Shown: piece by piece, positions 1 to 43,695 of the stretch
Numbering within the stretch: position 1 is the first letter of the stretch
Layout: each line of letters begins with the position of its first letter
Source: an uncultured Candidatus Poseidoniales archaeon
GTDB lineage: Archaea > Thermoplasmatota > Poseidoniia > Poseidoniales > Thalassarchaeaceae
Direction: 5' to 3'
DNA: 43,695 nucleotides
NCBI GenBank assembly: GCA_902573085.1
Contig: CACGHY010000008.1
Location: 1-43,695, forward strand
Notes under the pieces: model-generated
The model's database searches: none
The model's input: the letters and a program-made list of their open reading frames with translations, nothing else
Told to the model about the DNA's origin: nothing
Program-made: the position numbers and the translations under genes

Positions 1-1046
1 GAAAAGCACCCCGGTATCACTTCGGTGTAATAGGAAAAATCCTCCCCCCCCATTATCGGTCCCATTTCTTCAACCATCTCTTGGCCGAGGATTTCCTCTG
101 ATGCGGATTTGCTCAACTCCCAACATTCTGCATCATTTACAGTAGGCGGAAAATCGTTGCCTGGAAAAGTCACCTCTACCTCGCACCGATTAGCCAGGGC
201 TATCGATTCGGCTACTTCTTTGACTCTGTTCTGCATAAGGGAAATGCCCTCGCTAGTAAGTGATCTTATCGTGCCTTGTAATTCCATTGTCGGAGGTATA
301 ACATTCGTTGCAGTACCTGCATTTGCCATCGTGATGCTGATAACACCAGATTCCATTGGATCGAGCTCACGGGATATTAGCGTTTGCAGTTCGACCACTA
401 TCTTCGAGCCGGTAACCACTGGATCGACGGTAAGGTGAGGCATTGCCGCGTGACCCCCATTCCCACTCACTAAGATCTTGACTGACGATGTAGCCGCCAA
501 TAGCGTTCCCTCTCTGGATGCCAAGGTCCCCACGGGTAATTTGTCTGTGACATGTAATCCGTAGATTTGTCTTACATCGGGATTCTCCAAAACCCCCTGC
601 TCCCTCATCATCTTCCCACCTGCTCCCCCTTCTTCTGCGGGTTGGAAGATTAGCTTGACAGTACCTTCTATTGCCTGTTCATTTTGTTTCAAGACTTTGG
701 CTGCTCCTAGAAGCATTGCAGTGTGGCAATCATGGCCGCAGGCATGCATTTTCCCATCAATTTCACTTCTAAAATCCACATCTGCTTCTTCGTGGATTGG
801 TAAGGCGTCCATATCCGCTCTTAATGCGATGCATGGGTCGCCGCCATTACCAATGAGCCCTACAACACCTGTTATCGCTATGTCCTTCTCGTATGGGATG
901 TCCAACTCATTCAGTGTGTTTTGAACGAGCCTGCTAGTTTCAAACTCTTCGTACATTAATTCAGGGGTGCGATGGATTGTCCTTCTTTTTTCAACTATCC
1001 ATTGATGAATATCTTTGGATTGTGAAAGTATCTCGCTGGTCTGCAT
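1..1046 (-). CDS. M20D-family amidohydrolase (N-acyl-amino acid hydrolase type), 3' end outside window
   Basis: The gene runs off the left edge of the window, so only the first 348 codons are seen, of roughly 390 usual for the family. The M20D metallopeptidase signature is clear: RADMDALPI at about residues 77-84, HACGHDCHTA at 101-110 (metal-ligand Cys103 and His105 by family knowledge), FQPAEEG at 135-140 with the catalytic and ligand glutamates, and YGLH ending at His165. Family members hydrolyse N-acyl, indole-acetyl or hippuryl amino acids with two metal ions, in the cytoplasm. The ATG start at 1046 is supported by a TATA-like sequence about 25 bases upstream, which fits a leaderless mRNA. 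The exact substrate cannot be told from sequence. It faces the same way as the TM2 gene upstream of it, 45 bases away. Confidence 0.88.
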   Translation of the reverse strand, partial: MQTSEILSQSKDIHQWIVEKRRTIHRTPELMYEEFETSRLVQNTLNELDIPYEKDIAITGVVGLIGNGGDPCIALRADMDALPIHEEADVDFRSEIDGKMHACGHDCHTAMLLGAAKVLKQNEQAIEGTVKLIFQPAEEGGAGGKMMREQGVLENPDVRQIYGLHVTDKLPVGTLASREGTLLAATSSVKILVSGNGGHAAMPHLTVDPVVTGSKIVVELQTLISRELDPMESGVISITMANAGTATNVIPPTMELQGTIRSLTSEGISLMQNRVKEVAESIALANRCEVEVTFPGNDFPPTVNDAECWELSKSASEEILGQEMVEEMGPIMGGEDFSYYTEVIPGCF

Positions 1047-1064
1047 GAAAGTCAAGATGGCGTA

Positions 1065-1077
1065 CTAATATTAGAAT
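1065..1077 (-). promoter_or_regulatory. TATA box of the M20 amidohydrolase gene
   Basis: On the minus strand an AT-rich TCTAATATTAG element is centred about 25 bases before the ATG at 1046. That is the distance expected between an archaeal TATA box and a transcription start that coincides with the start codon. It is a position-based inference. Confidence 0.45.
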
Positions 1078-1091
1078 TCTGTCAGCCGAAT

Positions 1092-1457
1092 TTAGAACCA
1101 TAATTTCTGATTGGCCTCGTAGGTATCGTAGAATTTCTGATCGCTTGAGGTGAAATAAATTATCGCCTCTGACAGTGCGATAATCCCAGATGCAAATAGA
1201 GGGAAGACGAGAATCATCCCAATCGTTGACATCAGAAGCAGTATAATTCCTTGGTTGTTGTATCCCAAATAGAATTTGTGAGCCCCGAAACCGCCGACCA
1301 ATAGCGCCAGAATACCTGCAGTGATCCTATTCTTTTCTGGCGGCATCCCATCCAATGTCGTTACGCCGTGGCTGTTAGGAACGGACGGGGCTTGATTGAA
1401 ACTTCCTCCGTCGTTGGTTTCTTCGTCCTTCCACCACTGTGAGGGTTTTTGGTCCAC
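1092..1457 (-). CDS. TM2-domain membrane protein
   Basis: The C-terminal two thirds is a TM2 domain: a first helix with the family's GGFGAHKFYLGY pattern, a short turn, and a second hydrophobic helix, followed by a short tail. TM2 proteins are small two-helix membrane proteins of unknown biochemical role. The N-terminal 40 residues are polar and probably disordered (WW, several Gly and Asp). I chose the GTG at 1457 (121 residues) over the TTG at 1511, because a TTAATTTA-type TATA element lies at 1479-1487, about 26 bases before this GTG, which fits leaderless transcription. The 18 residues gained with the TTG start have no family character. Nothing in the neighbourhood suggests a specific function. 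Confidence 0.8.
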   Translation of the reverse strand: MDQKPSQWWKDEETNDGGSFNQAPSVPNSHGVTTLDGMPPEKNRITAGILALLVGGFGAHKFYLGYNNQGIILLLMSTIGMILVFPLFASGIIALSEAIIYFTSSDQKFYDTYEANQKLWF

Positions 1458-1478
1458 AATCCTAGGACAAGATTTCAG

Positions 1479-1487
1479 TAAATTAAC
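1479..1487 (-). promoter_or_regulatory. TATA box of the TM2-domain gene
   Basis: The minus-strand element GTTAATTTA is centred about 26 bases upstream of the GTG at 1457. This spacing decides the start codon of the TM2 gene. Confidence 0.45.
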
Positions 1488-1578
1488 GTTCTCGACCCGG
1501 TGTGTGAACAAGGCTAGTATCGGGCACTAAAGCCGTGAAACGTCTCCACACGTCGCAAAAAGCTATTCTTGGTCTCGT

Positions 1579-1695
1579 TCATGCAAGGAAGGCTGAGAAG
1601 CTCATAACACTGATGGCGATCCCAGCGTATGACCCAATCAACAAAGTCAATATCATTCTAATCATAAGTCCTACGATGGACGTATAGGTTATCAA
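1579..1695 (-). CDS. Possible 38-residue hydrophobic microprotein
   Basis: A short minus-strand reading frame beginning with TTG at 1695 (or an internal ATG that would leave 28 residues) codes for one continuous hydrophobic helix, MIRMILTLLIGSYAGIAI and onward, ending with a stop at 1579. Its composition is like a real single-pass membrane peptide, but no TATA box stands at the right distance and the 5' end lies in the arm of a hairpin (1687-1740). It may be chance. It is listed because it is one of few readable elements in this 450-base gap. Confidence 0.2.
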   Translation of the reverse strand: MITYTSIVGLMIRMILTLLIGSYAGIAISVMSFSAFLA

Positions 1696-1740
1696 GGCAT
1701 GTTTTTCTTATGGGGTTTGCAGATACACGTCTTGATAACC
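1687..1740. repeat. Long inverted repeat (hairpin) in the gap between TM2 gene and sirtuin
   Basis: The ten bases GGTTATCAAG at 1687-1696 are repeated exactly as their reverse complement CTTGATAACC at 1731-1740. The arms extend inward to about 16 positions with only a G-T wobble and one mismatch, leaving a loop of about 22 bases. Such a stem is much longer than expected by chance in a short gap. It could be a structured RNA, a protein-binding site or a terminator-like element; nothing in the sequence decides between these. Confidence 0.6.
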
Positions 1741-1761
1741 CCCACGTAGATGGAGTAGGAT

Positions 1762-1827
1762 ATGTTTAGAGAAACAATGGATATCTGGTGGTTCCTACAG
1801 GGATTGCTGGGTGGAATACTAGGATGA
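1762..1827 (+). CDS. Possible 21-residue membrane microprotein
   Basis: The frame starts at an ATG preceded by GGAGTAGGAT, a possible ribosome binding site, and codes for a 21-residue peptide with a charged N-terminus followed by an aromatic and glycine-rich hydrophobic stretch (DIWWFLQGLLGGILG). It ends with TGA at 1825-1827. Length and composition are compatible with a membrane-associated peptide, but nothing else proves translation. Comparison with related genomes would decide. Confidence 0.25.
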   Translation: MFRETMDIWWFLQGLLGGILG

Positions 1828-1892
1828 TTAAGACTCATCCCGCCCAACTGGGGACGAGGCGTCGCTAGCTTCGAGCCTTGAAATAACGAAAA

Positions 1893-1920
1893 CCAGAGAG
1901 AGGGGAAACTCTCCCTCTGG
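1893..1920. repeat. Hairpin upstream of the sirtuin gene
   Basis: CCAGAGAGAG at 1893-1902 pairs with CTCCCTCTGG at 1911-1920, with one mismatch in ten, around an eight-base loop. It is followed on the plus strand by a run of A, so it is not a conventional T-tract terminator for a plus-strand gene; read on the minus strand the T run precedes the stem. It ends 44 bases before the sirtuin ATG and may lie in its 5' leader or act as an operator. Confidence 0.45.
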
Positions 1921-1964
1921 AAAAAAATTGTCTGTAGTACCCAGAACCCAAACTACAATTCCAA

Positions 1965-2699
1965 ATGCCCCCCCGACAAACCTCTGTGGGGGATACGATT
2001 CTCAGGGGCAAGAAGGTCGTTGTCCTTACTGGTGCTGGAATTAGCGCGGAGTCGGGCGTCAGGACATTCAGGGACAACGACGGGTTGTGGGAAAATCACC
2101 GAATTGAGGACGTTGCAACACCGGAATCATGGGCTAGGAACCCCTCTTTAGTTTGGAAATTCTACCAGACCAGAAGGAGACAGTTACTGGAAGTTGAGCC
2201 CAATCCTGCGCACATGGCGGTGGCTCACCTGGAGGGCAAGTGCAAGTCACTCGTTCTAGTTACCCAGAACGTGGATGATCTCCATGAAAGAGGGGGGAGT
2301 AGCGCCATTATTCACATGCATGGAAGTTTGCGATCTCTCCGCTGTCAGAATACAGGGCTGAGCGAGGTCAGGATGGGAGAGCATGATCTAGCAGAGGGTT
2401 TCGTCCTCTGCAATTGCTGTACGGTGGCTACCATGATGAGGCCCGACATAGTTTGGTTCGGTGAGATCCCCCTTGAGATGAGCGTCATTCAGAAGGAGGT
2501 GGAGGATTGTGAGGTATTCATCGTCATAGGCAGCTCTGGGCACGTCTACCCTGCTGCAGGTCTAGTTAATCTGGCCAACTCAAACGGCGCTCACACCATT
2601 CTAGTAAACTTCGAACTTCCCATCAACGGTAGGGACTTCGACGAGGTGCACATAGGCAAGGCAGGCGAGATACTACCAGAACTAGTGGAGAATTGGTAG
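1965..2699 (+). CDS. cobB: NAD-dependent sirtuin deacylase, class III type (CobB/SIRT5-like)
   Basis: This is a complete Sir2-family enzyme of 244 residues. Visible motifs are GAGISAESG (23-31) for NAD binding, TQNVD (100-104), the HMHG motif with catalytic His119, zinc-site cysteines at 127, 149, 151 and 152, and GSSGHVYPAAG near the C-terminus. Residues Tyr67 and Arg70 in FYQTRR correspond to the Tyr-x-x-Arg pair that in E. coli CobB and human SIRT5 binds acyl groups ending in a carboxylate, so desuccinylation or demalonylation is likely besides deacetylation. The enzyme removes acyl groups from protein lysines using NAD. Its best resemblance is to bacterial CobB, including the GHVYPAAG segment, which may point to transfer. 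It is preceded by a hairpin and followed by a cysteine-rich microprotein on the same strand. Confidence 0.93.
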   Translation: MPPRQTSVGDTILRGKKVVVLTGAGISAESGVRTFRDNDGLWENHRIEDVATPESWARNPSLVWKFYQTRRRQLLEVEPNPAHMAVAHLEGKCKSLVLVTQNVDDLHERGGSSAIIHMHGSLRSLRCQNTGLSEVRMGEHDLAEGFVLCNCCTVATMMRPDIVWFGEIPLEMSVIQKEVEDCEVFIVIGSSGHVYPAAGLVNLANSNGAHTILVNFELPINGRDFDEVHIGKAGEILPELVENW

Positions 2700-2749
2700 T
2701 CCCCTTGGCACTGAATAAGTCCAAAACTAGAGATATTAATTGGGTTACC

Positions 2750-2759
2750 TCTAAATAAT
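2750..2759 (+). promoter_or_regulatory. TATA box of the cysteine-rich microprotein gene
   Basis: The AT-rich element TCTAAATAAT is centred about 24-25 bases before the ATG at 2779. This matches the spacing seen at several other genes in this window and indicates a separate leaderless transcript for the microprotein. Confidence 0.5.
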
Positions 2760-2778
2760 AATCCATATACTCAACATT

Positions 2779-2844
2779 ATGCCTTGCAACTGCTGTGACT
2801 GTGATCCTTGTGGCCCCAGTTGTTCCTGTGATGGGTGCTGTTGA
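2779..2844 (+). CDS. 21-residue cysteine-rich microprotein (metallothionein-like composition)
   Basis: The frame ATG (2779) to TGA (2842-2844) codes for 21 residues of which nine are cysteine (positions 3, 5, 6, 8, 11, 15, 17, 20, 21). The remaining residues are Asp, Gly, Pro, Ser, and Asn, with no hydrophobic residue other than the initiator Met. CxCC, CxC and CC spacings are those of metal-thiolate cluster peptides. A TATA box at 2750-2759 places a transcription start at the ATG, so it has its own leaderless promoter rather than being read-through from the sirtuin, 80 bases upstream. I know no family it belongs to. Metal (Zn, Cu, Cd) buffering or a redox role are guesses from composition. 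It is too short for most gene finders. Confidence 0.6.
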   Translation: MPCNCCDCDPCGPSCSCDGCC

Positions 2845-2903
2845 ATCAGAATCTCATTGCCCGTACAACGCCCGTCTTAGGGAAAAATAATCGGTAACCT
2901 ATT

Positions 2904-3815
2904 GTGCCTCCTTCCGTAGCGTTTTCTATGTCTGGATGTCTCGAAAACTTTCCCAACGAATTGGAACCTAGCTTATCCTGCCTCTCGGACTCCCTTTCTT
3001 CTGGACCTGCTTCAGGGGTACTGATTCTCGCAATCGGAATCCCCCTGATTGGGGTTCTAAAGGCCTACATGCGGAAGTTGATGGACAACTTGGACTTCGA
3101 TGAGGGGCTGGAGAATTTCCTATACAGGATCGCCGGAGTTGCGCTTTGGGCGTTGGTGATACTCACAGCAGCTGACGAGTTCGGAATCAACGTTACCGGT
3201 TTGGTAGTTGGCCTGGGATTCATCGGGCTCGCGGTTGCCTTCGCGGCCCAGGACACCGTCGAGAACGTTATCGCAGGGGTTTTCATCATCATTGACAGGC
3301 CATTCAGGGAGGGTGAGAGAATCCTCTTGCCGAAGAGTCTGGGAGGGACCTACTCGAAGTGGGGGGACGTGACATACATCGGCCTCAGAACTACTAGAGT
3401 GAGGTCGACGGACGGAGTTCTTCTGACCATTCCGAACAAGCTGCTGACCAAGGACGCAGTCGCGAACTTCAGCCATAGCTCCGACATGGAGCTAAGAGTC
3501 AGGATACGCCTCGGCCTAACCGCTACCTGGTCCAACGTCACAAAGGCTGAGGAGATAGTGAAGGACATCGCAGACGGACATCCCGACATTGTGAGTAAGC
3601 CCAAGCCCCCGGAGGTCGTATTGAGGGGTTTTGGAGATCAGGAGATAGTAATGGAGATTCGTTACTATGTCGACAATGCGCGAAAGATGAGGCCATCCAA
3701 GTCTTTCTTCGTCACTGAGATACTAAGGAGGTTCGAGGAGGACGGCGTCACACTCGCATTCCCGGTAAGAGTCAATATGAACAGCGATGTAGACTTGGAA
3801 AGACTGGGGTTCTAA
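2904..3815 (+). CDS. mscS: Small-conductance mechanosensitive channel, MscS family
   Basis: A membrane protein of 303 residues with a hydrophobic N-terminal helix (about 33-52), two further helices, and then the pore-lining TM3 with the family's Gly/Ala-rich packing pattern GLGFIGLAVAFAAQDTVEN (about 106-124), followed by VIAGVFIIIDRPFREG and a C-terminal soluble beta and alpha/beta region (RSTDGVLLTIPNKLL). MscS channels open under membrane tension and release solutes in osmotic down-shock. The start is uncertain: GTG at 2904 gives 303 residues, while ATG at 2928 gives 295. An AT-rich element AAAAATAA lies at 2884-2891, which would place the transcription start after the GTG and slightly favours the ATG. 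The topology has three membrane segments as in the minimal family. Confidence 0.9.
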   Translation: MPPSVAFSMSGCLENFPNELEPSLSCLSDSLSSGPASGVLILAIGIPLIGVLKAYMRKLMDNLDFDEGLENFLYRIAGVALWALVILTAADEFGINVTGLVVGLGFIGLAVAFAAQDTVENVIAGVFIIIDRPFREGERILLPKSLGGTYSKWGDVTYIGLRTTRVRSTDGVLLTIPNKLLTKDAVANFSHSSDMELRVRIRLGLTATWSNVTKAEEIVKDIADGHPDIVSKPKPPEVVLRGFGDQEIVMEIRYYVDNARKMRPSKSFFVTEILRRFEEDGVTLAFPVRVNMNSDVDLERLGF

Positions 3816-3855
3816 TCAAAAGAAATTTTGACTCCTCTAGGAAGTCCGCAGGGGA

Positions 3856-5466
3856 TCAACTGGAGCATGAAAGCATCGAGCATCCTACTCGGTTCCTGGC
3901 CCACTCTGGCCTCCTATTGAACCATTCTTCCTCATTCTTTGGTTGTTCCTCGTATGGTTTCTTCAGCATTCCGTGGAGGGCTTGTGCCACGGAGTAATCA
4001 TCCTTCTCAGCAGCATCGATTGCCAGCTGGGCCATCCAGTTCCTCAATACATACTTCGGATTGGCATTCAGCATCGACTCCCTATTTGGGCGGCCATCCA
4101 CCCTCTCCCACCACCTGGCCAGCCAAGAGTTCCACTCATTCTGCGGGATTTCCTCGACGTCGTAGAAGGCTCGACCCAGATGGTTTGGGTCTGGCCCTTG
4201 GATGCTAGAAAGCATCCTGAATAGTATCGTCATGTCAGTCTCGGTCGACTGCAGTACTGATGTCAATTCCGAGACTAGTTCACCGTCTCCCTCCTGAAAC
4301 CCGTCAAGTCCGAGTTTCTCGGCCCACATGCGTCTGCTATGAGTTGTGTACGACTCATAGTATGAGTCCAAGGCCTCGTGAAGGGACCTTGGTTCTTCCA
4401 TCAGGAGAGATATCGACTCCAGGAGTCGAGCGAAGTTCCAGGCCCCGACCTCGCCCTGATGAGCGTACCTGTACCTCCTGGTACTCGAATCGGTAGTGTT
4501 CGGAGTCCAATCGGGATCGAAACCCTCCAGCCAGCCGTATGGGCCGTAGTCTATTGTTAGCCCATGGATTGACATGTTATCGGTATTCATCACACCGTGC
4601 ACAAACCCAACTCGCATCCAGTGAGCGATCGTGAGTGCGGTCCTATCGGCAACCTCCTTCAGCCACTCCACCAGTCCCTGATCCGAGTCCGAGGAGTGGT
4701 CTGGGAAGTGCTGACTCACTGTGTTGTCGACTAGGGCTCGCAGAGTCTTATCGTCTCCCGACATCGCATGTATCTGAAAACTGCCAAATCGGAGGAAACT
4801 CTCGGCCACCCTGCACACAATCGCACCCGGCTCGGGTGCAGGCCTCCCGTCATACATCACGTCGCGCATCACCTCCTCACCAGTGGTGACAAGGGATAGC
4901 GCCCGGGTGGTCGGAACGCCCAGGTGGTGCATGGCCTCGCTGCATAGGAACTCACGAATCGAGGAGCGAAGGACAGCCCTTCCATCTGCAAATCTCGAGT
5001 ATGGCGTCTTGCCCGATCCCTTCAGCTGTAGCTCTAGTACGCCCTTCCCAGTGTCAACCTCCCCGAGTGTTATCGCCCTGCCGTCCCCGAGTTGGCCGGC
5101 CCAGTTCCCGAACTGATGCCCCCCATACCTCTGGGCATATGGGTCCATGCCCTCGACCTTGCCGTTCCCAGCGAGCAAACCGGCCTCCCCGACTTCGAGG
5201 CATAGGTCGCTGGCCATCTCCTCGGACCACATTCTCAGAACGGGATTTGGCATTGGCTCTGGTTCCACCCTGGACCAGCAGGCGCCTGGTACCTGCCTCG
5301 GGGCTCCGCCGGAAATCTGGTCCCCGGGAGTTTCACTGAGAAAATGTCTGACCCATTTCAGCGAACCCAATGATTTCTGTCCCACGAAACGCTGTACTGC
5401 CCGGGTCAATTGAAGTTGTGCATGTCGGAAATTCCAGAGTTTATTGTTTCTAAAAAATAAATTCAC
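3856..5466 (-). CDS. selO: Protein adenylyltransferase SelO (YdiU/UPF0061 pseudokinase)
   Basis: The family signature RYGGHQFGNWAGQLGDGRA is at about residues 113-131, followed by LQLKGSGKTPYSR (candidate ATP-contacting Lys149) and the metal/nucleotide site NTDN (294-297) and DYGP (Asp306). SelO uses a protein-kinase fold with ATP bound in reverse to transfer AMP to Ser, Thr or Tyr of target proteins, and is linked to redox stress in bacteria and mitochondria. The protein ends in Cys-Ser-Ser, the position of selenocysteine in animal SelO and of cysteine in E. coli. The annotated start is a GTG at 5466. The first 27 residues lack family character, so a start at GTG 5385 or TTG 5370 (LGSLKWVRHF) is quite possible. 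It is divergent from the membrane protein at 5497. Confidence 0.94.
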   Translation of the reverse strand: MNLFFRNNKLWNFRHAQLQLTRAVQRFVGQKSLGSLKWVRHFLSETPGDQISGGAPRQVPGACWSRVEPEPMPNPVLRMWSEEMASDLCLEVGEAGLLAGNGKVEGMDPYAQRYGGHQFGNWAGQLGDGRAITLGEVDTGKGVLELQLKGSGKTPYSRFADGRAVLRSSIREFLCSEAMHHLGVPTTRALSLVTTGEEVMRDVMYDGRPAPEPGAIVCRVAESFLRFGSFQIHAMSGDDKTLRALVDNTVSQHFPDHSSDSDQGLVEWLKEVADRTALTIAHWMRVGFVHGVMNTDNMSIHGLTIDYGPYGWLEGFDPDWTPNTTDSSTRRYRYAHQGEVGAWNFARLLESISLLMEEPRSLHEALDSYYESYTTHSRRMWAEKLGLDGFQEGDGELVSELTSVLQSTETDMTILFRMLSSIQGPDPNHLGRAFYDVEEIPQNEWNSWLARWWERVDGRPNRESMLNANPKYVLRNWMAQLAIDAAEKDDYSVAQALHGMLKKPYEEQPKNEEEWFNRRPEWARNRVGCSMLSCSS

Positions 5467-5469
5467 TAC

Positions 5470-5476
5470 TAAATAT
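5470..5476 (+). promoter_or_regulatory. TATA box of the 5497 membrane-protein gene
   Basis: TAAATAT is centred 24 bases before the ATG at 5497, consistent with a leaderless transcript. The gap to selO is only 30 bases, so the promoter lies against the 5' end of the divergent gene. Confidence 0.45.
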
Positions 5477-5496
5477 GCAATTTTCCGGCAAGGGTC

Positions 5497-6375
5497 ATGC
5501 TAAGGTGGAACAAAGTCATCTTCGAACTATGCATGGGGGACAGAGCAGAAGACAGAATTCGCAAGTTTGCAATAGTCTCCGCGGTGGTAGGATTTTTCCT
5601 CCACATTGGTCTTTGGGCACTTGATAGTACTGGGAGGATATCGATAACGGGAGAAGCGTCTGAACTCGTTAGCTCACCCCTTTCGAGCTTATACACCCCA
5701 TTCTCCATACTTCTGGTCTACGAGGTGTACCAGCTGATCAGGACGATTCCAGATTCGTTCTCCTCATCGGTAGGCAAGCAGTATGAGATAGCAACTCTCC
5801 TGGTTGTGAGGGACATACTGAAACGACTCTCCGAGGTTAAGAGTACGGAGGGTTGGGAAATCAGCTCGGACCTGGGCTTCCTGTTAGTTGAGTGTGCGGC
5901 CTTTCTGGCTCTCTTATACACCTCACTGACATACTACGGAATAAGCAACAAGTCTGTAAAGTCTGGCGAAATTTCTGAGGATATCACAGTCTTCGTGGAA
6001 TCTAAAAGGTTGGTTGCCAATTTCATGCTGATAGTTTTCTTATTTACCGCAGCCTATTCCTTCTTCACATGGATAACATCAGTTCAAGACGGAGGAGGAT
6101 CGGTAAGTAGGGTAATATTCTTCCTTGACTTCTTCACTTTCCTCATTCTAGCAGATATTCTGATACTGCTCGTCTCATATTGGTTCTACACTGATTTTGG
6201 GAATCTAGCCAGGAACACGGGTTTCGTCCTCTCGACGGTAATCATACGGGTTGCCATCTCCTCGAAGGGAGTCTCGGCGATGGTCCTTTTCACCCTGAGT
6301 GGCCTTCTCGGAATAGCAATACTCAGGATGTTCACAGCGGATTCTGCGCCCAGAGTGCGGGGAAACCCCGAATAG
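5497..6375 (+). CDS. Hypothetical polytopic membrane protein (about six helices)
   Basis: I do not recognise an established family. The 292-residue protein has hydrophobic segments at about 28-46, 66-84, 128-148, 171-192, 205-230 and 250-277. Between the second and third helices is an amphipathic cytoplasmic-looking stretch (YEVYQLIRTIPDSFSSSVGKQ, then EIATLLVVRDILKRLSEV). That segment resembles conserved hypothetical membrane proteins I have seen in marine bacteria, but I cannot name a function. The start is supported by a TATA element 24 bases upstream. Transcribed away from selO and followed after about 100 bases by another unknown membrane protein with its own promoter. Confidence 0.75.
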   Translation: MLRWNKVIFELCMGDRAEDRIRKFAIVSAVVGFFLHIGLWALDSTGRISITGEASELVSSPLSSLYTPFSILLVYEVYQLIRTIPDSFSSSVGKQYEIATLLVVRDILKRLSEVKSTEGWEISSDLGFLLVECAAFLALLYTSLTYYGISNKSVKSGEISEDITVFVESKRLVANFMLIVFLFTAAYSFFTWITSVQDGGGSVSRVIFFLDFFTFLILADILILLVSYWFYTDFGNLARNTGFVLSTVIIRVAISSKGVSAMVLFTLSGLLGIAILRMFTADSAPRVRGNPE

Positions 6376-6439
6376 AATCATGCCAAGATATCCTCCCCGC
6401 GTTCTATCTGACGGGAAAGTAGTGATTGGAACGAAACAG

Positions 6440-6450
6440 GATATAATATA
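6440..6450 (+). promoter_or_regulatory. TATA box of the 6473 gene
   Basis: GATATAATATA is centred about 27 bases upstream of the ATG at 6473, one of the clearest TATA boxes in this window, indicating a leaderless mRNA. Confidence 0.55.
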
Positions 6451-6472
6451 CTGAACGGAGATGTGAGGGTTT

Positions 6473-6943
6473 ATGCAAAGATACACCATCTCTGGATTTA
6501 CGATACCCCAAGTCACGATACTGGCTGGAGTGCTCATGGCGACTCTGGGCCTAAGTTTCTATGGCTTCACCGACTACCTTACCGCCCTGTTCCCGACACT
6601 CTTCGGCATCGTGCTGATGATCGCCGGGGCTGTTTCAGTGGCGAGGCCAGAGCTAAACGCCATGTCAATGCACTTCGCGGTACTGGCTTCTACGGTAGCA
6701 ACGACTCTAGGATTTACAACTGCCTTGTTCGGTACTTGGACCACCGCCACATCGTTAGTTGAGCAGATTTTGATGTCTGCTATCGCAAGCGCACACCTCT
6801 ATGCCTGCGTGGCCTCGTATTACTACGGCAAGGCCAAATTCCCCGGAGACACACAGACCTGCGGCATCGACGAGCAGCCTGATGGGGCCAAGTCCAGGAA
6901 TCCCGGTCCGGCTTCAGTTGTGGCGATCTCCCTAGAATCCTGA
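6473..6943 (+). CDS. Hypothetical four-helix membrane protein
   Basis: A 156-residue protein of unknown function. It has four predicted membrane helices: about 13-33 (VTILAGVLMATLGLSFYGF), 38-58 (LFPTLFGIVLMIAGAVSV), 68-90 and 96-118, and then a polar C-terminal tail of about 38 residues. The helices are rich in small residues (Gly, Ala, Thr). I recognise no motif. The ATG start is well supported by the TATA box 27 bases upstream. The gene precedes the photolyase fusion on the same strand, but that gene has its own AT-rich promoter-like element, so a shared operon is not evident. Confidence 0.7.
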   Translation: MQRYTISGFTIPQVTILAGVLMATLGLSFYGFTDYLTALFPTLFGIVLMIAGAVSVARPELNAMSMHFAVLASTVATTLGFTTALFGTWTTATSLVEQILMSAIASAHLYACVASYYYGKAKFPGDTQTCGIDEQPDGAKSRNPGPASVVAISLES

Positions 6944-6974
6944 GACGCAAATTTACAGCGCTGTTGTTGATTCC

Positions 6975-9287
6975 ATGCTAGACAGCCTAGGTCTTCCCGA
7001 GCATCTCAGGGAGAGGTGCATCGCAATATCGGATAGTGGCGTTCGGCCCTCATTCGTCGTCCATTGGATGCGCACGGCGATCAGGCTTGACGAATGCCCC
7101 ACTTTCGATACTGCGAGGCATGCAGCGAATTTTCTGGGAGTGCCCCTGCTAGTTTACCATGGAATTGATGAGAGGTACCGATACGCATCTTACAGGCACC
7201 ACAGATTCCTGCTCGAAGGTGCTGCTGACGTTGCCGACAGGGCGGATGCCCTCCGCATCGATCACTTTGTTCACGTTTCCAGGGAAGGCAGCAGGGGGCC
7301 ATACCTAGTTGATCTAGCGAAGGAATCTGGCCTAGTTATCACGGACATGGTTGATTTGCAACCATGGAAGAAATGGGCAGAGAAGGTGAGCGAGGTCTGC
7401 TGCCTCGTAGAGGTAGACTCGCACTGCGTACTGCCAAGGCCGGTTTTTGGAAAGTCGGTGGACAGGCCGTTCAAGTTCAGGAAGGCAACAGAAAACGAAA
7501 TGCGGGCAAGAGTAGGAAGAAATTGGCCCATATTCAGGGACGAGGTCAAAAGAATGCCAGAGTCCTGGAATCCCCCGTTCGAACCAGTTGATGTTCGTCA
7601 GGAGCTGTCAAACGACGGAGGGGCTGAGCTGCTTTCCAAGTGCGACATTGACCCTACTGTTGTTGCGGTAACCGGGGTTACTGGGGGTTCTTCGTACGCG
7701 ATAGAGCACTGGGAGAATTGGTGCGATTCGGGGATCAGGAGTTATCACATGAAGCGGAACAACGCAGCACTCAAAGAGGGGGTTAGCAGAATGTCCCCCT
7801 GGATTCACTATGGCATGATTTCCACGACCAGAATGGTTCGGGACGCATCCTCAATTGGTGGGAAGGGGGCTGAGAAGTTCCTTGATGAGATGCTAGTTTT
7901 CAGGGAGCACGCCCAGCATCACGTGCATGACAAGGACACTCCGGAAGATTGGGCCAATATCCCCGGATGGGCGATTTCATCTTGGAATGACAGGGATCCG
8001 GAAGTCTCGGAGTTATCCCCGATTGAGCTAGAGAGGGGGAGGTCCGGAGACCGCCTTTGGGATTCCGCACAGACAGGACTCGTCAGGCAGGGAACCATGC
8101 ACAACAACGTACGGATGACATGGGGAAAGGCATTTGCCGGTTGGAGGAGGGATGCGGAAGAAGCAATGCATCTGGCCCTTGAGGTTAATGACAGATTCGC
8201 ACTCGACGGCAGAGATCCCAGCTCCATTGCGGGGGTCCAATGGTGCTTTGGCCTGTTCGACAGAGCCTTTGGACCCGTTGACCCGGTAATGGGTAAGGTC
8301 AGGAAAAGGCCCACTCATGTACACGAGAATCGTATCGACATGGTCGCATACCACAAGCTAACGAACGAGCCGACGATGGGTGGCTCCTTGGACGTAGGGA
8401 TTGTTGGCGGTGGACTCTCAGGGATGTTCGCTGCGAGGCTGCTTTCCGATCTGGGGCACAATGTCACGGTTTGGGACAAGGGTTCCAGGTTGGGGGGCAG
8501 GCTGACCGGTTGGCAGACCAATGGGGGTTCCAAAATCAACCTGGGGGCTAGGTCTCTTGACTCGATACCAAGATGGATGGATAGATTCGTAGACGAGTGG
8601 ACAAGGCTGGGATTAGTCCGTCGCAAGGGCGATTCACTGGTCCCCAAAGCACCTCTCCCTGAACTTCTGGAGCACTTATCTGAGGGGTCATCCATCCGCC
8701 TCGCCAGCCGGGTGACCGGATTGGAAGATACGGAAGGAGGCATACTAGTAACCACTGAGTCTGATGGAGATAGAGAAGTTAGCATATATGACAGGGTCAT
8801 AGTGGCTGTCCCCGTGGAGCAGGCTTCGGAAATAGCGAACGGCCTTGGCATAGTTATCGATGGCGAGAGCGTCCCGAGCATTGTCGCATGGGGATTCTGC
8901 GACTCAATTCCCGAGGAGTTACCAGAGGGTTTCAGAATCCATGATTTGGGCAACACGACTACGATGGTGGAGTTATCTCCAGAGGCCAGTGGCCAGCTAA
9001 TTGACCAGGACAAGCGCTCCTTGTCGAAAATTATCACGGACTCAATAGGCATTTCCGGCGAGGGTTGGAAGTCCCACAAGTGGAGATATAGCAGAGCTTC
9101 TTCGGGGCCTGGTTCTGTAGTGGCCAAGGATGGCGTGTCGTTCATTGGCGATGCGTTCGGTCATGAAATAGGATCTGCTGGAGCGGCTCTGGATTCGGCG
9201 TCGAGGGCGGTTTCAAACTTGCATTTGTCCGTTCTGGAACCTGCATTCGGAAGGAGACCCGTACAATCTTCACTGTCTGATTGGTAG
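6975..9287 (+). CDS. Class II photolyase-like domain fused to an FAD-dependent oxidoreductase
   Basis: A 770-residue two-part protein. Residues 1-455 resemble class II CPD photolyases: VVHWMRTAIRLDE near residue 28 matches the class II N-terminal strand but with its usual RDQR..DN motif eroded, RHHRFLLEG (74-82), then the FAD-binding helical domain with MHNNVRMTWGKAFAGW (375-390) and DPSSIAGVQWCFG (414-426). Residues 472-755 are a separate flavoprotein: GIVGGGLSGM (475-484) is a dinucleotide-binding loop, Asp501 closes the second strand, LGGRL follows, and GDAFGHEIGSAGAALDSA near the end is the typical second FAD contact of amine-oxidase/renalase-like enzymes. Both halves therefore probably bind FAD. 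No stop or frame change separates them. The function may be light-driven repair or sensing coupled to a redox reaction; this is inference. It is convergent with the class I photolyase gene. Confidence 0.85.
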   Translation: MLDSLGLPEHLRERCIAISDSGVRPSFVVHWMRTAIRLDECPTFDTARHAANFLGVPLLVYHGIDERYRYASYRHHRFLLEGAADVADRADALRIDHFVHVSREGSRGPYLVDLAKESGLVITDMVDLQPWKKWAEKVSEVCCLVEVDSHCVLPRPVFGKSVDRPFKFRKATENEMRARVGRNWPIFRDEVKRMPESWNPPFEPVDVRQELSNDGGAELLSKCDIDPTVVAVTGVTGGSSYAIEHWENWCDSGIRSYHMKRNNAALKEGVSRMSPWIHYGMISTTRMVRDASSIGGKGAEKFLDEMLVFREHAQHHVHDKDTPEDWANIPGWAISSWNDRDPEVSELSPIELERGRSGDRLWDSAQTGLVRQGTMHNNVRMTWGKAFAGWRRDAEEAMHLALEVNDRFALDGRDPSSIAGVQWCFGLFDRAFGPVDPVMGKVRKRPTHVHENRIDMVAYHKLTNEPTMGGSLDVGIVGGGLSGMFAARLLSDLGHNVTVWDKGSRLGGRLTGWQTNGGSKINLGARSLDSIPRWMDRFVDEWTRLGLVRRKGDSLVPKAPLPELLEHLSEGSSIRLASRVTGLEDTEGGILVTTESDGDREVSIYDRVIVAVPVEQASEIANGLGIVIDGESVPSIVAWGFCDSIPEELPEGFRIHDLGNTTTMVELSPEASGQLIDQDKRSLSKIITDSIGISGEGWKSHKWRYSRASSGPGSVVAKDGVSFIGDAFGHEIGSAGAALDSASRAVSNLHLSVLEPAFGRRPVQSSLSDW

Positions 9288-9301
9288 GCCCGGGATACAG
9301 G

Positions 9302-9307
9302 TTTTTT
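9302..9307 (+). terminator. Oligo-T terminator after the photolyase fusion
   Basis: A run of six T follows the plus-strand stop codon by about 14 bases, within the 25-base gap to the convergent gene. Archaeal RNA polymerase terminates at such T tracts. No stem precedes it. Confidence 0.4.
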
Positions 9308-9312
9308 AGAAA

Positions 9313-10851
9313 TCAGAAGAGCTTGGCCTGACGAGAATCCCTGGCCGCTTTTGCCTTGCGACGGCCTGCTGGCCTTCTCCTACTGCCATGCTTCTGATAC
9401 ACCTTCTTGCTGGCTTCCCTAGTTTCCTCCCCACTCCTTGCTGCATAGGTCCTCCTTACCCCTTCTTTCCTAGCTGATGCCTCGTCCACTATGGGGGATG
9501 GATAGTGCTTTCCTATTACGCAGTCCACGTCATTCTGAAGTTCTTGTGGCATCTTCCAAGGCTCGTGGACGTATTTGTCCGGTACGCCTCCCATCTCAGA
9601 TACCCATTTCCGAATGAACTCCCCATTGGGGTCGTGATCCCTGCCTTGCTTGATTACTGAGTATGCTCTAACTGTGTTGATTCCGGTAGTGCCGGACTGC
9701 ATGCCGACTTGTGACCAATGGATTCCGGGCTCATAGTCCAAGAACTGTCTAGCGAGATGTAGCCCTGTCTCCCTCCAAGGTAGCCATAGATTGTAGGAGG
9801 CGGCAGACATCATCATCGCCCTCATACGGAAATTAATCCAGCCAGTCGCAATCAGGCTCCGCATGCATGCATCGAAGAATGGCCATCCTGTCTTCCCTTC
9901 GGACCAGGCTTGAAACCTATCTTTGTCCATTACCCTGTTCATTTTCTCATCTATCAGAGGATTCTGAGCACGAGTGTCCAGGGTCGGCTCCATCTCTAGT
10001 TTCTGCATGAAGTGACAGTGCCAAGCGAGCCGGCTCTGAAAAGAGGAGAGGCTCTGAAGCCAACCCCCCACATCCTCTCCTCTAGATCTAGCCTCCTTCA
10101 GACGCCTCATCTTTGAGGAGGTCGCTTGCACCACACGCCTAATCGATATACATCCGGTGCTGAAATATGGTGCCAGTCTAGAGCAGTTATCAACTGCCAG
10201 GGAGGGACTAGACATGGACCAACTGTATGACTCTCCTCGACTGCTCAGGAAGCTCCTCAGAACGTCCATAGCAGCATCTTGCCCTGGTATTGGCCTGTGA
10301 ATAATTTGCCTTCTACTGATGCCAATGGATTCCATGGTGACATTTCCTGGTACTGATTGCAGACCTGCTATTTTCTTGGGGGGGGCTAAAAGATCCAGAC
10401 CCATTCTGCGATCCCTGGATGTTTTCCACTTATCCCTCTCCTTCATCCCCCTGATTACCCCGTTGTTTGGGTACTCTAACCATTCGACATTGTTCTCAAT
10501 GCACCAACCACTAACTCGCTTGTCTCTATCGAAAGACCAGGCTGTGCCAGTCTCCTCGTGACTTCTGATCCTTGAAATCGTGTACTTATGGTGGATGTCT
10601 TCTATCGCTTCAAGAGCATCACGATGCATGATGTCGAGATAAGCCCCCGCCGACTCCAGTTTCTTCCTGAGTTCGTAAGCACAGTCCAGTTCCCACTCGA
10701 TGTGTATGGGGTCGCAGTCAGGCTGCGCCAGTCTCTGAGGCTCTACGAGGAAAAGGCAGAGAACCGGTAGATTGCCGCTTGATGCTTCGAAGAGGGGGAG
10801 GTGGTCTGATGTCCTCAAGTCCCTCTTGAACCAGACTACCTCAATAGGCAT
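9313..10851 (-). CDS. phr: Deoxyribodipyrimidine photolyase / cryptochrome, class I type
   Basis: Starts with the class I alpha/beta domain (VVWFKRDLRTSDHLPL) and continues into the FAD-binding helical domain with EGKTGWPFFDACMRSL, GWINFRMRAMMMSAASYNL, HWSQVGMQSGTTGINTVRAY and QGRDHDPNGEFIRKWV. These are the conserved segments of COG0415 photolyases that split UV-made pyrimidine dimers using blue light and reduced FAD. From sequence I cannot separate CPD, 6-4 or cryptochrome function. The C-terminal 40 residues are strongly basic (GSRRRPAGRRKAKAARD), which could assist DNA binding. The 512 residues are within the family range. It is arranged tail to tail with the photolyase fusion gene, so two photolyase-family genes lie together. 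Confidence 0.92.
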   Translation of the reverse strand: MPIEVVWFKRDLRTSDHLPLFEASSGNLPVLCLFLVEPQRLAQPDCDPIHIEWELDCAYELRKKLESAGAYLDIMHRDALEAIEDIHHKYTISRIRSHEETGTAWSFDRDKRVSGWCIENNVEWLEYPNNGVIRGMKERDKWKTSRDRRMGLDLLAPPKKIAGLQSVPGNVTMESIGISRRQIIHRPIPGQDAAMDVLRSFLSSRGESYSWSMSSPSLAVDNCSRLAPYFSTGCISIRRVVQATSSKMRRLKEARSRGEDVGGWLQSLSSFQSRLAWHCHFMQKLEMEPTLDTRAQNPLIDEKMNRVMDKDRFQAWSEGKTGWPFFDACMRSLIATGWINFRMRAMMMSAASYNLWLPWRETGLHLARQFLDYEPGIHWSQVGMQSGTTGINTVRAYSVIKQGRDHDPNGEFIRKWVSEMGGVPDKYVHEPWKMPQELQNDVDCVIGKHYPSPIVDEASARKEGVRRTYAARSGEETREASKKVYQKHGSRRRPAGRRKAKAARDSRQAKLF

Positions 10852-10970
10852 GATTTTCTGTAAACTTCAACGAATATGAACTGGTGTTTCACCGAACATA
10901 TTCGCACGGTAAGCTTCCGTGAAAATGACGCTTCGATGCTTTCACAAGCACAGGTTTACGCGGGGGCCCC

Positions 10971-11720
10971 ATGGATAAGGAGCAATTGGGTGAGCCGACT
11001 TCGGGAGTGCAGGAGGTTTTGGTTCCAGAAAGGGTGGTTGAAGGTCTGCCGACCATGTACTGCTTCGAGACCTGCCCCTTCTGTTTCAAGGTCAAGGCGA
11101 TACTTGGCTCTAGGGGGATTGAGTACTCCAAGGTAGAGGTGGACCCCACTTTCAAGACCCAGCTTAAGTGGTCCAACTGGGGCAAAGTACCAGTTTTCAT
11201 CGATGTCGATGGGACCCAGGTGAATGACTCGAACCATATCCTGCACTACATAGACTCCATGGGGTCCAACTCGTTCCCTCGCGAGGGCGAGGATTCCGAA
11301 CAGGACCGATGGATGGATTTCTCTAACAAGGTTCTAGGGAAGTCTATTGTAGCGGTTATTTACACCTCTTACGGAACCTCTCTCAAAGCCCTTGACTACG
11401 TTACCAAGGTCGATAACTTCTCTTTTGGGAGTCGCTTGGTGAACAAGTGGATGGGCGCATTCATAATGCGCATGGTTGGGAAGAGCAGGGCTAAGATGTT
11501 CGAACTGCCCCCACGTGAAAATCTCCAGCACCAACTCGATGAGATGTCCAAGGGGATAGAGGGGGACTTTTTCGGCAAGGAGGAGCCAAATGGCGCGGAC
11601 TTCGCCAACTTCGGGATTCTACGTTCCATGCAGGGATTGAATGGATTCGACATAGTGGAGGGGCACGCAGTAGTTTCCGGGTGGTACGCAAGGATGCAAA
11701 GGCACTCGGGGGTATACTGA
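10971..11720 (+). CDS. Thioredoxin/GST-fold protein related to membrane prostaglandin E synthase 2
   Basis: The 249-residue protein has an N-terminal glutaredoxin-type domain with MYCFETCPFCFKVKAIL (redox motif Cys35-Pro-Phe-Cys38), a KVPVF cis-proline loop and a DSNHILHYI segment, followed by an all-helical GST-C domain with DYVTKVDNFSFGSRL, KWMGAFIMRMVGKS, NGADFANFGILRSMQGL and VVSGWYARMQ. Order and wording follow human PTGES2 closely (TCPFCSKV, GAAAMYLISK, ADLAVYGVLRVMEG). In animals this family binds heme and glutathione; its native role outside them is not established. Here a thiol-redox or thiol-transfer role is reasonable. The usual N-terminal membrane segment is not evident. ATG 10971 is the likely start; no clear TATA box stands 27 bases upstream. 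Confidence 0.82.
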   Translation: MDKEQLGEPTSGVQEVLVPERVVEGLPTMYCFETCPFCFKVKAILGSRGIEYSKVEVDPTFKTQLKWSNWGKVPVFIDVDGTQVNDSNHILHYIDSMGSNSFPREGEDSEQDRWMDFSNKVLGKSIVAVIYTSYGTSLKALDYVTKVDNFSFGSRLVNKWMGAFIMRMVGKSRAKMFELPPRENLQHQLDEMSKGIEGDFFGKEEPNGADFANFGILRSMQGLNGFDIVEGHAVVSGWYARMQRHSGVY

Positions 11721-11814
11721 TCGCCCATGGTGGCAATACTGACTGCGTTATGTTAACCTCGTAAGGTGGCATTTGGAAGAGAGAACTCAAGACCTCGTGA
11801 TGTAGCGACTATAC

Positions 11815-12294
11815 GTGGACCCGACACAGGTTCTCGTCCTGATACTGCACCCCATAGCTGCACTTATGGTAATCAGGGAGTTCGTTCTTCAAAGAGATTG
11901 GCGAAAAAAAGGCTTGGAACTTAAGGGGCGAGAAAGGGCTTCCGAGTTGAGGCGCCACGAAATAGGTGGGGAGCGCCTTTTTCGTCTGGTCATTGCCGTA
12001 ATTGGGCTAGCCTTCATAGCTCGTTTAGTATCTGCTTCTCTAGCAGGCGAGGATGTCGGATATGATGACCTGTTGCCCGGCCATTTCCATGGATGGGGGG
12101 GGTTACTCGGACTTTTGTTGATGACATATCTGTGGAGCTTGGGCCGAAGGGCGAGCTCCAGTAAGGCAGCTGGCGAATCATTCGCGAGGACGAAGGATTT
12201 GCACGGGAGGTTGTCGGACGTGATGATGGGGCTAATCATAATCCACGCTTTCCTAGGTTTCCTGTATCTCCTGCAGCTCATAGCAAGTACCTGA
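11815..12294 (+). CDS. DUF4079-like four-helix membrane protein, possible heme-binding
   Basis: A 159-residue membrane protein with about four helices and conserved-looking histidines: His12 in the first helix (LHPIAALM), His48 after the LKGRERASELRRHE segment, His90 and His92 (LPGHFHGWGG), His130 (KDLHGRLSD) and His144 in the last helix (IIIHAFLGF). This arrangement resembles DUF4079, a cytochrome-b-like membrane family best known from cyanobacteria, so bis-His heme binding is possible. The assignment is from motif memory, not alignment. The start is a GTG at 11815. No partner is encoded directly beside it, though a b561-like cytochrome lies 1.2 kb away on the other strand. Confidence 0.6.
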   Translation: MDPTQVLVLILHPIAALMVIREFVLQRDWRKKGLELKGRERASELRRHEIGGERLFRLVIAVIGLAFIARLVSASLAGEDVGYDDLLPGHFHGWGGLLGLLLMTYLWSLGRRASSSKAAGESFARTKDLHGRLSDVMMGLIIIHAFLGFLYLLQLIAST

Positions 12295-12358
12295 TGGAGA
12301 ACCCAGGAAATATGGCGGCCAATGTTGTGTTCCACGATTGGGGGTATTTATTGAACAA

Positions 12359-12368
12359 CCATTTATTT
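12359..12368 (+). promoter_or_regulatory. TATA box of the 36-residue microprotein gene
   Basis: CCATTTATTT is centred about 28 bases before the GTG at 12392, the spacing of a leaderless archaeal promoter. A second AT-rich element, GTATTTATTG, lies 17 bases further upstream. Confidence 0.45.
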
Positions 12369-12391
12369 CCAAAATCGCAATACTGCGTTGT

Positions 12392-12502
12392 GTGATCGAG
12401 ATTGTCGTACTGCTAGGGGCCGTGTCAGTCCTCACCGTTGCGGTTATGGACGCAATCAGGTTGACCTTGGGGCAGATATTCTCGCTTATGGACGGCTTCT
12501 AG
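12392..12502 (+). CDS. 36-residue single-pass membrane microprotein
   Basis: GTG (12392) to TAG (12500-12502) encodes a peptide with an N-terminal hydrophobic helix (IEIVVLLGAVSVLTVAVM), then DAIRLTLGQIFSLMDGF, which is amphipathic. A TATA box at 12359-12368 gives the spacing expected for a leaderless transcript, which supports a real gene. I recognise no family. Single-helix peptides of this size often attach to membrane complexes; that is only a suggestion. It sits alone in the 386-base gap between the DUF4079-like gene and the convergent Lon-N gene. The rest of the gap (12503-12680) shows only a weak 31-codon hydrophobic frame at 12573-12668 without a promoter. Confidence 0.5.
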   Translation: MIEIVVLLGAVSVLTVAVMDAIRLTLGQIFSLMDGF

Positions 12503-12680
12503 TCAGAGGTTGAATACGGCCGACTAAATCACTCCTGAGTCGGACCATTCTGTCCAAACGACAAACAGGACGATGATGCTCACGATGATTTCTATTGTTC
12601 TCTTCACGAGTTATTCACTGGTCGCAACAATATCATCTATTCGCAGGCAAAGCGTACGCAACTGCTAGTGGCCTTGGGTG

Positions 12681-13394
12681 CTACTCGTCCTCAGTTATAG
12701 CCTGGATGATATCATTGGCGGCCTCGATACACACTTGCATTAGTTCCGTGGTAGTGACTGAGGCAAGCATCTGCTGCTGTACTCTCACAGAGCTGCATAA
12801 TGAGGCGGAAACCTGCCATAGGAAAAGCTCCTGCTCCTGTGGATCCACAGATGATACGCTATCCTCGTAGTCCATCTGCTGCCCTCGGTACATACAGCTT
12901 ACCACAATAAGGTTGGAGAGGGGGGAGATGTAGCCGACGAACGATTCGAAGTCCTGCTGATCATGGTTATGCACTATGGGCTCCATGACTTCAGCTTCGC
13001 ACCTGAGGTATAGCTTTCCGTCTGAGGGATTGTCCGCCATCTCCATGAGCTCATCCACGGCAGGGAAGTGTGTTGCCGAAACATCGTTTTCGAGTACGGG
13101 CTGAATTACCTCGGTTGACTTGAACCTCCTACCGGAGATTATGTTGATCATTATGTTCGAGCCTGACTCCTCATAATCCTCGATCTCTACCAAAACGCCG
13201 TACTTCGCAGGCTGCGTCCAACCACCTATGTCCTCAGTATCAGGATCGTAGGTGATGTAGCCGAAAGGCTTGCTATCCAAAATGCAGTCATCCATCATTT
13301 GCTTGTAACGTGGTTCAAACACCCTGAGAGATGCGCTAGACATGGGCATGAAGTCGGGTCCAAGGACAAAAAGCGGAAGCTCGGTGGTGGGCAT
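12681..13394 (-). CDS. Stand-alone Lon N-terminal (substrate-binding, PUA-like) domain protein
   Basis: The protein starts MPTTELPLFVLGPDFMPMSS and continues with LRVFEPRYKQMMDDC, FGYI, and GVLVEIEDYEE, the pattern of the LON N-terminal domain (ELPLF.L...PG..L.L.IFEPRY). It lacks the AAA+ and protease parts, so it is a stand-alone domain of about 237 residues, as found widely in bacteria and archaea, of uncertain function (peptide or adaptor binding). I chose ATG 13394; the longer frame starting at 13487 would overlap the upstream cytochrome gene and adds a basic stretch without family character. The C-terminal helical part (about 170-237) is rich in Gln, Ser and Val. It is probably cotranscribed with the b561-like gene 67 bases upstream. 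Confidence 0.82.
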   Translation of the reverse strand: MPTTELPLFVLGPDFMPMSSASLRVFEPRYKQMMDDCILDSKPFGYITYDPDTEDIGGWTQPAKYGVLVEIEDYEESGSNIMINIISGRRFKSTEVIQPVLENDVSATHFPAVDELMEMADNPSDGKLYLRCEAEVMEPIVHNHDQQDFESFVGYISPLSNLIVVSCMYRGQQMDYEDSVSSVDPQEQELFLWQVSASLCSSVRVQQQMLASVTTTELMQVCIEAANDIIQAITEDE

Positions 13395-13461
13395 AGTTTT
13401 CCTATTGAGGGGGAGAGACTTAAGGTTCTGTTTCCCAGAGAAAGTTTTGACTGGGTTTTCG

Positions 13462-14061
13462 CTACTCCTTCTGCGATGAGAAGGCATTCTCTAAACGGTT
13501 GAAGACCTCTTTCTCCAGTTTTGAAATTCTGGTAACTAACCCGTTTCTGGAGGCCCTGTCCTCTTTCAATATCGGCACCATGGATGTCCAAACTCCCTCC
13601 CCCTTTACCCTGGACCACATTGCAGCACCGACATGCATAGCAATCAGTACATAGCTCATTGAGGCCGACATCTCGTGGAGCCCGAGCGCGAAGTCCTGCA
13701 ATGGCCCATCCTTTACCCCCTGGGTGAACAAACCGGCTATCAAAAGCCCCGAGAGCGGCAGCATAGCGAGGCATAGGTACATCGAGGTGTGAATCCCCTT
13801 CGCCAGATAGCGATGGGCGAGGGGGACTGGTTCAGTTGCGCCCATGAAAGTCTCGAACCTTCTCATGTAGGAGTAGCGAATCATCACAATGCCGAGGAAG
13901 ACTGTGGCGAAGGCGATCTCGAAGGACAGCAAAGCTGAGTCCTCAAGTTCCTCCAGCTCATCTATTTGCTTGAAAATCCCATAGGCATAAAGGATGATGA
14001 AGCCCCAGTGGAAAGTCTTCCCGAGAACAGAATGTTGCCTGTTCCCCCCTGCTTGATCCAT
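13462..14061 (-). CDS. Cytochrome b561-like diheme membrane protein
   Basis: The 199-residue protein has four hydrophobic helices and histidines at the positions expected in bacterial cytochrome b561 (CybB/YceJ type): His18 in helix one (GKTFHWGFIILYAYGIF), His83 and His91 (LAHRYLAKGIHTSMYLCLAMLPLSGLL), His129 (GLHEMSAS) and His143 (LIAMHVGAAMW). Such proteins carry two b hemes and move electrons between quinol and an acceptor such as superoxide. The C-terminal 30 residues form a charged helix with heptad character (LVTRISKLEKEVFNRLENAF), probably a cytoplasmic coiled coil, which is not typical of the family. Start ATG 14061. The Lon-N gene follows on the same strand. Confidence 0.8.
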   Translation of the reverse strand: MDQAGGNRQHSVLGKTFHWGFIILYAYGIFKQIDELEELEDSALLSFEIAFATVFLGIVMIRYSYMRRFETFMGATEPVPLAHRYLAKGIHTSMYLCLAMLPLSGLLIAGLFTQGVKDGPLQDFALGLHEMSASMSYVLIAMHVGAAMWSRVKGEGVWTSMVPILKEDRASRNGLVTRISKLEKEVFNRLENAFSSQKE

Positions 14062-14107
14062 ATCAGCCCCAGATGATTCGGGGAGTTAATCTTCTCTTAT
14101 TTCCCGG

Positions 14108-14728
14108 TCAATACTCAACTGGAACTGGGTCCAGAGACCTCCAAAGGAACCAGCAAGCAGCACTGCGGTATGGCCTCCAGGCTTCTGCTACCGCCAGCAA
14201 CTCGCTCTTGGATTCGGCATGCGGGTCGAGCATCCTAATCCCCTTGACAACTCCCAAGTCACCTAGGCTCAGAACGTCCGGCCTCATTAATGAGAATATG
14301 AGCATCATCTCCGCTGTCCAGGGCCCGACACCCTTGAATTTCACGAGATGTTTGATCAGCGATTCGTCATCCAATTCCTCGTAACCGTGCGGGAGCAGGG
14401 GAGTTTCATCGTTAGCAATGCCGAGAATGTACTGGCTCTTCTGCCTGGAAAGTCCGCAGGACATTAATGAATCAACGGTTAGGGCGCCAAGTGCCTCTCT
14501 GGTGACCTCGCCACCGCTAATCTCCTCCAAGCGACCGTGTACTGCATCGGCTGCCTTCACGGATATCTGCTGACCTACTATGCTCCTGACCAGGGTCTGG
14601 AATAGCTCCCCCCTTCCGGAAAGTCCCTCTCCATCGAATTTCTTTACGATACTGCCGATTAGCGGGTCTCGGGATAGGTGAGCTACAGCGTCATCCCACC
14701 AATCTGGCCGTCCTACCTGCACGGACAT
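14108..14728 (-). CDS. alkA: DNA-3-methyladenine glycosylase II (AlkA type), HhH-GPD family
   Basis: A compact base-excision repair glycosylase of 206 residues. The core is LFQTLVRSIVGQQISVKAA (about 42-60), a helix-hairpin-helix LVKFKGVGPWTAEMML (128-143) that grips DNA, and LSLGDLGVVKG (153-163) in which Asp157 is the catalytic aspartate. The enzyme excises alkylated purines. It lacks the N-terminal AlkA beta domain of E. coli, like most archaeal and Gram-positive versions. The start is ATG 14728. Together with the two photolyases, it adds to a group of DNA repair genes within 8 kb, though not in one operon. Confidence 0.9.
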   Translation of the reverse strand: MSVQVGRPDWWDDAVAHLSRDPLIGSIVKKFDGEGLSGRGELFQTLVRSIVGQQISVKAADAVHGRLEEISGGEVTREALGALTVDSLMSCGLSRQKSQYILGIANDETPLLPHGYEELDDESLIKHLVKFKGVGPWTAEMMLIFSLMRPDVLSLGDLGVVKGIRMLDPHAESKSELLAVAEAWRPYRSAACWFLWRSLDPVPVEY

Positions 14729-14773
14729 GCAACAATACTGACGCTATATGAGTTTACGCGGAACGTATGCTGA

Positions 14774-14905
14774 CTAGTTACCGCACCCACAACCTGGGTT
14801 ATCACATGATGGATCAGCCTTCTCGACTATCGTTTTCTTCTTTGGCCTCATTTTCTTGACCATCTGGCTGACCTTCCTCTGGCCCTTCTGTGTTCTTGGG
14901 TTCAT
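14774..14905 (-). CDS. 43-residue basic protein with a cysteine tail
   Basis: ATG 14905 to TAG 14774 encodes 43 residues. The first 25 are very rich in Lys and Arg (QRKVSQMVKKMRPKKKT), and the C-terminus is DPSCDNPGCGCGN with Cys at 34, 39 and 41. It follows the SAMP-like gene by 62 bases on the same strand and precedes the glycosylase end on the opposite side of a 45-base gap. Such a peptide could bind nucleic acid through the basic half and metal through the CxGC-like tail. No known family comes to mind. No strong TATA box is visible, so it may be cotranscribed with the ubiquitin-like gene. Coding status rests on composition and position. Confidence 0.55.
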   Translation of the reverse strand: MNPRTQKGQRKVSQMVKKMRPKKKTIVEKADPSCDNPGCGCGN

Positions 14906-14967
14906 GTTTTTCTCTAGGGTTCTCCACTATTGAAGATTCCTAGCCTTTCTAGTGCAATGGGCCTTCC

Positions 14968-15168
14968 TCATCCGCCTGAAGAGACGACCACCAGTTCCAA
15001 CGTGGCATCATCCTTGATGATGGACGTATGAGGAAGGATGGTCTGGCCTTGTACGGCAAGAACGGTGGAAGAGGGTATCTCCAACTTCTCCAGGACCTCG
15101 CTGATCGTAATTGGCTTGCTAGACTCCACCTCTAGTGTTTCTCCCTCGTACTGAATCTCGACTCTCAC
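14968..15168 (-). CDS. Ubiquitin-like small modifier/sulfur carrier (SAMP/ThiS/MoaD family)
   Basis: A 66-residue beta-grasp protein starting MRVEIQYEGETLEVESSK and ending VVSSGG. The C-terminal Gly-Gly is the hallmark of ThiS, MoaD, Urm1 and archaeal SAMP proteins, which are adenylated by an E1-like enzyme and then carry sulfur as a thiocarboxylate or are joined to protein lysines. Which of these roles applies cannot be read from the sequence, and no E1 or thiamine/molybdopterin synthesis gene is beside it. Start is a GTG at 15168. The fold signature ISEVLEKLEIPSSTVLAVQGQTI is in agreement with ThiS/SAMP. Confidence 0.85.
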   Translation of the reverse strand: MRVEIQYEGETLEVESSKPITISEVLEKLEIPSSTVLAVQGQTILPHTSIIKDDATLELVVVSSGG

Positions 15169-15223
15169 GAGTGGCGTGGGGCCGGGTCAGCCTTATGTCT
15201 GATTCGCAGGTGGGGAGTTCGCT

Positions 15224-15306
15224 GCCGAGATCGCATAGCCCGGTATTGCGGTGGATTCGAAATCCACTGTCCATTGGACGCGGGGGTTCAAATCCCTCTC
15301 TCGGCG
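15224..15306 (+). tRNA. tRNA-Ser (anticodon CGA)
   Basis: The acceptor arms GCCGAGA (15224-15230) and TCTCGGC (15299-15305) pair perfectly, with discriminator G at 15306, which is the serine identity base, and an encoded CCA at 15307-15309. The anticodon arm is GTGGA-TTCGAAA-TCCAC, so the anticodon is CGA (reads UCG). A long variable arm GTCC-ATT-GGAC, typical of class II tRNAs, precedes the T arm GGGGG-TTCAAAT-CCCTC. No intron is visible. Confidence 0.97.
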
Positions 15307-15367
15307 CCATCTCCGTTTCATCATGATTTAGCAGTAGGCTTTTGAACGCGATTTATTCGGGTAGATT

Positions 15368-16072
15368 ATGGAAATTGAGAGCGAGTATGGACCAGCATTT
15401 ACTATGATGACAGTGACTCTTGCACCTGGAGAGCAGATCAAGGTTGAGCCCGGAGCTATGGTAGCACAGTCCGAAGGTCTGGAGATGAAGACCGGAATGG
15501 GCAGCGGTGGAGGTTTCGGCGGCTTCATGAAGAGCATGATGAAGAGTGCCTTCGGGGGCGAGTCATTCTTCGTGAACACGTACACTGCAGGACCTTCTGG
15601 AGGATGGATATCTCTGGCTCCCTCTTCGCCTGGCGATATTGAGACATTCAACCTGGATCCGGGACAGAGTTTCTACATGCAAGGTGGTGCATTCATGGCC
15701 TCGACTATCAATGTGGATACATCAACGAAATTCCAGGGGGCCAAATCTCTGTTCTCGCGGGAGGGGGCTTTCTTCCTGCGTGCAGAGGCTGCTGATGTCC
15801 CGGGCAGAGTTTTCTTCACATCTTACGGGGCTATGAAGGAGATAGAAGTCACTCCCGACAAGCCCATCAAGATCGACAACGGTCACGTGGTGGCTTTCTC
15901 CGAGGGACTCAATTACCAAATCTCCAAGGTCAAGGGACTGGGTTCGTTCTTTTTCGGTGGAGAGGGCTTCACATTGGACTTCCATGGTTCCGGCTCAGTC
16001 TGGATTCAGACCAGGAACATCGAATCTTTAGCGAATCAGTTGATTCCTTTCATGCCAAATCGGAGCCAGTAG
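15368..16072 (+). CDS. AIM24 / TIGR00266 family protein
   Basis: The 234-residue protein shows the AIM24 (former DUF124) pattern: an N-terminal LAPGEQIKVEPGAMVAQSEGLEMKT strand-rich segment, a glycine- and methionine-rich loop (GSGGGFGGFMKSMMKSAFGGESFFVNTYTA, about 45-75), then LDPGQSFYMQGGAFMAS and a C-terminal repeat with HVVAFSEGLNYQI and GLGSFFFGGEGFTLDFHGSGSVWIQTRN. The fold is a double-stranded beta-helix-like trimer. The yeast homologue is a mitochondrial inner-membrane organisation protein; bacterial and archaeal roles are unknown. Many homologues are called mitochondrial biogenesis AIM24. It stands between tRNA-Ser and the convergent nuclease gene, alone on its strand. Confidence 0.88.
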   Translation: MEIESEYGPAFTMMTVTLAPGEQIKVEPGAMVAQSEGLEMKTGMGSGGGFGGFMKSMMKSAFGGESFFVNTYTAGPSGGWISLAPSSPGDIETFNLDPGQSFYMQGGAFMASTINVDTSTKFQGAKSLFSREGAFFLRAEAADVPGRVFFTSYGAMKEIEVTPDKPIKIDNGHVVAFSEGLNYQISKVKGLGSFFFGGEGFTLDFHGSGSVWIQTRNIESLANQLIPFMPNRSQ

Positions 16073-16074
16073 AA

Positions 16075-18021
16075 TCAGAAACCAGGCGTTTCTTCTGAGT
16101 GCCTGAGAATCACTACCCTGGCACCGGGACCTATCCTAACCTGGGGGCGTCCGGCCCATTCGCCCACCTCGCCGTTCAGTATCGCAATTTCATCGCCTCT
16201 CGTGATTGCGGCTGCAGAGACCGGGACGAACTGCTTGAACGCGACCGATGCTGCAGAGCCGGTCTTGTCCATCAACGTAATCGACCAGCGGTTAACATCC
16301 ACGCCGTTTGGGTATGCGTCTATCGACCATACCCTGCCCACCACGCTCACGCGAGTTTCCACCTCTACCACAGGGGCGGAGTCATCCTCCGAGGCCATTG
16401 ATACAGAAGAGTTCCCATCCAGGTCTATCTGCAACTGGCCTCGCCACAGGGAGGGCATCCCATCGTCGATCCTGACGCGCGAGCCTTCTGAGATCGTCCT
16501 GGTCACCCGAGTAGGGTTTCCTTGTCTGGAGGGTCTAACGCGTGCCCTGTCATAGCCATCCTGGAGGGTGAACTCCATACTGATTGTGCCGTCTTCGAGA
16601 ATCTCGGGCCCCTGGAGGCCCACGACCTCACCGATTACGCTCGCCCGGGTCTCTATCTCCCCTATCGGGGTGACGGGCCATGCATGGCCGAATCTCTCCA
16701 CCCTGGTCTCCAGGGGGAGTTCGATGTCGTGGTCCGAGCCATCGCAAATACCCCTGTAGTCGCATCTGGTGCATCTGGCCCTCTCATCGGCGTGGACAGG
16801 GGTATCGGCGGGAATCCCTCCCCTTTCGAAGAACCGTAGCGGGGAGGGTTCGGGCGGGCACTCTTCGATTGAAGGGTCCCTGGAGTGAATCTTCCTGTAG
16901 AGTCCCTCCAGCTCTGAGTCCAGGGCATCCATCTCTTCCTCCGTGGGAATGGTGACTTGCTTCACAGTCCCTGTCCCGAGGTACCAGATTTCCAAGCCCT
17001 CTACCTGCTCCTCCCTGTCGTGGGTCTCCCACCACAGCCACGCGTACATTCGAAGTTGATCGAGGTAGTCGCCTGAACGGTCGCCTTTTCCAATCGAGGC
17101 CTTGAGGTCGACGATCTTGGGGGTCCCGCTCCATCGGTAAACCATGTCGTACTCCCCCTGGAACCACTCGCCCGGGTGAGCGCTCGTTTGGGTGAAGGAC
17201 TTTGCATCAGGGTCCACGAACCAAGGTCTAGCTACCTCCCATGCCTCTGCCCATGTAATTGGGCCGCTCCCTGCTGCTGGGTGAGGCTCGTCCCATTTAC
17301 GGGGGAAACCATCGGGAGCGGGCCAGTCTTCCCTTTTGCCTGATCTCCAATCGCCCAGAGTCGGGCCCCCTCCTGACTCCATGCATGATTGGACCTCATC
17401 GAGATGCAGGTTTATCGCGGCCTCAACCATGTCCCGTCCCTCCTGCTTGTCGATGTCGTCTGCCGAGCCTACCTTATTCGGGCTGGACTCCCAGTCCGCT
17501 ATCGCAGACTCCCAGCACCTATCGAAGTGTGCGTCTGCCCTGGACGAGGCCCAGGAGTGTAGGGATTCTCGGCCATCTGGTACCGAAGACGGATCTAGTG
17601 GGGAGAGGCCGGGCCCTACCCAGAAGTCCTGGCTGTCCCAGTCCGGGGAGCCGTCTTCTGACAGAGGCGAGGTCATCGAGGAGCGTGAGTCTGCAGCCAT
17701 CAGAGTGGGGGACTCCCTCAGAACCCTGCATACGCACTCTTCTACAGCGTTTCCTCTCAGAATCTGGGGGGGAAGGGGCGATTTTAGTCTGGCCATCCAG
17801 CCGTAGTACCACAGCCTGGGGCACTTCCTCCATGCATTGACCTGGGATGCGGAGAGCCTCCGGTACGGGTTCACCTTGGGGTTCTCGGGGTCTGGCCTCC
17901 TGACCGGCACAGTGCCTTTTCGGAGTCGGGGACATATCAACTTGAGGAGGGTTAAGAGGCCGAAAAGCCACCTAGGCTGTGTCCAGAGTTCTTCAATGGC
18001 CCTACTCCTCTTCGAAACCAT
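16075..18021 (-). CDS. Fe-S RecB/Cas4-like PD-(D/E)XK nuclease with two C-terminal OB-fold domains
   Basis: A 648-residue protein. SASQVNAWRKCPRLWYYGW (57-75) is the usual RecB-family N-terminal motif with Cys67. The nuclease core follows after a long acidic insert: GEYDMVYRW (Asp292), IVDLKAS (Asp305-x-Lys307) and DQLRMYAWLW (Gln322, Tyr326). Then CTRCDYRGIC gives Cys417, Cys420 and Cys426, which with Cys67 make the four-cysteine iron-sulfur site of Cas4, AddB and Dna2 nucleases. The rest is two similar beta-rich modules starting ETRASVIGEVVGLQG (457) and ETRVSVVGRVWSI (555), which I read as OB folds for single-stranded DNA. A role in DNA end resection or repair is likely, as no cas gene is present. 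The start overlaps the end of the radical SAM gene by 20 bases, so it is the last gene of a three-gene operon. Confidence 0.8.
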   Translation of the reverse strand: MVSKRSRAIEELWTQPRWLFGLLTLLKLICPRLRKGTVPVRRPDPENPKVNPYRRLSASQVNAWRKCPRLWYYGWMARLKSPLPPQILRGNAVEECVCRVLRESPTLMAADSRSSMTSPLSEDGSPDWDSQDFWVGPGLSPLDPSSVPDGRESLHSWASSRADAHFDRCWESAIADWESSPNKVGSADDIDKQEGRDMVEAAINLHLDEVQSCMESGGGPTLGDWRSGKREDWPAPDGFPRKWDEPHPAAGSGPITWAEAWEVARPWFVDPDAKSFTQTSAHPGEWFQGEYDMVYRWSGTPKIVDLKASIGKGDRSGDYLDQLRMYAWLWWETHDREEQVEGLEIWYLGTGTVKQVTIPTEEEMDALDSELEGLYRKIHSRDPSIEECPPEPSPLRFFERGGIPADTPVHADERARCTRCDYRGICDGSDHDIELPLETRVERFGHAWPVTPIGEIETRASVIGEVVGLQGPEILEDGTISMEFTLQDGYDRARVRPSRQGNPTRVTRTISEGSRVRIDDGMPSLWRGQLQIDLDGNSSVSMASEDDSAPVVEVETRVSVVGRVWSIDAYPNGVDVNRWSITLMDKTGSAASVAFKQFVPVSAAAITRGDEIAILNGEVGEWAGRPQVRIGPGARVVILRHSEETPGF

Positions 18022-19141
18022 TCAGCCTTACTGCCGTGACTTCGGTCCTCTCGTGAGTAGGCAGCACCTCGATCATGAAAACGGGGTCTTCGATCTCGTC
18101 GGCTATATCCTCGGCTATGACCAGGGGCATCTCAATCCTTGAGTTCTCCTCGTCCCAGAGAAGGAACCTATGCGGCAGTCCAGTCTCTTGGGCAATTTCC
18201 GAAATCCAATCGTCCTTTGAACTCTCATCGGCATCGATCGCCCCGAAAATCAGAGTGCCATCCTCGGTCAGTACCTCGTGAGGGGATATCGTGGACTCTC
18301 CCCTTCTGAGGAACCTGCGCCTGAGTTGTCCGGCGTCCTTGAATACTGCAGTACAGAACTTGAGGTGGAATCCGTACGGTTCCCGGGTACCACCATCCAA
18401 TGGGTCGGGCAGACCCTGCTCTGCAGCATTTACTCGTGACTTCATGTCCACCGCCAGCTCGTTGGATCCAGAGGCCCCGGCAGTTATCTCCGTGGAGAGG
18501 TTGAAGCCCCTAAGCTCCATGTTCTCGTGGTTTCCCACCGTGATCTCCAGTTCGTTGAGGTTCAGGAACGAGATATCGAAGGATCGCAATTCCTCCAGTA
18601 GGGATAGTAGCTCCTCTCTCTTGTCAGGCTCACATGGAATCTCCACCCCGGTTAGAATCCCTGATTCGGAGCATGCCGAGATGGTCGAACGATACCTCTC
18701 GGCATCCAGACCAAGAAGGTGGAACCTTATCTCATCTAGTCCGGCATCTGCAAACTTCCTTGCCAGTTCGGGATTGAATGGAATACTTGTGTACATGTGA
18801 AGATGGAAGCCAGGGCCGAATTCGGACTTCAACCGAGATATCCCCTCAAGTGTTCTCTCCCTGGCCATTAGGGGGTCTCCACCGGTAATTCCGGCTCCCG
18901 TGGCTCTCATCGCCCTAGCCTCCTCAATGACCTCTTCGAAGGTCTCGCACCTCCGCTCATTGGCGAACATCCAGTCGATGTCCCTCCGAGTCTCCGAAAG
19001 GGGGCAGTAGTCGCACTGCCAGTGACAGTTCCCCGTGATGAAGAGGACCAGTTTGCTGCCCATCTGGCATTGGATGCACCCCTCCGTGTCCGAGAGGTCA
19101 GGCGCATCTGCGAGATTGGGTATCTGAGGGAGGGTCATCAT
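18002..19141 (-). CDS. Radical SAM protein (COG2108-like, pyruvate-formate-lyase-activase related)
   Basis: The 379-residue protein carries the radical SAM cluster motif GNCHWQCDYC (Cys39, Cys43, Cys46) after an extra GCIQCQ pair (Cys22, Cys25). ITGGDPLM is the SAM-binding glycine motif, and HMYTSIPFNPELARKFADAGLDEIRFHLLG is the next strand region of the TIM barrel. These match a mainly archaeal group described as related to pyruvate-formate-lyase activating enzymes. Its substrate is unknown. Two nearby cysteines at 22 and 25 might bind a second cluster or metal. The ATG at 19141 overlaps the stop of pdxT, and its own end overlaps the nuclease start, so pdxT, this gene and the nuclease form one operon. 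Confidence 0.85.
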   Translation of the reverse strand: MMTLPQIPNLADAPDLSDTEGCIQCQMGSKLVLFITGNCHWQCDYCPLSETRRDIDWMFANERRCETFEEVIEEARAMRATGAGITGGDPLMARERTLEGISRLKSEFGPGFHLHMYTSIPFNPELARKFADAGLDEIRFHLLGLDAERYRSTISACSESGILTGVEIPCEPDKREELLSLLEELRSFDISFLNLNELEITVGNHENMELRGFNLSTEITAGASGSNELAVDMKSRVNAAEQGLPDPLDGGTREPYGFHLKFCTAVFKDAGQLRRRFLRRGESTISPHEVLTEDGTLIFGAIDADESSKDDWISEIAQETGLPHRFLLWDEENSRIEMPLVIAEDIADEIEDPVFMIEVLPTHERTEVTAVRLNGFEEE

Positions 19142-19749
19142 TCTGAGTCAGCCTCGAGTTTCTCCGCGGTTCTGAGGAGCCATTCGTGGAACCCAGAGTC
19201 TCCGGACAATTCCGGATGGAAGGAAAGGGCCATGCGGTTGTTCGTCATTACCCCAACGACCTCATTGCCTAATTTAGCCGTGACCTGCGCCTTGCCACCA
19301 GAAGAAGTGAATCTAGGGGCCCTGATGAAAACCCCGGGGAACTCACGCCCCAGAGCCACTGCCTCTATGCTGGACTGGAATGAGTCGGCTTGAGTTCCAA
19401 AGCCGTTCCTCTCGATCTTTGCATCGACCAGGGAGTCGCCGCCGTCTCCTGGGTCGGCCAATAGGATGGCACCGGCACAAGTGCCCAGCACTGGCCTTTC
19501 TGTGTCGGACCTTATCCAATCGAAGACAGCTGGAAGGAGGGAGGACACCGGGTCATTCCCTGTCAGCCTCATGGTTGTTGACTCTCCCCCGGGCATCACG
19601 ATCGCATGGGGTTCAGAGGAATCCAGGTCTGAGGATTTCCTCAACTCGTGTATCTCGATATCTATCCCGGTCTCTGTTGAAGCCCGCTCAAGGGCCGCAA
19701 TATGCGAGTGACGAGCGCCTTGGAGCATCACTAGGCCGATACGGAGCAC
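19138..19749 (-). CDS. pdxT: Pyridoxal 5'-phosphate synthase glutaminase subunit PdxT
   Basis: PdxT releases ammonia from glutamine for PdxS, which builds vitamin B6 (PLP). In this 203-residue protein MLQGARHSHIAAL is the family N-terminus, MPGGESTTM (52-60) the oxyanion region, GTCAGAILLA (89-98) contains nucleophile Cys91, and FHPEL holds His178 and Glu180 of the triad. The start is the GTG at 19749: it gives VLRIGLVMLQG, the usual beginning, while the longer open frame upstream lacks family character and would overlap the divergent serC. PdxS is not in this window. It is the first gene of the operon with the radical SAM and nuclease genes. Confidence 0.92.
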   Translation of the reverse strand: MLRIGLVMLQGARHSHIAALERASTETGIDIEIHELRKSSDLDSSEPHAIVMPGGESTTMRLTGNDPVSSLLPAVFDWIRSDTERPVLGTCAGAILLADPGDGGDSLVDAKIERNGFGTQADSFQSSIEAVALGREFPGVFIRAPRFTSSGGKAQVTAKLGNEVVGVMTNNRMALSFHPELSGDSGFHEWLLRTAEKLEADSE

Positions 19750-19823
19750 GATTCGGCGGCAGGACAACGAGAAATGAACCCTATTGCTCCTCCGATGGCC
19801 TGAAAGACCGACCGTGGCCCCGA

Positions 19824-20921
19824 ATGGGTATGGGGCCATCGGGTCGCATCCACAACTTCGGCGCTGGTCCTGCCGTTCTCCCCCTCGAGGTCGTAGAAGA
19901 GGTAGCAAAAACCCTCCCCAACTTAGGCGGAAGCGGATTCGGACTGATGGAGGTGTCCCATAGGAGCCAGACCTTCCAGGATGTTATTGACTCGGCCATG
20001 TCCAGGCTCAGGAGGTTGATTGCCATCCCCGATGATTACGAGGTCCTTTTCCTCCAAGGAGGCGCCTCGACCCAGTTCTACATGAGTGCACTGAACCTGA
20101 TGAGCGAGGGCGGGATTGTTGACTACCTGGTCACAGGCATCTGGTCGAAGAAGGCGCTGGTGGAGGCCAATAGGATCGGGGACGCGAGGGCCGTTTGGGA
20201 CGATTCCGGCAATGGTTTCAGGAGCGTACCTAGTGACGGCGATTATTCCGTGAGGGACGGTGCTGAGTACCTTCACTACACGTCCAACAACACGCTATTC
20301 GGCACTCAGTTCCACCACCTCCCCGATAGTGGCGGCAAGCCCAGGGTGGTTGACGCCAGCTCGGATATCTGCGGCGCCAAGATCGACGTTTCGGAGCACG
20401 ATCTGATTTACGCTGGTGCCCAGAAGAACCTCGGCCCGAGCGGAGTGACCGTGGTAATCCTCTCTCCTTGGGCGTCTGGCAGGCGCAAGGAAGGACTGCC
20501 CACAATGCTGGACTACCAGACGCACATCTCGAAGGGATCAATGTTCAACACCCCCAACACGTTCGGGATTTTCGTCCTGGACAGGGTCCTGGCATGGGTC
20601 GAGAGAAACGGAGGGCTGGAGGGCGCCATAGGCAGGAACAGCGAGAAGTCAGGAGTTCTGTACGACATACTCGACTCCAGCGACTTCTGGAGGCCGCATG
20701 CCGACTCCGGCTGCAGGTCGATGATGAACGTGACATGGAGGCTGGCTGATGAGACCCTGGAGCAGGTCTTCCTGGAGGAGGCCGGGGACAGCGGGATGGG
20801 CGGCCTGAAGGGCCACCGCAGCGTCGGGGGAATCAGGGCCAGCCTGTACAACGGGTGCCCCATCGAGAGCGTGGAAGCGCTCGCATCCTTCATGACGGAC
20901 TTCGAGAGTCGCCACGGATGA
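19824..20921 (+). CDS. serC: Phosphoserine aminotransferase SerC
   Basis: SerC converts 3-phosphohydroxypyruvate and glutamate to phosphoserine in serine synthesis and uses PLP. The protein starts MGMGPSGRIHNFGAGPAVLP, has EVSHRSQTFQDV and LQGGASTQFYMSALNLM early, the PLP lysine Lys201 in YAGAQKNLGPSG, SMFNTPNTFGIFV, and the C-terminal GLKGHRSVGGIRASLYNGCP. Its 365 residues match the usual 360. The open frame extends upstream to 19380 but that part is antisense to pdxT and not SerC-like; ATG 19824 (or 19830) is the start. The gene is divergent from pdxT, with 74 bases between, and its stop overlaps the ATG of deoC. Confidence 0.95.
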   Translation: MGMGPSGRIHNFGAGPAVLPLEVVEEVAKTLPNLGGSGFGLMEVSHRSQTFQDVIDSAMSRLRRLIAIPDDYEVLFLQGGASTQFYMSALNLMSEGGIVDYLVTGIWSKKALVEANRIGDARAVWDDSGNGFRSVPSDGDYSVRDGAEYLHYTSNNTLFGTQFHHLPDSGGKPRVVDASSDICGAKIDVSEHDLIYAGAQKNLGPSGVTVVILSPWASGRRKEGLPTMLDYQTHISKGSMFNTPNTFGIFVLDRVLAWVERNGGLEGAIGRNSEKSGVLYDILDSSDFWRPHADSGCRSMMNVTWRLADETLEQVFLEEAGDSGMGGLKGHRSVGGIRASLYNGCPIESVEALASFMTDFESRHG

Positions 20922-21649
20922 GTGGGACCATGGAAGCGAGGGAGATCCTCGAACTGGTTGACCTGACCCTGTTGGACAGGAGCGCGTCCGAGGAGGATAT
21001 TGCGAGTCTCTGCAGAGTCGCGAACGAACAGGGCACGGCTGCCGTCTGCGTCTTCCCCGAACACGCACAATTAGCCAGGAGGCATCTGGAAGAGAGGGTC
21101 TCCGTGGCAGTTGTGGCGGGGGGTTTTCCCGAGGGGACCGAATCTTCGGAGGATGTCTCCTTGGCCATAGCAGAGGCCGTCTCATCGGGTGCTGACGAGA
21201 TTGACTGCGTGCTGGAGCCCAGAGACTCGGGGGACTTCCCCGGGCATGAGGAGTTGGCCAAGCTGATAGCGATGCGCGAAGCCTCCTCCGGACTTGTCCT
21301 CAAGGTGATTGTCGAGACGCCGATGCTTGGAGATAGGCAGATCAGGGCAGTCGCAAGGATGGCCCTCTCGACGGGGGCGGACTTCGTCAAGACATGCACG
21401 GGAAAGCGCGGCCCCTGCTCAGACCAGCATGCCGAGATACTGGCGGATGAGGTGAGCAGGCACTGCCTCTCGTTCGAGGGCTCCCCTGGCATCAAGCTGT
21501 CAGGCGGCATCTCGAGAAGGGAGGATGCGGAGAGGCTGGTAGGGCTGGTAATGTCGAGGGACGAGTCGATTTCTGGGGCGGGGAGGCTCCGAATAGGGGC
21601 ATCGTCGCTGGTGGATGACATCGTCGGTGGTGGGCTCGGCAGGAATTGA
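20918..21649 (+). CDS. deoC: Deoxyribose-phosphate aldolase DeoC
   Basis: DeoC cleaves 2-deoxyribose 5-phosphate to glyceraldehyde 3-phosphate and acetaldehyde. Of 243 residues, FVKTCTGKRG (156-165) contains the Schiff-base Lys158, GIKLSGGIS (191-199) the second active lysine Lys193, and EIDCVLE (94-100) Asp96. The ATG at 20918 overlaps the serC stop (ATGA), so the two are translated together. The final codons (GLGRN) and stop run 19 bases into the 3' end of tRNA-Val on the opposite strand, an uncommon overlap. The motif wording is canonical, so the enzyme should be active. Confidence 0.94.
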   Translation: MSGTMEAREILELVDLTLLDRSASEEDIASLCRVANEQGTAAVCVFPEHAQLARRHLEERVSVAVVAGGFPEGTESSEDVSLAIAEAVSSGADEIDCVLEPRDSGDFPGHEELAKLIAMREASSGLVLKVIVETPMLGDRQIRAVARMALSTGADFVKTCTGKRGPCSDQHAEILADEVSRHCLSFEGSPGIKLSGGISRREDAERLVGLVMSRDESISGAGRLRIGASSLVDDIVGGGLGRN

Positions 21650-21703
21650 ACCTGCGATCTTCGCCGTGTGAAGGCGACGTCATAACCCCTAGACCACGAG
21701 CCC
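21631..21703 (-). tRNA. tRNA-Val (anticodon CAC)
   Basis: On the minus strand GGGCTCG and CGAGCCC form the acceptor stem with discriminator A at 21631. The D arm is GTCT-AGGGGTTA-TGAC, the anticodon arm TCGCC-TTCACAC-GGCGA (anticodon CAC, reads GUG), and the T arm GCAGG-TTCAATT-CCTGC. No intron and no encoded CCA. Its 3' end overlaps the last 19 bases of deoC. Confidence 0.97.
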
Positions 21704-21798
21704 GGCCTTTTCGCCAGCAATCTCCCGCGCATAAGATTGGTGACGGAGGGGCATCATCGCCACGCGGGGGTCATAAGAGGCACAGGGCTCGGAAACTC

Positions 21799-23247
21799 GT
21801 GGCAGAGGGCTTCGATACGGGAGTTCTGAGAGAGCGGGATACCTGGAAGGCATTCGGCATCGGCATCGTCCTCTTCTGCATCATCGCATATGCATCGCTG
21901 TCCATATTCGGACTGTCTTCGTCCATCTACGGAGTCTCTGAGGATGCAGAGCAAGTCCCGGAGTTCGAGGTGATGACGATGAACAGGACTGGCATAGACG
22001 ACTCCATCCCTCTCGAAGATGGGATGGTGAAACTCTCGGACCTCAGAGGAAGCGTAGTCATCCTCGATTTCACTGCTGTAGACTGCCAAAACTGCCACTA
22101 CGTGCAGAGCCACATGGAGGACAGCCTGGGCTCTTGGCAGTCGCTGAGCTCGGAGTACCCTGTAGTGGCACTTTCAATCGGGTCATGGTACCGGTACGAG
22201 TCATTCGAACGAATCAACGACACGTTCGGCGACCCTTCGTCTAGCAAGCACATGCCCTGGCCAGTGGCTAACGGCGCTTCGGACTCGATAATACTCGAGA
22301 ATGGAACAAGGGGTGATATCGTCGAGTACTACGCGGCTCAGAACCTCCCCCTGGTGTACGTGATCGACCACGAGGGGTACGTGGTGGCCAAGGAGGGGAC
22401 GGGGACCCCCCTCGACGGTTGGAGGGCCTTCGACCGGGCAGTTGAGAGGGCGATAGAGGGGGATGCGGAGAGCCTCAGGTTCGGAATCGAGAAGGCTGAC
22501 AGGTCGTTCTACGGGGTCTTCGTGATCGGCCTCTTCCTCGGGGTCCTAGTCTACTTCTCGCCGTGCGCCTTCCCCGTTCTTCCGTCCTACATCAGCTACT
22601 GCCTCAGCCTCGGGGTCAGGGAGGACGAGCTCCGCGAGGAAGGCAAGTTGGAGGGGGCCGCCCCCAGCCCCTTCGAGGTGGGGGTGTTCGCCGCTCTGGG
22701 GCAGCTGACCTTCTTCGGAACGGTGGGGATAGTGATCTTCGGGCTGGACGAGTTCCTGAACCTGTCAGGGGTCCTGCATGACATTGCCGTGGGGATCGCG
22801 CTCCTCCTGGTCGTGCTGGGGGTCCTGATGCTCTTGGGTTGGACGGCCCACATACTCTCCGGGGTGCAGAGGCTACTGGACAGGCACATGACCACTGAGG
22901 AGGACGACAGGTTCACCCCCAGGCGGAACATGTACCTGTGGGGTATCGGCTACAGCGCCGCGTCAGTGGATTGCACCGCAGCAGCGGTCTTCCCGTTCAT
23001 CGCATGGCTAGCCGTAGTCGGGGAGGGAGCCCTCCTGATGGGCATGGGCGGGCTGATCATCTCGGTCTCGCTACTGATGATCGGAGTCACCTCGATGGTC
23101 GGAATGGGGAGGGGGGCGATGGTCGACTCGCTGAGGAGGAACTCCCCCCTGGTCAAGGCAACCGGGTCCTGGATGATGATGTTCGCAGGCATCGGGCTAC
23201 TCGCCTACCTGACCCAGCCGGATATCGTAGCGGGAATGATCGGCTAG
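21799..23247 (+). CDS. Thioredoxin domain fused to CcdA/DsbD-type transmembrane reductase
   Basis: About 482 residues from a GTG at 21799. After a first membrane helix (about 19-40) comes an extracytoplasmic thioredoxin-like domain with FTAVDCQNCH (Cys96-x-x-Cys99) and LPLVYVIDHEGYVV, then six to eight membrane helices with the CcdA hallmarks YFSPCAFPVLPSY (Cys256) and ASVDCTAAAVFPF. CcdA passes electrons across the membrane from cytoplasmic thioredoxin, and the fused domain would deliver them outside for disulfide reduction or cytochrome c assembly. The longer open frame reaching 21646 crosses tRNA-Val and cannot be real. The order thioredoxin-then-membrane is the reverse of E. coli DsbD's C-terminal thioredoxin. 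Confidence 0.85.
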   Translation: MAEGFDTGVLRERDTWKAFGIGIVLFCIIAYASLSIFGLSSSIYGVSEDAEQVPEFEVMTMNRTGIDDSIPLEDGMVKLSDLRGSVVILDFTAVDCQNCHYVQSHMEDSLGSWQSLSSEYPVVALSIGSWYRYESFERINDTFGDPSSSKHMPWPVANGASDSIILENGTRGDIVEYYAAQNLPLVYVIDHEGYVVAKEGTGTPLDGWRAFDRAVERAIEGDAESLRFGIEKADRSFYGVFVIGLFLGVLVYFSPCAFPVLPSYISYCLSLGVREDELREEGKLEGAAPSPFEVGVFAALGQLTFFGTVGIVIFGLDEFLNLSGVLHDIAVGIALLLVVLGVLMLLGWTAHILSGVQRLLDRHMTTEEDDRFTPRRNMYLWGIGYSAASVDCTAAAVFPFIAWLAVVGEGALLMGMGGLIISVSLLMIGVTSMVGMGRGAMVDSLRRNSPLVKATGSWMMMFAGIGLLAYLTQPDIVAGMIG

Positions 23248-23918
23248 TTCCCGTCGATCGGCTGCAGCATGTGCTCGACCACTGGCCTGACCGAGTCCCA
23301 TATCCTGTCATGGACCTCTTGCACCGTGTGCCTGGTTGGAATCAGGGTAGCGCCCTTCTCCTTCCCAGCCTCCTGGAACTCTTTCCTGAGGATCTTCTGG
23401 TACTGCAGGAAGGACGAGGTGATAGATGAGGAGAGTGCGAGGTCCATGCCTGCTTCGAAGTGATTCAGCGCCTCCAAGCTCTCTCCGAACATGATTCGAT
23501 TCAACAGTCTCCGAGGTCCTGCGTGCAGTACGATCATGGCATCGGGATCGGGGGTATTGGAGTAGAGCGAGTCGATCCAATCCCCGTCCCCGCCCCTAAC
23601 CTGCTCCCTGATCCTCGGAGTGAGTGTGTACCGATCCGCGATGACCACGAATCCGGCATCCAGGAGTGGTTCGGCCTCATGCTTGATCTGGTCGTGCAGG
23701 TCTGTGGCGTACAGCAGCGACCTGGTTCGCCAGTTCAGCTGGTGTATGTCAGCGGTTCTTGACTTCACGATCTCGCCCATCAGTTCCGAGCGGGCCAGCC
23801 CAATGATGTGGGTTGCGATACCGTGCGCCTTCAGCCTGGCAGAAAGGAGGCGTGTGTGCAGACTCCTTCCTACGTTATCCGGTCCCTCGATTACTATCAG
23901 CTTGCCCGCGTGACTCAT
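23244..23918 (-). CDS. Thymidylate-kinase-like protein with altered P-loop
   Basis: The 224-residue protein aligns along its length with thymidylate kinases: N-terminal KLIVIEGPDNVGRSLHTRLL, a central ADRYTLTPRIREQ (DR-Y motif of dTMP kinase), and MIVLHAGPRRLLNRI. The Walker A loop reads GPDNVGRS (12-19) where the neighbour has GMDGSGKS, so the lysine that holds the ATP phosphates is Arg18. It overlaps the upstream kinase gene by four bases (ATGA). It may act as a regulatory or pairing subunit of that kinase or phosphorylate a different substrate; inactivity is not proven, as arginine can sometimes replace lysine. Its end meets the convergent ccdA gene (4-base overlap). Confidence 0.8.
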   Translation of the reverse strand: MSHAGKLIVIEGPDNVGRSLHTRLLSARLKAHGIATHIIGLARSELMGEIVKSRTADIHQLNWRTRSLLYATDLHDQIKHEAEPLLDAGFVVIADRYTLTPRIREQVRGGDGDWIDSLYSNTPDPDAMIVLHAGPRRLLNRIMFGESLEALNHFEAGMDLALSSSITSSFLQYQKILRKEFQEAGKEKGATLIPTRHTVQEVHDRIWDSVRPVVEHMLQPIDGN

Positions 23919-24652
23919 TCTCCATCACCTTCCGAGTATGTTAGCCAGTCGATGTCGGACTCGCTGAGGTTCTGTGCTAGCCTGTCCGATTGGTCGATGA
24001 CCTGTACCTCAGAGAGGTCGATGTGCTTGTCGAAAGTCTCCCTCACCCTGGACTGGACCTCCGCCACGGTTCCCTCGGCATCGAGTCGTACGATCCTGCC
24101 CTCTTCCACCAGCCCCGAGTAGATCTCGGACACCCTGCCTTGGAATATCCTGTAGGACTCGAATGGGTCGGTTGTCCAGCCCATGTCCAACCCGGCCTCG
24201 TAGAACTTCAGGCTCGGTCGGCCCTTGGCGATGCGGTCGAAGCTGACGTCCACTGGGACGTCGAAGTACAGGGTAAGGTCTGGCTCCCTCGCGAATGAGT
24301 ATGTGTCCTCGATGACCTCCCGGGGGACGTCCCTGGAACCGTCCCTCGCCATGGCCGTGTACTTGTAGCGGTCGCAAATCACTATCCCGCCTATCTCCAA
24401 GACCGGTTCTATCTGCTGTGCCCACCTGTCTGCGAAGTCTGCGGCATGTATCATGTGGAATGTGATTGGTAGGAGCCTACGGGTGTTCTTCCCTATCTTG
24501 GTCGCTTGCTTGACAATCTTGCTGGAGTTCCACTCGGTGTGGAAGACCGGCAGTCCCTTGGCTCTCAGCCAGTGGTAAAGCAGCTTTGCTTGCGTGCTCT
24601 TCCCGGATCCGTCCATTCCCTCAACGGCAATCAGGATACCCTTGTTCGACAT
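23915..24652 (-). CDS. tmk: Thymidylate kinase (dTMP kinase) family
   Basis: A 245-residue P-loop kinase. ILIAVEGMDGSGKSTQAKLL (6-25) is a canonical Walker A region, ICDRYKYTAMARDG carries the DRY motif that positions dTMP, and DLTLYFDVPVDVSFDRI is the strand before the lid. dTMP kinase makes dTDP for DNA synthesis. It is longer than most (about 210), with an acidic C-terminal extension after residue 215. The start is ATG 24652, since the longer frame to 24748 reads into the upstream gap with no family character. It is cotranscribed with the altered paralogue. The exact substrate (dTMP or another nucleotide, or polyphosphate-linked) is not proven. Confidence 0.82.
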   Translation of the reverse strand: MSNKGILIAVEGMDGSGKSTQAKLLYHWLRAKGLPVFHTEWNSSKIVKQATKIGKNTRRLLPITFHMIHAADFADRWAQQIEPVLEIGGIVICDRYKYTAMARDGSRDVPREVIEDTYSFAREPDLTLYFDVPVDVSFDRIAKGRPSLKFYEAGLDMGWTTDPFESYRIFQGRVSEIYSGLVEEGRIVRLDAEGTVAEVQSRVRETFDKHIDLSEVQVIDQSDRLAQNLSESDIDWLTYSEGDGE

Positions 24653-24773
24653 TGGCCCACCATCCCCATAATGCTCTAGGAGCAGGTCATGGGCAAGGCT
24701 GGAACCTATTAGGCTGTGGTTTGTGGAAAATAATGGGAGAAACATCAATTGTTGTCCGATTCTTCAGAGTGCC

Positions 24774-25502
24774 ATGGAGTTCTTGGCTCTGGCCTTCGTT
24801 GCTGCGTTCCTAGCCGCAGCCCTGACCGTCCCTGCTGGCTTCGGGTTGTCGACCATGCTCACTCCGGTGGTTCTCCTGATGATGGGGCCTCACGAGGCAG
24901 TGGCAGTTGTCGCAGTGGTGCATGGGGCCCACAATGCAGGGAAGTTCCTGGCTCTGAGGGAAAGCGTCGACTTCTCCGCTTTCAGGCACTACGGTATCTG
25001 GCTCGTGGTGGGTGCGGTCATTGGTGCCGCTTTGCAGAGCAAGGTCCCACAGGACCCCCTCCTCGCCCTGATAGGTGCCTTCCTCATCCTCCTACCCCTG
25101 CTGACCCTGAGCGAGTCGTGGACGGGGATTAGGATCCCGGAGGCAAACGACCGGATAGGCGGATTCGGGTCCGGCTTCATGGGTGGACTTTCCGGGCACC
25201 AAGGTGCCTTGAGGGCGATGTTCCTCACTCGTCGTCTTCCGGACAAGATGGCATATGCCGCCACTGCGAGCGTACTCGCGCTCTGCGTGGACCTGTCGAG
25301 AGTCCCGGTCTACCTATACTTCCGACCGGAGGAGATAGGAGAGCACCTACAGGTCACCTTGCTACTAGTGGTGGCCGCTTTGCTCGGCGTGAGAGCCGGG
25401 AAGAGGTGGTTGGAGGCCATGAAGTCAGAATGGATCCACAGGCTGGTGATGGCAGGTATAGTGGGAAGCGGCTTTTTTTACATCTCTGAAGCGATATTTT
25501 AG
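24774..25502 (+). CDS. TauE/SafE-family membrane exporter
   Basis: A 242-residue protein of about eight helices with the family's two repeats: MEFLALAFVAAFLAAALTVPAGFGLSTMLTPVVLLMM at the start, HGAHNAGKFLALRESVDF, then FGSGFMGGLSGHQGALRAMFL at the start of the second half, and a final LVMAGIVGSGFFYISEAIF. TauE/SafE proteins export sulfite, sulfoacetate or other small organic anions; the substrate is not readable. I chose ATG 24774 because an earlier GTG at 24723 adds non-hydrophobic residues and the start at 24774 opens directly with the first helix. It is divergent from tmk and convergent with the pst operon. Confidence 0.85.
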   Translation: MEFLALAFVAAFLAAALTVPAGFGLSTMLTPVVLLMMGPHEAVAVVAVVHGAHNAGKFLALRESVDFSAFRHYGIWLVVGAVIGAALQSKVPQDPLLALIGAFLILLPLLTLSESWTGIRIPEANDRIGGFGSGFMGGLSGHQGALRAMFLTRRLPDKMAYAATASVLALCVDLSRVPVYLYFRPEEIGEHLQVTLLLVVAALLGVRAGKRWLEAMKSEWIHRLVMAGIVGSGFFYISEAIF

Positions 25503-25542
25503 GGACCCATATGGAATTAGCAAATTCGCTGAGTCCTTGGTT

Positions 25543-26304
25543 CTAACCGAACCTTCCGGAGATGTATTGCCCAGTTAGCTCCTGTTTTGGATCTTCGAAT
25601 ATCTGCTTGGTTTCTCCGAATTCAATCAGATCGCCCAGATACAGGAAGGCCGTGTGATCTGAGATCCTAGACGCTTGGCTCATCGAATGTGTCACTATCA
25701 CTATGGTTAGTTTTGATTTCAGTGTTGAAATGAGTTCCTCGATCTTGGCAGTGGCTATCGGGTCTAGGGCGGATGTTGGCTCATCCATCAGAAGAACCGA
25801 AGGGCCGATAGCTAGTGCTCTAGCTATGCAGAGTCTCTGCTGCTGCCCTCCGGATAGAGAGTATGCATCATCATAGAGTCGATCCTTGACCTCATCCCAT
25901 AGTGCTGCGTCCACTAGGCTCTGCTTGACTGCGGCATCGAGATTGGAGGGTTCATTTTCGCCCTGAATGCGCAACCCGAATGCTACGTTCTCGTAGATGG
26001 AGATCGGGAATACGTTCGGCTTCTGGAATACCATAGAAACCGCACGACGTAGGAGTACAGGATCGATTTCATCGCTCAATATTTGCTTGCCCATCCAAGA
26101 AATATCCCCCTCCATGGAAGCACCGATGATTTCGTCATTCATTCTGTTGAATGCCCTAAGGAAAGTGCTTTTTCCGCAGCCCGATGGACCAATGAATGCA
26201 GTGACTTTCCCCTCAATTAATTCGATAGAGACGTCGTTAATTGCTACCTTGTCCCCATATTTTATTGTCAAATTCTTAACGGATATGTTTCCTCCTTTTT
26301 TCAT
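25543..26304 (-). CDS. pstB: Phosphate ABC transporter ATP-binding protein PstB
   Basis: PstB powers uptake of inorganic phosphate. It has the Walker [11 protein letters not shown]-loop [15 protein letters not shown], signature LSGGQQQR, Walker [14 protein letters not shown] and switch His in [13 protein letters not shown], with the PstB-specific FNRMND segment. The ATG at 26304 overlaps the stop of the permease gene (TAATG); a GTG six bases upstream would add two residues. The 253 residues are typical. It is the last gene of the pstS-pstCA-pstB operon. No phoU gene follows it; the regulator is upstream of pstS. Confidence 0.96.
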
Positions 26305-28172
26305 TACCACGACCTCCTAGCCTCTGCCCTGTTACGGACGAACAGGGCCATTGCATTGAGAATTAATAGAAGCATGAGCAGCACTATGATAGTGCTCGCT
26401 GCTAAGTCTTGGAAGGATTGCGAAGGATGACGTGTCCAGAAGAATATCTGGATGGGCATGGCCATGAAACCGTCCAAGACTCCAGTTGGCGCCGTCTTGG
26501 AGAAAATACTAGCGACGAATAGGATTGGCGCGGTCTCACCCAGTGCCCTAGCGACGGAGAGTATTGCTCCGGTTGCTATTCCGGGGACTGCATTTGGGAG
26601 TACATGGTAGCGTACCGCCTGCCATCGTGTAGCACCAACCGCAAGGGCCCCTTCCCTGAATCCCTTGGGGACGGCTAGTAACGCCTCTTCTGATGTTACT
26701 ACGATCATTGGGAGGACCATCATTGCCAAGGTTAGTGACCCAGTAAGAAGGCTAAGTCCGAAGCCCAGCATCCTGGAGAATACGTACAGACCCACGAGTC
26801 CGAAAATTATCGAAGGTACGGCGGCGAGATTCTGAATTGTCCTCCTCAAGAAGAGATTTATCGGGCTCGGTCTCGACATTTCAGTGAGATACACCGCGGC
26901 ACCTACTCCGGCAGGAAGAGCGAAAATCATCGTCAGTGCAATCAGCCAAATCGAGCCTAGAATAACTGGCCCTATCCCTGCTAGGTGCGCTCGTGACGAG
27001 GGGTAGTCCGTTAGGAATGCCAAGTCGATTCCGGGTGCCCCTGCCTTGATCACGCTGTGCAATAGAATTGTCAGGAAGCCCATTCCCAATAGAAGGCTTG
27101 ACCCAATCAATCGCCGCCATATGACCTCTGATCTCCTCCTCTTCAAATCAGTGCTGTTCGGAGACAGAGGATCAACTGGGGCCCTTCCCGGAATATCGCC
27201 ATTTGAGAACGAAGAGATGACGCTTCGAGCCTTTCTGGAGAGATTTCCTAATGACTTGCTGAGTTTCCCTGGCTTCCTACCTAGCCTCTTCTTGGTGGCC
27301 CCTATAGCAAGGGTGTTTGCTGTATAAGTCAGAATGAAAAGAGTAGCGCCTACGGCGAAACCTGCGTCTGTTGCAGTTCCAGGTGGAATGTCTCCGGTTG
27401 CTACCTGCGCTATGTATGCGGTAAGTGTCTGTACTTCCCTGAGGGGGTCCAAATGAAGCGAGGCGACTGAACCGGCGGCCAGAGTAACCGCCATTGTCTC
27501 GCCAACGGCCCTCGCGAGGGCCAATAGCACAGAGGCCACGATCCCAGATCTAGCTGCGGGCAAGACTACTCGACTCGCCGTCTCCCAACGCGTTGCTCCC
27601 AGAGCTAGGCTCGCCTCTCTCATCTCCCTTGGTATGGCTCGTATAGCATCGTCAGAGATACTAACGATGATTGGTAGAATCATCGCTGCTACTACGATAA
27701 TGGCGCTAGCCGCATTGAAGTAAGAAGCGTCGAAGTAGGTCCTGATGAAAGGACTGATGACAAGAAGCGCGAAGAACCCATGAACAACTGACGGGATACC
27801 GCTTAGTATCTCCACGGCTGGCTTCAGTATCTTCCTTGACCTGTTGCTCGCAAATTCGGACAGGTATAGGGCAGCTGAAACCCCCAATGGAACTGCGATT
27901 AGCAGTGCCCCCCCTGCAATTAGGAAGGTCCCGGAGAGTAGTGGCCATATCCCGAATCTTGGATTCCTACCGTTTGGGACCCATTCCCCCCCGCCTATGA
28001 AGCCCAAGAATGTGGCTTCCTCGGCCAAGAAGAACTCGATGGTTCCCTCGGCGAGAGTGTAGATGATCAGTGCACTGGCTACTACTGAGAGGGATGCGGA
28101 GGCGAAAAGAGAGCCCAACACAAATTTGTGTTTTGGCGAATCGCCCTCTAATGGATTCGCCTCCGTCATCAC
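26304..28172 (-). CDS. pstCA: Fused phosphate ABC permease PstC-PstA
   Basis: One 622-residue polypeptide carries both permease subunits that are usually separate proteins. The first half (about 1-300) is PstC-like with its EAA loop [23 protein letters not shown] charged linker of about 50 residues ([16 protein letters not shown] onward) follows. The second half (about 350-622) is PstA-like with [22 protein letters not shown] and [16 protein letters not shown]. Each half has about six membrane helices and an ABC permease cytoplasmic loop to contact PstB. The frame is open from end to end, so the fusion is real unless the linker hides an indel. It begins 8 bases after the end of pstS and overlaps pstB by one base. 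Confidence 0.93.
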
Positions 28173-28180
28173 CTCAATCC

Positions 28181-29173
28181 TCAGTTTATTCTCGACAGTT
28201 GTTCGGATAGTAGGTCTGGATCGACCATTTCCACGCGAACATATCCTACCTCATCTACCACAGACTGGCCCTCATCGGAAAGGCAGAAGGCGATGTAACC
28301 CTCAACAGCATCCCGGTTGTCTGCATAAGCATCGGTGTACACGTGAAGGGGCCTGGCCATCGGGTAGTCGGCGACGGTCGAAAGTGACGGTTCGACTGGG
28401 CCCGAGCCCCCATCCAATGAGACTAATCCTACGCTTCCCGGGTTTTCCTTAACATATGCAAACCCGAGATATCCTATTGCGTAGGGGTTATTCTTGATGG
28501 CGGTCATTATCACATTGTCATCTGCCGAAGGATGGTAAACGCCGTCCCCGGACTCTAACCTTGTTCCAGCGACCTGCGAGTCCTTGCCCCAATCTTCGAT
28601 TACTGATTCGAAGAAGAAGTCGAAAGTCCCGCTTGCTTCATCCGGCGCGTAGATTTCTATCAACTCATGAGGTGCTGTAGATTCCATTCCTGGAACCTCG
28701 TCCCAGTAAGCAGCGGGGTTGTCATCAGTGAAAATCGAGTAAAGTTGTGTGAAATTCATCGATGTGGACCAGTCATTATCTGGGTGAACAATGGTGGCCA
28801 GTACGTCGAAGGCCAATACCCACTTAACCGGAAGTACCCCGTTACAAGGAGTGGATGTTGATCCGGTCGATTCGTCTACAGCAGTATCGTCGCAATCATC
28901 GAATTTCCCATAGTCCTTGTTCTTCATTATCCGACTTGCATCGGCCAGATCGGCTTCCCCGTTGAGGAGGGCGTTCAGACCGTGGCTGCTTCCACCGCCG
29001 GATACCGATACATCGGCATCCTGGTAGTCCTCTGCCCACACCACGGCAAGTGGCAAAACGGTAGAGGAGCCGGTCTGAACCAGGCTTGGTTTATCGTCAT
29101 CTCCTGCACATCCTGCGAGCATGCTGCAGAAAAACAGGGCAATCATTAGGGTTGTCTTCGTCTTTACATTCAT
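28181..29173 (-). CDS. pstS: Phosphate-binding lipoprotein PstS
   Basis: The high-affinity phosphate receptor of the Pst system. A short N-terminal signal ends with the lipobox MLAGC (Cys22), so the protein is lipid-anchored outside the membrane. LVQTGSSTVLPLAVVWAEDY is the first phosphate-binding segment, SGGGSSHGLNALLNGEADLADASR the second, and APDEASGTFDFFFESVIEDW and NPYAIGYLGFAYVKEN the further lobes. There is a Cys-containing insert (CDDTAVDESTGSTSTPC, about 91-109) that may form a disulfide. 330 residues is usual. A TATA box lies 29 bases upstream of the ATG, with CTATAG-type sites behind it (29231-29264). Confidence 0.95.
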   Translation of the reverse strand: MNVKTKTTLMIALFFCSMLAGCAGDDDKPSLVQTGSSTVLPLAVVWAEDYQDADVSVSGGGSSHGLNALLNGEADLADASRIMKNKDYGKFDDCDDTAVDESTGSTSTPCNGVLPVKWVLAFDVLATIVHPDNDWSTSMNFTQLYSIFTDDNPAAYWDEVPGMESTAPHELIEIYAPDEASGTFDFFFESVIEDWGKDSQVAGTRLESGDGVYHPSADDNVIMTAIKNNPYAIGYLGFAYVKENPGSVGLVSLDGGSGPVEPSLSTVADYPMARPLHVYTDAYADNRDAVEGYIAFCLSDEGQSVVDEVGYVRVEMVDPDLLSEQLSRIN

Positions 29174-29197
29174 CGTAATTCCTCAAACTCCCGTATT

Positions 29198-29206
29198 GGA
29201 TATACC
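29198..29206 (-). promoter_or_regulatory. TATA box of the pst operon
   Basis: On the minus strand GGTATATCC is centred about 29 bases before the pstS ATG at 29173, consistent with a start of transcription at or just before the ATG. It lies between pstS and the candidate operator at 29231-29264. Confidence 0.5.
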
Positions 29207-29230
29207 AAATGAAAAAAGGCAACGCTATTG

Positions 29231-29264
29231 CTATAGACGGATAGAAGATATATTGTCTCTATAG
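29231..29264. promoter_or_regulatory. Candidate phosphate operator upstream of pstS (two CTATAG half-sites)
   Basis: CTATAG occurs at 29231-29236 and again at 29259-29264, flanked inward by AGAC and GTCT so that the pair forms an imperfect inverted repeat (CTATAGAC and GTCTCTATAG). It lies 25-60 bases upstream of the pstS TATA box. Palindromes built of the same CTATA core are at the pit/phoU promoters (30395-30445). Binding by the AbrB-PhoU protein or another phosphate regulator is inference. Confidence 0.45.
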
Positions 29265-29281
29265 TTTAGAATTTATTTAAT

Positions 29282-30325
29282 TCAATTTGCTACTTCTATA
29301 GAGTCTCTATGTGCTTGGATATTTAGGAGAACTTCAGCCATGTTTATGGAATAGGCGCACATCCTTCTTAGTGACTCAGAAATTCTATCGAGAAACAACG
29401 CGTCTTTGATGTCAATATCGCTGGATCTGAGTTCATCCTCATACTTCTCAAGATCTTTTCTTGCGGAAATCAATTGTGCCTTAGCCTGATGAATCTCGGA
29501 AATTCGCCTCTTTCTGAAATTAGAAATTAGTAGTTTTATTGAGGACTGCCAAATGGGGATTGCTGATAGTGGCAAAGTTCCGGTATTGATTCCTTTTGGA
29601 GATTCATAATCCCTGGTTAAAGTGCAAATTGCGAATGAGTGGTCGCCCATTCTCTCTAGGGTACGAACCACCTTGCTCAACTCTGATGCTTCCCACCTAG
29701 AGGTTCCGAGATTTGACTCAATGCTAGCTGACTCTAAAATCTGGCCAACTTGTCTCTCAAGAAGCAATCTTAGAGCATCCACTTCCCCCTCTCTTTCCTC
29801 GGCATCCTCGAGCAACTCCTTGTCCCCGGATGACAGAACATCTACCACATCCCTGACTTGGCTTGAAATGAGAAGGTACATCCTGTTTAGGGTTGAATAA
29901 AGGGGCATCTCAGCAGGATTGATGAGGCTGATCATCTCGATAGTATTCTCAAACTCACTGGAAATCTCGATACCTCTCGTCGATCCTATGAACTTTCTAA
30001 ACACCTTCCGGTGGAACCTAGAGAAACCTTTCTTTGAATGAATTCGAATTAGCTGATTGCCAGAAAGGTAAGCTGCGATTAGGTGATCGAACATCATTTC
30101 ATCCGGAACGGATGAGAGGTCGACATCTACCTCCCTCCTCTTAGTTACAGTTGATGCCTCGGGAATTACTCGAAGGGTTCCTGAAGGCCTCCATTCTATC
30201 CTAATCTGATCCCGTGCATTCAGCCCATGTTCCATGACCCATTTCTTTGGAAGACTTACGATATAGGTCGAACCGCCTGTCAACTGAATTTTTCTAACTT
30301 CAGATTTTTCAGGTGCCCCCGCCAT
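29282..30325 (-). CDS. phoU: Archaeal phosphate uptake regulator: AbrB-like DNA-binding domain plus PhoU domain
   Basis: The 347-residue protein begins with a SpoVT/AbrB swapped-hairpin domain (about 8-53: VRKIQLTGGSTYIVSLPKKWVMEHGL), followed by a helical region with the PhoU metal/helix motif (TLERMGDHSFAICTL and RRMCAYSINMAEVLLNI). The combined architecture is typical of archaeal phosphate regulators, which sense the Pst complex state and probably bind DNA. A TATA box at 30346-30355 lies 26 bases before the ATG, so the mRNA is likely leaderless. It is divergent from pit and lies upstream of pstS with its own promoter. It is the best candidate to bind the CTATA palindromes; that is inference. 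Confidence 0.92.
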   Translation of the reverse strand: MAGAPEKSEVRKIQLTGGSTYIVSLPKKWVMEHGLNARDQIRIEWRPSGTLRVIPEASTVTKRREVDVDLSSVPDEMMFDHLIAAYLSGNQLIRIHSKKGFSRFHRKVFRKFIGSTRGIEISSEFENTIEMISLINPAEMPLYSTLNRMYLLISSQVRDVVDVLSSGDKELLEDAEEREGEVDALRLLLERQVGQILESASIESNLGTSRWEASELSKVVRTLERMGDHSFAICTLTRDYESPKGINTGTLPLSAIPIWQSSIKLLISNFRKRRISEIHQAKAQLISARKDLEKYEDELRSSDIDIKDALFLDRISESLRRMCAYSINMAEVLLNIQAHRDSIEVAN

Positions 30326-30345
30326 GTATCGCGGAAAGGGAATCA

Positions 30346-30355
30346 GAATATATAC
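30346..30355 (-). promoter_or_regulatory. TATA box of phoU
   Basis: On the minus strand GTATATATTC is centred about 26 bases upstream of the phoU ATG at 30325, giving a leaderless transcript. Confidence 0.55.
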
Positions 30356-30394
30356 TTACATTATCCTTGCAGTACCTCGTTTTGTTTATTTTCT

Positions 30395-30409
30395 ATATAG
30401 TTACTATAT
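30395..30409. promoter_or_regulatory. Candidate operator palindrome 1 in the phoU-pit intergenic region
   Basis: ATATAG-TTA-CTATAT is a perfect inverted repeat (15 bases) lying midway between the divergent phoU and pit TATA boxes. It shares the CTATA core with the sites upstream of pstS, suggesting a common phosphate regulator. No protein is proven. Confidence 0.5.
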
Positions 30410-30418
30410 TCGAAAATT

Positions 30419-30426
30419 GATATACT
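30419..30426 (+). promoter_or_regulatory. TATA box of pit
   Basis: GATATACT is centred about 27 bases before the pit ATG at 30449, the usual leaderless spacing. It is directly followed by operator palindrome 2. Confidence 0.45.
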
Positions 30427-30428
30427 GA

Positions 30429-30445
30429 CTATATACCCAATATAG
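30429..30445. promoter_or_regulatory. Candidate operator palindrome 2 between the pit TATA box and start codon
   Basis: CTATAT-ACCCA-ATATAG is a perfect inverted repeat of 17 bases. It fills the space between the pit TATA box and the ATG at 30449, so a protein bound here would block transcription start. This position suggests repression of the low-affinity Pit transporter under some phosphate condition; the direction of regulation is inferred only from position. Confidence 0.5.
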
Positions 30446-30448
30446 AAT

Positions 30449-32575
30449 ATGGAACTCTCAGGAGTTATGTGGCTAGTACTGATTCTGTCATTGATCGTTT
30501 GTGCCTATATGGCTTGGAACATAGGGGCAAACGACGTTGCGAACGCTATGGGGACCTCGGTTGGCTCGAAGGCCCTAACACTGAAGCAAGCGGTGATTAT
30601 TGCCGCCGTCTTCGAGTTCTGCGGGGCCTTCTTCGCAGGGGATGCGGTGACTGACACCGTACGGAAGGGAATACTGGTTGTCGACTTCGAAACCGTGACA
30701 AACGATTTCGCCAACGACCTGATGTACGGGTTCATCGCAGCCATGATGGCGGCTGCGATATGGCTGACGACGGCCACCAGGCTGGGGCTGCCAGTCTCCA
30801 CCACTCACAGTATAATCGGGGGGATCATCGGAGTCGGACTGGTTCTAGAGGTCCAGCACGACACTGAGCTGATCAACTGGGAGAAGACCCAGGAGGTAGT
30901 CATGTCATGGGTCGCCAGCCCGCTGATGGGGGGGCTGCTGGCATTCGGAACGTTCTGGATAGTCCGCGAGACCATCCTCGAATCGAACAACCCCGAAGAG
31001 AGGTCGAGGTGGCTCGCCCCGATCATGGCGATCCCCACTTTCTTCGTCCTTGGCATAGCGCTCCAGTTCAAGGCCCTCAAGGGATTCTTCTCAAGAGCGG
31101 AGTCCAATGGCTGGATAGACGACAAGTACGACTGGCTCCCAGTCAAAGAGAACGGCTCTTGGGACCCCTTTGTCGACAACGCCTGGTTCCCGATAAACAG
31201 CATAATCCTCGCATTCGTCATCGCGGTAATAGCAGCAAGCGTTCTTGCTTACGTACTGAGGAACTACGAGTTCAAGGGCGAGGAGGACGGCTTCCACGGC
31301 GTCGAGCGGATATTCGTTTGGCTACAGGTCATCACTGCGGCATACGTCGCATTCGCGCACGGTGCCAACGACCGGTCGAATGCCATAGGGCCGATGGCTG
31401 CGGTCTACCAGGTCATATCCAGCGACGGGGTGCTGGCTGCCAAAGCAGACGTCCCGGTTTGGTTGGTCCTACTAGGCAGCGCGGGAATAGCGATCGGCGT
31501 TATGACCTGGGGCTGGAGAGTCATGGACACCATAGGGCACAAGATCACCGACATCACGCCAACTAGGGGTTTTGCCGCAGAGTTCGGCGCTGCGACCACC
31601 ATCCTGATTTTCTCCATGCCATTCCTGGCCGTTCCCGTTTCGACCACCCACACCCTAGTGGGAGCAGTGGTGGGAGTCGGCCTCGCTGGAGGGGCCAAGG
31701 CCGTTGACTTCAGGGTGTTCGGCAAGATCGTTTCCTCATGGGTTGCAAGTCTACCTGCAGCTGGTTTCGGATCGATAGCGATCTACGTTGCCTCCGGTTC
31801 CGACCCGATCAAGCTCCTGGTCATCATACCGATAGCCTTCGCGATCGTCGCGTACGTGATCTGGGCCACCTGGGACGAGGAAATCCACGTCGAGGACGCC
31901 CTGTCCGATGCCGGTAGCGCGGACAACAAGGGAGCACCGACTCACTTCGAGCTCTTCCACGCACACGCAGTTGCCGTGGAGGAGACGGTCGGACACATGC
32001 TCAGCGCGGTAAATGCCGCTGCGGATGGAGACGACCCGGAGGACCACATCACATCGACTGTCGAAGCAGAGCTCAGGGCAGACGAAGTGAAGAACGACAT
32101 CAGGAAGAGGCTCGGGTCTGGCCAGATATCCGTCCTACAGGGCAAGGACGAGTTGTTCAGAATGGTTTCCAGGCAGGACAGGATTGCGGACTATGCACAG
32201 AACGTCGCCGAGCAACTATCCTTCAGGGAGCTGTTCGTCGACAAGGAGGCACGGGGTATGCTCAAGGAGATGGCAGAGGCCGTTGCTAAGACCACTTCCC
32301 TCTACGAGGACGCTGTCTCCCAGCTCAAGGACGTGGCCCTTTCGGGTTACACCAAGGCGGGGAGGGACAGGCTCGGGGAGTTGATCGACGAGGTCAACCT
32401 GGCAGAGCACGAGGCGGACCTGGTTGAGAGCAAGGCCGCTGCCTACGTATTCAGCCACGGCGAGGATGCGCCGCTGGCTGCTGTGCACATGTACAGGGTC
32501 CTGCAGAGGATGGATGACGTGGCGAACGCATGCGAGAAGGCCGCCAACGGTCTGCTGTCCATCGTCTACAACTAG
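30449..32575 (+). CDS. pit: Inorganic phosphate transporter Pit fused to a PhoU-like (DUF47) domain
   Basis: A 708-residue protein. Residues 1 to about 475 are Pit: the two family repeats GANDVANAMGTS (26-37) and GANDRSNAIGP (305-315), and the two STTH motifs LPVSTTHSIIGG (115-125) and VPVSTTHTLVGA (396-406). Residues about 499-708 are soluble and helical with HAHAVAVEETVGHMLSAV, LRADEVKNDIRKRL and RVLQRMDDVANACEKAANGLL, the pattern of the DUF47/PhoU-like Pit accessory protein, normally a separate gene upstream of pit. The transporter moves metal phosphate with a cation gradient and has lower affinity than Pst. The fused domain is probably cytoplasmic and regulatory. Start ATG 30449. Its stop shares CTAG with the stop of the convergent PAP2 gene. 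Confidence 0.94.
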   Translation: MELSGVMWLVLILSLIVCAYMAWNIGANDVANAMGTSVGSKALTLKQAVIIAAVFEFCGAFFAGDAVTDTVRKGILVVDFETVTNDFANDLMYGFIAAMMAAAIWLTTATRLGLPVSTTHSIIGGIIGVGLVLEVQHDTELINWEKTQEVVMSWVASPLMGGLLAFGTFWIVRETILESNNPEERSRWLAPIMAIPTFFVLGIALQFKALKGFFSRAESNGWIDDKYDWLPVKENGSWDPFVDNAWFPINSIILAFVIAVIAASVLAYVLRNYEFKGEEDGFHGVERIFVWLQVITAAYVAFAHGANDRSNAIGPMAAVYQVISSDGVLAAKADVPVWLVLLGSAGIAIGVMTWGWRVMDTIGHKITDITPTRGFAAEFGAATTILIFSMPFLAVPVSTTHTLVGAVVGVGLAGGAKAVDFRVFGKIVSSWVASLPAAGFGSIAIYVASGSDPIKLLVIIPIAFAIVAYVIWATWDEEIHVEDALSDAGSADNKGAPTHFELFHAHAVAVEETVGHMLSAVNAAADGDDPEDHITSTVEAELRADEVKNDIRKRLGSGQISVLQGKDELFRMVSRQDRIADYAQNVAEQLSFRELFVDKEARGMLKEMAEAVAKTTSLYEDAVSQLKDVALSGYTKAGRDRLGELIDEVNLAEHEADLVESKAAAYVFSHGEDAPLAAVHMYRVLQRMDDVANACEKAANGLLSIVYN

Positions 32576-33336
32576 TCGGTCCACCCGTACTTCTCGGCGA
32601 AGGCCGAGGGGCCCATCTCCCCGATCTCGTCGAGGGTGGGCTTAGTTGCCATCCAGGCAAGCTGTGCGACTGCTATCCCCGTCACCAGGTCGAACAGGTA
32701 GTGCTGCTTTGTGGTCAGGATGCTGATGCAGAGCAGGGCCCACTCTACCCAGAGCACGACCAGGAAGAGGTTCCAGGCGCTCGACTCCGCGGCCCTCCTC
32801 GATGCCCATGCCGTCATCAGGCGTGCGAGCAGGTAGGAGTGGACTATGTGCAGGCTCGGCCATGCGTTCCAGGGGTTGTCGGAGAAGTGGATGAACTCGA
32901 AGAGGGCGTGCTCCCACCCGTTGAGGGAGTCCCAGTCGATCTGGTCCCTCATGTCTATCTCGGCAGGGAGCAGGAGGAAGATGGCGCAGCAGAACGCGGT
33001 GACCATGATCAGGGCCTGCATGCCGACCGCGAGCTCCGCGTTGCCCCTCTCATCCCGGGGGCATAGTATCAGAGTGGCGGGGTAGAAAAGGTACAGCAGG
33101 GTGTAGGGGAGGATCATCCAGTTGACGACCGGGAGCTCGCGGTCCAGGGAGATCTCCGGGTCCCAGACCGTGTCCAGGTACATGCTGGCGATGTTGTTGG
33201 TGGAGAAGTAGGGGACCGCCACCAGCAGGATCCCTAGGACGAACACCTCGAGGGGGAGCCAAGCCCCCCCGGCCCTGTCCCTGCGTGACCATGGGCCTGC
33301 CCAGAACCTCCTCCAGGGCCTGAGCGCTGCGAGCAT
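32572..33336 (-). CDS. PAP2-superfamily membrane phosphatase
   Basis: A 254-residue membrane protein of about six helices. NAWPSLHIVHSYLL (157-170) contains the PAP2 Pro-Ser-x-His motif with His163, and SILTTKQHYLFDLVTG (205-220) the second motif with His212 and Asp216, the catalytic His and its Asp. The family dephosphorylates lipids or soluble phosphate esters at the outer membrane face, or acts as an inositol-phosphate transferase. It begins only four bases after the stop of the thiamine-type symporter (in its corrected frame), so it is likely in the same TPP-regulated transcript; it might dephosphorylate thiamine phosphates before uptake, which is inference. Its 3' end meets pit. Confidence 0.82.
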   Translation of the reverse strand: MLAALRPWRRFWAGPWSRRDRAGGAWLPLEVFVLGILLVAVPYFSTNNIASMYLDTVWDPEISLDRELPVVNWMILPYTLLYLFYPATLILCPRDERGNAELAVGMQALIMVTAFCCAIFLLLPAEIDMRDQIDWDSLNGWEHALFEFIHFSDNPWNAWPSLHIVHSYLLARLMTAWASRRAAESSAWNLFLVVLWVEWALLCISILTTKQHYLFDLVTGIAVAQLAWMATKPTLDEIGEMGPSAFAEKYGWTD

Positions 33337-33340
33337 GACC

Positions 33341-34802
33341 CTACTCGTCGGGCAGTGCGTATGAACCTACTACCGTCGCCGCGGTTGACCCGATGATGGC
33401 CGAGAGGAACGCATAGAGGTTGGTGAGTCCGCCCTCGCTCGCTGGCACCGCCCCCCCCTGTTGGGTGCACGATGTACATGTAGAACGCGGCATCCGCAGG
33501 GGGCTCGTACAGCCCGTACATCGCCACCGAGGCGAAGCCAGCCACGCAGCCGATGAGGGCTCCGCGGGACGACACTCCCCCCCACAGGGTCATCAGGACG
33601 GGGGAGACGGTGGCTGCCGCCAGCATGTCGGCGAACAGGAATATCCCGAACACGCTCCACGCGTTGAACTCGAAGCCTAGGATCGTGGGGCCCGATGCCA
33701 GATATATCGCGATTGGGATCATCGCTATGGTGGCGATCCTGGATAATTGGAGGTCCATCCTGCTGTCATAGATGTCCCTGGATATCGAGGCGACGATCGC
33801 GTTCTGCAGCGTATCGGCGCTGGAGCAGACGAGGGAAATCACCAGCACTATGAGGACCGATGCCACGATCAGGCTGGACTCGTCTATCAGGTAGAAGAAG
33901 GCGATGGAGGGGTCTGCGATCCCCCCTTGCCCAGCCGCCACGGTACCGAGGAAGCCCATGGCGAACACGAGTGGGAAGACCATGGCGGCGGCCAGGAGGG
34001 CACCCTTCCTGAGGGACTCGTCGTTGTCCGAGGCGTACACCCTCTGCCAGTTGCCCTGGGAGAACATCTCCGCGGCTGTCACTGCGACTATTAGCGCCAG
34101 TCCTGATTCCCACGAGCCCATGTAGCTCATGCTGCCTAGTAGCGACCAATCGTCATCCGTGTTGTACGCCCTGGCGTCATCGATCATCTGGCCCAGGTCC
34201 CCCCCTACGAGGACAACTAGGATTATCGTGACGAGGACGGCGATGACCCATGCCTGGGTCCTGTCAGTGGCCAATGAAGCAGGAAGGCCCCCATACGCCG
34301 TGTAGGCGGCTGTTACGATCCCCACCATTATCATCGGGTGAAGGGGGTCCATCCCCGAGAGGTGCTCCATCACCTTGCCTATCGCAGTGAACTCCGCGAA
34401 TAGGAAGGTGAACATGTAGAGGATGGAGATGATCCCCACGTAGAACTGCATGGGCCTGCCCAGCCTTTGCCTGACGTAGTCGGCCAGGGTGACCCCCAGG
34501 GGGATGCGGTCGCGGATCATCGGACCGACGTAGGCCAGTAGCAGGAAGGGGGTCATCGATGAGGCTGCGTATCCGAGCACGTCCCAGAAACCTCCGTAGT
34601 AGGCGACCTCGGAGGGTCCCAGCAGGACCCAGACGCCCATTCCCGAGGCGAACAGGCTCAGGCCTATCCCGAGCCATCCCTGGGTCCCTCTGGATGAGAG
34701 GTAGTCATCGTCTTCGATGTCCTTCGTGGCGGATTGGTATCCGATGTACCCGAAGGCGGCCAGTACGCTTGCAGTCAGTATGTATGCGGTGTTCGTTTCC
34801 AT
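33341..34802 (-). CDS. thiV: Sodium:solute symporter (SSS family), ThiV-like thiamine or HMP transporter; reading frame broken by one base
   Basis: A 12-13 helix SSS-family transporter (METNTAYILTASVLAAFGY, DDYLSSRGTQGWLGIGLSLFASGMGVWVL, FSQGNWQRVYASDNDESLRKGA, LVISLVCSSADTLQNAIVA). A TPP riboswitch directly upstream identifies the substrate class: thiamine or its pyrimidine precursor HMP, as proposed for SAR11 ThiV. The frame is shifted in a run of eight C (33451-33458): as read, the last about 70 residues become a basic non-membrane tail to 33234. Removing one base gives exactly 487 codons (486 residues) ending at 33341, with a final membrane helix (LYAFLSAIIGSTAATVVGSYALPDE) and a stop four bases before the PAP2 start. 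So this is an indel, a slippage site or a sequencing error. Confidence 0.85.
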
Positions 34803-34803
34803 T

Positions 34804-34886
34804 TCTCTTCCTCCGCTGGAATTACCCAGATCAGGTTCTCGGGTCGTCGCCAAGGCGACCTCTCAGCAAGTTGCTCCCCGTGAGGG
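34804..34886 (-). promoter_or_regulatory. TPP (thiamine pyrophosphate) riboswitch
   Basis: Reading the minus strand, all conserved thi-box elements occur in order: CGGGGAGC (about 34880-34873), CTGAGA (34866-34861), a GTCGCC-TTG-GCGAC hairpin (P3a), ACCCG, GAACCTGATCTGGGTAATTC and CAGCGGAGGAAGAG. The 3' end with GGAGG lies about 9 bases before the ATG at 34802 and can serve as ribosome binding site, so TPP binding probably hides it and stops translation. The gene it controls is the SSS symporter, with the PAP2 gene downstream. The motif is the one-ligand, single-domain form. Confidence 0.95.
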
Positions 34887-34920
34887 CGTGAGGATTGGGG
34901 CAGTTGAACCTTGTCGATTA

Positions 34921-36537
34921 TCACTCTGGCTGCATGAAAGGGTATCCCCAGTCCTGTGGGATGTCCAGTGTGCGCTTCACGGAGCGTGGGCTGATCCACC
35001 GGAGCAGGTTGAGCGGTCCTCCGGCCTTGTCGTTGGTCCCGCTCGCCCTGGCTCCACCGAACGGCTGCTGGGCCACCACTGCACCGGTTGGCTTGTCGTT
35101 GATGTAGAAGTTCCCGGCTGCGAAGCGTAGAGCCTCGAACGCCCTCTGGACGTCCTCCTCGTTGTTGGCGAAGATGGATCCGGTGAGGGCGTACGGTGAT
35201 CCCTTGTCGCACGTCTCTAGGGCCCCTTCGAAGTCGTCGTCCTCGTAGACGTAGACGGTCAGGACCGGCCCGAAGATCTCCTCGCACATGGTCTCGGAGG
35301 CCGGGTTGGTCGTGACTATTATCGTCGGCTCGATAAACCAGCCGGTGGAGTCGTCGTGACCCCCTCCGACGACCACCTCGCAGGAATCGTCTTCCTTGGC
35401 CCTCTCGATGTAGCCGGAGATCTTGTCGAAGGCCCTTTGGTCGATGACGGCGGTCATGAAGTTGGTGAAGTCCCGGGCATCGCCCATCTTGATCTTGGAG
35501 ACCTCGGAGCACAGGTCGTCCCCTATCGCATCCCACACCGATGACGGGATGTACGCCCTGCTGGCTGCGCTGCACTTCTGCCCCTGGTACTCGAACGATC
35601 CTCTCAGGAGGGCCACCAACAGGCCCCGGTGGTCGCAGTCAGGATGGGCTACTACGAAGTCCTTGCCTCCCGTCTCACCCACTATCCTAGGGTAGGACCT
35701 CAGGTCGGGCAGTGCCTTGGCGATCTCCTGCCAGAGCCCCTGGAAGGTCGATGTCGAGCCGGTGAAGTGCAATCCAGCGAAGTCCGGATTGGACAGGGCC
35801 GTCCCTGTGATCTCCGCTCCCGAGCCTGGGAGGAAGTTGATCACCCCCGGAGGCAGTCCCGCGTCCATCATCAGCTGCATCAGGACGTAGTTGGAGTGGT
35901 ACGAGTTCCTGCTCGGCTTCCAGACGGAGGTGCAACCCACGATTGCGGGTGCGCTCGGTAGGTTGGCGGCTATGCTGGTGAAGTTGAACGGTGTGATTGA
36001 GAGTACGAACCCTTCCAGGGGTCGGATCTCGGTGGAGTTCTCGACGCCTTCTGGAGAGACCAGGGGTTGCAAGTCGTCATGGAAACCCCTGGCATAGTGG
36101 CAGTTGAACCTCCAGAAGTCGATCAGCTCGCAGGCAGAGTCTATCTCGGCCTGGAAGGCTGTCTTCGACTGGTTCAGCATGGTAGAGGCGTTGACGCGCA
36201 TCCTCCAGTCTCCGGCCAGCAGGTCAGCGCATCTCTCGAAGATGGCGCACCTGCCCTCCAGGCCGAGGTCTATCCAGGACTCCTGGGTATCGACAGCGGC
36301 TCTACACGCTGCCTCAATCTCCCCCCTCCCAGCCAGGTGGACGTTCGCCAGAATGTGACCATGGTCGTGAGGGACCACCTGGGTTACGGTTTTTCCCGTG
36401 AAGATCAGTTCACCGTTGACCACGCACGGTATCTCGATTACTTCTCCAAGCTGCCTATCTATCTCGTTCTGCAGCGCCGCCCTCTCCGGGCTTCCTGGCG
36501 CGTATCCCATTATCGGCTCATTTACTGGCTGGCCCAT
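34921..36537 (-). CDS. pruA: 1-pyrroline-5-carboxylate (glutamate semialdehyde) dehydrogenase
   Basis: An aldehyde dehydrogenase of 538 residues of the P5CDH type (ALDH4A1-like): SITPFNFTSIAANLPSAPA (180-198), the catalytic Glu288 in VGETGGKDF, nucleophile Cys322 in YQGQKCSAASR, and the family's SEVSKIKMGDARDFTNFMTAVIDQ and EEIFGPVLTVYVY. It oxidises glutamate semialdehyde to glutamate with NAD, the last step of proline degradation. No proline dehydrogenase is in the window. The ATG at 36537 has an AT-rich element about 29 bases upstream (ACTATGTTAG). The TPP riboswitch follows 34 bases downstream of its stop on the same strand, so the two are separate units. Confidence 0.93.
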   Translation of the reverse strand: MGQPVNEPIMGYAPGSPERAALQNEIDRQLGEVIEIPCVVNGELIFTGKTVTQVVPHDHGHILANVHLAGRGEIEAACRAAVDTQESWIDLGLEGRCAIFERCADLLAGDWRMRVNASTMLNQSKTAFQAEIDSACELIDFWRFNCHYARGFHDDLQPLVSPEGVENSTEIRPLEGFVLSITPFNFTSIAANLPSAPAIVGCTSVWKPSRNSYHSNYVLMQLMMDAGLPPGVINFLPGSGAEITGTALSNPDFAGLHFTGSTSTFQGLWQEIAKALPDLRSYPRIVGETGGKDFVVAHPDCDHRGLLVALLRGSFEYQGQKCSAASRAYIPSSVWDAIGDDLCSEVSKIKMGDARDFTNFMTAVIDQRAFDKISGYIERAKEDDSCEVVVGGGHDDSTGWFIEPTIIVTTNPASETMCEEIFGPVLTVYVYEDDDFEGALETCDKGSPYALTGSIFANNEEDVQRAFEALRFAAGNFYINDKPTGAVVAQQPFGGARASGTNDKAGGPLNLLRWISPRSVKRTLDIPQDWGYPFMQPE

Positions 36538-36590
36538 AGGGACCCTTGGGGGACGAATCGTCTAACATAGTTTCGCAGGTTGATTCTGGG

Positions 36591-36881
36591 CTACTCCCAC
36601 TCCTTGGGCTCGCCCTTCTTCTCCTTCTTCCAGGTCCTGTAGCAGGGCTTGCAGAGAGAGATCTTCCTGACCTTCTTGGATATTCCCGAGGTCCCCCAAA
36701 CGTCCACTGCTCTGTCGTAGGCCATCTTCCTGCCACCGGCCTTCTTGTCGGCCCACCTCTCGCATCCTTTGATGTCGCAGGGCACATCCCCCACAAATTC
36801 GGGCTTGTCCTCGTTGGACGGGACTCCGTCTCCGCCTTGAGAAGACGCCCTCCTCTTGCGGGCCCTCGACTTGAATCCCAT
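36591..36881 (-). CDS. 96-residue basic protein with two cysteine pairs (zinc-ribbon-like)
   Basis: The protein starts MGFKSRARKRRASS and carries VPCDIKGC (Cys35, Cys40) and LCKPC (Cys77, Cys80), which could form one zinc site, followed by a strongly charged end (TWKKEKKGEPKEWE). The basic N-terminus suggests nucleic acid binding. I do not recognise the family. The start ATG 36881 is chosen because the longer open frame (to 37331) overlaps purA in antisense-like fashion on the same strand and has no family character. It lies 24 bases after the end of purA on the same strand, so it is probably in the purA transcript. Confidence 0.65.
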   Translation of the reverse strand: MGFKSRARKRRASSQGGDGVPSNEDKPEFVGDVPCDIKGCERWADKKAGGRKMAYDRAVDVWGTSGISKKVRKISLCKPCYRTWKKEKKGEPKEWE

Positions 36882-36904
36882 GCCATCCCGGCGATGGGGG
36901 TCGA

Positions 36905-38254
36905 TTAGAAGGTTGCTTCGGACATTTCCACGTCGAATGGCCCACCCGCGCTGGCTACCGAAGCGAGGCGGTCCGGGCCGACTCCCACGCTGACTACTGG
37001 CACGCCTGTGATCTCCTCGATTCTGGATAGGTAGGACCGGATGGGGCTGGGAAGTGAGCCTATCCCCCCTCCCTTCCTGGACTTCTCGGCCATCTCGATC
37101 CACTCGCCCTCGTCGAGCGCTGGGAATCCCGGGTGGCTCTCGTAGACGGGCGTGCATCTTGCTAGTTCCTCGGATGAGCAGGGGACGTGGTCGATCTCCT
37201 CCCCATCCAGATTGTACGATGTGCATATCCTCAGTTCGTCTAATCCCCCGAGCACGTCCAGCTTGGTGACGACGAGTCCCGTGTATCCGTTGAGCCGCTG
37301 GCTCTCGTTGAGGGCAACCGCATCTAGCCATCCGGTCCTTCTGGGACGCCCCGTGGTAGTTCCGAATTCGTGGCCGACCACTGACATCTGCTTACCGGGA
37401 CCATCCTCGAGGGATAGCTCGGTGGGGAAGGGGCCGTTTCCGACTCTTGTGGTGTACGCCTTGGTTATCCCATAGCACTGGTCTATGTGTCCTGGATGGA
37501 TGCCGGCACCGTGTGTGGCATTCGCCCTGCAGGTGATGGATGAGGTCACGAAAGGATAGGTTCCCTGATCGATGTCAAGCATAGCCCCCTGCGCTCCCTC
37601 GAGGAGGACCTGCTCACCACGGGCGAGGGCCTTGTCCAGCATCGGTCCGGTTGCACAAATTGCATCGGAGAATCTCTCGTGAACCCAAGACAGCTCGGAC
37701 TTGAGTTGATCTGGGTCGATCCTTTCTCCGACCCCTACTGTGGATAGTTGCGCGTTCATCCTCTCTGATATCTCGGCAATCTCGGAGTCCCTTCCCAAGA
37801 TTAGCCCGATGTCCACGAATCGCAGACCGACCCGTTCGGTCCTGTCGCGGTACGCTGGGCCTATACCTCTGCCTGTAGTCCCGACAAGCTCGTCGGCCGA
37901 GTCGTATAGCCTGTGGAAAGGAAGGATCACGGCAGCTCTCTCGCTGATGAACAGGCGTTCGCCCTCTGGGCTCTCTCCGGTCAGTTCTGCCCACTCGGAT
38001 AGCTCCCTATCTAGGACCCATGGGTCTACCACCATGCCGCATCCGAGTACCAGATTGCAATCCCTGGCTGTGATTCCGGATGGTAGCAGGTGCATCTTGA
38101 GAGTGGTCCCCCCGGCCACTATTGTGTGACCGGCGTTATTGCCCCCCTGGAAGCGTACTGCCCATTGGGAGTTTGGGGCCAGTTGGTCTATGGCCTTGCC
38201 CTTTCCTTCATCCCCCCATTGGGCCCCGAGCACTACGCTGGCAGGCACGCTCAC
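36905..38254 (-). CDS. purA: Adenylosuccinate synthetase PurA
   Basis: PurA joins IMP and aspartate with GTP to form adenylosuccinate, the first step to AMP. The protein begins MSVPASVVLGAQWGDEGKGKAID, with the glycine-rich GTP loop at 14-20, then RFQGGNNAGHTIV, GTTGRGIGPAY, LLEGAQGAMLDIDQGTYPFVTSSIT and NGYTGLVVTKLDVL, all canonical. 449 residues is near the usual 430. The start is a GTG at 38254. The zinc-ribbon-like gene is downstream. It is divergent from rpl40e. Confidence 0.96.
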   Translation of the reverse strand: MSVPASVVLGAQWGDEGKGKAIDQLAPNSQWAVRFQGGNNAGHTIVAGGTTLKMHLLPSGITARDCNLVLGCGMVVDPWVLDRELSEWAELTGESPEGERLFISERAAVILPFHRLYDSADELVGTTGRGIGPAYRDRTERVGLRFVDIGLILGRDSEIAEISERMNAQLSTVGVGERIDPDQLKSELSWVHERFSDAICATGPMLDKALARGEQVLLEGAQGAMLDIDQGTYPFVTSSITCRANATHGAGIHPGHIDQCYGITKAYTTRVGNGPFPTELSLEDGPGKQMSVVGHEFGTTTGRPRRTGWLDAVALNESQRLNGYTGLVVTKLDVLGGLDELRICTSYNLDGEEIDHVPCSSEELARCTPVYESHPGFPALDEGEWIEMAEKSRKGGGIGSLPSPIRSYLSRIEEITGVPVVSVGVGPDRLASVASAGGPFDVEMSEATF

Positions 38255-38352
38255 GGAACATGGCGATAGGTGTTTGAATGCTTTGGATGCGTTGATTATC
38301 TGTTCGTTGCGTTGGGAAGCGGTTATGAAGGTCAGGAAGGTCGCGCGACATC

Positions 38353-38520
38353 ATGGCACAGAGGCACCCTGAGGCAGAAGCAAGGCTTCTGGTCAAGTGG
38401 GTATGCATGAAATGCTCAGCTACCGCCCGGGCTCATCGAGGAGTCAAGCCACCGAAATCATGCAGGAAGTGTGGTTACACGGGCTTTAGGAAGAAGGCAG
38501 CAGAGCGCAGGTCGTCATGA
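38353..38520 (+). CDS. rpl40e: Large-subunit ribosomal protein L40e
   Basis: A 55-residue basic protein starting [20 protein letters not shown] and containing two CxxC pairs, CMKC (19-22) and CRKC about 20 residues on, followed by [15 protein letters not shown]. This is the archaeal and eukaryal zinc-binding L40e, a universal marker of the archaeal ribosome. It is too short for a length-filtered ORF list. Its stop overlaps the ATG of argO (ATGA), which shows an operon. Confidence 0.95.
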
Positions 38521-39137
38521 GTATGGGTGTCGGGTCTGCAGGACTCGAGGGACTCGCTCTTAGTTTGGGACTCATTCTTGCAATTGGCCCACAGAATATC
38601 TTTGTTATGCGGCAGGGTTTGAAGCGCTCACATGTTTTTGCTACGTGCCTGGCATGCTCTCTTGCTGATGCAATCCTGATAGCTGCTGGAATCATGGGTG
38701 TCGGAGCCATAGTGGCGAGCATCGAAGGGTCACAGTCACTCATCGCTTACGGTGCAGGTGCTTTCCTGTTCGGATACGGGGTACTCAGGATCAGATCTTC
38801 GATGGATCCGGAAGGTTTCGTCGTGGAGGGCGAGGCGTCGGAAAGCCTGTCGAAGACCATGGGGGCCGTTCTCGCGTTCACCTTCCTCAATCCGCATGTC
38901 TACTTCGATACACTGTTCCTGATAGGGGGCGCTTCGACTGGTTTCTCAGGGGATGAGAGGATTGCTTTCGGGATCGGGGCTTCTGCGGCTTCGTTCCTGT
39001 TCTTCTTCTCCATCGGGTACGGTGCTAGGAGGCTGTCCAGGGTACTCGATAGCCCCGATGCTTGGAGGATCATCGATAGGGGGATTGCTGCCGTGATGTT
39101 CGTAATTGCTGGGGCGATCGTCCTACCCTACCTTTGA
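38517..39137 (+). CDS. argO: LysE/ArgO-family amino-acid exporter
   Basis: A 206-residue membrane protein of about six helices. The N-terminal [29 protein letters not shown] and [19 protein letters not shown], and [17 protein letters not shown] later, are the LysE/ArgO (YggA) hallmarks. These exporters release basic amino acids (Arg, Lys). The ATG overlaps the L40e stop. The last 15 bases overlap the end of the convergent aminotransferase gene. The exact substrate cannot be fixed. Confidence 0.9.
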
Positions 39138-40247
39138 GAGGATATCAGAAAGCGCTGAAACCAGGGAGTCGATCTGCGAGGAGTCGTTGTCGATGTGAGG
39201 CGACACACGCAGCATCCCCGATCTGCTGGTGGTGAGTATCGAGTATTCGGACTGGAGCCTGTTGGATACCTCCATGCTGCTCAGTCCGGAGGGCATCCTC
39301 AGGCTCACGATGGCGCTTCTCTCCGAGTCCGAAGTCGGCGAAACTACCTCTATCCCGAGCAACTCCGCTCCTCTGATGAGGTCATCGGCGAGCTCCAAGT
39401 CATGCCTCCAGACCTCGTCCATCCCCATTTCGAGAAGCTCGTCGATAGCAGCCGCGAGACCCAGGGCCGCACCGAAGTGGATGGTTGTGAACTCGAACCT
39501 GCTCGCATCCTCCGGGAGTTCGAGTCTATCCGCCCTCAGGTCCCAGATATCCGAATTGCTCCTGAATCCGATCAGCCCGGGGTTCAGAGTATTGACGATC
39601 GAGGGCGAGATGAATCCGACAGCAGCCCCGTATGTCCCCCTGAGCCACTTGTAGCCGGAGGACACAATGACATCGGCTTTGGTCGAGTATGCGTCGATGG
39701 GAACCATGCCCATGGACTGGGTTGCATCGACAACTAGCATTGCCCCGACGGAATGGGCCGCATCGGAAATCTCCCGCAAGTCATACCTCTGCCCGTTGGA
39801 GAACTCGACGTGAGAGACCGTGACAACGGAGGTTTCCTCGTCGATTAGTGCTAGGAGGTCGGAAGGATCGGTATACAGGTTCTCATTGTGGTCAGCAAGC
39901 CTAATCTCGGCCCCGTTCTGGTCGGCGACCCTGGCCCATGGATATACTGTTGAGGGGAAGGAAGACCTCGTGGAAACCACGTTTGTCCCTTCTTGGGGGG
40001 ACATCGACCAGGCGATCGAGCAAAGCAGCTCCGTGGCGCTGGATCCGACACATACGTCGGCAACATCGCAGGATAGTAGCTTGGAGGCAGCCCGCCTCAG
40101 GGGCATCATGCCGTTCTTCTCGGCCTCGCCATCGAACTCCGCTGCACCCCCCCTGGCCAGAGATTCGGCCCAATCTGATGAGGCGCGATGCGCTGCAGGG
40201 GAGGTCGTCGCGACGTTCGCATAGGAAAGATTCGTCCACTCGGGCAT
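39123..40247 (-). CDS. Class V aminotransferase (NifS/isopenicillin-N-epimerase-like)
   Basis: A PLP enzyme of 374 residues. SATELLCSIAW (70-80), VSHVEFSNGQRYDLREI (144-160), VVDATQSMGMVPID (172-185) with the PLP aspartate Asp174, and SSGYKWLRGTYGAAVGF with the Schiff-base Lys200 mark the class V fold. It most resembles selenocysteine lyase/epimerase-like members rather than the true cysteine desulfurases, since no Cys loop is visible. Its function is unknown. The ATG start is at 40247. It is convergent with argO with a 15-base overlap. Confidence 0.85.
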   Translation of the reverse strand: MPEWTNLSYANVATTSPAAHRASSDWAESLARGGAAEFDGEAEKNGMMPLRRAASKLLSCDVADVCVGSSATELLCSIAWSMSPQEGTNVVSTRSSFPSTVYPWARVADQNGAEIRLADHNENLYTDPSDLLALIDEETSVVTVSHVEFSNGQRYDLREISDAAHSVGAMLVVDATQSMGMVPIDAYSTKADVIVSSGYKWLRGTYGAAVGFISPSIVNTLNPGLIGFRSNSDIWDLRADRLELPEDASRFEFTTIHFGAALGLAAAIDELLEMGMDEVWRHDLELADDLIRGAELLGIEVVSPTSDSERSAIVSLRMPSGLSSMEVSNRLQSEYSILTTSRSGMLRVSPHIDNDSSQIDSLVSALSDILSKVG

Positions 40248-40287
40248 TTCTGACGTAAAGCCATGGCAGGGGATCGCTATTCAATGC

Positions 40288-40563
40288 TCAGGAGCGAGTG
40301 ACTTCGTTAAGCATCTCCTCGAGTGCCGTCTGCAGTTGTAGGCAAAGGGGCCCGTAGTGGCCCGGCAGGTTGGGATCGTTGAATATCTCGTCCAGAATAG
40401 AGGCAGTCATCCCGAGCCTGACGTCCATGTCCTTGCTGGCATTGAGGAGCCACTTCTCCACTGCGTCCTTTGACGCCGAGCGAATGTTTCGGGGGACTTG
40501 GTTGTCGTCTAGTTGGCCCAGCACATGCGCAATCTGCTTGATGCGGGTATCGATATCTGACAA
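40288..40563 (-). CDS. UPF0147 family protein
   Basis: A 91-residue all-helical archaeal protein with the UPF0147 pattern: VLGQLDDNQVPRNIRSASKDAVEKWL and SILDEIFNDPNLPGHYGPLCLQLQTALEEML. The family is found in Archaea and its function is unknown. The start is TTG at 40563. This gene supports the archaeal assignment of the window. Confidence 0.9.
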   Translation of the reverse strand: MSDIDTRIKQIAHVLGQLDDNQVPRNIRSASKDAVEKWLLNASKDMDVRLGMTASILDEIFNDPNLPGHYGPLCLQLQTALEEMLNEVTRS

Positions 40564-40624
40564 GGCCCCATCTCCGGGCCCTCCACTGTAGGCCCCTCCT
40601 TAAGCGCATCCCATTGGAAGGGAT

Positions 40625-41437
40625 TCACTTCCTGGCAATCCACGAGGCCCATGGCATGTTCGTACTGTTGGAGACTCCGTGCCCGGTGCCCTCCGCGCCT
40701 AGTGCGATGATGCCCACCTCAGCGCCCTCCTCGAGGCACTCGTCCAGAGCCCACATCATCGACTCCTCCAGATCGTTCCCGTCGAGAATCCTATCCGCTA
40801 CCCTGAGGCTGATCATGCCCCTCGTTATTGCCTCCCCGATACCAGTCGCCCCGACGCCGACCCCGTCCTGGACCCAGAATCCGCACCCGGGCAGGGGGAC
40901 GTCCCCGACTCTTCCGGGCGGCCTGTTGCTGGTGCCCCCCGTGCTAGTGGCACAAACGATGATTCCGTGTTTGTCCCTGGCTAGGACCCCGACGGTGTCT
41001 GTGGCCCCTTCGAAGGGAGGCCTGCCTTGCACATTTGACTTTTCGAACCCTTTGGAGTCGGCCCATATCCTGGCCCCGTCCCCGCTGAGCCCGTTGATGT
41101 CCTCGTCCAGAAGTCCCGCTGCCACCCGAATCGGATTGGGAGTATCCTGCATTCCGATTACGAAGCCCATCTTGCCCTCTGAGGTCTGGATGGAAGCATC
41201 GAGGTGGACGGATCCATCCGTCCTGAAGACCGAGCCCGTGCCGGCGTTGAAGACTGGATCATCTTCAAGCACCACGCACCCCTGAACCGCTGCCTCCACG
41301 GCCGATCCTCCCGAGTCGAGGATGCCCGCTGCGATGGCCACCGCCCTCTCGACGTTCGCAAGCCTTTCCGGCCCCGCTCCGGCGCCCCCGTGTGCCACGA
41401 CTGCTGGAATCGCCAATCTATGTGCCTCCCGCGGCAT
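40625..41437 (-). CDS. Isoaspartyl peptidase/L-asparaginase (Ntn hydrolase)
   Basis: The protein starts PAVVAHGGAGA and has SAVEAAVQGCVVLEDDPVFNAGTGSV (45-70), then TDTVGVLARDKHG in which Thr148 is the expected N-terminal nucleophile released by self-cleavage, ATSTGGTSNRPPGRVGDVPLPGCGFW, and GATGIGEAI. The enzyme cleaves isoaspartyl dipeptides or asparagine and helps remove damaged proteins. At 270 residues it is shorter than E. coli IaaA (about 320). ATG 41437 is the start; it overlaps the end of the upstream MFS gene by 20 bases. Confidence 0.92.
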   Translation of the reverse strand: MPREAHRLAIPAVVAHGGAGAGPERLANVERAVAIAAGILDSGGSAVEAAVQGCVVLEDDPVFNAGTGSVFRTDGSVHLDASIQTSEGKMGFVIGMQDTPNPIRVAAGLLDEDINGLSGDGARIWADSKGFEKSNVQGRPPFEGATDTVGVLARDKHGIIVCATSTGGTSNRPPGRVGDVPLPGCGFWVQDGVGVGATGIGEAITRGMISLRVADRILDGNDLEESMMWALDECLEEGAEVGIIALGAEGTGHGVSNSTNMPWASWIARK

Positions 41438-42755
41438 TCATTGAATCGTCTGAGGTCCTTAGACCTAGTTGCATTAGTAACGCCACCAAGAAGAAGAGCC
41501 CGGATACCCTGAAGCAGGTATGGTAGGACCAGAGGCCTGACCCCTCTACGGTTTCGGACCAGATCACTGCAGATAGGAGTGGGCCAATTATGCGGGCCAG
41601 GGCCCCTAGCCCCTCCTGGGCTCCCATGATAGTCCCGAGCTCGTGGCCCCCTTCCTTGGATGCGAATGTCAGGAGCGAGCTTTGCGTGGGGGAATAGATC
41701 CCGTTCCCTATCGCGAATGCAGCGCAGAATGACCAGAAAATCAGCATCGACATGTCTGCCGAGGCGTATGGTATGCTCGCTATTCCGATGCCGGTTAGCA
41801 CGGTCCCTACCAACATCAACCCCCTTAGGCTAAACCTTTGGGTGAGAGGTCGGATAAGGCCGCCCTGGACCACAACCCCGGCTAACCCTATGAAAGCGAA
41901 AACCCAGCCGTTTTCTCTCTCGCTCCAACCGAGTCCTCCGCTTTCCGGTTCCATCGAAGTGAACAGGATGAACGTACCGTGCATCATTGTGAAACCAACT
42001 AGGAACAGGAAGTTCACATTGACCAGTGCGGAGATGTTTGGTATTCTCATAACCGAAGCGATGCTGGTGAAGGTCTCGCCCAGTTGTGAAATCGGGGACT
42101 TAGCAGACTCTTGTCTTGACTCCTTTGGCAGGCTCTCTGGGAGCATGAATGCCGCCAGCATCAGGGCTATCGCAGACATTGCACTCGAGAATAGGCAGGG
42201 GAGCAAGTAGGGGTAGTCAGCCCAGAACTGGGTATCGAAAGGGCCCCCTATCCCTGTTGCTGGGTCGGACAATACCCCTCCCAAGAAAGGGCCGATCATG
42301 AAACCCAAGCCGAATGCCGCACCCAGCATGCCCATCCTTCCAGCCACCTGATCATCCTCGCTGATATCCCCGATGTAGGCCTTGGCAACAGCTATGTTGC
42401 CGTTTCCAGCGCCAGCTAGGAACCGGGCTATTATGGCCATGGCCAGGCTACCAGATAGTCCGAAGACGATGAAGAAGAGGGAGTTAGCCGCCATGCCGAA
42501 CATCAGAACCGGCCTCCTCCCAATGCGATCGGAAATAGATCCCAGGATTGGCGTCGAAATGAACTGGGCAAGGGAATAGGTCGCAATGACGATGCCAACC
42601 CAGAAGTCCCTGGAGCCGGTGTCAACAATTCCCTCTGCGGATGCCAAATCCTGGACGAAGTAGGTAAGGAAGGGTATCACCAAGGTCAGCCCCAGCATGT
42701 CGACAAGGACGACCAGGAACAGAATGCCCATTGAGGAGCGTTGGCTGGAAGACAT
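41418..42755 (-). CDS. Major facilitator superfamily transporter (TetA-like)
   Basis: A 12-helix MFS protein. ILFLVVLVDMLGLTLVIPFLTYF, SLAQFISTPILGSISDRIGRRPVLMFGM (the motif A loop, with D-R-x-G-R-R) and LAGAGNGNIAVAKAYIGDISEDDQVAGRMGMLGAAFGLGFMIGPFLGG resemble the TetA/Bcr drug-efflux group. The start is more likely ATG 42755 than GTG 42785, whose first ten residues are polar and not needed. The substrate is not readable. It follows lonB by 50 bases on the same strand and overlaps the asparaginase gene by 20 bases. Confidence 0.88.
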   Translation of the reverse strand: MSSSQRSSMGILFLVVLVDMLGLTLVIPFLTYFVQDLASAEGIVDTGSRDFWVGIVIATYSLAQFISTPILGSISDRIGRRPVLMFGMAANSLFFIVFGLSGSLAMAIIARFLAGAGNGNIAVAKAYIGDISEDDQVAGRMGMLGAAFGLGFMIGPFLGGVLSDPATGIGGPFDTQFWADYPYLLPCLFSSAMSAIALMLAAFMLPESLPKESRQESAKSPISQLGETFTSIASVMRIPNISALVNVNFLFLVGFTMMHGTFILFTSMEPESGGLGWSERENGWVFAFIGLAGVVVQGGLIRPLTQRFSLRGLMLVGTVLTGIGIASIPYASADMSMLIFWSFCAAFAIGNGIYSPTQSSLLTFASKEGGHELGTIMGAQEGLGALARIIGPLLSAVIWSETVEGSGLWSYHTCFRVSGLFFLVALLMQLGLRTSDDSMNAAGGT

Positions 42756-42804
42756 GACTACCGATGAGCCTGTGGAGAGTGGCACTTCAAGGATTGGTCC
42801 GCGT

Positions 42805-43695
42805 TCAAGCGGAAGGCTGCTTGTCAGTGCCCGACGAGATGGTGTCGATTACCTTGGCTAGCCTCTCGACCAGGCTGACCTTCTCCTCCTTGCCGACCAA
42901 AGCGTGCTCCAGGACCTCGTCTAGCGAATCCACTGCCAGTATCTCAACCTGGGACTCGAACTTCTCGTCGATTAGTACGTCGTTCATGTTTGACCTAGGT
43001 ATCACCACCCTCTTGATTCCAGACTTTACGGCGGCCTCGATCTTCGCGGAAACCCCTCCGATTGGGAGGACCTCTCCGCGAACGGTGAGCGAACCGGTCA
43101 TGGCGAGGTTCTGATCTATCGGGACTCCCTCGAATGCGCTGATTATGGCTGTAGCCATGGTGATGGACGCGCTATCGCCATCGACGTTGTGGGTCCCAGG
43201 GAACTGCACATGCAGGTCGTAGTCCCTGATATCCTTGCCCGTTAGCTTCTTTACTACCGCGCTGATGTTTGTTACGCTCTCCTTTGCTAGGTCGGAGAGC
43301 CCTCCGGTCGCTATGACCTGGCCCGACCTACCCTGTGTGGGGGTGACCATGGCCTCGACTGGCAGAACCACGCCCGAGTAGTCCGAAAGCCCGGTGTCGG
43401 CCCCTAGGACTGCCAGACCGTTCACCCTCCCGACCCTGTTTCCCTCGTTAACGAGCATGGAGTACTCAGACTGCCTCTCTAGGTACCTATCCGCGACTTG
43501 CTGCTCAAGCGGCTTAGCGATGGCCCTGGCCCTGACCACGTGCTTGGACTGTGTAAGGGATGATCCGTCCTCGGCCGCTAAGTCGCCTGCTATCCTGACT
43601 AGGCCCCCGAGCTCCCTGAGTCTCAGGGACAGTTTGCCCCTGCGGCCGCTCCTCCTCTGCGCTTCCTTCAGAACCAGTGAGATTGCTTGTTTGTC
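42805..43695 (-). CDS. lonB: Archaeal Lon protease (LonB), 5' part outside window
   Basis: The window shows the last 296 codons: a helical region, then the protease domain with GRVNGLAVLG, catalytic Ser175 in DGDSASIT and Lys218 in GGVSAKIEAA (43 apart, as in the Lon family), and RVVIPRSN. The AAA+ part and the membrane segment typical of archaeal LonB would lie off the right edge. LonB degrades misfolded and regulatory proteins with ATP. The frame is open to the window end. Confidence 0.93.
   Translation of the reverse strand, partial: DKQAISLVLKEAQRRSGRRGKLSLRLRELGGLVRIAGDLAAEDGSSLTQSKHVVRARAIAKPLEQQVADRYLERQSEYSMLVNEGNRVGRVNGLAVLGADTGLSDYSGVVLPVEAMVTPTQGRSGQVIATGGLSDLAKESVTNISAVVKKLTGKDIRDYDLHVQFPGTHNVDGDSASITMATAIISAFEGVPIDQNLAMTGSLTVRGEVLPIGGVSAKIEAAVKSGIKRVVIPRSNMNDVLIDEKFESQVEILAVDSLDEVLEHALVGKEEKVSLVERLAKVIDTISSGTDKQPSA

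Follow-up and report, generated by a model that had tools for sequence, protein, structure and literature searches.

Archaea of the order Poseidoniales, which are among the most abundant in the zinc-poor, sunlit ocean, encode a conserved 21-residue peptide that is probably a minimal metallothionein-like buffer or store of cytosolic zinc and a member of a predicted zinc-homeostasis regulon under a ribbon-helix-helix regulator of the NikR family. If this is true, a conserved, unannotated peptide of a zinc regulon would fill the archaeal gap among metallothioneins, put a lower bound on the size of metallothionein-like proteins and show that important microproteins are missed by gene callers. The regulon would also provide a testable answer to how zinc is controlled in Archaea without Zur, namely through a relative of NikR whose operator differs in position by gene class.

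The gene lies in a window of 43,695 nucleotides, the whole stretch of DNA analysed here (Table 1). Direct reading agrees with an earlier note on this DNA, which had described a 66-base frame with nine cysteines in 21 residues and no hydrophobic residue after Met; beyond this Met, the peptide has no aromatic, His or aliphatic residue. An in-frame stop lies 5′ of the frame and no start codon falls between this stop and the ATG at 2779, which is therefore the sole usual start. The same note had placed a TATA box at leaderless spacing, and the TATA-like element does stand at the distance typical of leaderless genes, while a Shine-Dalgarno-like motif is not seen in 45 of the 46 homologs. No other small cysteine-rich frame occurs in the window. 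In 400 simulated windows of the same dinucleotide make-up, no open reading frame had at least six cysteines at a content of at least 30%, and the frame thus far exceeds chance expectation.

Table 1. The microprotein gene and its promoter elements in the window (promoter positions in brackets are relative to the start codon).
Feature	Position	Strand	Details or basis
Microprotein gene, MPCNCCDCDPCGPSCSCDGCC	2779..2844	+	21 aa, 9 Cys, 2.1 kDa, pI about 4.05
Operator, inverted repeat TATTAATT-N11-AAATAATA (-45 to -19)	2734..2760	+	Scoring against homolog promoters
TATA box TCTAAATA (-29 to -22), which the operator's right arm overlaps	2750..2757	+	Conserved columns in homologs
In-frame stop TAA 5′ of the frame	2752..2754	+	Direct reading

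A codon-pattern search recovers 46 copies of the peptide in 45 of 319 Poseidoniales genomes, covering both families and 10 of 22 genera, and the reversed control pattern gives 0 matches over the same genomes. This stricter pattern replaced an order-wide, Cys-only pattern that allowed two mismatches, and most of the 131 genomes returned by the latter were rejected, their matches being wrong-strand readings of low-complexity repeats. A DNA search blind to the Cys codons also finds this region in relatives, where it still encodes an intact peptide. Every copy has 21 codons and follows the pattern CxCCxCxxCGxxCxCxxCC, in which the nine cysteines are virtually invariant (413 of 414 positions). The search imposed no start, and the copies begin in frame with ATG (42) or GTG (three). 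The earlier note had proposed looking for a conserved frame in relatives; start, length and stop are kept in 45 of the 46 copies, including that of the window. One copy (G183:C20:738-797, locus L144) is decayed, with its start out of frame, promoter eroded and operator lost, though the Cys codons remain.

Nonsynonymous and synonymous divergence (pN/pS) amounts to 0.14/0.87 over all codons, 0.36/0.76 at codons unconstrained by the search and 0.05/0.64 inside the genus, and the remaining two reading frames show no comparable ratio. It is the free codons that count, as the search partly builds in conservation at its own pattern positions. By this codon evidence, the frame is a genuine gene under purifying selection. 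The short DNA and the conserved promoter might suggest a conserved element of DNA or RNA whose frame is open by accident, but this reading is refuted by the codon pattern and has next to no chance of being right: synonymous change is near saturation while Cys is invariant, this is so in one frame only, and length is constant despite the use of three different stop codons.

The phylum sample contains no match beyond the order. Exact matches among 84,980 prokaryote species comprise 25 stretches, all from Poseidoniales / Marine Group II or from marine Euryarchaeota records equivalent to these genomes. In viral contigs, 20 matches were rejected, every one a repeat-derived frame, and phages and plasmids gave zero matches with the low-complexity filter on. 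No Pfam or NCBIfam family, named metallothionein families included, matches the peptide at E <= 10, a comparison whose power is limited by the short query, and no PDB entry matches it.

The copies average 8.98 Cys in 21 residues (43%), are acidic, contain CC, CxC and CxxC motifs and have no F, W, Y or H. Low mass, high Cys content, these motifs and the lack of aromatics are the composition of a metallothionein, and a metal-thiolate buffer would be its natural reading. The nine-Cys beta domain of animal metallothionein forms an M3S9 cluster, and the peptide, with an equal number of cysteines, could form one such cluster. The earlier suggestion of a possibly new metal-thiolate peptide, in which metal binding is putative, gains support from purifying selection, from the lack of any Pfam, NCBIfam or PDB match and from a promoter element in common with a metal-uptake regulon.

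The gene is patchily distributed and forms a single transcription unit amid many unrelated contexts. Its adjacency to a sirtuin, reported in the earlier note, is present in the window but incidental. The sirtuin/MscS surroundings are confined to the window and its close relatives, and a functional tie to either neighbour was rejected because contexts vary among relatives. In four loci (L159, L160, L161 and L169) the peptide gene adjoins COG0523 and in L176 the gene for the NikR-like regulator, with differing orientations among these loci. The sirtuin of the window (1965-2699) contains an atypical zinc-ribbon region (RCQNTG ... LCNCC) in place of two CxxC pairs, and a SelO-type protein adenylyltransferase (PF02696) is encoded at 3856-5466, in an archaeon. 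In g6/g7 genomes the microprotein adjoins the gene for a 116-aa protein (L160:7205-7555, L159:7405-7755), which follows COG0523, is weakly similar to DUF1636 and contains the motifs CNGCCCG and CLGPC.

Beyond what the earlier note described, the promoter contains an operator that links the gene, at the level of sequence, to ZnuABC, COG0523 and a NikR-like regulator. Upstream sequences of the copies have in common an inverted repeat, TATTAATT-N11-AAWTAWTA, with a TTTAWTAWT-like run of conserved columns at -29 to -20, and the TATA box of the window sits within this repeat. The operator scores at least 15/16 in 33 of the 46 peptide promoters, always at -45 or -46. The 13 copies without a good operator (MNC and MDC types, G007, G072/G076/G081 and the decayed G183) are mostly of the MNC/MDC type, a distinct subgroup, and the link between peptide and regulon is therefore not universal. 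Two loci 5′ of MNC-type microproteins (L165 and L172) have no NikR-like operator but contain, close to the start site, a palindrome (in L172, AATTCGGTAAATACCGAATT), which suggests a second regulator for that subgroup.

In the 45 genomes, the exact operator pattern occurs just a few times per genome. Apart from the peptide site, the recurrent ones are found at COG0523, at an FAD oxidoreductase gene and in the interval that separates the gene for a ZnuA-type binding protein from that for the NikR-like regulator. Among 489 genes in 61 loci, some picked because they carry sites and others independently of sites, 26 score at least 15/16, all of them NikR-like, ZnuA-type, COG0523 or flavoprotein genes, and none of the other 463 does so; the promoters come from related genomes and hence are not independent. 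The operator common to znuA and COG0523 promoters is the signature of a zinc-uptake regulon, and its presence at the ZnuA, COG0523 and NikR-like genes also gives the peptide the link to metal homeostasis expected of a metallothionein, both by sequence evidence. As the peptide, importer, COG0523, flavoprotein and regulator promoters all have this site, the peptide is assigned to the predicted zinc-homeostasis regulon.

Proteins of the regulon match the profiles PF01297, PF00950, PF00005, cobW with CobW_C, PF08753 and Pyr_redox_3, and a single cluster in genome G147 comprises COG0523, pirin, ZnuB, ZnuC, ZnuA, the regulator and aconitase X. The importer most resembles AztABC among NCBIfam models, below curated cut-offs, and the COG0523 (ZNG1-like) GTPase resembles the general COG0523/CobW and ZigA models, also below cut-offs. 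The regulator, COG0523 and the Znu permease were not found in the window's own assembly, which is 62.6% complete; an assembly gap likely explains this, since the three form one cluster in a relative. Two ZnuA-type proteins (L268:6811-9768, L270:7174-9858) are hugely expanded, to about 900-985 aa, with His/Asp-rich repeats, and that of L268 has EF-hands between the ZnuA domain halves. An aconitase X gene lies directly 3′ of the NikR-like regulator in several genomes (L268:10341-11999, L270:4846-6588, L272:1838-3580).

Because its promoter carries the same site as zinc-import genes, the peptide is probably metal-buffering, and probably among the smallest metallothionein-like proteins known. The choice of zinc follows from the importer and chaperone families, and copper or another soft metal may take its place. 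Detoxification of Cu(I) or Cd by a metallothionein that merely shares a promiscuous regulator is improbable. Short fungal metallothioneins of like size are Cu-thioneins (PMC4755600), but the regulon partners here are ZnuABC and COG0523 instead of copper export or chaperone genes, and no recurrent copper or arsenic gene family is seen beside the peptide among the partly identified neighbours.

The flavoprotein (L264, L265, L266, L267, L269, L203, L188, L277) is a Pyr_redox_3 oxidoreductase that depends on FAD and ends in the conserved tail (S)CCGQECLTC. Its operator is at -62, and in several loci it is followed by a probable membrane protein of about 85 aa. Within the zinc regulon it may act as a reductase of thiols or metal centres. 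It occurs in 70 of the 319 genomes of the order and in only 15 of the 45 peptide genomes, for which reason it was rejected as an obligatory partner. The peptide might also be a regulatory or signalling element that strips metal from the NikR-like regulator, or the precursor of a modified metallophore processed by the flavoprotein with its CC..C..C tail. The flavoprotein does carry the same operator, and both it and the regulator have Cys-containing tails; yet, given its limited co-occurrence, an alignment with no division into leader and core, and the lack of maturation genes fixed beside the peptide among the loci compared, this proposal is very unlikely.

The putative regulator has a NikR_C domain above gathering and an RHH_1 match that alone is below cut-off, together giving the RHH plus NikR_C architecture. 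Its structure model, of moderate quality (mean pLDDT 72) and serving fold assignment only, has the NikR fold, with best matches to Pyrococcus and H. pylori NikR. The nickel site of NikR consists of four ligands, three His and one Cys. Compared with Pyrococcus NikR (2bj1), and by the general ligand numbering of NikR, two or three of these are retained: the second His and the Cys are kept, the third His is Ser and the first His is absent in some members, which leaves the four-ligand set incomplete. The substitution by Ser would argue against a square-planar nickel site. A conserved C-terminal GCC and an SHxC motif (L202, L207-L236) are absent from aligned NikR structures, and an altered metal site is likely there. 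The regulator is present in 39 of the 45 peptide genomes and in 170 of 274 others (Fisher p = 0.001, with one regulator list and relatedness ignored). We infer that this protein binds the inverted repeat, that the metal is zinc and that the peptide binds zinc.

The operator adopts two distinct geometries. In importer-class promoters (ZnuA, COG0523 and flavoprotein) its distance to TTAAAW downstream is exactly 7 nt in 38 of 38 cases, not all of them independent, whereas for the peptide and the regulator it is placed over the TATA box. From these positions, on TATA in one class and upstream with rigid phasing in the other, one bound form of the regulator would block the peptide gene and help the importer. 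Production of the peptide, and with it the banking of zinc, would then take place when the metal is sufficient, and the importer would be turned on when it is scarce. Such mirror-image control is the most likely arrangement, modestly favoured over co-repression. A single archaeal regulator can act as an activator when its site is upstream of BRE/TATA and as a repressor when the site is downstream (TrmBL1/Tgr, PMC4158304). The Zur protein of marine Synechococcus WH8102 represses znuABC while activating the metallothionein gene bmtA (PMC9337993), and by analogy the peptide would store zinc and be produced when the metal is sufficient.

Under co-repression, the metal-loaded regulator would repress importer, COG0523 and peptide alike, and the peptide, produced under zinc scarcity, would be a shuttle that passes imported zinc to COG0523 or apo-enzymes instead of a detoxifier. 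This is a serious though doubtful alternative. Known metallothioneins are mostly induced by metal, and both the two geometries and the archaeal rule of operator position (PMC4158304) speak against it. However, the NikR proteins that have been characterised bind DNA when loaded with metal (PMC5385501), which would place expression of the peptide under scarcity and counts against the sign of mirror-image control. Moreover, the regulon partners are zinc-scarcity genes elsewhere (PMC2770081), and COG0523 is physically linked to the peptide in several genomes. The fullest form of the mirror-image reading, in which the first archaeal metallothionein-like peptide, the shortest known from any organism, is governed by a NikR-family protein re-purposed for zinc, with operator position alone deciding that the importer is switched on while the zinc store is switched off, is tentative and somewhat short of an even chance.

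The peptide resembles metallothioneins such as N. crassa Cu-MT, the nine-Cys animal beta domain and bacterial SmtA/BmtA in its small size, Cys richness, CC, CxC and CxxC motifs and lack of aromatics. Like BmtA of Synechococcus WH8102 (PMC9337993), it is tied to a zinc regulator, here a predicted one. It is shorter than the 26-residue Neurospora crassa protein, once regarded as the shortest (PMC4755600), and differs from metallothioneins in being archaeal, in its 43% Cys without His, in the absence of detectable sequence homology and in its putative metal binding. A search of open-access papers found no archaeal metallothioneins. Haloarchaeal CPxCG zinc-finger micro-proteins such as HVO_0758 are likewise archaeal and small, with Cys-based metal sites expected in both, but they have paired C(P)XCG motifs (PMC10716476). 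As the earlier note had recognised, the peptide stands apart from these, with a single CG (residues 11-12) among its nine cysteines and without the two C(P)XCG motifs of that class. The predicted regulator shares the RHH and ACT-like fold of NikR, and its operator, like that of H. pylori NikR (TRTTA-N15-TAWTA), is an AT-rich inverted repeat with half-sites about two helical turns apart. Unlike NikR, it has Ser for one of four nickel ligands, a conserved SHxC and a C-terminal GCC, scores below the NCBIfam NikR cut-offs and is encoded beside Znu/COG0523 genes. Zur was reported absent from archaeal genomes known in 2009 (PMC2770081). As in bacterial Zur regulons, znuABC and COG0523 are placed under one zinc regulator (PMC2770081), and a metallothionein is also included in the Zur regulon of WH8102 (PMC9337993); the predicted regulator in Poseidoniales, however, is NikR-like and not Fur-like.
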